Source of the DNA: Dermatophagoides farinae
Taxonomy: Eukaryota > Arthropoda > Arachnida > Sarcoptiformes > Pyroglyphidae
Direction of reading: 5' to 3'
Length of the DNA: 64,000 nt
Assembly (NCBI RefSeq): GCF_024713945.1
Contig: NC_134681.1
Coordinates: forward strand, 1,736,001-1,800,000
Part shown: positions 1-64,000 of the stretch, one piece after another
Position numbering within the stretch: position 1 is the stretch's first letter
Layout: every line of letters begins with the position of its first letter
Translations under genes and position numbers: made by a program
The notes under the pieces: model-generated
The model's input: the letters and a program-made list of their open reading frames with translations, nothing else
Told to the model about the DNA's origin: nothing
The model's database searches: none

Positions 1-510
1 AACTGGTACTGGTACTGGACGTAATCGTGGTGTTGGTAATGGTATACGTAATGGTAATGGAACCGGTAATGCCACTGGTTCTGGTACTGGTAATCTCAAT
101 TGTAATGGTAATGGAACTGGTGTTATTATTGGTTTAGGCAATGGAATTCGAATCGGTAATGGCAATGGAAACGGTAAAGGTGATGGTTCCGGAATTGGTA
201 ATGGATAACGTTTATTTTTTTCATTTTTCACTAAAAAAAAGATAGTGTCAAAGGAATTTGAATCAAACAATTAATGAATTAATGATTGAAAAAAAAACAA
301 ATGAATTTCTTTTTTTTTACCTTCCGATTCTGGTTTTTGCGTTTGATCTGGTTGTGATGATTCTGGTGGTGATCGTTTTGTCATTGAGGGCATAGATCGT
401 CGATGAAAAACCCATGGTTCTTTTCGTGAATCTTTTTCATCATGACCATATACCATTAATACAATGCATGCAAATGCAGCTAATTGTAATAAATGGCCAA
501 ACATTTTCAT
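1..510 (-). CDS. Secreted proline-dipeptide-repeat protein, 5' part (runs off the left edge)
   Basis: Two exons are visible: 510-321 (ATG at 510, donor GAAG|GTAAAA) and 230-1 (acceptor TTTTTTTTAG at 231), with the frame kept across the join. Residues 1-22 form a signal peptide (hydrophobic core LLQLAAFACIVLMVYG). A short charged stretch follows, holding two Lys-Arg pairs (before SPPESS and before YPLPIP) that could be processing sites. From about residue 72 almost every second residue is Pro, with Leu, Ile, Val, Phe, Glu or Lys between (YPLPIPEPSPLPFPLPLP and similar) to the window edge, at least 60 residues. Such repeats favour an extended polyproline-II rod. I do not recognise the family. 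Secretion is well supported; a structural, adhesive, salivary or antimicrobial role would be guesswork. The 3' end lies outside the window. Confidence 0.7.
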
Positions 511-762
511 TGATTTTTCGATCGTTGATTTGGATTATTGTCGACAAAATTTAATGAGAAAAAAAAATCGTGAATATGCATATCAAAATAATGATACGAA
601 TTGGTATTTATATCAATTTTTTTTTCTTCGTCATTCATTTTGTTTTCATTTAATTTCCAATCAATTCTGTAATGTTTTAATTTGTTTTTAAACATTAATT
701 AATAAAAATTCCATATTTCTGTTTCATTGTTATTGATTGATTGATTGATGAATTGCAAAACT

Positions 763-1230
763 ATGACCAAATCGATTAACCAAAATTGACCGATGATCAA
801 AAATTAAACAGATAAAAAAAATTGATTTAATCAATCAATCAATGATCACGTTTTCTGGCTAAATGATGATGAAATCATCATTAAATTAATTAGAAATGGA
901 AAAAAATTGCACCGAACAAAGTGTTTGGTGCAAAAAACAAGAAAAAAAATCAAATCCGATTCCTTATTGAAATTGAAATTCGATTATTGCTTTTACGTCA
1001 ACAAGAAAAAAAACTAGATGGATTGAACTTCTTAATTCCGAAACTATTTGCTAAACAATAATATTTTCCAGTTTCAATGACCAAATCGATTCATTTATCG
1101 TGTGTAGGTCAAAAAAAAAAAAATTGATTAACTTAATCAATCAATGATCACGTTTTAATGAATCACATAGAATGTGCAATAATATAAAATGAAATCAATC
1201 AATTGTGACAATGTGAAATCATCATTCATT
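763..1230. repeat. Two diverged copies of a block of about 130-150 bp in the promoter region
   Basis: ATGACCAAATCGATT occurs at 763 and again at 1078. In each copy it is followed by an A-rich run, then a TTAATCAATCAA stretch, then TCAATGATCACGTTTT (839 and 1141), then GAAATCATCATT. Order and spacing are kept, with an offset of about 302-315 bp. This fits a segmental duplication or two copies of a short repeat rather than chance. Confidence 0.55.
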
Positions 1231-1428
1231 CAAGTTCAAATTCTTTTCTAATCAATCAATCGATCATCTCAATATATATATATTTTTTTTTATTGATTGA
1301 AATGTATCAAACATAAGAGAAAACAAACAAATTTTTTTTTATCTGTGCGTGAGTAAACTTTTATCACTTTTTTTCATGTGGATATGCAATATGCAATAAT
1401 AATAATGTTTTTTTATGCTGTAAATGAT

Positions 1429-1429
<1 letters not shown>

Positions 1430-1460
<31 letters not shown>
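1430..1460. repeat. Poly(A) tract, 31 bases
   Basis: An uninterrupted run of about 31 A. It is the longest homopolymer noticed in the window. No element body is recognisable beside it. Confidence 0.85.
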
Positions 1461-1461
<1 letters not shown>

Positions 1462-2179
1462 AAATGTGTTTTTTGTTTCCATTTTTCTTAGACAGGTTTA
1501 GCAATTTATGACTTGCATGGTTGTTGATATTTTTTTATTTTTGTTCACCAGTTAAGAGATGACATTGGATTGACTTTTTATTGAGAATGTAATTAATGTT
1601 GGTGAAAATATCTGGTTTTTTTCAACTTTCTATCGATTTAATTCCATTTTTTTTCATTTTTTTTTTTTTTTTGATTAGTGTTGTTTTTTTTCCAACCAGA
1701 CTACGTCGTTGTTGTTATTGTCAGATTGCATGGATCAAGTATTTTTTTTCCATTTTTTTTTTATTTTTATTTATATCCGATAAAATGTAAACTCGAGTTT
1801 TTCAATCTATATAACAGATGTTGTGTGTGTGTGAAATCGACTGGCTCCGTCTATCGGTGGATAAATTGGATAGAAAGTGGAAAAAAAATGAAATTTTTTA
1901 GTACAAAAAAAAATGTCAAATGATTCGATTTTTCTCTCGATCGATTGATTGATTGATAATGATGATGATGATGATGAGGATATACGAATCGAAAAATTTG
2001 CACCGAAACAAAAACGAAAATTGCTTATTTTAAACTAAATCAAGTGCAAATTAAGTTCGTCCAATTACTCGATGCTATCTCGATAAAAAAAAATCTCGAC
2101 TATGATCCATATATATCAACATTTATGATAACAACATAGTATGTTTAATCATTTTTTTCTGGTTTAATTTATTAATTGA

Positions 2180-2186
2180 TATAAAA
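2180..2186 (+). promoter_or_regulatory. TATA box of the P450 gene
   Basis: TATAAAA lies 94 bp before the P450 ATG, which places a start site near 2210 and gives a 5' UTR of about 60 bases. It is the only good TATA match close to the ATG. Confidence 0.45.
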
Positions 2187-2273
2187 ACTGTCGTTGTTGT
2201 TCAATCAATCAATCATTCAATATTCAAATTTTTTTTTGCTTTTAACCAATTGATGTAAAAAAAACCAAAAATT

Positions 2274-3934
2274 ATGGAACTTTTTCCATCATCATGGCTG
2301 TACGGAATTTTGGCCAATATTGTTCTATTGGTTCTCATATCGATTCCATTGGTGTATTTTTATTCACAATATAGATTCAGCTATTGGAAACGTAAAGGTA
2401 TAAAAGGACCACCAACCTTACCATTTATTGGAAATTTTCTCCATCCAACTAGGCCTATTCCATTAATGCAAATGGATAATCTTCGTCAATATGGACATTT
2501 TTTTGGGTAAATATTTTCGTGTTTATATTTTCAACTCTGATTATCCTTTTTTTTTTGTTAAATTTCAGAATGTTTCGTGGCCGTCAGCCGGTATTATCTA
2601 TTTCAGATCCGGCCATTATTAAACGTATACTGGTACAGGATTTTCATCTATTCCACAATCGTATGCCAACAACAGATAGTAATGTAGTTTTATCACAAAA
2701 TTTAGTCTCTGCACGTTATGATAAATGGAAACGTGTTCGTTCAATATTGACACCAATGTTTACCACTTCAAAATTACGTAAAATGGAAGGACTTATGGGT
2801 CAATGTGTGGATTCATTATATCAAGCATTGGATCGTTTAGCTAAAACAGAATCATCATTCCCAGTGCATAATGTTATGGGCAATTTTACTATGGACGTTA
2901 TAGCTAAATGTGCATTTGCAACCGATACCGATGCTCACAATGAAAAGGAAAATAAATTCGTGGTCAATGCACGTAAATTATTGGAATTCAATCTCATCAA
3001 AGCATTGTACACATTTTTGGTGCCAATTTTTTTGAAAAACATTCTACAAACATTTCGTATCAAATATTTCTTGTCACCAGAACGAGATTTTTTCCTCAAC
3101 ATTTGTTTCCAATTGATTAAGCAACGAAAACAGAATACAACCGCCAAATATAGTGATATGCTTGAATTGATGATCAAAGCTAAACATGGTAAGGATCGAT
3201 TGATGGAAGATGATGATAAATTTGATTCATATCATGTGAATGTCGGCGATGAAGAAAAACTACGGGAAGAGAAACTTTTAAGTGAAATTATTGGATCAAA
3301 ATATCTAAGTGAAGAAGAAATTGTGGCACAGTCTTTTATTTTTTTTATTGCCGGCTATGAAACAACTGCTTCAACGTTGACATTTGCACTCTATGAATTG
3401 GCAACGAATCCTGACATACAGAATCGTTTATATGAAGAAGTTAAAGCCATTGTTGATAATGGTGAACCATTGGATTATGATCACGTAATGAAATTGCCTT
3501 ATCTAGATGCAATTATTGCCGAAACATTGAGGTTACATTCTCCTGTTTTGACATTGAATCGTCAAGTTTCTGCTCGTTATCCTATTCCAGAATATAATTA
3601 TACAATGGAAAAAGATGAATCTGTTTTCATACCTATTTATGCTATTCATCATAATCCAGAATTTCATCCGAATCCGCTACGTTTTGATCCTGAACGTTTT
3701 GTGCCTGAAAATCGTGATAAAATCATACCATATTCATATCTTCCATTTGGCGGTGGTCCACGTAACTGTATCGGAATGCGTTTTGCAATGTCCGAAGCTA
3801 AATTAGGCCTTGCAAGATTGATTAAAGATTTTATATTCTTCAAATCATCGAAAACATGTGATGAATTGAAGATTAAGAATGGTTTATTTTTGTTGAAAAC
3901 CACTCCCGTTTGGGTTGGTGTTAAACGTCGTTAA
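2274..3934 (+). CDS. Cytochrome P450, CYP3 clan
   Basis: Haem monooxygenase of the microsomal type, 532 aa. Exons are 2274-2506 and 2569-3934, with a 62-bp intron joined as GG|A. An N-terminal membrane anchor (residues about 9-31) is followed by the proline-rich hinge GPPTLPFIGN. The I-helix oxygen-binding motif AGYETT is at about residue 339. The K-helix ETLR, the FDPERF meander and the haem loop PFGGGPRNCIG follow, with the axial Cys at about residue 478. All key motifs and the overall length are intact, so it should be active on the ER membrane with NADPH-P450 reductase. The FIAGYETT and FGGGPRNCIG forms and the overall layout fit the CYP3 clan (CYP3/CYP6/CYP9-like), which commonly handles xenobiotics and pesticides. 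The exact subfamily and substrate cannot be read from motifs. Confidence 0.93.
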
Positions 3935-4479
3935 AAAAAAAATTAACTTTATCGTTTATCAATGAAATAGTTGTTTGATTTCTATCATCATCATTATATA
4001 CATGATAATAAAATCGATTGACAAAAAAAAAACATTCACAAATCGAGTACAAAATTGGTGCAGGTTTTTATTGTCTACATTCAATCAATCAGACTAAAGA
4101 CATCATCAATACAAATGTATGAACAAGTAAAAAAGTCAAAAATTCATAAAAATTGCCATTTTAGTGCCAAAAAAAAAACAAAATCCAAAAATCAGTCTAT
4201 AGATGGTATATGAATCAAACAAACACACACGCACAGAGAGAGAGGGTACAGAAAAAAAACTTGACAAACAAACAAAGGAAAAAATTTGAACGATGAATAT
4301 TTCAAAAAAAACAATCAAGATCAATAATAATAATAATGAGGTATATATAAATCAATGTTTTTTTTTGATTATCAATTCATTTTTGTTTGATTTGATGGTG
4401 AAAACTATTTGAATTTCTCAATCCTTTCTTTCTTTAATTTTTTCTTCATATAACAGCAACAACAATTTTGTCCAAAATA
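3935..4479. other. Spacer between the P450 and the Gag-like ORF
   Basis: It holds the P450 3' UTR with an AATAAA at 4007. It then holds the probable 5' leader of the next gene, with a strong 3' splice site (long T/C tract ending ATAACAG at 4456) that suggests an intron in the leader. No coding sequence is seen. Confidence 0.5.
4007..4012 (+). terminator. Polyadenylation signal of the P450 gene
   Basis: AATAAA lies 73 bp after the P450 stop codon. Confidence 0.5.
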
Positions 4480-5199
4480 ATGCAAAAATTCACCGGATTA
4501 CCATTGGATTATCCACGTTTTCGTTCATATGTTTATCATTTTATAATCAACAATCAAATGATTAGTGATCCATTCGAAAAATTGATGCTTATCAATCAAT
4601 TATTACCGACAAATGATGGACATATTTTTGATCGACTTGGTTATTATAATCACGCCGATAATGATGATCAACAATATTCGATATTGATCAATTTAAATAA
4701 TGTATTAAAAATAATGGATGATTATTATGGCGGTGAAACACGTTATGCATTGGAATTATGTTTATTATTTGAAAATCTTCCATATCTATCAACATGGCCA
4801 TCATTAATGGCGATACGATCACATTTACATGCTGTACAGATATTTAATAATTTTCATCAAAATCAATGGATCTATTCTGACGATATGATTGAATTTCTTC
4901 AAGGAACATTATTATATAAAATTGCTGCATCACATATTCGACGAATATTGGTCAATCGTAAACCATGTATGAAACATTTGGAAATGGAACTTTTCCATTT
5001 ACAATCATTACATCTGAATGTACGTACCGATACAGTACATCCAATTCATTCATTACAACGTAAAACAACTCTTGATGTTCATTATCAACAACAACAACAA
5101 CAACAAAAGCGACAAAATGATTATCATCATCATCATTATCATTATTGTGATAATGTCGAAGATTTAGTTGATGATTATGATGGATATTCAATTCAATAG
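4480..5199 (+). CDS. Gag-like (DUF1759-type) ORF of Bel/Pao LTR-retrotransposon ancestry
   Basis: A 239-aa ORF starting MQKFTGLPLDYPRF. Its first 140 residues follow the layout of the Gag-associated DUF1759 domain of Bel/Pao elements: an F-G-PL-YP-F opening, a helix with NNQMISDPFEKLMLINQLL, then an LKIMDDYYGG helix and an ALELCLLFENLP helix. The C-terminal third is a host-like low-complexity tail with poly-Gln, a His-rich patch and an acidic end. No protease, reverse transcriptase, integrase or LTR was seen beside it, and the Gag-like ORF itself looks whole. This fits a single captured Gag domain (domesticated or an old relic) rather than a living element. A strong 3' splice site at 4456 suggests a spliced leader exon. 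The domain call is by eye; a host protein with a similar helical fold is the alternative. Confidence 0.5.
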   Translation: MQKFTGLPLDYPRFRSYVYHFIINNQMISDPFEKLMLINQLLPTNDGHIFDRLGYYNHADNDDQQYSILINLNNVLKIMDDYYGGETRYALELCLLFENLPYLSTWPSLMAIRSHLHAVQIFNNFHQNQWIYSDDMIEFLQGTLLYKIAASHIRRILVNRKPCMKHLEMELFHLQSLHLNVRTDTVHPIHSLQRKTTLDVHYQQQQQQQKRQNDYHHHHYHYCDNVEDLVDDYDGYSIQ

Positions 5200-5300
5200 A
5201 CGATGATTATTTTGAATATTTCTTTCTTTTTTTCGATTTTTATATTTATCAACAGTAATAATAATAATAATATGACAAATTTCAATTATGAAAAAAAAAT

Positions 5301-6628
5301 TTAATTAATATTCATTGGTTTCCAATGATTTTTATGTTCATTAATTGCGAATGGTGTTGGTCCACGTATATTTGGATGTAAACATCTGACATAAATATCA
5401 TGATATAATTCTTCAGAATTTAATTCTGGATCCGTTTTTGCTGTTTGCATTGCTTGATCAATTCTTGCACGTATATCCTGATCAATTTGTTTCAATTCAT
5501 CACTTGTAACCAATTCTGATTGTATAATACGTTCTTTAAACGATGTGATTGGATCACGTTTTTGTCGTACTTCTTGGATTTCTTCACGTGTACGATAACT
5601 AGTACCAGGATCAGAAACTGAATGACCAAAATAACGATATGTCATTGCTTCCATACAGAATGGTCCATGACCATCACGACATAATTGTGCTAAATATTTG
5701 GTTGCTTCCCGTACGGCTAATATATCCATACCATCCACAAAGATACCGGGTACGTAATCACCACGTGTATAATAATCGGAACAAGCAGCTGCACGTTCTG
5801 ATGATGTGCCCATACCAAAGCCATTATTTTCCGTTATAAATATTATCGGTAATTTCCATAATGAAGCCATATTATATGCTTCAAATACTTGTCCTTGATT
5901 TGCCGCACCATCACCACATAATGCTAATGTTATTTCACCTGAATTTGTATATTTTTGTGCTAATGCTACACCGGCACCTAATGGAATCTGGGCACCAACA
6001 ATTCCATTTCCACCATAAAATCTCTATATGATAATGTGCGAGAAAAAACAATGAATATTCTTATCAAAAAAAAACCGGAAAACTTTACATACATCCGTAT
6101 AAAGATGCATAGAACCACCTTTACCACGTGCACAACCTGTACTACGACCTGTAAGTTCAGCTAAAACTCCAACGGCATCAACACCACGTGTCCATACCCA
6201 ACCATGTGCACGATATGCAGTGATGACGGCATCTTTTTTTCTAAAATAGAAAATCCAGATGAAAAAAAGTCAAAGTGGAAAAAAATAAACCATACTTACG
6301 TTATGGCATTTTCCATGCCGACAGCAACCGCTTCTTGTCCCGTATATAGATGACAGAATCCACGTATTGCTTTCTCTTTATACAACGTATTCGATGCTGC
6401 TTCTAGCCTTCGAATCGTTGACATTTGTTCATAGAATTTTAAGGCATCTTCACGTGTACATAAAACTTCTGTAGCTGGACCTTGTTCTAATCGATGTAAT
6501 TTAAATGGTTTAATTTGAAATTTAGCTTCGTTAATGGTAGAAAAAAATTTTCCAATAGAATTCACCGGTTTTTTGAATAATAATTGCTGTTTCGAAGAAT
6601 AGAGGCTGCGCATCATTGTCATCGTCAT
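5301..6628 (-). CDS. PDHA1: Pyruvate dehydrogenase E1 component subunit alpha, mitochondrial
   Basis: Three exons (6628-6300, 6240-6093, 6023-5301) give 399 aa, the usual length. The thiamine-diphosphate-dependent E1-alpha forms an alpha2-beta2 enzyme that decarboxylates pyruvate in the mitochondrial matrix and feeds acetyl groups to E2. The N-terminus is basic and Ser-rich, as expected of a mitochondrial presequence. The TPP/Mg-binding motif [15 protein letters not shown] is intact. The regulatory loop [18 protein letters not shown] keeps the two serines that PDH kinases phosphorylate in animals, so kinase/phosphatase control is likely retained. The gene converges on the Gag-like ORF, with 101 bp between stop codons, and diverges from the ENPP gene. 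The call is secure. Confidence 0.96.
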
Positions 6629-7463
6629 TATTAAATTCTTTTTTTTTTGTTCTGTTCAGGAATCGTGAGAATGATGATGCAGAAGAAAAAAAAATAAAAA
6701 CACACAATCATTTAAAAAAAACTAGCTAAACGTAAAGACAAATCGGAACATTCGTCGATCACATGATTTTCATTTCGGTTTACTCTCTTTCTCCCTCTCT
6801 CTCTCACTCTCTCTTTTCTGTTTATTTATTAAGATAAATTGAAGGACATGAAAAACAAAAAAAGAAAATTATCAACAAAAAAAAAAAAAAATAAAAAAAA
6901 ATCACATTGATCAACTATTTCGACCTAGATGGCGACACACAACAAACCCACACACACACACACACAAACATTGTTGCTCGAATTTTTTCAATAATTTTCC
7001 AAAATTTAAAATGTAAAAATAAACAAATTCATCCATATATATTAATGAATGAAATTAAATCTTAATCTTAATATATATGATGCAAAAAAGACCACTTGAA
7101 AAAACAATTCACATGCCAAGAAGATAATAGCTTTCATCAATCAATCATCAATAGTTATAAATCCATAATTAATCAACAACAGCAACAACCATCGATCGAT
7201 TGATTGATTGATCGAATGCAAAATGCAATGAGCTGTTATTATTATGATTATCATAAGAAATCAAAAAAAAAAAAGTTTTTTTCTTTTCATTTTATATGTA
7301 AATATATAAAATAGGGTAAGAAATTGTGATTTTTTTTCAATTTATTATTGTTTTTTTTTTTGGTTTCTATAAATTCAAACAGACAACAATTTAACGAATT
7401 TTTTAACAATATTCTGTGTATACCGGAATCTGAATCACATTTTTGAAGAACCTTTATTAAAAT
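6629..7463. other. Divergent promoter region, PDHA1 / ENPP
   Basis: Non-coding. It contains CT, CA and TTGA microsatellites and a TAGATGGCG motif at 6926-6934. No TATA box stands out for either gene. Confidence 0.55.
6926..6934 (+). promoter_or_regulatory. TAGATGGCG motif
   Basis: One of several TAGATGGC-type sites in spacers of this window, here between two divergent genes. It resembles the AGATGGCG part of insect CTCF sites; the factor is not established. Confidence 0.3.
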
Positions 7464-9920
7464 ATGGCCAAGTATATTGATTCTAAATCTACAATTACAA
7501 CTATTTTGACAATAAACAATGTGCCTTTGACATATTCATCATCATTCTTAGTGATTATTATAATGATAATTTCAACAACAATAATAACGATAATACCAAC
7601 ATATGAAATGGCCATCATACCAACCCAACAACAAAGACAGAATCGTTTTAAACTTGTTGTATTTAGTTTTGATGGTTTTCGTCCCGATTATATTGACATA
7701 GAACGTACACCAAATCTTTATGCTGTCGCTAAAAATGGTGTCCAAGGTACGATTACAATTTTGTTGTTGTTGTTGTTGTTGTATCAAATTTCATTATTGA
7801 ACACACGCGATAATTGATTAAATTTTCCATTTTTTTTCATTATCAAATCAAATCATGTCATATGATGATGATTGAATTGAAATAGGTGAAATGCGATCAA
7901 CATTTGTAACGAAAACGTATCCAAATCATCAATCAATTGTCACTGGATTATATGAACCATATCATGGAATAATTAATAATTTATTTATCGATAATCAAGA
8001 AACAAAACAATTATTCAATGTGAATAATAATAGTATCTATTGGTGGGATCAGAATAATATTTCTGTGCCGATTTATATTGCAAATCAATATTATGAACCA
8101 AATCGTTATAGTATTTCAATACAATGGCCTGGATCAATATCAAATTATACCGATGGTTTTAATTTCAATCACCGGGAACGTGTTTATTATCTTGAAAATT
8201 ACAACGCTAATTCTGATTGGTTTCATTTTATTGATCTTTTAATGAAATGGTTACTTGATCCAGTAAAACCAGCAAATGTTGCATTTGTTTATTTCCCTGA
8301 ACCAGATAAACATGCACATCAATTTGGACCGTTCAGTGATGAAGTTTATGAACAAGTTAAACAATTGGATAAAGTAGTTGGATATTTTCGTAAACAATTA
8401 TTAACAAATCATTTAGCACATATAACAAATGTTATTTATCTATCTGATCATGGTATGGCTGAAATTCGTTCTGAACGTTCATTATATATAGATCGATGTG
8501 ATGAATATTATCCTGGATTAAAATATGAATTATATGGTTCAAGTCCAGTTTGGTCTGCGATACCAATATCGGCACCTAAATCATCCATATCAAATAATCA
8601 AAAATTATCATTAGCTGAATCTGTTCGTGATGCATTGAATAATTGTAGCCATGAATATTTTAATGGAAAATTCACTGCCTATTTACAGGAAGATATTGCT
8701 GATGAATTTCATTATAAAAATAATATTCGTATATTACCATTATTCATTATAGCTGATGAAGGTTATGATATAAACTACAAGGATGAAGGATGGCGGCCAA
8801 AAGGTTATCCAATATGGGGTAATCATGGTTATAATGCATCATTGCCATCAATGCGTCCATTATTTTTAGCACAAGGTCCAAGATTTAAATTTCAATATCG
8901 TCATCCAGTGCCATTTGAAAATATTGATCTCTATCCATTAATGTTGAATTTATTGGATATTCCACAAAAAAGTTTTCCTCGTACAAATGGTACATTTGAA
9001 CGTGTTCATCAAATGTTATCGAATCGTCTTTATTTAAATGATAATGAATTTACAATGGGTCTTTACGATATGTTTGATCATAATGCCGATCACAATACAT
9101 GGATGTTATGTAAGTATCTTGAATTGAATGATGATTAAGCCAATGAAAAAAAAAATCCTAATCAATTCTTTCTTTTCTTTTAGTATTTCTTTATTTAATG
9201 ACTGGATTTTTAATTCTATTTATGGTTGGTTTCTGTTTTGTATGTATTTCTGGACGATTAGAAAAGAACTATCTCCGTAATTCTATTGATTCATCATCAA
9301 CTACACGATCAAGATTGACAAATTATTTACGAAAAATTTCATACGGTCATCATAATAATAATCAAATGTCTAGTTATCGTATGTTTGCCAATGAAAGACC
9401 AACATCACATCTTGATTCATCGGATGATGATGATTCTGATGATGGTGGTGAAAATGAATTATACAATCGTCATAATCATCATAGTCATCAGCAGCAGCAG
9501 CAGCAACAACAACAACAACAATCACAAAAATCAAAAATAAATCAAAAAAATCAACTTACAGATATTGATTGGGATATATTGGGTACTGGGCTTGATATCG
9601 ATCTTGTTGGACAATTGAATCAATCATCATCATCATCATTGCATATTACGAAACGTAATGAATATCTACAAGATTCTAGTAATGATGATGATGATGATTA
9701 CATTAAATCATTGGAAACAAAAACGACATCTACAATGGCCAAACGAAATGAAGCCATTTCATTGTTAATTTCTGATGCTGATGACGATGATGATGATGAA
9801 AATGATGAAGAAATTAAAGCAAAAATTAATATAAAAGAATATGAAAATCTAATATCCGAATCCATGAATGTCAATGATGATGATGATAAAAAAATTGATA
9901 ATAAATTGATTGATATTTAA
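7464..9920 (+). CDS. Ectonucleotide pyrophosphatase/phosphodiesterase, type I membrane form (ENPP4/5-like)
   Basis: Exons 7464-7746, 7886-9109 and 9184-9920 give 747 aa. The alkaline-phosphatase-fold catalytic domain carries the metal ligands and nucleophile of the family: FSFDGFRPDY (Asp about 70), KTYPNH with the Thr nucleophile, EPDKHAH, SDHG and GNHGYN. It should hydrolyse extracellular nucleotide or phosphodiester substrates. A hydrophobic N-terminal segment (residues about 27-49) acts as signal or anchor. A second membrane helix (LYLMTGFLILFMVGFCFVC) lies after the catalytic domain, as in ENPP4/5. The cytoplasmic tail of about 220 residues is unusual: a poly-Gln run and repeated Asp/Ser-rich blocks. 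Active-site residues are complete. Whether the N-terminal helix is cleaved is uncertain. Confidence 0.88.
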
Positions 9921-10347
9921 AACAAAGTGTTTTTCACTTGTACTTTAATTCGTGATGAAAGTTAACAGAGAAAAGACATTAAAGTTGAATTAATTGAAAA
10001 AGTATCAAATTTTTGATTATAAAATGACATGACAAAATATATAATTGACAGTGTGTGTGTGTGTGTGTATGAGAGAGTGAGAATACATTCAATAAAATGA
10101 CATTTTCTTTTGACAAATGTTCCAATAGAAAAAAAAGAGAGAAAGATTATTGTTTCTGAATGTTGGTTTGTTTGTATCACAAAAAACATTATGTTTATAT
10201 AATTCACTGATGATTAATTGATGGTTTTGGCGTGCAAATATAAGTGTATGAAACAAAAGGAGAACAAAAAATTGATAAAATTTAAGAAAATTATTGAAAA
10301 TGATCGAAAAAAAATGAAAGGAAAGGTAAGGAAATAAAATAGATCTA
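9921..10347. other. Convergent 3' spacer, ENPP / TCF20-like gene
   Basis: Holds 3' UTR sequence of both genes, a TG microsatellite at about 10050-10068 and an AATAAA at 10091-10096 on the + strand. No coding sequence. Confidence 0.55.
10091..10096 (+). terminator. Polyadenylation signal, probably of the ENPP gene
   Basis: AATAAA lies 170 bp past the ENPP stop codon. Confidence 0.4.
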
Positions 10348-13300
10348 TCATCGTTGTTGATGATCCGGACAATAGACGGTGAAATTATTATCATCAAATT
10401 GATAATTCAATTCGATAGCACATGGATAGTGTAATAACATTGGTACGATGGCCATATTTTGAAAATAATATTGATCCATACGATGATGACGATAAAAATG
10501 ATTATGATGATAATGACGATCACATTGATTCATTAAACAAGCAATGGTTGCACCAATTTGATTACAATAATAACAGCACGATTTTAATGCTTCATTTATA
10601 ATTGTTAATGAATGGCTATTTATTGGCCGATATGGTGTTGCCATCGGTATATTGGTCCATAGATAACATTGTTCATGAAACCATATTTCAATTTTCGCTA
10701 CCATGAAGAAAAATTTAAATTATTAATCAATCACGAAAATTGAAAACAAAACTCACCGTTGAAGATAGTTCGGCGGTCACCATTATTATTTATCATTATG
10801 CCAAAATCATCATCAAAATAATAAGGCCCATAAAGATAGCCAAGATTATTAACGTTTGGCCGTTGTTGACAAAATATACAACACCAATCATCCACACGAT
10901 CTTCAGTTTGAGCATCGATTAGATTTTGTTTTAATTTACGTAAACGTCCAGCTGATGATCGAAGATATGATGATACGGATGATGTGGCATTTGTTGCCGC
11001 TGATGCATTCATCAATTGATTATTCATTGTTTGATTCGCAGTCGTACTGGGTAATTCATCAATCTTATTGATCAAATGATATTGTAATCGACTATCCAAC
11101 AAAATTCTTGTATAAAGATCATCATCTTCAATAGGATCAGAATGTTTACATTTTGATTTTTTCGATTTTTTACCATTATCGTTCATTTTGTTATTCAATA
11201 ATTTATCGCGAATAATTCGTATGATTGGACCAATTATTCGTCTCTCGTTGAGCAAATTCAATGATTCTGAATTTGGTTGCTGCTGCTGTTGAATGTGACC
11301 ATTATTTTTTAATGATAATTTTCGTCGCATTGAATCACTAAATAGATTAACAGTACGATTCATTTCCAAATCTTCACGTTTAGAATGTTCGGATGATTTT
11401 TCTATGGATTTTTTCTTTTTCAATTTTTGTTTATTTTTCGTTTTCATTATCATTTTCTTTGATTTAATTTTTTTAACTTTTACAGGTTCATAATCACCAT
11501 CATCGTCGCTACTATCATCATTGATTTCAAGTAGTAAACTCTTGGTGCTGCCATCGGAAATTGATGTTTTCAATGATTTCGTTTTCTTATTAATCATATG
11601 ATTGAGCACATTTTTATTGACAACATTATCATCATCATTCTGTTGTTGTTTTCGTCGATGATTGTTTTGACAATATTTATCTACAACAAATTCAATAATT
11701 TCATCAACAGATTGATGATCATCATTTGTATTCATTGCTAATGATGACGATGGCAACAGATTTTTAGATTTTTTCAACCGTTTTGTTTTGACTGGTGTCA
11801 ATACATCATGAGACGATGATGGTATTTCAGGAATTATTTTATCACATTCATCATTTTTATCATTTAAATTTATCATTTCTGAATCACTGTTATTGTCATC
11901 TGTATTGATAACATTTGATGATGATGATGGTGAATGATTCGACACCACCATATTTGTAGCAGCTAATGATTCAGCACGTTTCTTTAGCCGAGCTAATCGT
12001 TTACGATAACGATTCTGTATTGGTAATTGTTTTTCTTTTTTTGATGTCTGTTGATTATTTGTTGATGATTTATTCATCGAATCTACCACCATCGTCGCCG
12101 TCGTCGATGATGATGGTGGTGGTTCTTTATTTGTTTGTTGTAATTGTTTTTTCATTACCGTAGTTTCTTCATTAGATGATGATTGATGTTGTGTGTCAGA
12201 ATCGGACGATGAATCCGAATTGGGCATCTGATCTAATAATAATTGTGATACAGGTGTTAATCGTTGCCATTGTCCATTACGTTTATTATCAATGGACATT
12301 GGTTTCTGATTTGCTGTTACCACAATAGATTGATGATTTCGTGAATTATTTTTCAAATTTTGTTTAACATATCGAGTTTTATTTTTATTATTATCAGATG
12401 TTTTCTGTAATAAACTTATGCCATCATGTTCATTATTATTTTTCATAGATTTTTTACGTGCTCTTTTCATTATCTTCACAATATTAGTATCATTTTCATT
12501 CGAATCAATATTATCGATTTTTTCATCATTTAGATTTATTTCAGATTGTTTTTTTTCTTCTTCTTCTTCTTCCAAATGTATAGGTGATGATGGTGGTGAT
12601 TTTCGTAAGCAAATCTGTTGTTTTCTTTGTCTTCTACGAACAGTCTGTGGTTCATTTAATGATTGTTGTTGTTGTTCTAGTGATGTTGGTGGCAGTGTTT
12701 CATTATTATTGATTGTCATTAATGTTGTTGTTTCTGTTTCTTTTGATGATGATGTTTGTTCATTATTGTCATTACTATTTTGTTGTTGTTGTTGATCAAC
12801 AATTATCGTTGTATTTACATCATCATTATCATTAGATGAATGTTCAACAATATTTTTCGAACCATTATTATTATCTTCATCACCAGAAGCATCATTTGTG
12901 CTTTTGTTGGAATTTAAACTAATTGAATCACCCATCGAATCATCAATTGTTATAGAGCTAGAAGATTGTTGCTGTTGTTGTTGAATAATCGAGGATGATA
13001 ATTTTGGTGGCTGATATTTACGTGGTCTACCTCGACCACGTTTTACTGTTGGTGCTTTTTTCAATAAATGTTTAAGTGTAACAGCCGATACTTTTGTTGT
13101 CGCTTCTTGTATTATCGATATCGATGGTAAAGTAGATTCAAGAATTTTTTCTATTGTTGCAGCTGTAATTGATGTTGATACATTTGAGGATGATGCGGTT
13201 GTTGTTGTGGTGTTTGTCGTGGTTGTTGTTGTAGTTGTTGTTTGAGTCGATGTTAATGTTGTAGTTAATGGTAATGAGGAATTTTTCGTTGTTATCATCG

Positions 13301-14447
13301 TTTGATTTGTTTCCAACGATGATGATGATGAGGACGATGATGCCGATGATGATGATGATGATGACAAATAATGTTCTGTCATCGATCGACGTAATTGTGT
13401 TTCAATTATTAATGAATTTATATTAAAACGATTTTTACGTCGGTGTCTTCTTGTACCAGGTAATGGACGTTGTTGTTGTTCTTTATGGGCAGCTATTTCT
13501 TTTTGTAATTCAATTAAATCATCATCATTTAATGGCGGTAATAATGTTTCATCTATACAATCATTATCCTCGTTATTATTATAATGATGATCATCATCCA
13601 ATTGATAAGTCTGTTCATTAATTTTTTGTATATTATTTTCCTTGTGATTATTCTGTTGATTCTTATTATTTATTATTATTTGTTCATTATTATCATTTTC
13701 TACAATTTCTTGTTTATCATCATTATCATTGACAATTGATTTATTATTCTCATCATTATTATTATGACATTTTGAGGCATCATCTGTTAATGATATTTCA
13801 ATCACATTTGATGAAGATGATGATGAGGATGTACAAGATAATGGTGATATAGATCTACAAGTAGATATTATAGGTAATGTCCTTGTCGTTGTCGTTGTTG
13901 TTGTTTTATTTGAAATTTTTTCAAATTTATCATCGTCATTAATGTTTACATTGGAATTTAAATCCGTAGAAGATATCTGTAATGGTGGTGAATAATGTTT
14001 ACGTTTTAATTGTCGTGTATAATGATTATTATTACCATAACGTGTTTTAAAAAATTTTTTCGTCGTCGATGATGATGATGATGATGATAAAGAAAGGCTA
14101 CCGTTAGAATCTTCTTCTAGAATTGAATTAAGATTGTAGAAAAAAAAATAAATAAATATAAATCCAATTAAAACTATTCAAACATACTCACCTGGTTTAA
14201 TTGGTGGTATGAATTTATTTACGGTTATAGCAGATATTGAATGTAATTTTGGCTCAAATAACATCGATGTTGCAGATGTGGATGTTACAATTATGTTATG
14301 ATGATGATGTGATATAGGTGTAAATATGTTTGTAGATAAAGATGTTGTTGCTGTTGTCGTTGTAGTTGTTGTTTTTGTTGATGATGTAGAATAATTTGAT
14401 AACGTCGATGTTGATGCTGATGCTATTGATGATATCGTATGAGGCAT
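10348..14447 (-). CDS. AT-hook and extended-PHD chromatin protein, TCF20/RAI1-like
   Basis: Exons 14447-14192, 14116-10757 and 10697-10348 give 1321 aa; an in-frame upstream ATG at 14498 would add 17 residues. Most of the protein is low-complexity (Ser, Asn, Gln, Thr, acidic patches). An AT-hook, KRGRGRPRKYQPP, sits near residue 440. The C-terminal 160 residues form an extended PHD: CCIFC, GYLYGPYYFD, then across the last intron IEIWFHEQCYLWT, CCYYCNQIGATIACLMNQC, a His-rich stretch, and YCPDH. This arrangement, with the GDLFGPYY-like motif and a C-terminal position, matches vertebrate TCF20 and RAI1, nucleosome-binding transcriptional regulators. Orthology is inference because only the hook and finger align by eye. 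Other ePHD families are possible but usually carry more domains. Confidence 0.75.
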
Positions 14448-15405
14448 ATTGACATTATCGATCGCAAAAAAGAAAAAAATTCCAAAATTTAATTTCATGG
14501 ATAAAAATTAGAATTTTTTTTCTTCTTTTTGAAATATAGAGTGATGATTGGCAGATTGGATGAAATTTTCACATTTTTTCTTTTTGAAAAAATATAAAAT
14601 GTCAAATTGAAACACAAACACAAACAAGCACAAACAAACAAAAAAAACGTCGATTTGAGGATATTGTTGATTGATGAGTACAAAATTAGTCGAGCAATTT
14701 TTTTTTTAATTCAAACATTAGTAATTGATGATCAATCACAATGTTCGAATTTTACAGTATACGCACACACACATACACACACAGTCATGATTCATTCGAA
14801 TGATGATTATTTTTTTATGTTGACTGATAATAATAAACTGATTTATATATCTGTATATAAGCATCGTATGGGAAAAACAAAAAAGATGTGGATCAAATTT
14901 TATCAAATTTATGTGAAAAATAAAATAGAAAAAAAAATTTATTTCAAAAAAAAAAAATCCAAAATCCAAAATTGCAGATGTAGATATCGGAAAAGATTAG
15001 TAGACATAGAGAGATAATAAAGATATATACAGGGATCAAAATATTGTTGATAGGAAATAGATAATGGGACAGAATGACATTTCAATCAATCAATCAATCA
15101 GACAAAAAAAATCATTTCAAATTTCAGACATGCGATGCTAAAAAAACCCTACACTTCATTTATTTATTGACAGGGATAATTTACATCAGGCAAACAGGAA
15201 TCGGAAATGAAAAAATAAATTCATTTTCATTTTTTTTCTGTAAATTACATACCAGGAATGACAACAACAACAAAAAAAGAATCTTCACGAAAAAAGGAAA
15301 TTTCACATGTTCATATCAGATTGGATCGGATAGAATTACGAATATTCATTCATTGACCGGAATCATCAGCATCTATTCGCCATAATCGCGCCACCATCGT
15401 CGTCG

Positions 15406-15450
15406 ATTGAAATGGTAATACACATCAGATGATGTGATTACCATTTAAAT
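15406..15450. repeat. Near-perfect 45-bp palindrome (hairpin)
   Basis: Arms of about 21 bp run from ATTGAAATGGTAAT to ATTACCATTTAAAT. The inner arms CACATCA and TGATGTG flank a 2-base GA centre. There is one bulged A and one mismatch. It could form a cruciform or, if transcribed, a hairpin. Confidence 0.8.
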
Positions 15451-15862
15451 TTGAATTTTTCTTTCATTCATTCATAATGAACAATCATCATATCAATTAT
15501 AATCATTCGAAAAAAAAAATTTTAATTTTAATTAAAAATTTCTTCTTCATCAATATGATATCATCAGTTGAATAATGCTGTGGTAGATAGACCAGAGAAA
15601 ACAAAAAAAAAAATTGATCCACGATTCTTCAAGAGAATTTTTCCATTTAAATACCTTAATTTCATGAATGAATTACTGAAAAAAAAATTTGTAAACACAA
15701 ACATCGACTGTGTGTGTGTACGTGTTGTTGTACGTTTACACAAGCAAACATCTCAAATTTAAACAACTACATTTTGCACTGATTAAATTTTATCATTATA
15801 GCCAATAAAAAATAAAAGTAGCGATGATAATCAGCGACCACCATCAGCGATCAATCATAAAT

Positions 15863-15919
15863 CACGCTACAACTATAGCGTGTGGGTAATGTGATTCGAA
15901 TGATTATAGCGCCACACGC
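15863..15919. repeat. Overlapping inverted repeats (competing hairpins)
   Basis: CACGCTA (15863) pairs perfectly with TAGCGTG (15876) across a 6-base loop. The overlapping GCGTGTGG (15878) pairs perfectly with CCACACGC (15912) across 26 bases. Only one of the two stems can form at a time. Confidence 0.7.
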
Positions 15920-15954
15920 GTTGCTCATTGTGTTAAATATAATATTATGTAAGA

Positions 15955-16194
15955 CAGCATTTCCCAAACTTTGGTCCATGACCCAATGCTGATCCGCACG
16001 AAAAATTTAAAGTTTTTTTGCATTATTCTACGAAAATTTCAATTAAAATTTGGATTTCTCTTGACCGAAATGTTTTTTCGGTAATTGTCCAATTACTAAT
16101 TTGTGTAATTTTTTATGCATTTTTAAAAAAGTGGTCCGCAAAAAAATTTTACTGCTAACGCAGGTCCGCGTCCAAAAAAGTTTGGGAAACACTG
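15955..16194. mobile_element. hAT-type MITE
   Basis: A 240-bp non-coding element with terminal inverted repeats CAGCATTTCCCAAACTTT and, at the right end in reverse complement, CAGTGTTTCCCAAACTTT (16 of 18 identical). This is the classic hAT end. The flanks ATGTAAGA and ATCTGAGA match at 6 of 8 positions, an aged 8-bp target duplication. There is no transposase, so it would have moved using a partner element elsewhere. Confidence 0.8.
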
Positions 16195-16239
16195 ATCTGA
16201 GAGATTTACACACCCCCAAAATCGTAGTAAAAATTATTA

Positions 16240-16440
16240 CAGTAATACCCCGCTTAATGCTGCCCCGATTAGCGCTGTTTCGATATTACGCTGTGCAATT
16301 ACATTACATTACAAAAATACATTGTTACATTGTATATGAAGGGTAAAAATGAATTATGTAAAAATAGCCCCGCTTAGCGCTGTTTCGCTTTACGCTCAAA
16401 ATTTTTGGAACGTACCCTCGCGTTAAGCGGGGTATTACTG
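16240..16440. mobile_element. pogo/Tigger-type MITE with TA target duplication
   Basis: A 201-bp element flanked by TA on both sides. Terminal inverted repeats are 18 bp, CAGTAATACCCCGCTTAA, perfect at both ends. Inside, GCCCCGATTAGCGCTGTTTC (16262) recurs as GCCCCGCTTAGCGCTGTTTC (16367), so the element has an internal direct repeat 105 bp apart. No coding capacity. A second copy of its right end lies at 63343. Confidence 0.82.
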
Positions 16441-16684
16441 TACTACTACAACTTTTTTTTTACCTCTACCTCTACGAAAAATTCTTTCATCTTATTTTCA
16501 TTTTCATTCTTTACTTTTTTTCTAACTCATACTCTGTACAACACACACACACACACACACACATACAATATATACGTACTACTACCATTATTCGTGATGT
16601 TTATAAATCTGACTAGCCCGGTAGAGGCGCTTCACGCCTGTCCCATGATTGGCGCGCGCACGCTCCTTTGCTGCGTCAATTTTT

Positions 16685-16718
16685 GTTTATACAATGCAAG
16701 CACTTGCAGAGTGTAAAC
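16685..16718. repeat. 34-bp nested hairpin
   Basis: GTTTATAC pairs with GTGTAAAC (one G-T pair), and inside it TGCAA pairs with TTGCA around a GCAC loop. It lies just after a CpG-rich patch that also holds the small stem AGGCG-CTTCA-CGCCT. Confidence 0.65.
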
Positions 16719-16802
16719 ATACTTATTTAAAAATGGAAAATTTTTTCCACTAAAAAACATTCCTCTTAAAATTTTTTTCCAAAAACTTTTTAATTTAATC
16801 AA

Positions 16803-16811
16803 TAGATGGCG
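16803..16811 (+). promoter_or_regulatory. TAGATGGCG motif
   Basis: TAGATGGCGC in a spacer, 44 bp before a second copy at 16847; part of the recurrent TAGATGGC set. Confidence 0.35.
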
Positions 16812-16843
16812 CATTATAATCGACAAGTAACTAATAAATAGAC

Positions 16844-16855
16844 CGATAGATGGCG
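16844..16855 (+). promoter_or_regulatory. CCGATAGATGGCG motif
   Basis: The long form of the recurrent motif (CGATAGATGGCG). It shares 11 bases with the sites at 22770 and 30405. Confidence 0.35.
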
Positions 16856-17519
16856 ATCAATATACTAATTTTTAAAAATATTTTTTTTTATTTTAATCCA
16901 ACAAATTCGAATAATATATTTTGATAATAATTAAAAAAAATCAAACATTTATGGAAAGAATTTAAAAAAAAGATATAATTAATTAATTAATTAAACAGAC
17001 AGAATGATAGCGAAATAGAAATAAAATCAATCAAAATTACAAATTTTACATGCTCACATACCAATTGAAAAAATGAATGAAAAAGAAAACAAATCACATG
17101 TCCAATAGAGATGATTGAATTGAATCATGGTGGTGATAGCCAGGTTTTTCACAAAAGAAAGTATTCAATTTTTTTCTGTTTTGTTTTAAAAACTAATCTC
17201 TTTTTCTTGTTGTTGTTGTTATGTTTGTAACAATAAATTCTATCAAATATGAATATAGAATAATAAAAATATCCTAAAATTAACATTAAATCTATTTTTA
17301 GCAGTGTTGATTGTGTTTTTTTTTATCAAAAAAAATTGATTGAGAAAGTAAAAGTGAAAGAGAGAGGCCAAAGGTTAAAAGGTCTAAAAAAAACACCACA
17401 AATAAACACATGCAAACATATCACAGTGACACCAAATTCTTTTTTTTGTAGATGTCCTATATAAATTGATTGATTATCGATTATTGTTTTGAGAGAAAAA
17501 AAATGGAAGAATTTTGTTG

Positions 17520-20500
17520 CTATTGCTGCTGCTGTTGTTGTTGTTGCTGTTGTATTGATTGTTCAATCAAATCAATCATATCGGTTATACGGGTTTCAAA
17601 ATCATAAAATTGTTTCAATATTGTTATATTGAAACAAATTATGATTAGTAATAAAAAAAATACAATTTTCAATACAATTGTATCCGATAATGATGATAAT
17701 GTTTGCGAAAGAAAATCAATTAAAAATTGTATAATAGTTACAATCATTTCAATTAAATTCATTGATAATAATGATAATCCTGTCTCTTCTGCATCATCAT
17801 CATCACCATTACCACCATTTTCATGATTACGGTTCCTAGTAACATCAAATGATTCTTGCATAAATGCTTCAATTGATTCATCACTATTTTGATTTGTATC
17901 AATCATTAAATCATCATCTTCATCATTGATTTTATGATATTTTTCATTTTTAGATTTTGTCGATGACGATGATGATGATGTTGTAGTAGTCATTGTTGAT
18001 TTTGATACATTTATTGATTGTTTCGGTTGTTGTTGTTGTTGTTGCTGCTGTTGTTGTTTAGCAGTTGTTGTTGTTGTTGTTGTTGTTGTTGATTCATTAA
18101 AAAGCATGGATTGTGCTGCATAATCAAAACGATTTGTACGTAATAATTTCAAAATATCACCAATAAGATCTTGAAATCCTTGTACGGAATTTTTTTCAAT
18201 TGATGATTTCATCAATGATAATGAAAAACTTTGTTTAATGTAATGGATATTTTGATAGATACGTAATTTTGTATGCGTCGGTAATCGTATAGCTGTTGTC
18301 GTTGTTGATTGTTGTTGTTGTTGTTGATCAGCCGGTAAACATGAATTTAGACACCATGTTGCACTAACTAGAAATGAATCTGAATATGGTATATCTTGAT
18401 TTCGAATCTCTGTAAATAGACAATAAGCACGATTTAGATCACTTTGTAAAATGTATTGACTTTCCAACACGGTTGCCGATTTTATCAATGGCATACCGGT
18501 CAATTTAATCGTATATTTCATGGTACGATATCCACTACGACGTATATCATAATCACCATCCGGTAATTGTGTTTGTGGCCGATTTTTCTCTTCAAATGGC
18601 ATCCATGCTGATATTTTCATACCGGTGGTTTGTCGTGTTTTATGCAAATAACGCATGAAATTTTGATCAATAAATATTAATTCAAATAAATAATCCACTG
18701 GAAATGGAAGAATCTTTTCAATAATCAATGTTCCTTGATGACGTGAACAACGACATGAACCTTCAACCATTGATAATGAAGCAGCCTGAAAGAAACGATT
18801 CAATGATTTCATTTCATTTGATGATTGTGATGATGATGGAATTGTCGGTTTTGTTGTTGTTGTTGTTGTTGGTGCAGGAATCATTTGATCATCAACACGA
18901 TCAACAATTTCATCATCTGGTACATTAGTATCCGATTGTTGTTTCTTTTGTTCAATCATTTCATTTGAAACATAAGATGATTCAGATGATGAAATGGTCA
19001 TTGATCGGGCACCGGACAGAATTGGTGTGGATGAATTGATTGGAATTATTGATTTAAAATCATCAATATCAGGATCGATAATTGATTCATTGGAAGAAAC
19101 ATGAGCAATTGACACTTGTTGTTTTTGTTTTTGTTGTTGTTGTTGCTGTTGCTGTAAAGCATCATCAGCTGATTTTGTTGAATCATCATTTTTGCTATTT
19201 ATCATAATTCGATCTTGTTGATCATTCGATTCATTCAATATTTTTACATGATCATTAATGGCCATCTGATGATTGATTGAATCATCATTATTATTGTCAT
19301 CACCATTATTATTATCGCAACTACTACTGGCAGCATCAATACCAACAACATTATCATTATTATTATTTGTATGATTTGCCATCAAATTTTTTGTTGAACA
19401 ACAAATTTTTTCAGCAAAAAATTCTCTTTCTTCTTTATCGTTCATGAAACCAAGATCTTCACCATAGAATCGATGTACTAGATCGGATATTTCCTGATTC
19501 GATAATGAACGACATTGATTCGAACGTTTCCAAACTGTTTCCATTAATGCAAATGTTTTATCACGTTGTGTGAATGATGTGAATAAATATCTTTGATTTT
19601 GTTGTTGTTGTGGTTGTTGATCAACATTATTATTATTATTATTGTTGATAGCAAATGTTGATGTTGATGATAATGAAATCGATGCATCTTTATCATCTTT
19701 ATTTTCCATTATACCATTATTAGTCGATGATTGTGGCTGTTTTACAATCAATTGTATTGCATTCGGTATAACTAATGCAGTGTTTGCTTTATTTATAGCC
19801 ACTATATTTGAACAATTCCATATCTATATCAGGTTTTTTTAAATGAGAAAATTTCAAAAACAAAAAAGAAAAAATAAATTTCATTGATAATCAATCAATA
19901 ATCAAAATATTGATCAATGAATTTTGTTTGTTACATTTGTCGTGTATTATATCAATTATATAAAGACATATGTAAGATAAATTTTTTTTTTAAATGTTAC
20001 AAACTTACCAAACTTTTAGCAAACATTCCCATAATATTATAATGGAATGCAAAATGATCTTTTGATATATAAATTCGTCCTTGTATTGCATTCAATGCAC
20101 AATAAAAATCACCAATCAATAATTCATTATTATTACCAATATCTTTTTGAAATAAACGATTAAATTCTATTGATTTTTGTCGATAGGAAGCGGATATTAT
20201 ATTTGAAAGGAAATTATTTGATCTTCGTTTACGATTCATGGTTGTTGTTGTTGATGTTGACGGTAACTGTTTTGATATTATTGTCTGTGTTGTTGTTGTT
20301 GTGGTGGTCGTTGTTGTTGTTGTTGTTGCCGATGTCGTAGTAGTGGCCAGTGATATTTGAGTCTCAGATTTAATCATTTGATCATTAGAATTTTCGTTGT
20401 TGTCGTTATTCTCAGATAATGAAACAACATCTTTAAATGAAATTTGATATAAAAAAATGTCAAATAAAAATCAACAATCAAAACAAACATACCAGGAATA

Positions 20501-21429
20501 TTTGTTGAATTTATTAAATCAAAAGATGATCTTCTATTTGTTTTCAGATCATCACAATCGTTATTATGTTTCTTTTTCGAAATTCCTGATGATTGTTGCC
20601 TTGAAAATCTTCCACCACATGCTGATGATGATGATAATGATTGACTATCAAAAGATTTTATTTGCTGTAATTTGTTCACTGCTGTTATTACATCATTGGA
20701 ATCTGATGCATGAACATTTTCATCATCATCATCATCATCATCAGCTGCAGCAGCAATAGCATCGGCATCGGTATTATTAACCACTAGAACATTGTCCGCT
20801 GTGGATGGTGGACATTTCATTTCATAATCAACATTGACAACATTATCAATGATTGAAACCGGTACAATAGCATCACCATTACCAGTATGAGATTTCATCA
20901 TCATATTTAAATCAACATTGCCAAATGATGACGTTGATGATGGTGATGATGATGATGATGATGATGAATTCAATAAATCCCCATCTATTATCATATCGAC
21001 TAGATTATTATCACTATTATTTGGTCGAATCATCGAATTTGAATTCTTTATTGTATTCAAAAGATTTGGTGTTGAATTTTGTCGACAACAATGGTGCTGA
21101 TGACGTAATCCGATTGAATGAACATTCATTACTTTTTGTTCTAATTTGAACGAATCATTATTATCGATTTGTTTATTTATTGCTGCTGATAATGATGATG
21201 ATGATGAAGGAACACCATTATCATCATCATCATCTTGATCGTCTTCAACATTATAATTATGAATCATTTTGATACGCTGATCTTTTAGATATTCAGTTGC
21301 TTCTTCAACATCGGAATCGATATGAAAATTTGTTTGTTTATCACGTTTATTTGCATCGCCATCATCATCATTATCATTATTATCGTAATCATGATGATGA
21401 TCGATGATTATGACAGGAAATTGTAGCAT
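17520..21429 (-). CDS. GRAM and VASt-domain sterol-transfer protein (Aster/GRAMD1 family)
   Basis: Exons 21429-20493, 20430-20009 and 19823-17520 give 1220 aa. The first 390 residues are disordered (Ser, Asp, Asn, poly-Thr). A GRAM domain starts at about residue 399 (IEFNRLFQ, ELLIGDFYCALNAIQGRIYIS, AFHYNIMG). It continues over an intron (ANTALVIPNAIQLIV, YLFTSFTQRDKTFALMETVW) and is split by a poly-Asn/Gln insert. A VASt (StART-like) domain occupies about residues 810-985 (LPFPVDYLFELIF, YDIRRSGYRTMKYTIKL, NQDIPYSDSFLV). A single membrane helix (IVLKIVFFLLLIIICFNI) at about 1170-1190 is followed by poly-Gln. Family members sit in the ER, bind the plasma membrane through GRAM and move cholesterol at contact sites. 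The domain call is firm; the single arthropod gene probably covers the GRAMD1A/B/C roles. Confidence 0.88.
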
Positions 21430-22597
21430 TTTTTTTTCGTCACTATTGCATTGAATTTATATGGAAATTTTTCAATTTTTTTTTCATTATTATTGAAAGC
21501 AGTCTATTTGAACAAAAAAAATGGAAAAAATGGAAATTGAAATTAGAAAAAAAATTGAAGCAAATTAAATCTTGACAACTAGAGTATTTTATTGGTGGTT
21601 GTTGTCAAATGAATACAACGCAAATTTTAAAATATAATAATCTCTCACTCTCTTTCTCTGTGTGTGTTTGTACGATTTAATCGAGGATTAGATTATCATC
21701 ATCATCACTTTTTTTTTAAATCCAGAAATAAAAGATTAATTGATGATAAAAGTGGATCACCTGCTCTTATTTTTTTATGAACTTTTTTTTAACAAACGTC
21801 ATTGTCTCATTTCATATTTGTTTTTTTTTAAATTAATTTTTGCTGATTTATCATCAATTAATCGAAAACTACCGGGTTCGACACACACACACACACCTAC
21901 CTTGTGTAGTTGATAATTGAACACAAAAATGATTCAGAAACAATGAAAAATTCATCATCATCATTGATATTATTGCTGATTAGTATACTGATATCGACAC
22001 ACACACACAAAAAAACACTTAATCAATCAATCAATAAATATTTTTTTTGTTATTAAATCATGGAATAATGTTTTTCTTTTCATTTCTTATTGATTTTCTT
22101 TTCTGATAATAATTGATGGCGATGATGATAAGCTAAATTGAACATAAACAATCAATGATTGATTGATGATTGACAAGTGATGATTCAAAATAAACACACA
22201 CAAAAAAGACAAGTGAAGAAGAAAAAAAAATTTCAAAATTTTTAAATCACAATAACAATGAAAAGAATTTGATTTGTGATGAATTTTGGGAATAAATCCA
22301 GAATCGGTGCAAAAAAATGGTGAGAATTGGTGATTGTCTAGAAAAGGAATTTTATAATAAGTAGATTATGATGATCATTAAATGATGAGAATCTGGAATT
22401 TTACACTATTTTAAAAATAATAACGATAATCTTGGATCTTTTCGGATAATCGGATTCTTGGAATCATTACGAATTTTTTTTTTTTTAATAATCATAGCGA
22501 TTATTTATAACGAGTGTGATGATTTGCTCCTCTCTTTCTTTCTATCTCTGGTTGTTTGTCCAACAACCTTCGATCTTTATAAACCAACACCAACACC

Positions 22598-22630
<33 letters not shown>

Positions 22631-22931
22631 GACAACAACAATACAAACCAACCATAATCATCATCATCATCATCATCATAAGAGTTATAAAATGACCAAG
22701 TTGCGCATATTCCATTTTTTTTTCATTACATTTGATATACAAAATGATGATGATTTTGAAACAAATACCGATAGATGGCCATAGAATACAATGTTTTTGT
22801 TTATCATTTTTTTTTCTCGCATCCATTTAATTATTTGATTACGTCAGTTTTTTTTTTATTTTTTTTCCTGAAAAAAATATTTTTCATTTTTAGTTTTTTT
22901 GAAAATTGAATATTTTGTAATGTGAAAAGCG
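21430..22931. other. Divergent promoter region, Aster / GOSR1
   Basis: 1.5 kb without convincing coding sequence. It contains CA, CT, ATC and TCAA microsatellites and one CCGATAGATGGCC motif at 22769-22780. A short ORF rich in Pro/Ser/His at 22458-22784 is repeat-encoded. Confidence 0.55.
22769..22780 (+). promoter_or_regulatory. CCGATAGATGGCC motif
   Basis: Same core as 16844 and 30405, about 150 bp before the GOSR1 start codon. Confidence 0.35.
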
Positions 22932-24070
22932 ATGATGACGATCGATAATAATACTAATAATAATGGTCCTGTTAAACAATGGGAAGGTTCGTTTGTTTGG
23001 TTGGTTTGTTTGTTTGTTGTTGAGATTTTTTAAATATTTTTCATTCATTTTTGTTTTCTAAAAAATTCATTCGAAAAGAATTACGACGTTTAGCAAGACA
23101 ATATGAAACTGATATTGATACAAAATTGGTTTCATTATCAAAATTAATGTCATTACGTAATGACCGTAAATATTATCCATCATCATCATCAACAAAAGTA
23201 GCTGGTGTGAGATTTCATCAAAATAAACAACAACTACAACAACAACAGGATGATGATGAAGAACCATTGATTAGTTCAAAAGAAACATTTGATCATTTAA
23301 CATTTGAAATTGATTCATTAATTAATACGGTATGTTTATTATTGATGATGAAATGGAAATTATTTTTCAAATTTTTTTTTATCTTCTTTTCCCGAAACAT
23401 ACAAAATAGCTACAAAATGTAAACAGTCAAATGGATCAATGTATACAACAATTGCCCAATAATAATTCCATTCTATATACATTGCAAAGACATCAAGATA
23501 TATTGAATGATTATCGTAAAGAATTTTATAAATTACGTACAAACATTGGTGAACAATTGAATCGTGATCTTTTGTTTCTGAAACAAAATCAAACAAAAAA
23601 TGATTACAAGTAAGTTTTGTTTTTGGTCATTGAAAATTGAACAAAAAAAAATATTGAAAATATTTTTTTTTTCTCTCTCTCCCTTTAATAACATAGTAAT
23701 GATGATTATCATGGCCAATTGAATCGTAAAACAGATTTTCTTCATAAAGAACATGATCATATCCGTAATTCAGAGATTATGATCGATGATCAGATTAATA
23801 TAGCCATTCGTACTAGAGATACGTTACGTAATCAACGTTCAACGATGAAAGCCATTCAAACACAGTTGACAACTTTGGCAAGTAAGTTGAATGAATTTTC
23901 AAAATAAACAGAGAGGGAAAAAAAATTTCATCTATTTTCATCTACTAGACAAATTTCCAATGATCAATAATGTGATACATCGAATTGGTATTAAAAAACG
24001 TAAAGATTCAATCATTTTGGCCGTAGTAATTGCCATTTGTATTTTTCTGTTATTACTTTGGATATTCTGA
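22932..24070 (+). CDS. GOSR1: Golgi SNAP receptor complex member 1 (GS28 Qb-SNARE)
   Basis: Five exons (22932-22986, 23079-23329, 23410-23609, 23697-23881, 23949-24070) give 270 aa, close to the usual 250. The N-terminus WEELRRLARQYETDIDTKLV matches the family Habc region. Later landmarks are YTLQRHQDILNDYRKEF, FLHKEHDHIRNS (SNARE motif start), RIGIKKRKDSIIL and a C-terminal tail anchor (AVVIAICIFLLLLWIF). It acts in ER-Golgi and intra-Golgi vesicle fusion. A poly-Ser/Gln/Asp insert at residues about 45-80 is longer than in vertebrates. Two in-frame ATGs (22932, 22935) could serve as start. All splice joins keep frame, and an AATAAA lies at 24248. Identification is secure. Confidence 0.94.
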
Positions 24071-24536
24071 AGAAAAAAAAACTTGAATCAATCAATCAAT
24101 CAATCAATTGATGATTCACAATCGTCGTTAAATAATTATTCACAGTTTTAAAATTTTTAACAAAAAAAAACTTGCCGTTATTTTTTTTTCTTGTTTGCTG
24201 CATCTTGAACAACAATTATATTTATATATTTTATCATTTTAAAATGAAATAAAAAATTTTATAACTTTCTTCTATTTACTTATACCACTTTTTTTTATCA
24301 AATAAATCAATTAATCCATCCATTTCATTATTATTACAGATAAAGATTTGTAGAGATTTACAATTTTACAATAATCATAAAAACAACAACAACAATAACA
24401 ACAAAATTTAAAAAATTAGAAAAAAAATAAATGTTCTGATGATGATAAATGTGTGACCGGTGAATATAATTTGAAAAGGCGCTAAAGGCAAATAAAATAA
24501 GTTGTTGATGTGTGTGTGTCGTGACGATCAAGGTAT
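24071..24536. other. Convergent 3' spacer, GOSR1 / OCRL
   Basis: 3' UTR sequence with TCAA repeats and an AATAAA at 24248-24253. No coding sequence. Confidence 0.55.
24248..24253 (+). terminator. Polyadenylation signal of GOSR1
   Basis: AATAAA lies 178 bp after the stop codon. Confidence 0.45.
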
Positions 24537-27500
24537 TTACCAAGTATTTAAATTAAGAAAATAATTAATAAAAAATTGTTCTGGTGTTAGTGTATCGATT
24601 TTGTATTTTTCATTATTGCCGATGCTGCCACTATTCATTGGTTGACCACTAAAACAAGACATCTGTTGATGTGCTGTTGCTATTGTTGTTGATGATAATG
24701 ATGATGATGATGACGAAGATGATGATGATGATTTTATTGTTCCATATGGTTGCTGTAGTAGTAGTTGTTGTTGTTGTTGTTGATGACCAGATTGATGAAT
24801 ATCGATTAATAATTGATTATTATCTGAATTATTATTATTGAATGTATAAAATGATTCCGGTGGCCTGCGTATTAATATTGGTCCAAATAATTTTGCTTCA
24901 TTTTTTTTGAGAACAAAACAAAAAACGTGAGAAAAAATTGTTTTTTGGAACAAAAAAAAACTTACAGATATAAAGTTTATTCAATGGTTTATCAATGCCA
25001 GAATTATTACACATTTCCTGCAAAAACATCATCAAATAATGGAATGCTGAACGATGAATTTCGGATAATTCATTATAAATCTAGAAAACAAAAAACGAAC
25101 GAAAAAAAATTTTTTTTTATTGATTTTATAAAGAATCATCAATCACTTTATTGCTAACCTGTTTACATTCACTATGGTTTTTATTTGCACGTTGTACACG
25201 ATCATAAAAAATGAACGGTATAATTGATTCAGGTAATGTTTCAAGAAATAATAATAATGCTTCAGCTAATGAATGTTCAGATACATTTGCTATTCTATTC
25301 GGATCACTTGAATCCAATGAATCACGTATGATGAAAAATTCATTTTCCATACCAGAACTTTGAAATATATTAACATTAACATAACCATTACGATAAAGAT
25401 GATCAATGAGAATGAATAATTCTTTCGGCAATGGAAGACCATCATCATTATTATTATCATTGACATTCATTGTTGACATTGATTCAGTTATAATATCAAT
25501 TAATCGTTCTTTATAATTAGGTAATTTTGAAACATGATGATCACCAAATTTTTGTTGAAATTCTTTCAATGTCATCGTTGCTATTGGTTGTTCCAATTGA
25601 ACCAATGTTTGCAATGAACAGCCAAAACAACTGAGACGATAATCACCAGAAATTGTGATGAAAATATCTTTTCCACCAATCAAACTTAATACTAATGTAT
25701 CGGCCAATGTTTCTAAGCCATAATTAAAACGATATGCCATTGATATATCATCGAAATTCAATTCAAATACAATGATAATTTCTTCTTTCACTTTAATCAT
25801 ACCAGTAGCTGGTGTTACACGTAACCATTGTTTACAGAAATTTTTATCATTTGGTTTATTTATAAAACGATAACGGATACGACTTTGTCCAGTATTTGTC
25901 AATGTTAACATACGACATGAATTATCTTTAAATGACACGGTACCGAAATTAATTTCCGTTGTATCAATGGAAACTTGTGGTAATAATTCATTTTCAACTT
26001 TATCCAATTTTTTCATCACATCTTCATATACTTTACGTTTAAGTTGATGGTCAATTAATAATACTTGTGATTCAAATAATGCTGATACTGGTTTATGATC
26101 ACTATCTTTCAATTCAGGATGTGATCTATATACCGTTTGATGGATATTTTCACCACGCCACAATATACGATCACACCATGCAGGTGGCCGCCGTTTTTCC
26201 GATGAATCCCATTCATTTGTACCAGTATTATATTTATATGATGGCATATGACGTATAATGGATTCATTGAAACCTTGAAAACAATTTTTCTCAAGCATTT
26301 GATTACGTAATTGATCAATAGCTAATAATTTATCAAATTCTTGAAGATTTAATAATTTTTTCACATAATCAGTATCTGATGTCATTATACGATAGTTTAA
26401 ATCACCAAACCAATAAATTTGACTAGATTTAAATTCAAATAAAATTTTCATTTTCTTTTTTTTTAGAAAAAAAACAAACTACTAGAAACTTACTCATGAT
26501 CATAAATCCGTTTTGGTGTTTTAAGATTCATAAATTGTAAACGTGAATTAATTTCACGAAAATCCTGATTACGCCGTTCAAATTGTTCAACATGCGCGGC
26601 TAGATGACAATTGACAAAACAAATACTTGTATCATGTAGCTCAAAACGAATAGCGACACCGCCTTTATTTCCCTGTAAATATATTTTGCAATGAGAAAAC
26701 AAAAATGTCACAAAGAAAATACCTGACAAAACGAACCAAACTTACCATTTTTCCAAGAATCCCAGTGCCAACAGTTTCGGCTGCAACATTTTTAATAAAT
26801 TGCCGAAATTCTCTTGCAGCAAATATAATCAACATCATACCGATGAGGCGGATTTTTTTCAACAAAAAATATTGCCTCTCCGGATGTAATGATTGTTCAC
26901 AAATCTGTAACCAATAATCTTCTTTTTTATTATCATTAAAAAGAAATGCTTCTTTACTTAGATCTAATTCTTGAAAACCGATTGCATAAAAATCTGGTGC
27001 ATTAGCGTCTATCGATAAAAAATGTGTACGCATCACATCGGTATTCAACATTATCTGGCCATTTACATTCCATGTACCAATAAACAGTGTATAATTAACA
27101 TAACGTACATATTCATTTCTACGTTCTTCTGTTGCGGTTTGTATTTGCAATTCACGATTAAAATCACTATTAAGAAAATTATCCGTATCATAATCACCAA
27201 AATGTTCCGGTGATTCTGGTTCAATATAATTATTATTATTTATAATTGATTTCATTTGATGATTTTCATATTGTTGCTGCTGTTGATTCATATCGTCAAA
27301 CAGATTGATTAATTTATTTGAAAAATTTGAATTTTTTAATTTATTTTCAGATGATGATGATGATGGTGATGGATTTGAAATTGATCGTAAATTATCATTA
27401 TTACCACCATTTGATGATACTAATTCAACCAAAAGAGAGAGAGGGAGGGAGGGAGAAAAATAAAAAACGATTAGAAAAAAAAATGTCCAACAAATGATTA

Positions 27501-27724
27501 ATAGTGTTGTTGTTGTTGTAGCTGTTGTTTATGGCCATCATCATCATTTTTTTTTGTGTTTGTTTTGATCTGTCAAAACATATAAACATAAAACACCCAT
27601 CCCCATTAATATGATAAGAACACCTGTTGTTGTTGTTGTTGTTGTTTTAAATGTCACTTTTTCATATATGTCATATATAATTATTATAATTAATATTTAT
27701 TACAAGTGCGCATTCATTATATGA

Positions 27725-27770
<46 letters not shown>

Positions 27771-29020
27771 TGAATGACATTCATGTCAATCATAAGATAA
27801 TGAAAATCAATAGATTGACAAAAAAAAAGTAAAACCGACAACTTACAATAAAACTGGTCATTGGATTGTAATGGAATTTGTTGAATATATTGTTTGATCC
27901 ATATAAAATCGATTGAATCGGTAAATGTACGATGTGATACTTTTTTTTCCCCCATAAGTATGTGAGTCAGGTAGCGGGAAAATGAAAAAAAAAATTTGAA
28001 AAAATTCATTTCAATTCAATTGACAAAACAAAACAAAAACATACCCGAAACAATATGTTGTAATTGTGAAATAAATTTTTCAGTCATTTCATTATATGAT
28101 AATATAAAACGATATGATGATGATGATGATGATGATTGTTTATTAATGATTTTTTCATCATCATCATCATCATCATTATTGGATTCAATCTTATCATCAA
28201 CAATCATTAAAGGATCATATTCTAAAAGTATTGAATCTTTAACCGATATTGTTTTATCATTTTCAGTCTCCAAGTTCAATGTCATTGATTTGTTGATTGT
28301 TTTTGTTGTCGTTGTTGTTGTTGTTGTTAGTGGTGAGCATTCATCATAGGTTATAAAAAGAGCAAGATCAGTACCGTTTTCTTGTTGTTTTAATTAAAAA
28401 AAAACAAAAAATGAGATTCAATTAAAATTCAAATTAAAAACATAAACAGAAACATACCGGATATTTGTAATAGAATTGGATCAAGTGTCACTGTGTGTGT
28501 GTGTGTGTGAGTGTAACAAAAAAAGGATAAAAATGAATAAATAAATCATCAAAACATTTTTAAAAAAACATTCTATATACCAAGTTGATAATGAAATCTT
28601 TGATCAATTGGAATGATTGTTTCGATTGGAATATTTTCATTTTGGTCATTTTGATTATTATTATTATTGTTCCATATGAATAAACCATATGAACCATAAT
28701 CAGCTTGTATAAGGCCTATTAAACGTGATGATTGTATTTTATTATTATCATCATCATCATCGTCATCACCAAGTATAATTGTTACATTTAATTTCTGGGA
28801 AAAAAATGGTCGTGTTTTAGTTTTTGTACAAAGAAAAAAAAAGAAAGAAAGAAAAACTTACAGCCAAACATTTATGATTTGATTTCAATGTAGTGGCCAT
28901 TTTATTATCAGTCTGATGATTTGTTTTTGTTGTTTCACCATTATTCAGTGTTTTTTTCTTATTATTATCATCATCATCATCATCATCTTTAATGGTTTGT
29001 AGAAAAAATCTTGAATTCAT
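24537..29020 (-). CDS. OCRL: Type II inositol polyphosphate 5-phosphatase (OCRL/INPP5B)
   Basis: Ten exons (29020-28862, 28794-28581, 28490-28458, 28380-28045, 27939-27847, 27419-26746, 26672-26494, 26422-25159, 25080-24966, 24895-24537) give 1141 aa in one frame. The N-terminal third is PH-like with acidic and poly-Thr inserts. The 5-phosphatase domain spans about 387-675 and keeps [42 protein letters not shown] and [10 protein letters not shown]. An ASH domain (EINFGTVSF, about 720-830) and a C-terminal RhoGAP-like domain follow. It removes the 5-phosphate of PI(4,5)P2 on endosomes and Golgi. In the family the RhoGAP domain is inactive and binds Rab/Rho and F&H partners. Vertebrates have OCRL and INPP5B; this looks like the single ancestral-type gene. 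A run of poly-Ser lies near the C-terminus. Confidence 0.93.
27727..27767. repeat. (TG)n microsatellite in an OCRL intron
   Basis: About 20 uninterrupted TG units inside the intron between 27846 and 27420. Confidence 0.9.
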
Positions 29021-30759
29021 TCTTGTTATTGTTTTATTGATTAATCATTGAATTGATGATCGAAATTTTTTCTTCTTCTTCTTCTAAATTCCAAACAAAC
29101 ACAAGTAATGAACAGAGAGAGAGAGAGAGAGTGGGAGAGAGAGAAAGAAAATTTATAAATAAAGCAACCAACCAAAACATACCTTGTACAACAATCAATC
29201 GATGAATATGAAAATTGAAAAAAAAAATAAATAAATCACCGGAAATGTAATAGGTTTTTCGTTTCAGTTTTTTCCCGAAAGATCTTGGTTTTGATATTTT
29301 TTTTTTATCCAATAGAGACAGAGAGAGAAATTTTTGTTATTCTAGATGAGTATAATGATTATTGCTGCCATGTTATCGTTGTTTTTGTTGTTGTTGTTAT
29401 TGGTGATCAAAAACCACACCGACATTTTATGATTTTGTATACAAATTTCATTTTTTTCACTGGCCAAAAATAAAAATAAAAATTCAATGAATTTTTTGCA
29501 TGTCGATTCACAACAACGAATCAATCGATCAATCAATCAATCAATCATTTAGATTGCAATCGAAATTACAGGTTTTTTTTTCTTTGTACTCAATACCGGG
29601 AATTTTCGATTATATATGAAAATGTTTACAATTTGCCAATGATGTTTGTGATGAATGTTTGATTCTTGTATGTTTTTTTTCCTGTTCATGTATGTATTTA
29701 TGTCGATGTCAATCAATCAATCAATCAATCGAATGATGATGATGAATACAATACGGCAAAAATGATGTTTTTCTTTTATATTTTAAATGACAAAAAAAAA
29801 CGGCCACAAAATCCTGTGAATAAAAAACGTTTAGAATTTATTCAAATTTGTTTGTTGTTTTTTTTTTTGCTGAAACAAACCTATTTTGGTCATAAATTAT
29901 AAAAAACATATTCACATATCGTCGATTGAATGAAGTTTATTTTTGTTTCTGTTTTTATTTAGCTGTAATATATAAAAATTTAGGGCGTCACTATTTTACA
30001 AATTTTTTTTTCTTCTATTTTCGTTGTTGTTATTATCAATCAATCGATTGATTGATTGATTGAATCATCATCAAAATTTGATTTTACATACAAAATATTT
30101 AAAATCTACTGATTTGTTGTTGTTGTTGTTTTCTGGATATCAAATACATACACACACACACACACACGCGATCAATCATTATCACCAGATAAACCAAAAA
30201 AAAAAAAATTCATCGCACTAAATAAAATATATTCGATTCATACGAAGACGATAAGAAAAAAAATTCTTATTGATGATTAACCTCAAGTGTTTGGATTTGG
30301 ATGACGATGATGATGATGGAAATAACCACAAAATATCTTACATTCATTTACTGACAACAACAACAACAACAACAAACAAACAACAACAACGATTGTCAAT
30401 CTATTGCCATCTATCGAATGGCAATGATGATAAATGAAAAAAAAATTTCGAAATTTTGTTTTATTTGTATATATTGAGTTGAAATTTCAAATGATTATTA
30501 AATGTAACAAATTAACAGGAAATTTTTTTTAAAGAATAAACAAAAACAGAAAAACAAAAAAAAAAAAAAAATGAGAATCATGATTATGGTCATTCATACA
30601 TTGATTTTTTGGTCAAAATAAAAATAATTTTTTTTGTAGGATTTTGCACACACACACACAGGAAAATGGATAGACAAAAATATTTTGTACCGGGTAATAT
30701 AATCAGGCTATGGTTATTACATATGGGCCATCCAATCAATCCATTCATTGTTGTATCAA
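29021..30759. other. Spacer between the OCRL start and the PDCD10 stop
   Basis: 1.7 kb of non-coding DNA with TCAA, CA, GTT and AAC runs and one TGCCATCTATCG site (30405-30416; CGATAGATGGCA on the minus strand). It holds the OCRL promoter and the PDCD10 3' UTR. ORFs in it are short and repeat-driven. Confidence 0.55.
30405..30416 (-). promoter_or_regulatory. CGATAGATGGCA motif
   Basis: Third long-form copy of the recurrent motif, in reverse orientation, about 1.4 kb upstream of the OCRL start codon. Confidence 0.3.
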
Positions 30760-31749
30760 TCAACGTTTAACATTTGTTGATGATGATTCATTAAAATCAC
30801 AACAAATTTTAATCGTTTTCTGTATGGCATTTATTGCATAGATTAATTGTGCTGCACATTGCATTACAAGCTTTTCGCTATATATATAATGATGATGAAA
30901 CGAAATGGAATGAAATTGAATTTAAAAATATGAAAAACAAAAACAAAACAAAAACTTACTCATTATTTTTAATAAAATCTTTTAATGATTGGCTAAAATT
31001 TTTTGAATCACGTATAAATTCTCGACGACGATTATCCACTGATCGTCGATCTTGTTCATTGGCAAGATAACCATTTAGATTATTTTGATGGATACAATCA
31101 AGCAATTTTTTAATTGCACTAGCAATTTTTCTAATTTTTCATCAAATAAATCAATATATAAGGATGATTGATGAATTTCAAGAGAAAAAATTCAATTAAA
31201 CAACAATAACAACAAAAAACGTACCTGATTGTTTCTAAAAATAATTGTCGATTATAGATAACATCAGGTATTCGTGCTAGAATCCGTTTCAATGTAATTG
31301 TACGACGATTCAATTCTTGAAATGTTTCTTCTGGTCGTCGACAACGTTGTTCTACGTATAACAAAAATAAAAGCAAAAATTTTTGAAAAAAAACAATCAA
31401 TCAATATCAATCACATACCATCAGCTTCAGGAATGCTTGCTTGTAATCGTAACAATGATTGAATCATATTAATTGAATCATAATTATGTATGGCCAGTAT
31501 TTTTTGACAGAATTGTAAAAGAAAACCTGGTTCACGATGTTCTGCTTTTGCTAATGCATGTAATAATATGATGGCTGCATTTTGATCATATTTTTGTATC
31601 TTATGCAATAATGGACGTATTACAATTGGCCAAACAAGTGCAGCAGTTACAGATGTATAACGAAAAACTTCACCATTACCATTACGGCTACCATTTTCTG
31701 TATTCATCGAAAATGATGATGATGATGGACCAGAAATTTTGGAATTCAT
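30760..31749 (-). CDS. PDCD10: Programmed cell death 10 / CCM3
   Basis: Four exons (31749-31419, 31351-31225, 31130-30960, 30877-30760) give 248 aa, against 212 in human. Alignment by eye is clear: RPEETFQELNRRTITLKRIL matches the human [20 protein letters not shown], and IRKIASAIKKLLD and RREFIRDSKNFSQSLKDF follow. The N-terminal half is the dimerisation/GCKIII-kinase-binding region and the C-terminal half is the FAT-like helical bundle that binds CCM2 and striatin. The protein is an adaptor in STRIPAK and GCKIII signalling, linked to Golgi and cell-junction control. A Ser/Asn-rich extension of about 25 residues precedes the conserved core. The last exon ends with a short tail beyond the vertebrate C-terminus. 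Confidence 0.92.
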
Positions 31750-32865
31750 TTTTGTTTTCAGATTCAGAAACTAAAAAAAAATAAAATACAAGATAATTAA
31801 TTAAAAAAAAAAAATTTGAAATGTAAATTTACTAATAATCCAATTACAATATATTATTGTTATGAATGTGGTGTGATGATAATCACTATGGTATAATAAT
31901 CGATAAGAGCAGCAATCTACGATATGTATTGTTGATTAAATTATAAATTTTATGGCACTTGATTAATACAGATTCATGATTATATTGCACGATTTTTTTT
32001 GTGATGTTTCGAAATATTTGATTTGGTTTTGTTTCGAAATCAAAGCGAATAATAGAAAAATGTATAAAGAATAATGACGAAAAAGAAACCCAATGAAACG
32101 ATTACGACAAGGGCAAATTGATTATAAACAATGTTTAATAATAATAATATGAATTCGTTTAAATTCATTTGGATTGTTTTTTTTTTTTGGCGATTTTGTT
32201 GTTTTGGTCACTTTTGTTTATGTTTTCAATATTTGATCGGATCGAACCTTGATCATTTGATACTATTTATACACAAACGATTCTTTTGGTGTTTTTTTTG
32301 TCAAAAATAAACTCAACAATGGCGACATCTTGTGATTATTTTAAAAATTAAAATCAAAAAAAATGATCAAAATTCCAATTTTAAACAAACAAACAAACAA
32401 AAAAAACTTGAATTTACATAGAAAAAAAGGGCGATGATCGACCATGAGAAAATGATGACATCATCCATCGCAATATAAAACAACAAGTTTTTTTTTCATC
32501 CAAATTCATAATAGCTGTTGTTGTAGTTGTTGTCTTCAATACTTATATTTTACTGTTGTAGCTACAAGTTTTTTAGATACATTTTACTGTGTGTGAACTG
32601 AACTAAACTGAACACACACACATACACACACAGACACAGAATGTGGTAACAGAAATTCGAGTGATAATAATAAATTCAAAAATGGTAATTCTATCCATGG
32701 AGTGGAAATCAAACAGAAAGAAAAATATATGAGTGAGCCACAAACACACACACACACACACACACACACCTTTAACACAAATTAGCCAGTGTGTTATAGT
32801 GGACTTTTGATTGATTGAATGTGGTCACATTAATTTTTTTTTTCTTTAAACATCTTCACCATACA
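31750..32865. other. Divergent promoter region, PDCD10 / LRR gene
   Basis: 1.1 kb, non-coding, with CA repeats at 32610-32640 and 32744-32769. No TATA box stands out. Confidence 0.55.
32744..32769. repeat. (CA)n microsatellite
   Basis: About 12 CA units, roughly 100 bp upstream of the LRR-gene start codon. Confidence 0.85.
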
Positions 32866-34633
32866 ATGGCCAGAATAATAATAATTATTAAATGGTGGTC
32901 ATATTTTTCATCTTTATTTTTGTTGTTGTTGTTTGATAATTTTTATTTATGCCAAACAACAACAACAACTGCAACAACAAATTCATCGTCATTATGTCCT
33001 GAACAATTTGAAAATAAATGCTATTGTGGCCATCTAGATTATTATCATCATAATAATCATAATACATATCCATTATCCAGATATTTTGGTAAAAATCGTA
33101 ATACATTCATTACAAATTGTACGGATACAAATTTCAATGATTCAATAATATTATCATTGGTGCCATATGAGACTGAGATACTTATTTTTAATGGTAATAA
33201 TTTTTCTAAATTAACTGGACAACAATATCAAATGAATATGAATATGAATAATACAAAATCATCAAGGTAAATTCATTAATTTGACATTGATTGTTGATTT
33301 ATTCATTTTTCCATCCAATAGATATGATAAATTATTAATGGTTGATTTATCAAGAAATGGAATCAAACAAATCGATCGTAATGCATTTAATCATTTGCAA
33401 ACTATTGAAACATTGATTCTAAATGATAATCCAATTGATTTCAATCATAATGTTGATGATGATGGAAAATTAATTTTCAATAAATTAATTAAACTTGAAG
33501 AACTTCATTTACGTAATGTCACTATTGATCATCGATCATCATCACCGCTAATATCGGCAATATTCAATAAACAATTAAAACAATTGAAAATAATAAATCT
33601 TGAATCAAATCAAATTGTTCAAATAGATAATGGTGATAATGATCGATTATTTTGTTCAACACCACAATTACGACGAATATTATTACGTGATAATCGATTG
33701 GAAAAATTTCATCAAAATCTATCATGTTTAACGGAATTATCATCAATTGATATTAGTAATAATCAAATAAAACATGTTGATAATCAAACAATTGAATCAC
33801 TATTATCATCAACATCATTATTATATCATATAAATATTAGTGAAAATCCATTCCATTGTGATTGTCAATTACGTGATTTTTATCGATTCATACGCCAACA
33901 ATCACAACAAAATATTGTTGATCATGATAATCATTATCATAAACCAACATTTGATTGGATTGAAGAATATCAATGTCATAATAATAATGGTAGTTTAATG
34001 AACAAATATCTTGATGATCTAAATGAAAATGATTTCATTTGTGATAATAAATCATCATCATCATCATCAAAAATGATGATGATGACAATGATGGAAAATG
34101 ATAATGAAATATCAATGATCAATATAATCGGTACTGAACCATCAATGAATGAAATGGAAAAAAAACTTGCTATCGAACGTTATCGTTTCTATGTAACATT
34201 ATCATATTTAGTATTAACATTTCTATTATTATTACTTACCATATTGATTATTGTATTGATTTATACGAATCGTAATTATATACAAACAATTTGTTCATTT
34301 TGTTTGGCTGATTGTTGTAATTATAATAATAAAAATGATTATACAGCATTGGATAAAAATGATCAACCACAACAACAACAACAGCAACAACAACAACAAC
34401 GACGAAGACAATCATCATCAAGAATTGGTGAATGGTGGCAACGAATACAAAAAAGATCATCATCTAGATCGACAACAAAAATATTTGTAAATGATCGACA
34501 ACATCGTAATTATTGTGATGATCATCATGATGATAATTTTGGAAAAAATAATCATCGATTTTTTATACGCCATAATAATAGTAGCCATAATCATCATGAT
34601 CATCCAATGGATATTGCTGAAGAACAACTTTAA
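32866..34633 (+). CDS. Leucine-rich-repeat single-pass membrane protein
   Basis: Exons 32866-33266 and 33322-34633 give 570 aa. I start at the ATG of MARIIIII because its context is good and the signal peptide follows directly (YFSSLFLLLLFDNFYLCQ). A Cys-bearing LRR cap (CPEQFENKCYCGHL) leads into about six repeats (LLMVDLSRNGIKQI, IETLILNDNPI, LEELHLRNVTI, LKIINLESNQI, LRRILLRDNRL, LSSIDISNNQI). The LRRCT cap NPFHCDCQLRDF follows. One membrane helix (YLVLTFLLLLLTILIIVLIY) leads to a cytoplasmic tail with poly-Gln and His/Asn-rich stretches. The layout fits cell-surface adhesion or receptor LRR proteins of arthropods. No TIR or kinase domain is present. The exact family is not recognised. Confidence 0.83.
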
Positions 34634-34700
34634 CTACAGCCTTTTTTATCATTTTAATATTTTTAAAATTTAAATTTAAAATAAGATGAGAATTTTGATA

Positions 34701-34706
34701 AATAAA
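34701..34706 (+). terminator. Polyadenylation signal of the LRR gene
   Basis: AATAAATAAA lies 68 bp after the LRR stop codon, in the 113-bp gap to the convergent dynein gene. Confidence 0.45.
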
Positions 34707-34746
34707 TAAATTTTTTGCCATTTTTTACTACTCATTTGTTTAACAA

Positions 34747-37700
34747 TCAAACAAAATTTCCCAATACTAATGCAACACCCATCTCAAGCCATCGTTCATT
34801 TGAATTTTGAGTGGTGGTTGTCGCTGTTGTTGTTTTTGTTGTTGTTGAACATGGTAATTGCCATTGTTCTAATAATGTTTGCCTTTTTGAACATGAATAT
34901 AATGGTATTTTTATCATTGTTTTTCGCTGCTGTTGATTACTGCTAAACGATGACGACGACGACGATGATGATGATGATGATTGTGATTGATTATCAATGA
35001 CATTATCTTTTGATTTTGAAAAAATCATCAATAATGATGGCATTAAACTAGTGAATGGTGAATCTGATTGACATTCTCGTAGTTGACCATTTTGAAATTG
35101 TGCTGCTTCAATCCAAATGCCATCTAATTTTATTATCATAATTTGATTTTGTCGTTGTCGCTGTTGATCAGTATCATTTTCATCATCATCATTCCAATGA
35201 TATTGAATGGATAAACAATCAATACTTGTTGATAATTTTTTTGCTACAAATTGTTTCAATGAATTTAGAAATAATTTTGGATGAAAACAATGTGTCATAT
35301 CGAATGTGGCACCAAATGTATCGGATGATTGATGTTCATCACCATTCATTGTGATTATTGTTGATAATTTCATATAAATTCTTGCTAAATTAATAAGAAA
35401 ATCTTGTGCAATTTCTGAACCATTAAGCCATACATTTAACCATGATTCTGGTGTATGATTAATTTGAATACAGGAATCTAAATTCACTGCTATTGGTTCT
35501 GAATGTAATTCACGATCAATTTGTAGTATTAATCTTTTAGCGAAATCAAATTCAAATAAAACAAATTGTCGTATGAATAAATCGATGGTTGGCGCGTCCA
35601 AAAAACTTGATTCCACTACAATATTATTGGCCATTTCTTCACGAAGATCATCAATTTGATCAATACGACACTTGCCTAGAATACGTAGCCATAATTTACG
35701 AAAATAACGAATTCCCGATGGATTTAATGATAATGTTTTTTGTTTTGATTCCGTTGATGATTCTGATTGTTGTTCTTCTTGTTGTTTGATGGCCGGCAAT
35801 GATGATGATGTAGTTATGGATAATAATTGTAAATTCTGTTTCAAACGTTTTTCCAATAAACGATCACGAAAATCATTTGCATTTGATGGTAATCCGAGCA
35901 TTTTAAAATCATTTGTTGATGATGACATTAACGATTGATCCATATTTGGATGAAAACATTTTCTGATCAAAATGCCAAGAACAATTTCGTCGATATTAAA
36001 ATCAATTTTACCACCATAGATAACTTGATGAAATAATCCTTCTAAATATTGATAAATTTTAAATTTTTGATTTTTCATCGATTCTTTCTTGGCTGATGAC
36101 AGTGAAGTTTTTTTCGTCATTTCCACAATCATCTTGTCAATAATATTATGTCCAAAATGAAATTCATTGAAACCAAATTCATAATTTTTATTCCAACCAA
36201 ATGGAATATAGAAACGACGTTCACAGCAAATGGCATGAAAATATTCAAGCAATTCATAAAGTTTATCAAAATCATGATCATTTTGGTTATGATTATTGGA
36301 TTTAGGCCTCTGCGATTGTGATCGTAATCGACGTAAATGTGCACGTAATCCAGGTGCAGATTCATGTGCAAATTTTATACAAATTTCCAATAATGTACGT
36401 GGAAAATGTTCACTTGACTCGGTGACTAGAATCAATGGCGGTTTTGTTGCCGTTGTCGTCTTGTGATTAGTTAGAATCTCGAACAATTTTGGTAGCCAAC
36501 CAATAACTAAATGTAAATTATTCAGACACAATACTTTTGGTTGTGGTTGTGATTGTTTAGATTTGCTAATAATCGATTGTTGTGTCATTTGAATCATTGA
36601 TGAAACCTTATCAATAGTGTCATTACCCATTGAAATCATTTGTAAATCATAGCCTAATTTTTCTATTGAATTTTTAATTTCCGTATTTGGATCTGAACCA
36701 GGCATTGTTATTATTAGAGCAATTTTTGCATTCATACGTGAAGATTGTTGTTGTTGTTGTTGAAATATTTCAGCCAAAAATTCACCAATATTCTGCGTAT
36801 TGATGTCATTATTATCCGATGTAATGAACAATTGTGTTGATTGTTTTGGAAAACAATTTTTTACAAATTGTCTAAATGTTCGTCGATGTTCAGCAAATAA
36901 TGCACGTGATATATAATGATAAAATGCTGCACAAACATCATCTTCATTGAATTCGGATTTTGCTCGCAATGAATCGATGAATAATTGTTCAAATTCTCCA
37001 TAACCAAAATAATACATTGGACAAAGTTTTGGCAGATTTTCCATTGAAAAATAAAGATTAGCTGCAAATTGTGAAAGATCTTTATATTGAATTCTTTCAC
37101 GTTCCAAATCGGATTTTAATCTATCGGATTCTTTTAATGAACATTCTACTTGTGCAGCAGATTTTTTCAAAAATTTCAATTGTTCAATAAGTGATGAATT
37201 TTCTAGAATATTACCCGTTCCTTCTTTCGATGATAATTTGGCCAATAATTCATTTTCCAATTGTTTTAATTGTTTTTGTAGATCACGTACACGATCATCA
37301 ATACGGATTTTTTCCGTTTCTAATTCTGGTTTTTTTACATCAATTATATGGCCAAGTAATTGTGATGAAATGCTGCCAAAACTTGGTGATAAATTTACCA
37401 CACGTATATTGGCCATTGTTAATGGCGATATTGATTGCAAATTATTTGTCATCAAATACAACGCGAAACGTGGATTATAATCCACTTTTTTCTCACCAAT
37501 AAATGTCCAAAATCTTGTATCCGATGAACCATGTATTGTGCCCATTATTAATGGTACAAGACGAATATCAAATTGATTGAAATCGGTTATGATTACCGTA
37601 CGACCAAAACGTATGCCAAGTTCGAGAATTTTTAGCCAATCTTTTGCATTAAAATCTATGATTTTTTCCCCGATGGTGGTCGTAATAATGATTAGTGAAA

Positions 37701-40700
37701 GTGATCAAAAAAAATGAAGAAAAAATCAAACTTACTTGTTATTTCAGCATTTTTAAAATGATTCAATGCTTTATGTGCTGGATCACATATCAACGGTATC
37801 ATCATCGGCCGTATCATTGTTGCCGAATTCGATGATGATGGTGATGATAAAGATGAACCAAAGAGAAGCATTTCTTCTTCAGTTTCAAATCCAAGAAATT
37901 CCATCAAATCAAATGAATTGATTTGATGAAATTTTTCAAACGATTGTTCAAAAATTTCCGTTCGCCGTTGATAACTTGATTCACGACATGCCTGTGTTAG
38001 ATATGCTGCAGCGATCATACATTTATATGGCATTTGTTTTCGTTCAATTTCAATTTGTAATAATTTTTCATTCCATCTTTGATGTTCATCACTAAGATCA
38101 TTGACAATTGATTCACTTTGTTCCAAAACTTTTGTTGATTTTTTCAAATTAATTTCAATTTGTGCCGCTTCCACTGTGACCGCTTGCATTCGTTCACGTA
38201 AAGTATCCACTTCGGTATCAACATCATGTAGCTGTGTGTCTAATGTACGAATTCGTGTCTGTGCACGATGTAAATTGGTTTCCAATTTTTTCAATTCCAT
38301 TTCTAATGGTTCGATTTTATGTAAAACACTTGAATATTCGACATTTGCTTTCACCCATTCAGCTAATGGTGCTGCTGCAGCTGATGCACGTTTTGCTGTT
38401 GTCGATTGAAAACTTTCACTACGTTTTCGTAGCAATTGTTCCACTTTTATTCGAATTTCAGGAGTAATTTTATGACAATCAAAATTCATTATATCTTCTT
38501 TAACACCTCTTTTCGATAGAAATGTTTTCATCGATGCCCATGATGTATCATTGACACCCATCAACCGTAGAACACCTTCAAGTATATCACGTATAACTTC
38601 TGGCGGTGCACGTAATGATCGTATTTCTGATAATGAATCTGAACGTATACCACCGATTGCTGCTTTAGCTGCTTGCAACATTGGTTCAATTTCACTTAGT
38701 TCTTCATCGATTTTTGATTTTCTTTCATGCAAATTTTCTGTCTCTACGCGAATTCTTTGTTGCACATCTTCTAATTCCAATTTTTTATCCTCTGATTGAT
38801 GCATTGAATTCATTATCAATTGAAATGCATCATCAGCTTCTTGTCGTTTATTATCAAGAAGTTTTTTCTGTTCCATTGCTTCATCTTTCAAAATTTTTAC
38901 CTGTGTCGATACCTGATCTAAACGTTCAACGCCTAATTTCATACGTTCATTTTCTTCATTTGATTTTGCCGATTGATAATAAAAAAGTTGTAAAAAAGTT
39001 TGCAAAAAATCCGTATATGAACGTATATTCTCTGTATTCAAATCAATGACTTTTTGATCCTGTTGTTGTTGTTGTTGTTGTTGTTGAAAATGTTGATAAA
39101 TTGGATAAAACATTTTAATGATTGAATCAAACGATGATTCATCATCAATAATATGTTTATCAATCTGTGGACGAATTAATCCAGCCGTTAGACTATTGTA
39201 ATCATCCATTGTGAATGAATCTGAACGATGTATTTGTGATGCTTTACGTAGCCACATTAAATGATCCATAGATGTTAATCGTGTTGTTGTCATTATTAAT
39301 CTTATAGTCATTATATTCGAAGCTTGTTGCTGCTGTTGTTGTTGTTGATTATAAGAATTAATCTGTGTGTAAATTTGATCACGTAAATATGGTAAAATTT
39401 CCAAATGAATTTCATCAATCAATAATAATAATCGTCGTTGATTATTATTATCATCATCCATAGCCGTATTATCATCATTTGATAATAATGCAGATAGTTC
39501 ATTGCGTAAATGTCGTTCTGATTGTATGGAATCTGGTGTCCATATTCTATCATAACCAAAATTATGTGCAATTGTTTTAATGAGAAATTTTCTTCCATTA
39601 CCATTATGGCCAATAATTAACATTATTGGTATCGATGATGATTGACCATTACACTGATTATTAATAGCCAGAAATGAACATAAATCAGCCACTAATGTTA
39701 ATGTATGATTCAATTGTGGCCATTCCTGTTGATGATTGTTATTCAAATCATTTTCTTGACAATAATTTCTAATCCATTTTTGTATTTGTAATTGAAATTG
39801 TTCATAATTTATTTGCTGATATCGTTGTTGACCATCAAGACTTGTGAAATATAAACGATTTTCATTACCATTGTTGTTGTCATGATCACCATCATTCATT
39901 AATGTTTTCAATAAATTACGATAAGATTTCTGTGATAAATGATTCATTAATGTACGATAAATTTCATAATCAATACATTTTTCATTCAAACAATCATAAT
40001 GATTCAATGAATCAATAATATTGATACCAATTTTAAGAAAATTATTAATCTTTTCTTCGCCACCATCATCATCATTATTATTTAAATATAATTGTCTGAT
40101 TATATCGATATAATGGCTAGCAAAATATTCATGTTCATTTGGATTAATATTCGTACATGATTGTTGTATTTTTGTATGTAAAATTTCTTTAATTTCTTCC
40201 AATGAATAATGTTCAAATTGTATTAAATGCAATCGAGTTAGTAAACGTTTATCAATCAGTCGTACATCTGTACATGATAATATTAATTGAAAATTTGTCA
40301 CATCCACTGTAATCCATTCGAATGTTTCTGGATGATAGAAACCATTATGTTTTAACATTAATGTTAATAATGATACCAATGAATTTGATGACCATTTATC
40401 ATATGATAATAATTCAAAATGACGTATAAATAACCAAATTTGTTGTTGTTGAACATTTTGTGCACGTAACATACGATTTGTACCTGAATGAACAATAGTT
40501 GTTGTATTCATTAAAAGTTTCAACAATGTTTCAGCATTAGTGGTTGGTGTACAATCGACAATTAAAAGATGACCATTCATCATTGATGTAAATAATAATT
40601 CTTGTGCCAGAATCGTTTTACCACAACCAATTGGACCAATCAAACAGATATGTTGTCCAATTAATGGTTTTAACATTTCTATATAACGTCTTACTGAATC

Positions 40701-43700
40701 GGTTATTATTAGATTCGTATTATTAGCTACCATTGTTTCAATATTACCAACGTGATGATGCCCAGAAATACGATCAATAGCACGTGATTCATCTTCATGA
40801 TTTAATTGACAATAATGTAAATGTTTCAATAATGAACGTGCTGTTGATATTGGTAAGAATAATTGTTGATGATTTAGATTTAAATAATTCTGTATAATTG
40901 AAATGGCTGTAAATGATAATTGATTCTGGGCAACAAAACATTGTACCATTTCATTAATCATAATCATATCGATCGATACGACGCCCAATCTTGATATAGT
41001 TGCTGGTGATGCATTTTTCAATGATGTTGTTTCAAACAATATACGGCAATGATTTAAATCAAAATCAATCCTCTCACCAGATGGTAATGTCAGTACACGA
41101 TTATCATCTAGAACTGAATTTAATGCTTCCACCCAATCTGGATCAATATCACCATCGAATATTATCCAATTCATTGTATGTGAAACATTATTATCATTGC
41201 CGCCATCATCATTATTACGTGTTATTTCGCGTGATTTGGCTGAAAATAGACCATCATGCCATTCACGTGTATCATCATCAATATAACCGAATAATCGTGA
41301 TCTTGGCATTGATTTTGGATTAATAATGATCACATCGATTATGCTCGATTTATTCATTGTCGATGTTTTTGACAACTGTTCCAATGAATGACGTAACATT
41401 TGCCATATTGTAGTTTTACCTGAACCGGATGGTCCAATCAATACAACACCAAAACGTGTTTGAATCTGTTCATAAAGTTGAAGAATTTTTTCCATTTGAT
41501 ATTCATTATGTATTAGATTATTATCATTGAAACATTTTTCCACAATATCCACAAGCAAATCGTTTGATTCGGAATTCATTTGTATTGGTTGCGTTTGTTT
41601 TGAATTAAAATCTACGATATATTCTGAACCAAAAACAGCTTCAATTAGGCCATCAAATTTCAATGCATCCGTATCGACTAATTTGGATTTAATCTGTTGT
41701 CTAAGCGTATCGATCACTAAAGCAATTTCCATTTGATATTCATTTGAATTTGATGTTTCATCCATTTTCATTGCCATACGATTCTGATTCAAACGTCGAC
41801 CACTTGATTCAAGACATGCTTTTATTGTACGTAAACCCCAATCATAATGTTTCTGTTGTGACATACTACCCTGTGCAAATTCAAACCAACATGGTATTTT
41901 ATCACCAAGAATTTTCGTGGCCATATCGGAAAATCCTTCAGCTAATGATAAAAATCGTACAATTGTTTTGATTTCCGGCACAGTCATTGCTACTGGTAAA
42001 AATAATGATTTCAAATTATCCGGTATACGATTACGGCCACCATATTCTTTACCGGCTGGATTCAATGTTATGAATATTGCTGCATTATTATTTATTGCTA
42101 CATGACCATATTCATTTAAATTCACGGTTTTTGATTCATTTTTAATTGCATATTGTATTTCTTGTATCTGTGATGATAACACTGATAATACATCCAATTG
42201 AAGACGATTAAATTCATCGAAACAACCCCAATTTCCGCATTTAAGTAGGCCAACAATAATACGTGTCATTGATTTAACATCAATAGCTTCATCACAATTG
42301 AATACAAGTACTTGACGTCCAAAATATTGTCCTAATGCTTTAACACTTTCAGTTTTACCGGTTCCAGCCGGTCCATATGGATTACCACCAAGACCCAGAT
42401 CCATTGCTTGTGTGAGGGTCAAGAAACATTTATTTGTTAATGTTGTCGAAACTAATTTTGAATCACCTAAACAGCCAAGATATTCAAATGAATAATCAAA
42501 CGATGCTAATCCCATACATATTTTTATATTAGCTGATTGTTGTTGTTGTTGTTGTTGATTTATCACATAGAAACGTAATTGTGATTGCCATAGCCAATGT
42601 TTTTGATCTTTTACATCGGCATCGATCAATGATTGAATAACATTTAAATAATGAATCAGATCCAATACAACTTGTTTGATTTTGATTTTTGATAAATTTT
42701 CATTAATTGAATTTGAATGATTTGAATTAGTTGTTGATAATGATTCGAATAATTTTTGATGAAATTCAGTGCCATCTTTAGTCATTGTTGAAAGTATTTG
42801 TTCATAATGTTTTCGTAGATCAATGAGATGATTTTTATTGATTGCCATTTCTACTGATTCAGTAAAATCAATATAACAATATAAACTTAATATCTGTGAT
42901 GGTAATGTAGCAAATAAATCAAAATCATTATAAATGGTTTGTTTTATGGACAATTTATCCATGAAAATAAATTTCAATGTCGATTTAATCTGTTCGTCTA
43001 AATTTTGAAGCCATTTTTCAATCGCTGATGGTCCATTATTATTATCCATTTGAATCGAATGCCGTAATCTTATACGTTCACCTTGAATGGATTCAATTGC
43101 CTCAATCAGATAATCATTGTTTTGTGTATGTGTGTTCTGATATACTAAACAACCGATTGTATTGACGAATAATTTTTTCACCAAACCAGATTGATTTAAA
43201 TCAACTTTACCCGATAATATTAGCAGTAAATCTTCATCGGCTAAAAAATAAAATCTTGGAAATCGTTGCCTTGATTCTTCAATAAATGTACGTAATTTTT
43301 TCTGTGTATTCGTAAAATTCTGATCAATCGTACGCAGTCGATTTTCCCAATCATTTTTCATTTGTAATAAATATACAAATCGACCGCTATTTCGATGAAT
43401 TGATTTCATTAATTCTTGAAAATCATTTGAATATCTTATGAATGTAGTATCGTGAAAAAAACTTGGCCCATTTGACGATGATCCACGATGATCATGATAT
43501 ATTGGTTCCAATGAAATCCATTTTCGTTGTATTGAATTCAATAAAATGATCAATGATTCAAATCTCACCAATTTCATTTCCCATTCCTGATATTGGTCCA
43601 GATATTCATTGGAAATTTCTTCATTATCCATATTACGTATAGTTTGTATAAGTAAAAAACAATCTGATATTTGATTATAACATTGATACCAATCTTTTAT

Positions 43701-46700
43701 CAACATAATTTCATGATCATCTTTTGTACGATATGGATATAATATAAAATGGCCATCCAATGCAAATTGATTCAAATCGTTCAATGATTCACGTAATAAA
43801 TTATCATTATAAGCACGTTTATTAATGTCCAAAATTTCTGTACGACAATCACGTAATTTGTCCTGATAAATCCATAAATCAGATAGTTTTAGATTTTCAT
43901 AACTTAAATTTTTATGACCAATAATTTGTCCAATAAATTGATTCCAATGTAATTGTTGATAATTATCACCGCGACAGATTTCGATTAAATTAAGAAATTT
44001 TTGCCATCGTTCAATATATAATTGTAGATAGCCATCATTGGATGGATGTTGTTCCAGCCAATCATTAATGTATTGATTAATTTTCTGCAATTTATTACGC
44101 GAAACAATCCATTCCATTTCTTGATATTGTGATAGACCTTTTTCAAATTCATAAAGTATATGAAATTTTTCATACAATTCACGTATCTCAACATTAATTT
44201 GTTGTATCTGTTCAAATGATTTTGGTCGTTGTACATGAAAATATTCACAACTTGTTGACAATTCTGTCATTTTCATCATCAATTGATTGGAATTTATTTG
44301 AAAATCATTTATTATTTCCGGTGTTTGTCGCATTTGATCATTCAATTGAATCCAACGATTTAGAAAATTATCAATTTCTTCATCAATTGTATTCAATTCT
44401 ATTGATAATTTTGATTGCAATTGTTCACGATAATTTTCCAACAATTCCATACGATTATTATAGATATTTTCAAATTCATTTATAATCAATTTTGTTTGAT
44501 CAAATTTTTGTGCCAATTCTTTTATATCGGCTGTAAGCGGTGTGGCCAATGTTGACCATGATCGAAAAAAATGTATCTTTTCACGTAATGTTACATTATC
44601 GACATTTAATCTTGTATAAATTGGTTCCAATTTTTCCATAATCATTTGATCAAATTCAATCAATTCATTAATATTGATTGGACAATGTTTAAGCTGTTCA
44701 ATTGTTTGCCGGCAAATTGTTTCAATTCTATCAATCTCCTGTTGACATTGATCACGAAATGTGTGTAATAATACGGTTTCCGTTTCATTGAATAACCATT
44801 CAATGAACATTTTGATCGGTATTATATTTACGACGAAAATACTATTTTCACAATGAATTTCATTGATCATTGAATATTCATTTGAAAATTTTAACGATAA
44901 ATTTCTGATTAATTCAAGATTATATTGATAATCTTCTAATGTTTTACAGGAAAACATTTTCGATTTTCCATCACCATTATCATCAATAACAGTCGGTTGT
45001 TGATGAGTCATACGATTATAATTGCTGGATTTTATCATTTTAATTAAATTATAAATAGCTGTCCACCGGGCAAATTGTTCACGAATCCGGATCAATTCAT
45101 CGATGGCATCGAAAACTTTATGATAAATTGCCGTAAAATTCGTAGCATTTCGATAATAAATATTATGAAATAATGTTCGCGGTGCTGAAGTGGTTGTAGT
45201 TGCACCACTAATACCATTCATCGATGATGATGATGACGATGATGGATTAATCTGTGCATCTAATGACCAATCAACAAATGCATGAAATATTGATGGAAAT
45301 CTTATGAAATATTGAAAACGTTCGAATAATGATTTTTTTATTATTTCAAATGATGGTTCATATACCAAATAGCCAGATGGATTGAATTGTAATTCAATTG
45401 TATTGTCAATTGGATTCATCATTGGATGTTGTTTCCATTGTATAAATTCTTGATCCATAAACATGATAATCATTTCATTATGATGATTATCATCATTTGA
45501 TGATGATTTTATTGATTTTGCTGTTTTTATACGATTCAATTGTTTAGAATTCTGTTGTTGTTGTTGCTGTTGTTGCTGTTTTCGATTCATACGTATAATT
45601 TGATTGAAATAATATTCAAGAATCTTATATAGCTGATAATCCCAATGTTTACGCCATACATATGTATATTGATATGAATGATTCACGGATACTTCGCTAA
45701 TAATCAGACGAACTTTTTCAATTAAATGTTGCCATTGTGATAATGATGCATCAATCATCCATTTAATTGTTTCCAATATTTTTTGATGTAATCGTTGTAA
45801 ATGTTTATTTTGTTTTTGAAATTCACTCATAAATTGTTTCAATTCATCAATCCAACCGCTAATTGCATCCGATCCATCTGACCATTTTAATTGTTGTCGA
45901 CTTTCCAATAAAGTGGTGAATGCACGTGCACGATCAATCAACATTGGCCGCTGACTGGGCAGTATTTGTTCAGCCACATTCATATAGAAACGTACAATTT
46001 TCCTTAAATCATGTACAAAATCAATATATGTGGATATTTGTGATTCCATACGATCAATATCATCGGGTATTATGAAACGATATTGACGTAATTTACGTAC
46101 ATTCGTCGCTAATTTCTCTAGATTTTGACTTAACGTTATTCTTGGACGTTGTGTTTGTTCATCAATCACAATACATTGTTTGGTTAGATCATAATGAATA
46201 TTTTTCGAAACATTCGTTGACCAACGATGAAACAATTGTTTGGATTCTGATTCCAACATTTGTGTTGTTTCCGTTAGATTTATACGATACATGTTTAAAT
46301 CTGAAACATCACGAAACATTAGCGGTATATTGGCAACAATATTTGCCAATAATTGTTGCCGTTCTTTAAATGTTAATATTTTCATCGCCATACGATTTAA
46401 TTCACGCCCAATTTGTCGTTCTTCTTGGTCATTGTCATCAATAACATTACCACTACCACCTAGCGGTTGTGTTTCATCATCATCATCATCATCATTTGAA
46501 CTTTGACTGGATGATAGATTTTTCTCCAACAAATCATCTGATGATGAATATTCTAATAATGTTTCTGACCATTCGCTTAATTTTCGAAGAAATTCTGTTC
46601 GTTCCTCTAGAAGATTCTAAAGAAAGAGAATAATGAATTTTTTTCTCCAAAAAAAAATAAATAAATAAAAACTAACCTGAAGAACTTTATCACGATCAAT

Positions 46701-47306
46701 AAAACGTTCCAATTGATTATATGCCGATATGATTTCATCATTTGATATTGAACATGATTTAAGAATTTCAGATAAATGTTTAATTGCTTCATCATCTGTT
46801 ACCAATCGTATCTGTACGGTTGATCGATGTGTTGTATTGTTGGAAATTTGATTACATTCATCATCAGTTTGATTATCGGCCAAACGTATAAATAGAATCG
46901 ATTGTCGATAATTTGATTCATCCGTTGATTTTTGTTGTTTTTGTTTAAAATTATTACTATTTTTACGTCGACTACGAATATCATCTAATGAAACAATTTC
47001 GAATTTTGGTTCAAAACGTTTCAGATACATTCGTCCATCGTCATCATTTTTATTATCATCATTTGTAAGCTGTACTAATAATGATGATTTTTTTGTCGAT
47101 TTCTTCCCACTGTTGGATATTTGTTTTGATGAATCAATGATAAAATCACGTATTAATTGTTCATCTTTTTCCGTTAGATCAAACCATGGTGTTTGAAAAT
47201 AATTTCGTACAATATCACGTATCAATGATAATGATGATTCATTTGAATGGCCATCATTTTTACGGATTTTCTTATCATTCGATAATTTGCCACGAAAAGA
47301 TTCCAT
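34747..47306 (-). CDS. DYNC2H1: Cytoplasmic dynein 2 heavy chain (intraflagellar transport motor)
   Basis: Three exons (47306-46677, 46616-37736, 37655-34747) give 4139 aa, near full length (human about 4300). The tail keeps the dynein-2 signature SQRPMLIDRARAF. AAA1 has an intact Walker A (GPAGTGKTESVKALG, about 1625), then FNCDEAIDVKSM and GCFDEFNRL. AAA2 has GPSGSGKTT (about 1940) and AAA3 GPIGCGKT (about 2208). AAA4 has GHNGNGRK, a degenerate P-loop, as in other dynein-2. The stalk and microtubule-binding region (about 2750-3060) and the AAA5 region with LELGIRFGRT and GNILENSSLIEQL match DYNC2H1 better than DYNC1H1. It drives retrograde transport in cilia. In a mite this would serve ciliated sensory neurons. 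It converges on the LRR gene. Poly-Gln inserts occur in surface loops. Confidence 0.93.
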
Positions 47307-47648
47307 TATCGTTGCAACCAAGAAAAAAAAACCACAGAGCACAATACACAACACACACACAGAGAGAGCAAAGATAATGATTTCATTTGATCTATCGATC
47401 CATGATGATTCGCGCGACAAACAAAACAAAACCGAGAATTAGAAGAGAAAAAAAAACATATCACCATGGTTACCAGCATAATGAAATATTTTAGCTGCCG
47501 AATTTTTTTATTATTATTATTATCAAGAAAATAAACTGGAATATTATTGATTCATCATTTTTGTAGTAAAAAAAACTGGTGTAAATGTAATATATTTAAC
47601 AACATTGAAAACAGACTGATTTTATCAAAAGAAAGCTCTCTCTGTGGA
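47307..47648. other. Spacer between the dynein-2 start and the MEST-like stop
   Basis: 342 bp containing the dynein-2 5' leader and the MEST-like 3' UTR. An upstream in-frame ATG at 47429 would add a hydrophobic leader, which I consider untranslated. Confidence 0.5.
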
Positions 47649-48987
47649 TCAAAGAAAATTATTTTTGTTCAAAAATTCAACATATGATTCAATCACGTCA
47701 TCTGGTGCTTCCATTTGTGGATAATGGCCAATATTTGTGTCTAAAACTTTAATGTTTGGTTGATTAATAATATTCCTATAGAATTCATCAAATGGCGGTG
47801 GATTCACAGGATCAGCTGGCCCATATATGAAATGTAATGGAACTGGTCGTGAATCACTAATAGCATCAATCCATTCATTTTCATTTTCAAAACGTTCATC
47901 AATATATGAAAGCAATGGGCCAAGAACAAGATAACCATCATTCAATCGGATTAATTTCCACATATCATATAATTCTGGTATTGTTGGTGGATTTTTATGG
48001 CCAAACACTTTAGTTATAGCAATATAAAAAAGATAACGATTTAAAAGACGACTTGCCACACTGCCAATGATTGGCATACGTAATATTCGTTGAAATAAAA
48101 CTGGACGATGATGTGATGGAAATATACCACCATTCATCATACAAACAGAATTGATTTGAAATTTAAGTGATTTTTTTCTATTTTTTTTGTCGTGGAAAAA
48201 ACAAAAATTTTAATAAAAAAAGTGATAATGATAATGAATACAAACTTGTTTAATGATAATAAATGCTGTGCAACTGAATCACCATAATCATGTGATAAAA
48301 TATGAACATTATCAATATTGAGATGATCCAATAATGATTGTATTAATTCAGCTTGATCTTTTATTGAATATTGATAGGATTTCTAATGATAAAAAAGGAA
48401 GCGACAATAATTATTCAATCAATCATTCAATCAATCAATTGATACATACTGGTTTACTACTGAAACCGAATCCAATAAAATCTGGTGCAATTATACGACC
48501 AAAATGATTTGTTAATTGTGGAAGAATTTTATACATATCAACATTGGATGTAGGAAATCCATGTAGATATAACAATGTTGGACCATTGGTTTTATTGGTC
48601 ATTTTATCTATTAAAATTAGATGAAAAAAAAAATTTCAAATCATTTTTGTGATGGAATAAATCATGTGTATGTTTACCAATATAGAAAATATCATATTGT
48701 GATCGATAAATAAATTGTTTGCCCATCTCTTGCCAGCCATGCAAAAATGGTGATATTGCCGGTTCAGGATAATGTGTAAACCACGTATAAATTATTGCCA
48801 ATATTACAACCAAAACAGTTATTGTATTACGAACAAAACGATAACACGATTCATTATTAACATGTTTATTGTGTTTTTCTTTACGATTCATAAAACGTTC
48901 CAATTCTTTACGTTTTTTCATCAACATTTCATTCGATTTACTTTGATTATAATCAAATCTTGTACGTAAATTATCTTTGGTTGCCAT
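47649..48987 (-). CDS. MEST: MEST-like alpha/beta hydrolase, membrane anchored
   Basis: Exons 48987-48678, 48607-48450, 48382-48246 and 48177-47649 give 377 aa (human MEST 335). One membrane helix lies at residues 52-70 ([18 protein letters not shown]). The hydrolase fold follows: oxyanion motif [30 protein letters not shown], nucleophile elbow LSHDYGD (Asp about 188, as in epoxide-hydrolase relatives), [24 protein letters not shown] and the catalytic His in GHYPQ (about 353). Each block has a clear counterpart in mesoderm-specific transcript. In vertebrates the protein sits in the ER and its substrate is unsettled. The basic N-terminal extension before the helix is longer than in vertebrates. 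The gene diverges from ZNF598. Confidence 0.9.
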
Positions 48988-49956
48988 TTGGTTTTTTCTT
49001 TTTTTTTCTTTGAACTCAAACAATTCAAATTTCAAATTTTTTTTTTGTCCAATGTGTAAATTATTATAAACAACAAAATAAACAGGTTCTATAATGTGGA
49101 TGACCATTTCCACAAGCAATAGTTGTGATTATGTCGAAATAGGCATGATCATGATTTCAGCATACACGCACATGGATACAATATAATGGGATTCTAGCAA
49201 CATTTTCTCTCTATCTCGTATCTTCTTTTTTTTGCTAATGGGTGCCGAGTGTATATATTTCTATAGAACAAGAGAAAAAGACAGAGAGAATCCAATTGCG
49301 TAGGATAATACAAAAAAAAATTCATTATTCTGCGCAATGCAACATAGTGGCATATAAATTAATGAAAAAAAAACTATGAGAAAAAAAAATTTATCTAAAA
49401 CAGACAAATGGACAATTTTTCAATAAGAAATGCAACAATTTGTAGTAGCATTGATTGATGAAATAATAATTTTCCAATGTTCTCTTCAAATGTATTCATA
49501 CATTACTTGCATGCTTGATCAAGGATGATGATGATGATACCAGACTTTGGGAAAGGTAACGAAAAGACGAAAAAAGTTTGTTACGTGTCAATGTGTGTGT
49601 GTGTGTGAACAACACAGTGGATTTTTGGCTTTCGTTTGTCGTGTGCACGCGTTGGTTTTTTCTTTTTTTTTAAACTTTTTAATCAATTTTGGAAAATTCT
49701 TCAAATCGTGTGTTTTTACACAATTTTTTTTACTTATTTTTCTTGATTTTTTTTCGGTTAACGTATCCTTTACCGGTGTTGTCAAGTGGAAATTTTTTTT
49801 TTCGATTTCAGGTATGAAATTATCATTTATCCATATATTAAATTTAATTTTAATTTCGGTTTCGAATTCGAATTCGAATTTTTTTTCCTTCTATTATTTC
49901 TTATGATAATCTTTAAAAGTTTTGTGGTTACGTTATAGTTTTTTTCCCGAAACAAA
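48988..49956. other. Divergent promoter region, MEST-like / ZNF598
   Basis: Non-coding, about 970 bp, with a TTCGAA/GAATTC hexamer repeat at 49861-49879 and CT/TG runs. An intron in the ZNF598 leader is plausible (donor TTTCAG|GTATGA at 49811, acceptor GTTATAG at 49938). Confidence 0.5.
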
Positions 49957-52900
49957 ATGTCTAATAATAATCCATCGGGACGACGTCCTGGAAAACGAAT
50001 TTATTTTAATTCAAATCGAAATCAGTTGCGTAATAATGATCGCAATACACAACAACGGCGTGATCGACGTGAAGATAATGATGATCAACCTGATGCTGTT
50101 TCACAACAATCACGTGGGCATACTAATGAACAACAAATGCCAACTGCTTCACGTAATGTAATTGAAGGAGATTATAATAACAAGACGGGAAATTTTCCAC
50201 GTGATCGTTCGAATGGCACTCATCGTCGTAATGATGGTAATGAAGAAAATGTTCCACAACAACCGCGGGATCGATATGACAATTATCATAGACGTCGTAA
50301 TAATTATAAAGGTTATCAAAGACAACCTAATCGTCGCCAAGATAATAATAATAATGGTAGCAGTGAACAATCGGAATCTGTTTCACAACAATCACGTGGA
50401 CATAATGATGAACAACAAATACGAACTGCTTCACGTAATGTAATTGGATCAGATTTTCCATTACGTGATCGTTCGGATGGTACTCATCATCGTCGTAATG
50501 ATGATGGTCATGAAAATAATGTTACACAACAGCCAAGTGATCGACATGAAGAAAATGATGGCATCACTCAACAACATCAACAAAAACAAAATCCACGACG
50601 AAGAAATCAAAATAGACAACCTACTGGTCATCGTAATAATAATCAACAACGTACTACTGGTAATCGTGATGATCAACGGCCTGTTTATGATTCAAATCAA
50701 TTAAAAATTGCCGATACAACAAAACAATCGAAAGAATATTTGATTATATCTCGTAGTGATCGTGATGATGATGATAATGTTTTTGCATTGTTCAATTTGC
50801 AAGCAACGTATACATTTCCACGATCATCTAAACCAAAAATACCATTTTTACGTTTATATAATCCACAATGGAATTTATTCAATAAAACGGCACAATCATC
50901 GTCAAAAAATAAATTTGATACAGACATCGCTTATCGACAATATGAAGAGGAAGAATTCTATAAAAAAAATTGTAATGAGAGTCCTGAATTTTGGAACAAT
51001 TTTTACAAAACTGGATCAACCATCGGTGTTCGTAAACAACCGGCTGAAAATCTGATTGAATGTCCAATATGTAAACGGAATTTTGATCCAAATGAAGAAT
51101 GTATTGCTTATACAGAATGTTCACATATGATGTGTATTGATTGTTGTGTAAAATGCATTGGACTTTATCAATCATGTCCAGTTTGTAGACATTCAAGTGA
51201 AAAAGTAAGTTTTACATTTCAAATCTATTTTATTTTGTTACAATAATTATATTCTTAATTAATTATTATTATAATAGTTGATAATGTCCTCAAAACAATT
51301 GGATTATGATCAATTAATAGATCATTCAAATTTCAATTTCGAAACAACTGAAATTGGACTTGTTGCATTCCATTTGATGGATGCTCAACAGATTGAAAAA
51401 TATTTTCGTTCATTATTGTTTGTTGGTTGTACAAAAGATGGTGATGGTGATGATGATGATGACTGTCGTAAATTTAATGTATATCGTTTTGAAAAAAATT
51501 ATCAAGATTATTTCCAAAAAATTCAGGATCTTTTTCGTCATATTCAGTAAGTTTTTTTTGTATTGATTTGTTTTGTGTGAAAAAAAATGTAAAATTTTTT
51601 TCTTTCTTTCTTGATTCATTCATTCATTTATAGTGTCAAACATAATCGTTACATTTGTATGATCTGCATTACAACATTACGTTCATGTATCAAATATATG
51701 ATTGAATATAAACCAAATGATTTTTATCAACATTTAACCATTGGTAATCGTTTGATTGATGGTACACCGATTGAACATGTTTATTGTCATCTTTGTGGCT
51801 ATTATTTATTTGACAATGATCAACTCTGGGAACATTGTAAACGTGATCATTTAAGCTGTTATCTTTGTAATTCATTTTTTGCAATTGATATGTCCAATAT
51901 GATTGTACATTATCGTCAAGAACATTGTTATTGTAGTATTTGTAATTTGGCATTTCAGAAAAAAGATTTGGAACAACATAAACGTTTACATCCTGATGAT
52001 CAAGATATTGAATATTGTCATGGATCGACTATTGTAGATGATGAGGAATCACCATCATCACAACAACAACAGCAGCAGCTGCAGCAGTTACAGCAACAAC
52101 AACAACAGACTACAACAACAACAGTTGCTAGCCGTGGTTATATTGACCAAATTGATTTACAATTTCGACGTCAATATAAAAATGCACAATCCATGGATAA
52201 ATGTGCACCAATTGCTGGCCCATCAATTGAAAGTTATATGATTAATTTTCCGGCAATATCATCAAATGTTGTGCCTAGTTATCCAAGTATAGAGCCAATT
52301 CAACAAAAGCCAGGAAATGTATATGATCAAGATTTTCCATCTTTGATTCCAGAATGTAAGATTTTAAAAATGAATATAATTTGATTATTGAAATAACCGA
52401 AACGAAATTTATTTCATTTTTATATAGCATCATCAACCGCTAATATAATGACCAAAACCAGTTTTGCTCACGCCAGTGTTGGACTATTAGCTCGTAAAGA
52501 ACAACCAAAATCTACAATGAAAAACCACCGACCAGTAAAACCATCGTCAAATAAAGAATGGAAAAAACTGGAGAATGATAAAATGAAATCTAAAATGAAT
52601 GAACCAAAATATTCGGAAATACAAACCACAATACCGGAAGATGAAACAATACCACCATCATCAATATTGAAAAAAACGGTAACTAAAAATGATAAAAAAC
52701 AAACATCAAGTGGTAAGCAAAAATTGGACACTATTTTTGATGATTTTCCACCATTAACTTCTACTAATGCTTGCTCCAATCATCATCAAAAACAACAACA
52801 ACAACAACAGTCAAATAAAGAACAATTAAATAAATTGGAATCATATAAAGAAGTTTTGAAAGATAAATTTCAACAAAGTGGTGAATCAAAACCAAAAAAA

Positions 52901-53029
52901 GTTGATACAAAACCACGTCAGAAACAAGACGAATGGCCAACACTTGATGATGTTTATTATCCACCACCATCATCAACATCAAAACAGAAATTGAAAAAAG
53001 ATAGGCCATTCGATGATCAACGAAGATGA
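49957..53029 (+). CDS. ZNF598: ZNF598/Hel2-like RING E3 ubiquitin ligase
   Basis: Exons 49957-51204, 51278-51546, 51634-52355 and 52428-53029 give 946 aa. Residues 1-260 are Arg/Asn/Gln-rich and contain a tandem duplication. A RING domain (CPICKRNF, CSHMMCIDCC, CPVC) is at about 369-410. A run of C2H2-like fingers is at about 540-640 (CHLCGYYLFDNDQLWEHCKRDH, CYLC, HYRQEHCYCSIC, HKRLH). The C-terminal half is disordered with repeated DFPSL-type motifs (YDQDFPSLIP, FDDFPPLTS, DEWPTLDD), which are typical of ZNF598. The family senses collided ribosomes and ubiquitinates small-subunit proteins to start ribosome-associated quality control. The RING and finger cysteines look complete. The order RING, split fingers, DFPxL repeats makes this call strong. 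Confidence 0.88.
50095..50550. repeat. 282-bp-period tandem duplication inside ZNF598 exon 1
   Basis: TCACAACAATCACGTGG occurs at 50101 and 50383. The copies stay alike for about 180 bp, encoding SQQSRGH..EQQ..TASRNVI, then DRS.GTH..RND, then QQP.DR in both. Confidence 0.85.
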
Positions 53030-53666
53030 TGATCATTCATAACACTATTTCTTATTCAACCATTTCCAAATATGCAACAACGACAAGATAAATTGTATCG
53101 ATCAATTGGATAGGAATTTTTTGTTAAAAATGATCGTTATCAAGAATTTGTTTTATAAAAATTGAAGATACGTGTTTTTATGTGTTCCTGTCAATATATG
53201 CGAACTTTAATGCTGCATCTTTTTAGTTGAGTGACAACTAAAACGCGTGCCATTGTGCAAACCATTTTGTGGTTCAATTTCGGTTGTACAAATTCTACCA
53301 CTTTTTTTGGGTTCTTCACTTGATATTTATCAGACGTTATCTCATTTCAAATATTTTAACAAACACATTTCTAATGATCTATTTTTGAATTTTTTGGCTT
53401 TCATTCATCACATTTCTCACTCTTTTTTTGGTAATATCCAAAAAATGTGTACGAACTTTGAACTAAGTCATCATTTTTTTTTATATTTATAATTTGTAAT
53501 CCACTTTAATCCAAGTGTTTTTTTGTTCAAATTCAATTTTTCATTTCATTTGTGTTTTGTGAATTTGTGTAAAAAAATGTGATTTTTTTATAATCATCAT
53601 TTATAATTAAATAGTTAATTGAAAAAAAATAATTGGTTAACTTGTGTCCTTTCAATTCATTTGAAT
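53030..53666. other. Convergent 3' spacer, ZNF598 / serine protease
   Basis: 637 bp of T-rich 3' UTR-like sequence. An 80-codon ORF at 53247-53492 has no recognisable domain and is probably chance. Confidence 0.5.
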
Positions 53667-54933
53667 TTAAATTTTGTTTTCTTCTTCTATCCAAATTGAT
53701 TCGGTCGTTGAAACTATTGGTGATGATTCGGAATCGATTGGATAATCTGAACGAATTTGATTGAAAATCCAATGAATATATTTAGCAACACGTGTATAAA
53801 CACCTGGTTGATCAGGACGTGCACAACCACGACCCCATGATACAATACCAATTTGATAGAATCGTTGTTTATCATTATCGCCATTAGGATTACCATTGAT
53901 AATCATTGGACCACCTGAATCACCTTGACATGAATCACGGCCACCCATTTCATATGCAGCACACAATTGTCGTGCATCAATACGTTTTTCACCATAAATT
54001 TTTCTACATTTTTCATTACTTATAATCGGTATTTGTACTTCATGTAAACGATTCGTTATAATGCCACCTTCACGTTGATGGCCCCATCCAATAATAGTGG
54101 TATTATGACCGGCAAGAATTTTTTCATCAATTCTCGTAGTTGGTAAACAAATTGGATATAATGTTTGCGTGAATTTGAGTGTTTCATTCAATTTTAATAA
54201 TGCAATATCATTCATTATAAATCGTGGTGCATACGATTCATGTGGAATTACCTTTTCTATGGACAATAACTGACCAATTGATGATTCGCTTTGATTATTT
54301 TTTCTCAATAAAATATCGTCCAAATTAATATCCGGTTTCGTTGTTGTTGTTGTTGTCGTCGTCATCGTCGTCGTCACCGTTGATGATGTTGAATTCAATT
54401 TTTTATTATTAATCGGTAATCGATTAGAACCGATAAAGACTTTTAAATTTTCAGCCAATGTTGTTGTATTGACACTACCACGTGTAATACAATGTGCAGC
54501 TGTCAATATATATTTTGTACCGATGATACTACCACCACAAATGAAACGTTGATGACGATAAATACCGACCATCCATGGCCATGAATTTGATTTGGATTCA
54601 TGACCACCAACAATATATGGATCAAAAGTTTCGGTTTCTAGTTTTATTTTATTTTTTCCATATGAATCAGAAACATGTAAACCACCACAGTTTGCTTTAA
54701 ATATTGAATTATTATTATTACATTTAATGGAAAAAATAAATGAAATAAAGTGAGAAAAACATACTTATGTTTAGAATTTGTTGAACAATTAATTCATCAT
54801 CATCATCATCGTTGTTGTTGTTGTCATCAATATCGTGGCTATACAATGATGATGAAATGATGAAAAATGATAAAAATATCCAAATAATAAGTGGATGAAA
54901 ATTCAAAAACCAAATACTATTTGTTGTATGCAT
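53667..54933 (-). CDS. Secreted trypsin-like serine protease (S1 family)
   Basis: Exons 54933-54765 and 54694-53667 give 398 aa. A signal peptide (WIFLSFFIISSSLYS) is followed by an Asn/Asp-rich pro-region. The mature start is IVGGHESKSNSWPWMVG at residue 84. The triad is TAAHC, NDIALLKL and GDSGGP. The S1 pocket is trypsin-like (Asp in GGRDSCQGDSGGP, SWGRGC, QPGVYTRV), so it should cut after Arg or Lys. Two features are odd. The residue before IVGG is Tyr (TFDPY), not the usual Arg/Lys. A poly-Thr/Val insert also lies between the His and Asp blocks. A short acidic tail follows the domain. It could belong to digestive or haemolymph cascades; no clip domain is seen. Confidence 0.9.
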
Positions 54934-54981
54934 TTCTGTTCAAACACTGAAATCACATTACTGTATTCTTTGTCGATTTCA

Positions 54982-54988
54982 TTATATA
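54982..54988 (-). promoter_or_regulatory. TATA box of the serine protease gene
   Basis: TATATAA on the minus strand. An ACAGT initiator-like site lies about 27 bases downstream and the ATG about 50 bases downstream. Confidence 0.4.
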
Positions 54989-55539
54989 TATTTATTATAT
55001 ACCAAACTAAACGAACTGAATGTCCACTAAAATGTGCAATCATGCATTTCAATTCAATAATTTTGCTGGTCAAATTGAATCGCATCAGCTGCAACAACAA
55101 AAGAACCACAGGTCACAACAACCTACCAACATATCCATCCATCCATCCATCCATCTATTTATAACTACAGTGACAAGAACCAATAATGATGATGATGAAC
55201 GTCCTTCGGGTCAAGGTTGATGAACCAAAAATTGCACACACACACACACACACACCTGGTGGTGGTGGTGGATAGGTAAGACAAACTTATTTTTTTGTAT
55301 CATTGAAAATAGAAAAAAAAATTGAACATATTCAAGCCTTGTTGTTGTTGTTGTTGTTGTTGTCGTTGTATATATAATTATAATTGATCAAATTTTAATT
55401 TTTTTCTTTTTTTTCATTAATAATAATAAAAATGAATGATGATAATTTGTGTTGTTGATGAATATAATTTTGAATGCCTATATAAATATTTTTTCATATT
55501 CACACTCAGCTCGCTTGTCACTTGTCACTTGTCGCTCGT

Positions 55540-55563
55540 TCTCTCTCTCTCTCTCTCTCTCTC
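55540..55563. repeat. (CT)n microsatellite
   Basis: About 12 CT units; a matching AG run would lie on the minus strand. Confidence 0.85.
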
Positions 55564-56184
55564 ATCGTTCAATCATAGTCGTTTCATTATGATTGTGTTG
55601 TATCTCTGCAAATATATTATATATTATTATATGTATGGTGTTCAATAATCCAATAATTATTGTGTAATCAATCAATTGAAATAAAATACATGATGATACA
55701 TGAAATAGATTAATGATAATGAAAAGCTGTGCTTTGGTATGACGATGATAATGATGATGATGATGATGATAATGATGGTGAATGCATTATATTTAATAAG
55801 ATGAAAATTGAAAAATTGGATTAAAGAAAAAGAAAAAATTTTTTAAAAAAAATGAGAAAAAAAAATTCAAATGTTTTTCTTTTCTTGGTAAATGTCATCG
55901 GTGTGTTTGGTTATTATTATTATAAATAATGCTGATGATTTGGTCAATTTTTTTTTCTCTTTGTTTTTCCATTTGGTGTGTGTGTGTGTGTGTGTATGTG
56001 TGTTTGTGGTCCAGTCGTTTTGGTTGGTTGGTTGGTTTTGTTTTGTTTTATTTTTCTTAAGATTTCTGATTCCTTTGTTTTATTTTGTTTTGTTTTGTGT
56101 TTTGTTTTGCTTTTTTTTTGGTTTTTTTTGTTTGATTTTTTTTTTTTTTTTTTGGAATGTTAAAAATTACATTTTTTGTTTTGC

Positions 56185-57524
56185 TCAAGATTTTCGATGC
56201 CGTAATGTTCGTGTTGTCGATGATGATGATGATGATGATGCACTAATGGAACGTTTTTTATTATTACTACCACTACTACTACCACCACCACCACCACTTC
56301 CGGTTGTATTTGATACATTTTTAGCTATAGCCGCTGTCGATGATGATGATGTGTTTAATGGATCGCTTTGTGAATTTGTTTTTGAACAATTTTTTTTCGT
56401 ACGTTTTAATGAATTTTTCATTTTTTTCGTCGTATTTCCATCATCAACATTATCATTAGATGTTGATTCAGATGATGATGGATCAGAATCTGAATCCGAA
56501 TCATCATTCGAATCAGAATCAGATGAATTTGAAGAATCATCATCATCATCAATTTCTTCATCATCATCATCATCATCCTGCTCATAATCTTCATCATAAT
56601 CATCTAAATCATCATCATCGTCATCGTCATCGTCATCATCGAAATCATCATAAACCATATTATCTTGTTGTTTATTTCCTTTTTTATTGGTTGATTTTGA
56701 TTTTGTTGATAATGATCGTTTATTACCTGTTGTTTGTTTATTATTATTATTCATCATTTTATTTGATTTATTATTGGATGTTGTAGATTTTTTCATTGTA
56801 TTTGATGATGATGATTTGGATGATTTTTTCGTTGTAACAGTATTTGTGGATTTTTTCCCAGATTTCGATTTTTTTGATGATGATGTTGTTGTTGTTGTTG
56901 TTGATTCATTTGTTGATTTCATTAATGTTTGATCATTAATCGTTACTGTATCATTGATTATAGTGGTGGTGGCGTTGGTGGATGAATAATTCATCATAAC
57001 TGTATCATCCATTGTACGTTCTTCATCATCATCATCATCAATAATATTATCATTAGCAGTAGAAGCAGCAGAATTATCATTTGTATTTTGATTAATCGAA
57101 TTTCCTATCATTAAATTTGATGAATTAATTATTGATCGATTTTTTGTTGTATTTGATTTTGTCGTAGACATCGATTGCTGTTGTTGTTGTTGTTGTTGTT
57201 GTTGATCATTATTATTATTATTATTATTATCATCACCAATCATTGATGTTGATTCACGAATAGCTGGTGGTGGACTCATTATTGTTGTTTCATTATCGGT
57301 ATCTACTTCGGTTACATCCGATTTATCTTTTTCATCATCATCATCACTTTTTTTACTACTACTACTATTACTGTTACTGTTACTATTGCTATTACTATTA
57401 CTATTACTGTTATTATTTCCATTTCCTATTTGTTTATTTTTACTATTTTTATTATTCATTGATGATTGTGATTTTTGCTGTTTTTGTTGCTTTTGTTGTT
57501 TTTGTTTTTGCTGTATTGGTTGTG

Positions 57525-57555
<31 letters not shown>

Positions 57556-60500
57556 ATATATACCGGCCATCGTTGTTGCTGATGATTGTTGTTGTTGTTG
57601 TAATGATTTAGCCATCTGTAAATGAGGAGGAGGCTGATGTTGTTGTTGTTGATGATGATGATGATGTTGACCATCCGGAAGGGGATATTGTTGTTGTGGT
57701 AGTATAGGCGGTTGTTGTTGTTGTTGTGATGGATGTTCCTGTTGATGACGATGATGATGATGTGGTGGTAATGGTGGCGGTACACCCGAAGGTATTCCAC
57801 CATATCTTTGTTGTTGTTGATGATAATGAAGTTGTTGTTGTTGTTGCAGTGATAATGGTGGCGGCGGTGGGTGATGAGGATGATGTGATGGATGGCCATG
57901 TAGATGATGTTGTTGTGATGATTGATTCTGCGGATGCGATTGTGGTGGAAGTGATGGCGGCGGTGGATATTGTTGATAATGTTGTGAATGATGTGAATAT
58001 TGATGAGGATGATGTGGATGTTGTTGTGAATGATGAAGATGTGGAGGTGGTGGTGGTGGGGGTGGACCATGATGCGGATGTTGATGATGATGATGGTAAC
58101 CCATCGTAGCCATCATTGATAATGAATCCGATGCTAATGTCGATGATGGTGGTGGCGGTGGTTGTTGTTGCGTTGCTGTTGAACCGGAAATGGCTTGAGC
58201 TTGTGCTTGAGCTTGAGCAGCGGCAGCTGCAGCTGCAGCTTTGGATTTTTTCGAATTTGATTTAGTTTCTGATTTTTCTTTCGCTGCTTTCTTTGCACCG
58301 TTTGCTTTTGAACCACCAGCTGCTTTTTTCGTTGAACCCCCACCACAGGTTGATTTGGATTTTTTTCCATTACCACCAGTTGGATTGGTAGGTGGTGTTC
58401 CGGGTATATTGTTCATATGTTGTGGATTAGATTTTGATGTAACAGAACCAGTCGATGTCATTGGTGGCATACTACCATGTGGTGGTGTTTGCATATGAGG
58501 AGGCGGTATTGGTTGTCCTGGTGGTACACCCGGGGGCATACCACCATATCGTTGCTGTTGTTGTGGTTGTTGAGGATGCATAGATCCTTGAGGTGGGGGA
58601 TGTGGCGGAATCATTGATTGTTGTGTATGTTGATGATGACCATGATACATATTGGTATGATGATTCATACCACCAACACCACTACTTCCTTGATGTGAGG
58701 GTGGTCCATAATTTATAGGCATATTACTACCTGGGTTAGCTACCGGTGGTCGCCTATGATGATGTTGTTGTTGTTGTGAATGATGTGTATGATGCGGATG
58801 TTGTTGAGATGATGATGGTGGTGGCGGGGGTGGTGGTCCAGTATTACTACCACCAACAGCATGAGGATGATGTGGATTATATGATACTGTAGTTGTAGAT
58901 GATGTTGGTCCACTTAATGCATTACGCAGATTATAATTCATATCAACATGATGTGGATGATGTGCTGAATGTGATGGCAATGTTGATGTTGATGATGATG
59001 CTGATGGTAGTGGTGGTGGTGGCAATGGTCCATGTGGATGATGTGGAACACCAGTATGATGTAAATGTGGTGGTAATGGCGGCGGTGGTGGTTGTGGTAG
59101 TGTTGGCTGCCCATGATGATGATGATGATGATTACCACCCGGATAATTACTCGGACTATTATTATTAGAAATTGTATGTGACATTTTACCACTCATTGGT
59201 CCATATTGGTTAACGGTTGCCGATGATAATGTTGTACCATATTCCATTGCTGCTGATGATTGTATACCACCACTAGTTGTTGATGAATGTTGTATAGAAA
59301 TTGTTGTTGCCGTTGATGATATTGATTGGCTAACATTTGATCCCATCGATTGTTGTTGCTGTTGTCCATGATGTCCATGGTATGATACCGATGTTGATGA
59401 TGATGATATTGGTCCTGGAACATTAGATATTTGTGATCCATGTTGATAAGAATGTTGTTGTTGTTGTTGATGATGATGATGATGATGTGATTGTGGTGGT
59501 GGTGGTGGTTGACTACTTTGTTGTTGTGGACCTTGTTGAGGATGATGACCACCACCAGCAGTATGATGATGATAGCCAATTGCATTTGGTTGATTATTAT
59601 AATTTAAATGTGCAGGAATATTAGATGTTGATGATTGTTGTGATGAAATTGTTGCCACTGCAGCAGTCGTCGTTATCGTTGTTGTCGTCGATGATGATTG
59701 CGTTTGAGAATTATTATTATTATTATTATGATTGAAGCTCGTTATATTCTGTGTATTTTGGTGTTGTTGTTGTATCATGGTTGTATGGCTATTATTTGAA
59801 TTTGAATTTGAATTCAATGATGATGTATGATGATTGGTCAAATTACTTCCACCATATTGCACCATTTTATTATTATTATTATTTGGCTGCGTTAATTGAT
59901 TTTGGCTTGTTTGATATGATGATAAATTATCATTTTTATTTGGCTGCATTGAATTTATTATTGGCGATGATGATCGATCATTATTATTATTATTCGTTAT
60001 TGTTGTTGCCATCATTTCTTGTGAATTTTCATTCAAATTTAAATTACGATTATTATTCATTGATAATGGTGGCGATTTAGTTGTTGTTGTTATTGTTGTT
60101 GTTGTTGTTGACGGTGGTGGTGTTGTTGTTGCAGTTGTTGACGATGAAACATTTAATTTCACATTTTCCATACCAATTGATTGTTGTTGTCCATTGCACT
60201 GTAATTGCTGTTGTGACGATTGTTGCTTTATAGTATGGCTATTTACATTTGTTATTGCTGTGGTGGTAGAATTTTTCTGATTTCCATCTTTAATCGTATC
60301 ATTACCATTAATCAATAATTTATCATTTTCCTGTTGTTGTTGTTGTTGTTGCTGTTGATGTTTTTGATCACTATATTGTTGTCGAATCTGTTCCATAGCT
60401 GTATCAATCATTTTTTGATACATTTCTGTATCAAATGCAGGCTGTTTACTATAACGTTGTAATTGGCGATTAAATTCTTCACTTGATTCAAGTAATTTAC

Positions 60501-61482
60501 GTTTTTTCTCTTTAAATAATTGTTCCATATTTGCCAATTCACTGAGTGATCTTTCTTGATGTAGGATTAATGAATCAGCCTGTTTACGTAATACTTCTAA
60601 ACGACTATTCGTGACGATTGTACGTACATCGGGCATAACTTTATCGGAAAATACTTCAGATATCAATATATTATTACGATGATAACGTGTTGCAGCCATT
60701 TGTTTATTACTATTTGTTAATCCAATGCCAACCATATTGCCACCACCAGCAGCACCACCGATGGCCATGCTGCTAATACTACAACCACCACCACCACCAC
60801 CACCTATATCATCATCAATAGTTGAATTGATTAATTCATCTTCCGGATAATAACCGAATTGATGATATGGTGAATCATATTGATGTGATGATGATGTTGA
60901 TGATGATGATGAATTTCGATCATCTTTCATATTCATTTGTTTCTACAATTTTTTTTTTGTTCAATTAGTTCAATCAATTAGTAATCAATTTAACAAAAAA
61001 AAAACAAATTATCTTACTTTTCGATTTGATTTATTTGGTTTTTCATTTTTCGATTTTGTTGATCGATTTGAATGTGATTCCTGTTTGAAATTCAAGAATT
61101 AAATGATTTTTTTTTTGCCATTTATAAAACAAAAACAAACCGTTCGATGTTGTGTCGGTATATGTACAACCACCGGTTTTGTTGGATTAAAATTTGGATG
61201 TCCACGATTTGAATGATAAATGAATGGTGAACCACCATGATTACCACCACCACCACCAACACCACCGGATGATGATGATGAATGATTGGAAGTAGCTGCA
61301 GCAACAACGGCAGCAGCAGCAGCAGCAGTTGCTACCGATGATGATGATGATGAGGATGAATTAGATGATGATAATGTTGTTGATGATGTTGTTATTATTG
61401 AACCAGATCCAGAATTCATATTACCGTTATTGATATTATTATTATTAATAGAACCGGAATTTGTAATGCCAGCACCAACCAT
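56185..61482 (-). CDS. SMARCE1/BAF57-like protein without a visible HMG box, with a giant low-complexity tail
   Basis: Exons 61482-61141, 61080-61018 and 60942-56185 give 1720 aa. Residues about 220-305 match the BAF57/BAP111 coiled-coil region closely: RYHRNNILISEVFSDKVMPD, VRTIVTNSRLEVLRKQADSL, and KKRKLLESSEEFNRQLQRYS. This region anchors BAF57 in SWI/SNF complexes. The family's HMG box should come just before it, but the upstream exons here encode only Ser/Asn/Ala/Gly-rich sequence, and the two introns (60 and 75 bp) cannot hide it. After the coil come about 1400 residues of poly-Gln, poly-His, poly-Pro, an Ala/Lys-rich H1-like patch, long poly-Asp and Ser/Lys runs. Human SMARCE1 has 411 aa. 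Either this is a derived paralogue, or the HMG exon lies beyond the window and the first exon here is an alternative start. Confidence 0.75.
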
Positions 61483-61627
61483 TGTGTAATATGCCGGTTA
61501 TTATTATGGTACCAGTAGTTTTATAATGTAACCACCGGTATTACAATGATGATTAATTGATGAAATATTTGAGATCATAATAAAACCAAAATTTGAACGA
61601 ACAAAAAAAAAATCACAAACACATAAA

Positions 61628-61649
61628 CACACACACACACACACACACA
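61628..61649. repeat. (CA)n microsatellite
   Basis: About 11 CA units followed by a GA-rich stretch. Confidence 0.85.
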
Positions 61650-62631
61650 TAGAGAAAGAGAGAGAGAGACAGCAAAATTTCTTTGAAAATTTAAAATTGA
61701 AATTCTTGAAATTTTATCAAATAAAAATATTCAAATCGATTATCATACAATCGAAGAATGAATTCGTCATCATCATCATCATTTAAATATTCAATTCTGC
61801 TTTTTCTTCTTCTTTGATGTTTTCTATCGTGGTCGTCGTCGTCGTCTTCGTTTTCATCATCATAGTCGTCGTTTGTTGTTTAGTTTTTTCTAACTTTGTT
61901 CAATAATAATTTATTATTAGTGGCATCAAAGTAGTAGCAAAAAAAAAAATTTCTTTATTTGAAACACAGACACATACACAACGAAACATTTTTTGTTCGA
62001 ATTGAATTGAATTGAATGATGATGATCGTGTAGCAGGAGAGCACCAATGAATTTTTTTTTCTTCTTTCAAAATAGCTAAAGCAAAACTTGAATCATCATC
62101 ATTTGATTATTATCGTCGAATCGAATAAAAGATGTTTTTGAATGGAAACACACACACACATTCACTTTAATTCTCAAAATGAATACCACCATATATACAA
62201 AAATACATAGAAATAAGCAAAATGCGAGTAAGAGAGATGTAGTGAGGGGCTAGGTTTTTTCTAGACTAGTTTATTATCTTTTTTTTTCTCTTTCTCTCCC
62301 TCTTTATTTCATGTTTAGCATCTATTCCACATTCTTATTAAAATAACAACAACAACAAAAAAACATCCACAACAACCACCACCACCATCACCACCGCATT
62401 CAATTGATTAAAGCTGAATATTTTTCTTTATTTTTTCGTTTCTTAAATTCTCGTTTTTTGTTGTTGTTGTTGTTGATTTTCTATAGATATTTTCTCTTCA
62501 TGTGTTTAATGGATATGGAAGGCTGTCAGGCTACTTCGAAGAGAAAAAAAATGCTGGTTAACTGGCTGGCTGGATGGCTGATTGATTCGTATCTTTCGTA
62601 CAATTTTTTTTCGGGTTTTTTTTTTGATTTC

Positions 62632-62695
62632 GTTGGTTGGTTGATTGGTTAGTTGGTTGGTTGGTTGGTTGGTTGGTTGGTTGTTCGGTTGGTTG
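62632..62695. repeat. (TTGG)n tetranucleotide repeat
   Basis: About 14 GGTT units with a few changes; it creates spurious ORFs on both strands. Confidence 0.85.
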
Positions 62696-63342
62696 ACGCT
62701 GGTGGCACTCTCGGATATTCACAGCCACAGAGAAAATTGGTCTCCTCATTTGAGGGTGAGAATACCAAAATTTTTGCAAATTCTTCCCCTCAAAATTTGC
62801 GCTACTTACGCTTTATAAATTTTTTGCCCATTTTTTTTGTTTCTTCTCCGTGAACATAGTTGTGATGTGTTTGTGTGTGAGATGTAGACATCCCAAACAT
62901 ACATGAATCCAGTGTGTGTGTGTGTGTGAATGGCTCAATTCTTTTTCTTTTCATTTTTTTTTTTTTTTTTTTTTTTGGTTTTGTTCTTGGAGCCCAACCA
63001 CCGCTGGTGGTGGTAGTGGCAAGTAAATTTTTTTTGTTTTGTTGTTTTCTTATTGTTTATTTTTTTTTCGTCGATTCTAAATCTCTTTTTATCTAAGATT
63101 TTTGTTTTGTTGTTTTTTTTGACCACTATCTCCATCCACACATTTTGTTTTTGTTTTTGTTTTTTCAGCAGAGGAAGAAATATATTCATGGGTCCCTATT
63201 ATTTTGGTTGACGATTAACTAAAATTATTACCACTACCATTCATCATTGTGTGAATATTTTTCCGTTTTTTATTGTGTTTCATTATCCAGATACTACTAC
63301 TACTACTACTATCCACCACTATTGCTGCTATATATATATATA

Positions 63343-63405
63343 CAGTAATACCCCGCTTAACGCGGGGGTTACGTTCCAAAAATTCTGAGCGTTAAGCGAT
63401 ATGCT
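63343..63405. mobile_element. End of a second pogo/Tigger-type MITE copy
   Basis: Starts after TA with CAGTAATACCCCGCTTAACG and continues with GTTACGTTCCAAAAATTCTG and AGCGTTAAGCGA. It is nearly identical to the right end of the 16240-16440 element in reverse complement, over about 60 bases. No matching opposite end was found before 64000, so this copy is truncated or is a longer element that runs past the edge. Confidence 0.7.
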
Positions 63406-64000
63406 TTTTCATTTCACAAAATATATGTATTCTATGAATGGATCATACCCGCCTAGTAGCTATTATGTGGTAGTGGTGATTAGTGGTATGGGTAATATTA
63501 ACAAATGGTCGATAGGTGGTGTTTTTTCAAAAAAAAAAAAAAAATTCTATGAAAAAAATTAATTAATGTTCATTTTAAGTTTCAAGTTACAAATAATTCA
63601 AAAAAAAAAAAAAAATAAAAATGTTTGTTGTTTGGTTTCACGTTAAATCGAAACAAACATTTTTTTTTCGTTGCCGGTAATTCTAATGTCTGAAAAAAAG
63701 AGGCATATGATCATTTTTTTTCTTGCTCATCCAAATGAAATGTGATATAATGTGATGTGTCCCTGTCAAACAAACAAACAAAAAAAAAAACAAAAAAAAA
63801 CCAGATGAAAGAGACAAAAAAAAATTTCAACCCATGTCATTTGTTGTTCATAGAATTTACAATTTTCTCTCTTTAACTCTCTCTCAGTGTGTGTGTGTGT
63901 GTGTGTCTGTGTCTGAGATACAGACACAGATAATAAATACATTCAGCATTGAGAATGTATGGTAAAAGCAAATGGAAGAAACAAAAAAAAAAAATATAAA

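What the first reader, a model, noticed from the sequence alone, without database searches (positions are those of the whole stretch)
56185..61482. BAF57/SMARCE1-like subunit that has lost (or outsourced) its HMG box and gained about 1400 residues of low-complexity tail
The SWI/SNF-anchoring coiled coil is well conserved, yet the DNA-binding HMG box that defines BAF57/BAP111 is absent from the visible exons, and the introns are too short to hide it. The tail has long poly-His, poly-Pro, poly-Gln and poly-Asp runs that could drive condensate behaviour. If real, it is a remodeller subunit that keeps complex assembly but drops direct DNA binding.
Basis: partly seen in the sequence, partly recalled or inferred. 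Interest (0 to 1): 0.7.

Follow-up and report, generated by a model that had tools for sequence, protein, structure and literature searches.

The report
Dust-mite remodeller paralog without DNA-binding box
A house dust mite carries a second copy of the SMARCE1 chromatin-remodeller gene that kept the part homologous to the complex-anchoring helix but lost its DNA-binding HMG box, while a separate normal copy keeps the box, and a partner subunit (ARID1) shows the same pattern of one copy with and one without its DNA-binding domain.

Summary
On the minus strand (61482-56185) lies a three-exon gene for a 1720-aa protein whose coiled coil matches BAF57/SMARCE1 (E 2e-20). It has no HMG box, its introns are 60 and 75 nt, and scans of the window and the next 20 kb found none.

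The genome (Dermatophagoides farinae by a Der f 21 match) also has a conventional SMARCE1 on another contig, with an HMG box (E 9e-39 to human) as its middle exon. Both genes share the exon-1 motif GHPNFNPTK (two sites in 62 Mb), a phase-0 intron after it, and the coil. So this is an old paralog whose middle exon is 63 nt where the sister's is 286 nt.

ARID1 is duplicated too, and no ARID DNA-binding domain was found at one copy. Five other subunit families gave one locus each.

Best reading: mites build SWI/SNF with alternative DNA-binding-lobe subunits, and this one anchors without HMG. Incorporation, expression and presence in other mites are untested. The 1424-aa low-complexity tail is real but at the high end of what this genome does anyway; its basic stretches mean that loss of DNA contact is not shown.

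The parts
61141..61482 (-). exon 1, 114 aa: Ser/Ala/Gly/Asn-rich leader, then the conserved motif GHPNFNPTK
   Evidence: in-frame stop 5' of the ATG, no AG between
61177..61203 (-). GHPNFNPTK codons shared with the HMG-bearing sister gene; the only two sites in the 62.4 Mb genome
   Evidence: 2 matches, 0 for the reversed-pattern control
61081..61140 (-). intron 1 (60 nt, phase 0; the sister gene has a phase-0 intron at the corresponding place)
61018..61080 (-). exon 2, 21 aa, stands where the sister gene has its 286-nt HMG-box exon; may or may not be a remnant of that exon's 5' end
   Evidence: remnant alignment weak
60943..61017 (-). intron 2 (75 nt, phase 0; phase 1 in the sister gene)
56185..60942 (-). 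exon 3, 1585 codons plus stop: linker, coiled coil, low-complexity tail
60334..60708 (-). coiled coil homologous to human SMARCE1 188-313
   Evidence: E 2.2e-20; 39 of 81 identical in the core
56188..60459 (-). 1424-aa low-complexity tail (Ser, Gln, Asn, Pro, Thr, His)
58183..58419 (-). first lysine-rich stretch of the tail (residues 977-1055)
56644..56931 (-). second lysine-rich stretch of the tail (residues 1473-1568)
56380..56757 (-). strongly acidic stretch (net charge down to -39 in 60 residues)

Best explanation
The gene is an old, intact paralog of SMARCE1/BAF57 that has lost the HMG-box part of its middle exon and kept the N-terminal motif and the coiled coil. Shown: two SMARCE1-type genes in one genome, shared exon-1 motif, a phase-0 first intron at the corresponding place, homologous coil, HMG box present in one and not found in the other. 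Inferred: the coil docks this protein into SWI/SNF in place of the HMG-bearing copy, giving complexes that lack the HMG contact with DNA and carry a long charged, disordered tail instead. Because ARID1, the core of the DNA-binding lobe, is also duplicated and one copy lacks an ARID domain, the mite probably assembles at least two forms of the complex that differ in which auxiliary DNA-binding domains they carry.
For: Coil homology to SMARCE1 and to the sister gene (35% identity, E 8.5e-18, 31 of 79 in the core). Sister gene has SMARCE1's own type of HMG box (E 9.1e-39), and no second box of that type was found (18 matches, next best E 8.4e-8, 33% identical). GHPNFNPTK codons at exactly two sites. 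Intron 1 place and phase. Coil equally close to human in both copies, 39/81 and 39/79. ARID1 core in two copies, one with an ARID about 4.5 kb upstream and one without. SMARCC, SNF5, SMARCD (SWIB), SMARCA (SnAC) and DPF gave one locus each (SNF5 as three and DPF as two adjacent matches). [quoted passage not shown] complexes with SMARCE1 HMG mutations still bind DNA and disrupt nucleosomes (PMC6194089, passages); a BAF57 lacking residues 1-133 acts as a dominant negative in mouse T cells (PMC3529186, passages).
Against: No transcript or protein evidence was available. No other mite genome could be searched, so age and conservation of the HMG-less form are unknown. The phase of intron 2 differs between the copies. 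The idea that exon 2 is a remnant is weak: shuffle p 0.05 or 0.11 with lenient gap costs, and with standard gap costs the best alignment falls elsewhere in the HMG exon. SMARCD, which also belongs to the DNA-binding lobe, gave only one locus, so the whole lobe is not duplicated. An assembly deletion that kept frame and splice sites cannot be fully excluded. The tail's basic stretches could restore DNA contact. No structure was obtained.
Confidence: 0.6

Rival explanations
1. Natural antagonist: the HMG-less paralog competes with the HMG-bearing copy for the same slot and damps its targets, as the experimental N-terminally truncated BAF57 does in mouse T cells. Same anatomy, but the function is inhibition, not an alternative complex.
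For: Coil kept and no HMG found; mouse BAF57 lacking residues 1-133 is a dominant negative (PMC3529186, passages). Neuronal N-terminally truncated BAF57 isoforms (Kazantseva 2009) were seen only as a reference-list entry.
Against: The coils of the two copies share only 31 of 79 residues, more divergence than a simple competitor needs, and the 1424-aa tail suggests a function of its own. The ARID1 duplication is not explained.
Confidence: 0.2
2. Partition between BAF and PBAF: one SMARCE1 copy serves the ARID1 complex and the other the ARID2/polybromo complex.
For: An ARID2-like frame is present (7vdv_Q, E 3.9e-16) beside an ARID match; both BAF and PBAF carry the SMARCE1 HMG domain in humans (PMC9839376, passages).
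Against: Would not explain two ARID1 genes; no sequence feature examined assigns either copy to PBAF.
Confidence: 0.15
3. Assembly or annotation artefact: the HMG exon was deleted in assembly or is joined by unusual splicing.
For: Only one assembly was examined; an in-frame loss within exon 2 would leave the remaining gene looking intact.
Against: Introns of 60 and 75 nt with GT..AG ends and no runs of N in the stretch read; no second SMARCE1-type HMG box found elsewhere in the assembly.
Confidence: 0.07

Closest known systems
SMARCE1/BAF57 (human) and BAP111/dalao (fly)
   Same: coiled coil homologous to human residues 188-313, preceded by a linker and a short N-terminal region
   Different: no HMG box found; 1424-aa tail; coexists with a second, HMG-bearing copy, whereas SMARCE1 is described as encoded in animals by a single gene (PMC6194089, abstract and passages) and the fly is listed with one BAP111 (PMC3307773, Table 2 passage). 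The fly protein itself was not compared here.
N-terminally truncated BAF57 (mouse dominant negative; neuronal isoforms)
   Same: BAF57 without the HMG box
   Different: those are engineered or alternative products of one gene (PMC3529186, passages; the neuronal isoforms seen only as a citation); here it is a separate gene
Yeast Rsc9
   Same: precedent for a DNA-binding-lobe subunit that lacks the DNA-binding domain of its relatives: Rsc9 has the ARM fold but no ARID (PMC9839376, passages)
   Different: it parallels the mite ARID-less ARID1 copy, not SMARCE1 itself
ARID1/Osa (for the companion finding)
   Same: the C1 copy matches the ARID1A core (E 1.1e-57) and Pfam BAF250_C
   Different: no ARID found in the 20 kb examined; a domain survey states that BAF250_C is uniquely associated with ARID and counts 236 proteins with that combination (PMC6181354, section 19 read)

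Membership tests
SMARCE1/BAF57 subunit | HMG box before the coil | tested here: not met
   none found in the gene, the window, 20 kb upstream or on contig C5
SMARCE1/BAF57 subunit | conserved coiled coil | tested here: met
   E 2.2e-20; 39 of 81 identical to human; homology only, docking not tested
SMARCE1/BAF57 subunit | common descent of the gene (shared N-terminal motif and first intron) | tested here: met
   by comparison with the sister gene of the same genome
SMARCE1/BAF57 subunit | incorporation into a SWI/SNF complex | not testable with these tools
   needs pull-down
SMARCE1/BAF57 subunit (sister gene on C2) | HMG box plus coil in one gene | tested here: met
   (gene model predicted, no transcript)
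ARID1/Osa (companion gene on C1) | BAF250_C/ARM core | tested here: met
ARID1/Osa (companion gene on C1) | ARID DNA-binding domain | tested here: not met
   none of 7 ARID matches near; best E 2.5 in C1:1239001-1259000

The most novel reading that the evidence does not exclude
Dust mites run two SWI/SNF assemblies whose DNA-binding lobes are built from paired paralogs that have divided or shed the auxiliary DNA-binding domains: either a stripped lobe (ARID-less ARID1 with HMG-less SMARCE1), or a swap in which each complex keeps one domain (long, ARID-bearing ARID1 on C5 with long-tailed HMG-less SMARCE1 on C5; compact ARID-less ARID1 on C1 with compact HMG-bearing SMARCE1 on C2).
Probability: 0.3. 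Interest if true: 0.8.

Novelty: new variant of a known kind. Interest (0 to 1): 0.6.

Why it matters
What SMARCE1's HMG box adds is open, since complexes with HMG mutations still bind DNA and disrupt nucleosomes (PMC6194089, passages). An animal that keeps forms with and without the DNA-binding domain as separate genes, for SMARCE1 and for ARID1, is a natural experiment: one can ask which genomic sites and functions need the domain and which need only the scaffold. If confirmed at the transcript level, it also corrects the statement that SMARCE1 is a single gene in animals.

Tried and rejected
An HMG exon hidden in an intron, elsewhere in the window or just upstream: not found by profile and single-sequence scans of 64 kb plus 20 kb. 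The profile had two of nine rows in the wrong orientation and was remade. A pseudogene: rejected, because the frame is open over 1585 codons and the coil is as close to human as that of the sister gene. Exon 2 as a proven HMG-exon remnant: not claimed. With standard gap costs the best alignment of exon 2 to the sister's exon 2 is a four-residue match in the middle of the HMG box; with lenient gap costs it is RSTKSKNEKP against RTTKQPKPPDKP at the start, with shuffle p 0.05 against the first 25 residues and 0.11 against the whole exon. The tail as a unique novelty: toned down, rank 4 of 54 open frames of 300 or more codons among the loci in hand (that set is biased towards HMG and ARID genes and not every frame need be a gene). 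A recent duplication: unlikely, since the two coils are less alike (31/79) than either is to human (39/81, 39/79); three sequences cannot date it. A general duplication of SWI/SNF genes: not seen, the five other subunit families tested gave one locus each; the remaining subunits were not tested. Structure prediction: busy twice, one job interrupted, then switched off. Literature: ten searches in an open-licence library; the ones aimed at mite SMARCE1 were 29 and 44, at SMARCE1 duplication 45, at ARID-less ARID1 63. In the listings I saw no report of a mite SMARCE1 or ARID1 paralog; only part of the results was listed for (15 of 37; 10 of 1,178; 10 of 1,098; 6 of 39).
Full report
What is there. 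The window is C5:1736001-1800000 of a 62.4 Mb genome in 22 contigs. A group 21 mite allergen gene in that genome matches Der f 21 from PDB in 112 of 113 aligned residues, the first being the exception, so the species is Dermatophagoides farinae or something nearly identical. The finding's gene runs on the minus strand from 61482 to 56185: exon 1 of 342 nt, exon 2 of 63 nt, exon 3 of 4758 nt with the stop, introns of 60 and 75 nt, all in phase 0, predicted product 1720 aa. An in-frame stop sits just before the ATG and no acceptor AG lies between.

Identity. Residues encoded by 60708-60334 match human SMARCE1 188-313 at E 2.2e-20, with the next PDB hit at E 0.082. Pfam gave no above-cut-off match to the coil of either copy (a PIN_8 match at E 0.0093 is below its cut-off).

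The HMG box. It was not found in exons or introns. The window plus C5:1800001-1820000 gives nothing above noise with an HMG profile (best E 0.79) or with the sister's HMG exon (best E 4). The sister locus itself scores 1.3e-28 and 3.2e-63 in the same runs, which shows only that the search works on its own source. Of 28 HMG Pfam matches in the genome none is on C5. Upstream on C5, a ubiquitin-hydrolase frame on the plus strand begins about 10 kb away (L010:5710-8475).

The sister gene. Searching the genome with the coil gives five matches at E up to 10: the gene itself, one at C2:229862-230236 (E 8.5e-18, 35% identity) and three with E of 0.0855 or worse. Immediately 5' of the C2 coil is an HMG box that matches human SMARCE1 at E 9.1e-39. 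No second box of that type was found: the next of 18 matches is 33% identical at E 8.4e-8. The C2 gene has three predicted exons (87, 286 and 623 nt with the stop), introns of 69 and 62 nt, and a 331-aa product. Its middle exon holds the HMG box. Its third exon matches human SMARCE1 146-337 at E 5.8e-24.

Common descent. Exon 1 of the window gene ends in GHPNFNPTK plus 12 residues, that of the C2 gene in GHPNFNPTK plus 9, each followed by a phase-0 intron. A degenerate pattern for that nonapeptide has two sites in the whole genome, these two, and none for the reversed pattern. The exon-3 linkers align up to the coil. So the window gene is the C2 gene's paralog with a 63-nt exon where the C2 gene has its 286-nt HMG exon. 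The short exon may be the start of the old HMG exon, but the match is weak and not the best one at standard gap costs, and the second intron differs in phase (0 against 1), so the exact event is not reconstructed. In the coil core, human to window is 39 of 81 identical, human to C2 39 of 79, window to C2 31 of 79. The duplication is old or both copies diverged fast, and neither copy looks more decayed than the other.

The tail. It has 1424 residues rich in Ser, Gln, Asn, Pro, Thr and His, 46 homopolymer runs of four or more, two lysine-rich stretches (residues 977-1055 and 1473-1568) and a strongly acidic one around 1561-1620. Among 54 open frames of at least 300 codons in the loci in hand, exon 3 ranks fourth in homopolymer content (0.166). 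It is thus an extreme case of a habit of this genome. The sister protein has little (0.039 against 0.169 for the whole window protein).

The companion observation. The ARID1 core domain BAF250_C occurs twice. The C5 copy (C5:1254758-1255606) matches ARID1A at 368 bits and has an ARID domain at C5:1260081-1260335. The C1 copy (C1:1241705-1242430) lies in an 861-codon open frame that matches ARID1A at E 1.1e-57 and in which Pfam finds BAF250_C alone. No ARID was found there: none of seven ARID matches in the genome lies near it, and the sister's ARID finds nothing better than E 2.5 in C1:1239001-1259000 (the hit at 6e-67 is the query's own exon). An ARID2-like frame with an ARID match beside it is also present. 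SMARCC, SNF5, SWIB/SMARCD, SnAC/SMARCA and DPF gave one locus each, SNF5 as three and DPF as two adjacent matches. So of seven subunit families counted, two are duplicated, ARID1 and SMARCE1, and in each pair one copy lacks its DNA-binding domain. SMARCD, which shares the lobe, is not duplicated, which speaks against a doubled lobe as a whole. A survey states that BAF250_C is uniquely associated with ARID and counts 236 proteins with the combination (PMC6181354, section 19 read). SMARCE1 is described as encoded in animals by a single gene (PMC6194089, abstract and passages), and the fly is listed with one OSA and one BAP111 (PMC3307773, passages).

How it most likely works. The ARM domain of ARID1A is the core of the DNA-binding lobe, and loss of SMARCE1 selectively destabilises BAF (PMC9839376, passages). 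HMG mutants of SMARCE1 still allow DNA binding and nucleosome disruption by the complex (PMC6194089, passages), while BAF57 without its first 133 residues acts as a dominant negative for CD4/CD8 control in mouse thymocytes (PMC3529186, passages). By analogy, the window protein should enter the complex through its coil and change targeting rather than catalysis. Whether it makes a working alternative complex (my preferred reading), an antagonist, or a BAF/PBAF division cannot be decided from sequence. Which SMARCE1 copy pairs with which ARID1 copy is unknown; both pairings are stated under the novel case.

Limits. No expression data, no other mite genomes, one assembly, no structure model. Absence of earlier reports rests on the listings of ten searches of an open-licence library, four of which were listed only in part. 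Kazantseva 2009 and the original dominant-negative papers were seen only as citations.

Noticed in passing
L040:2441-5026 (C1:1241441-1244026, minus): Second ARID1/Osa-like gene in one 861-codon frame with the BAF250_C core; no ARID domain found in the 20 kb examined.
   Followed up: partly
window 34750-46616, minus: Dynein heavy chain in two long frames of 2974 and 985 codons; the longer one matches cytoplasmic dynein-2 (DYNC2H1, intraflagellar transport type) best in PDB, 1082 bits.
   Followed up: partly
L007 (C9:3275840-3276037): HMG box that is the next closest to the SMARCE1 type (33% identity); looks like an HMG20A/B relative by recalled sequence only.
   Followed up: no
window 60334-60708: Pfam gave no above-cut-off match to the SMARCE1 coiled coil in either copy, so an HMG-less SMARCE1 could be missed by Pfam-based domain annotation.
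   Followed up: no
window 2480-3931 (+), 7876-9135 (+), 25129-26478 (-), 53670-54764 (-): Cytochrome P450, type I phosphodiesterase, OCRL-like phosphatase with RhoGAP, and trypsin-type protease frames.
   Followed up: no
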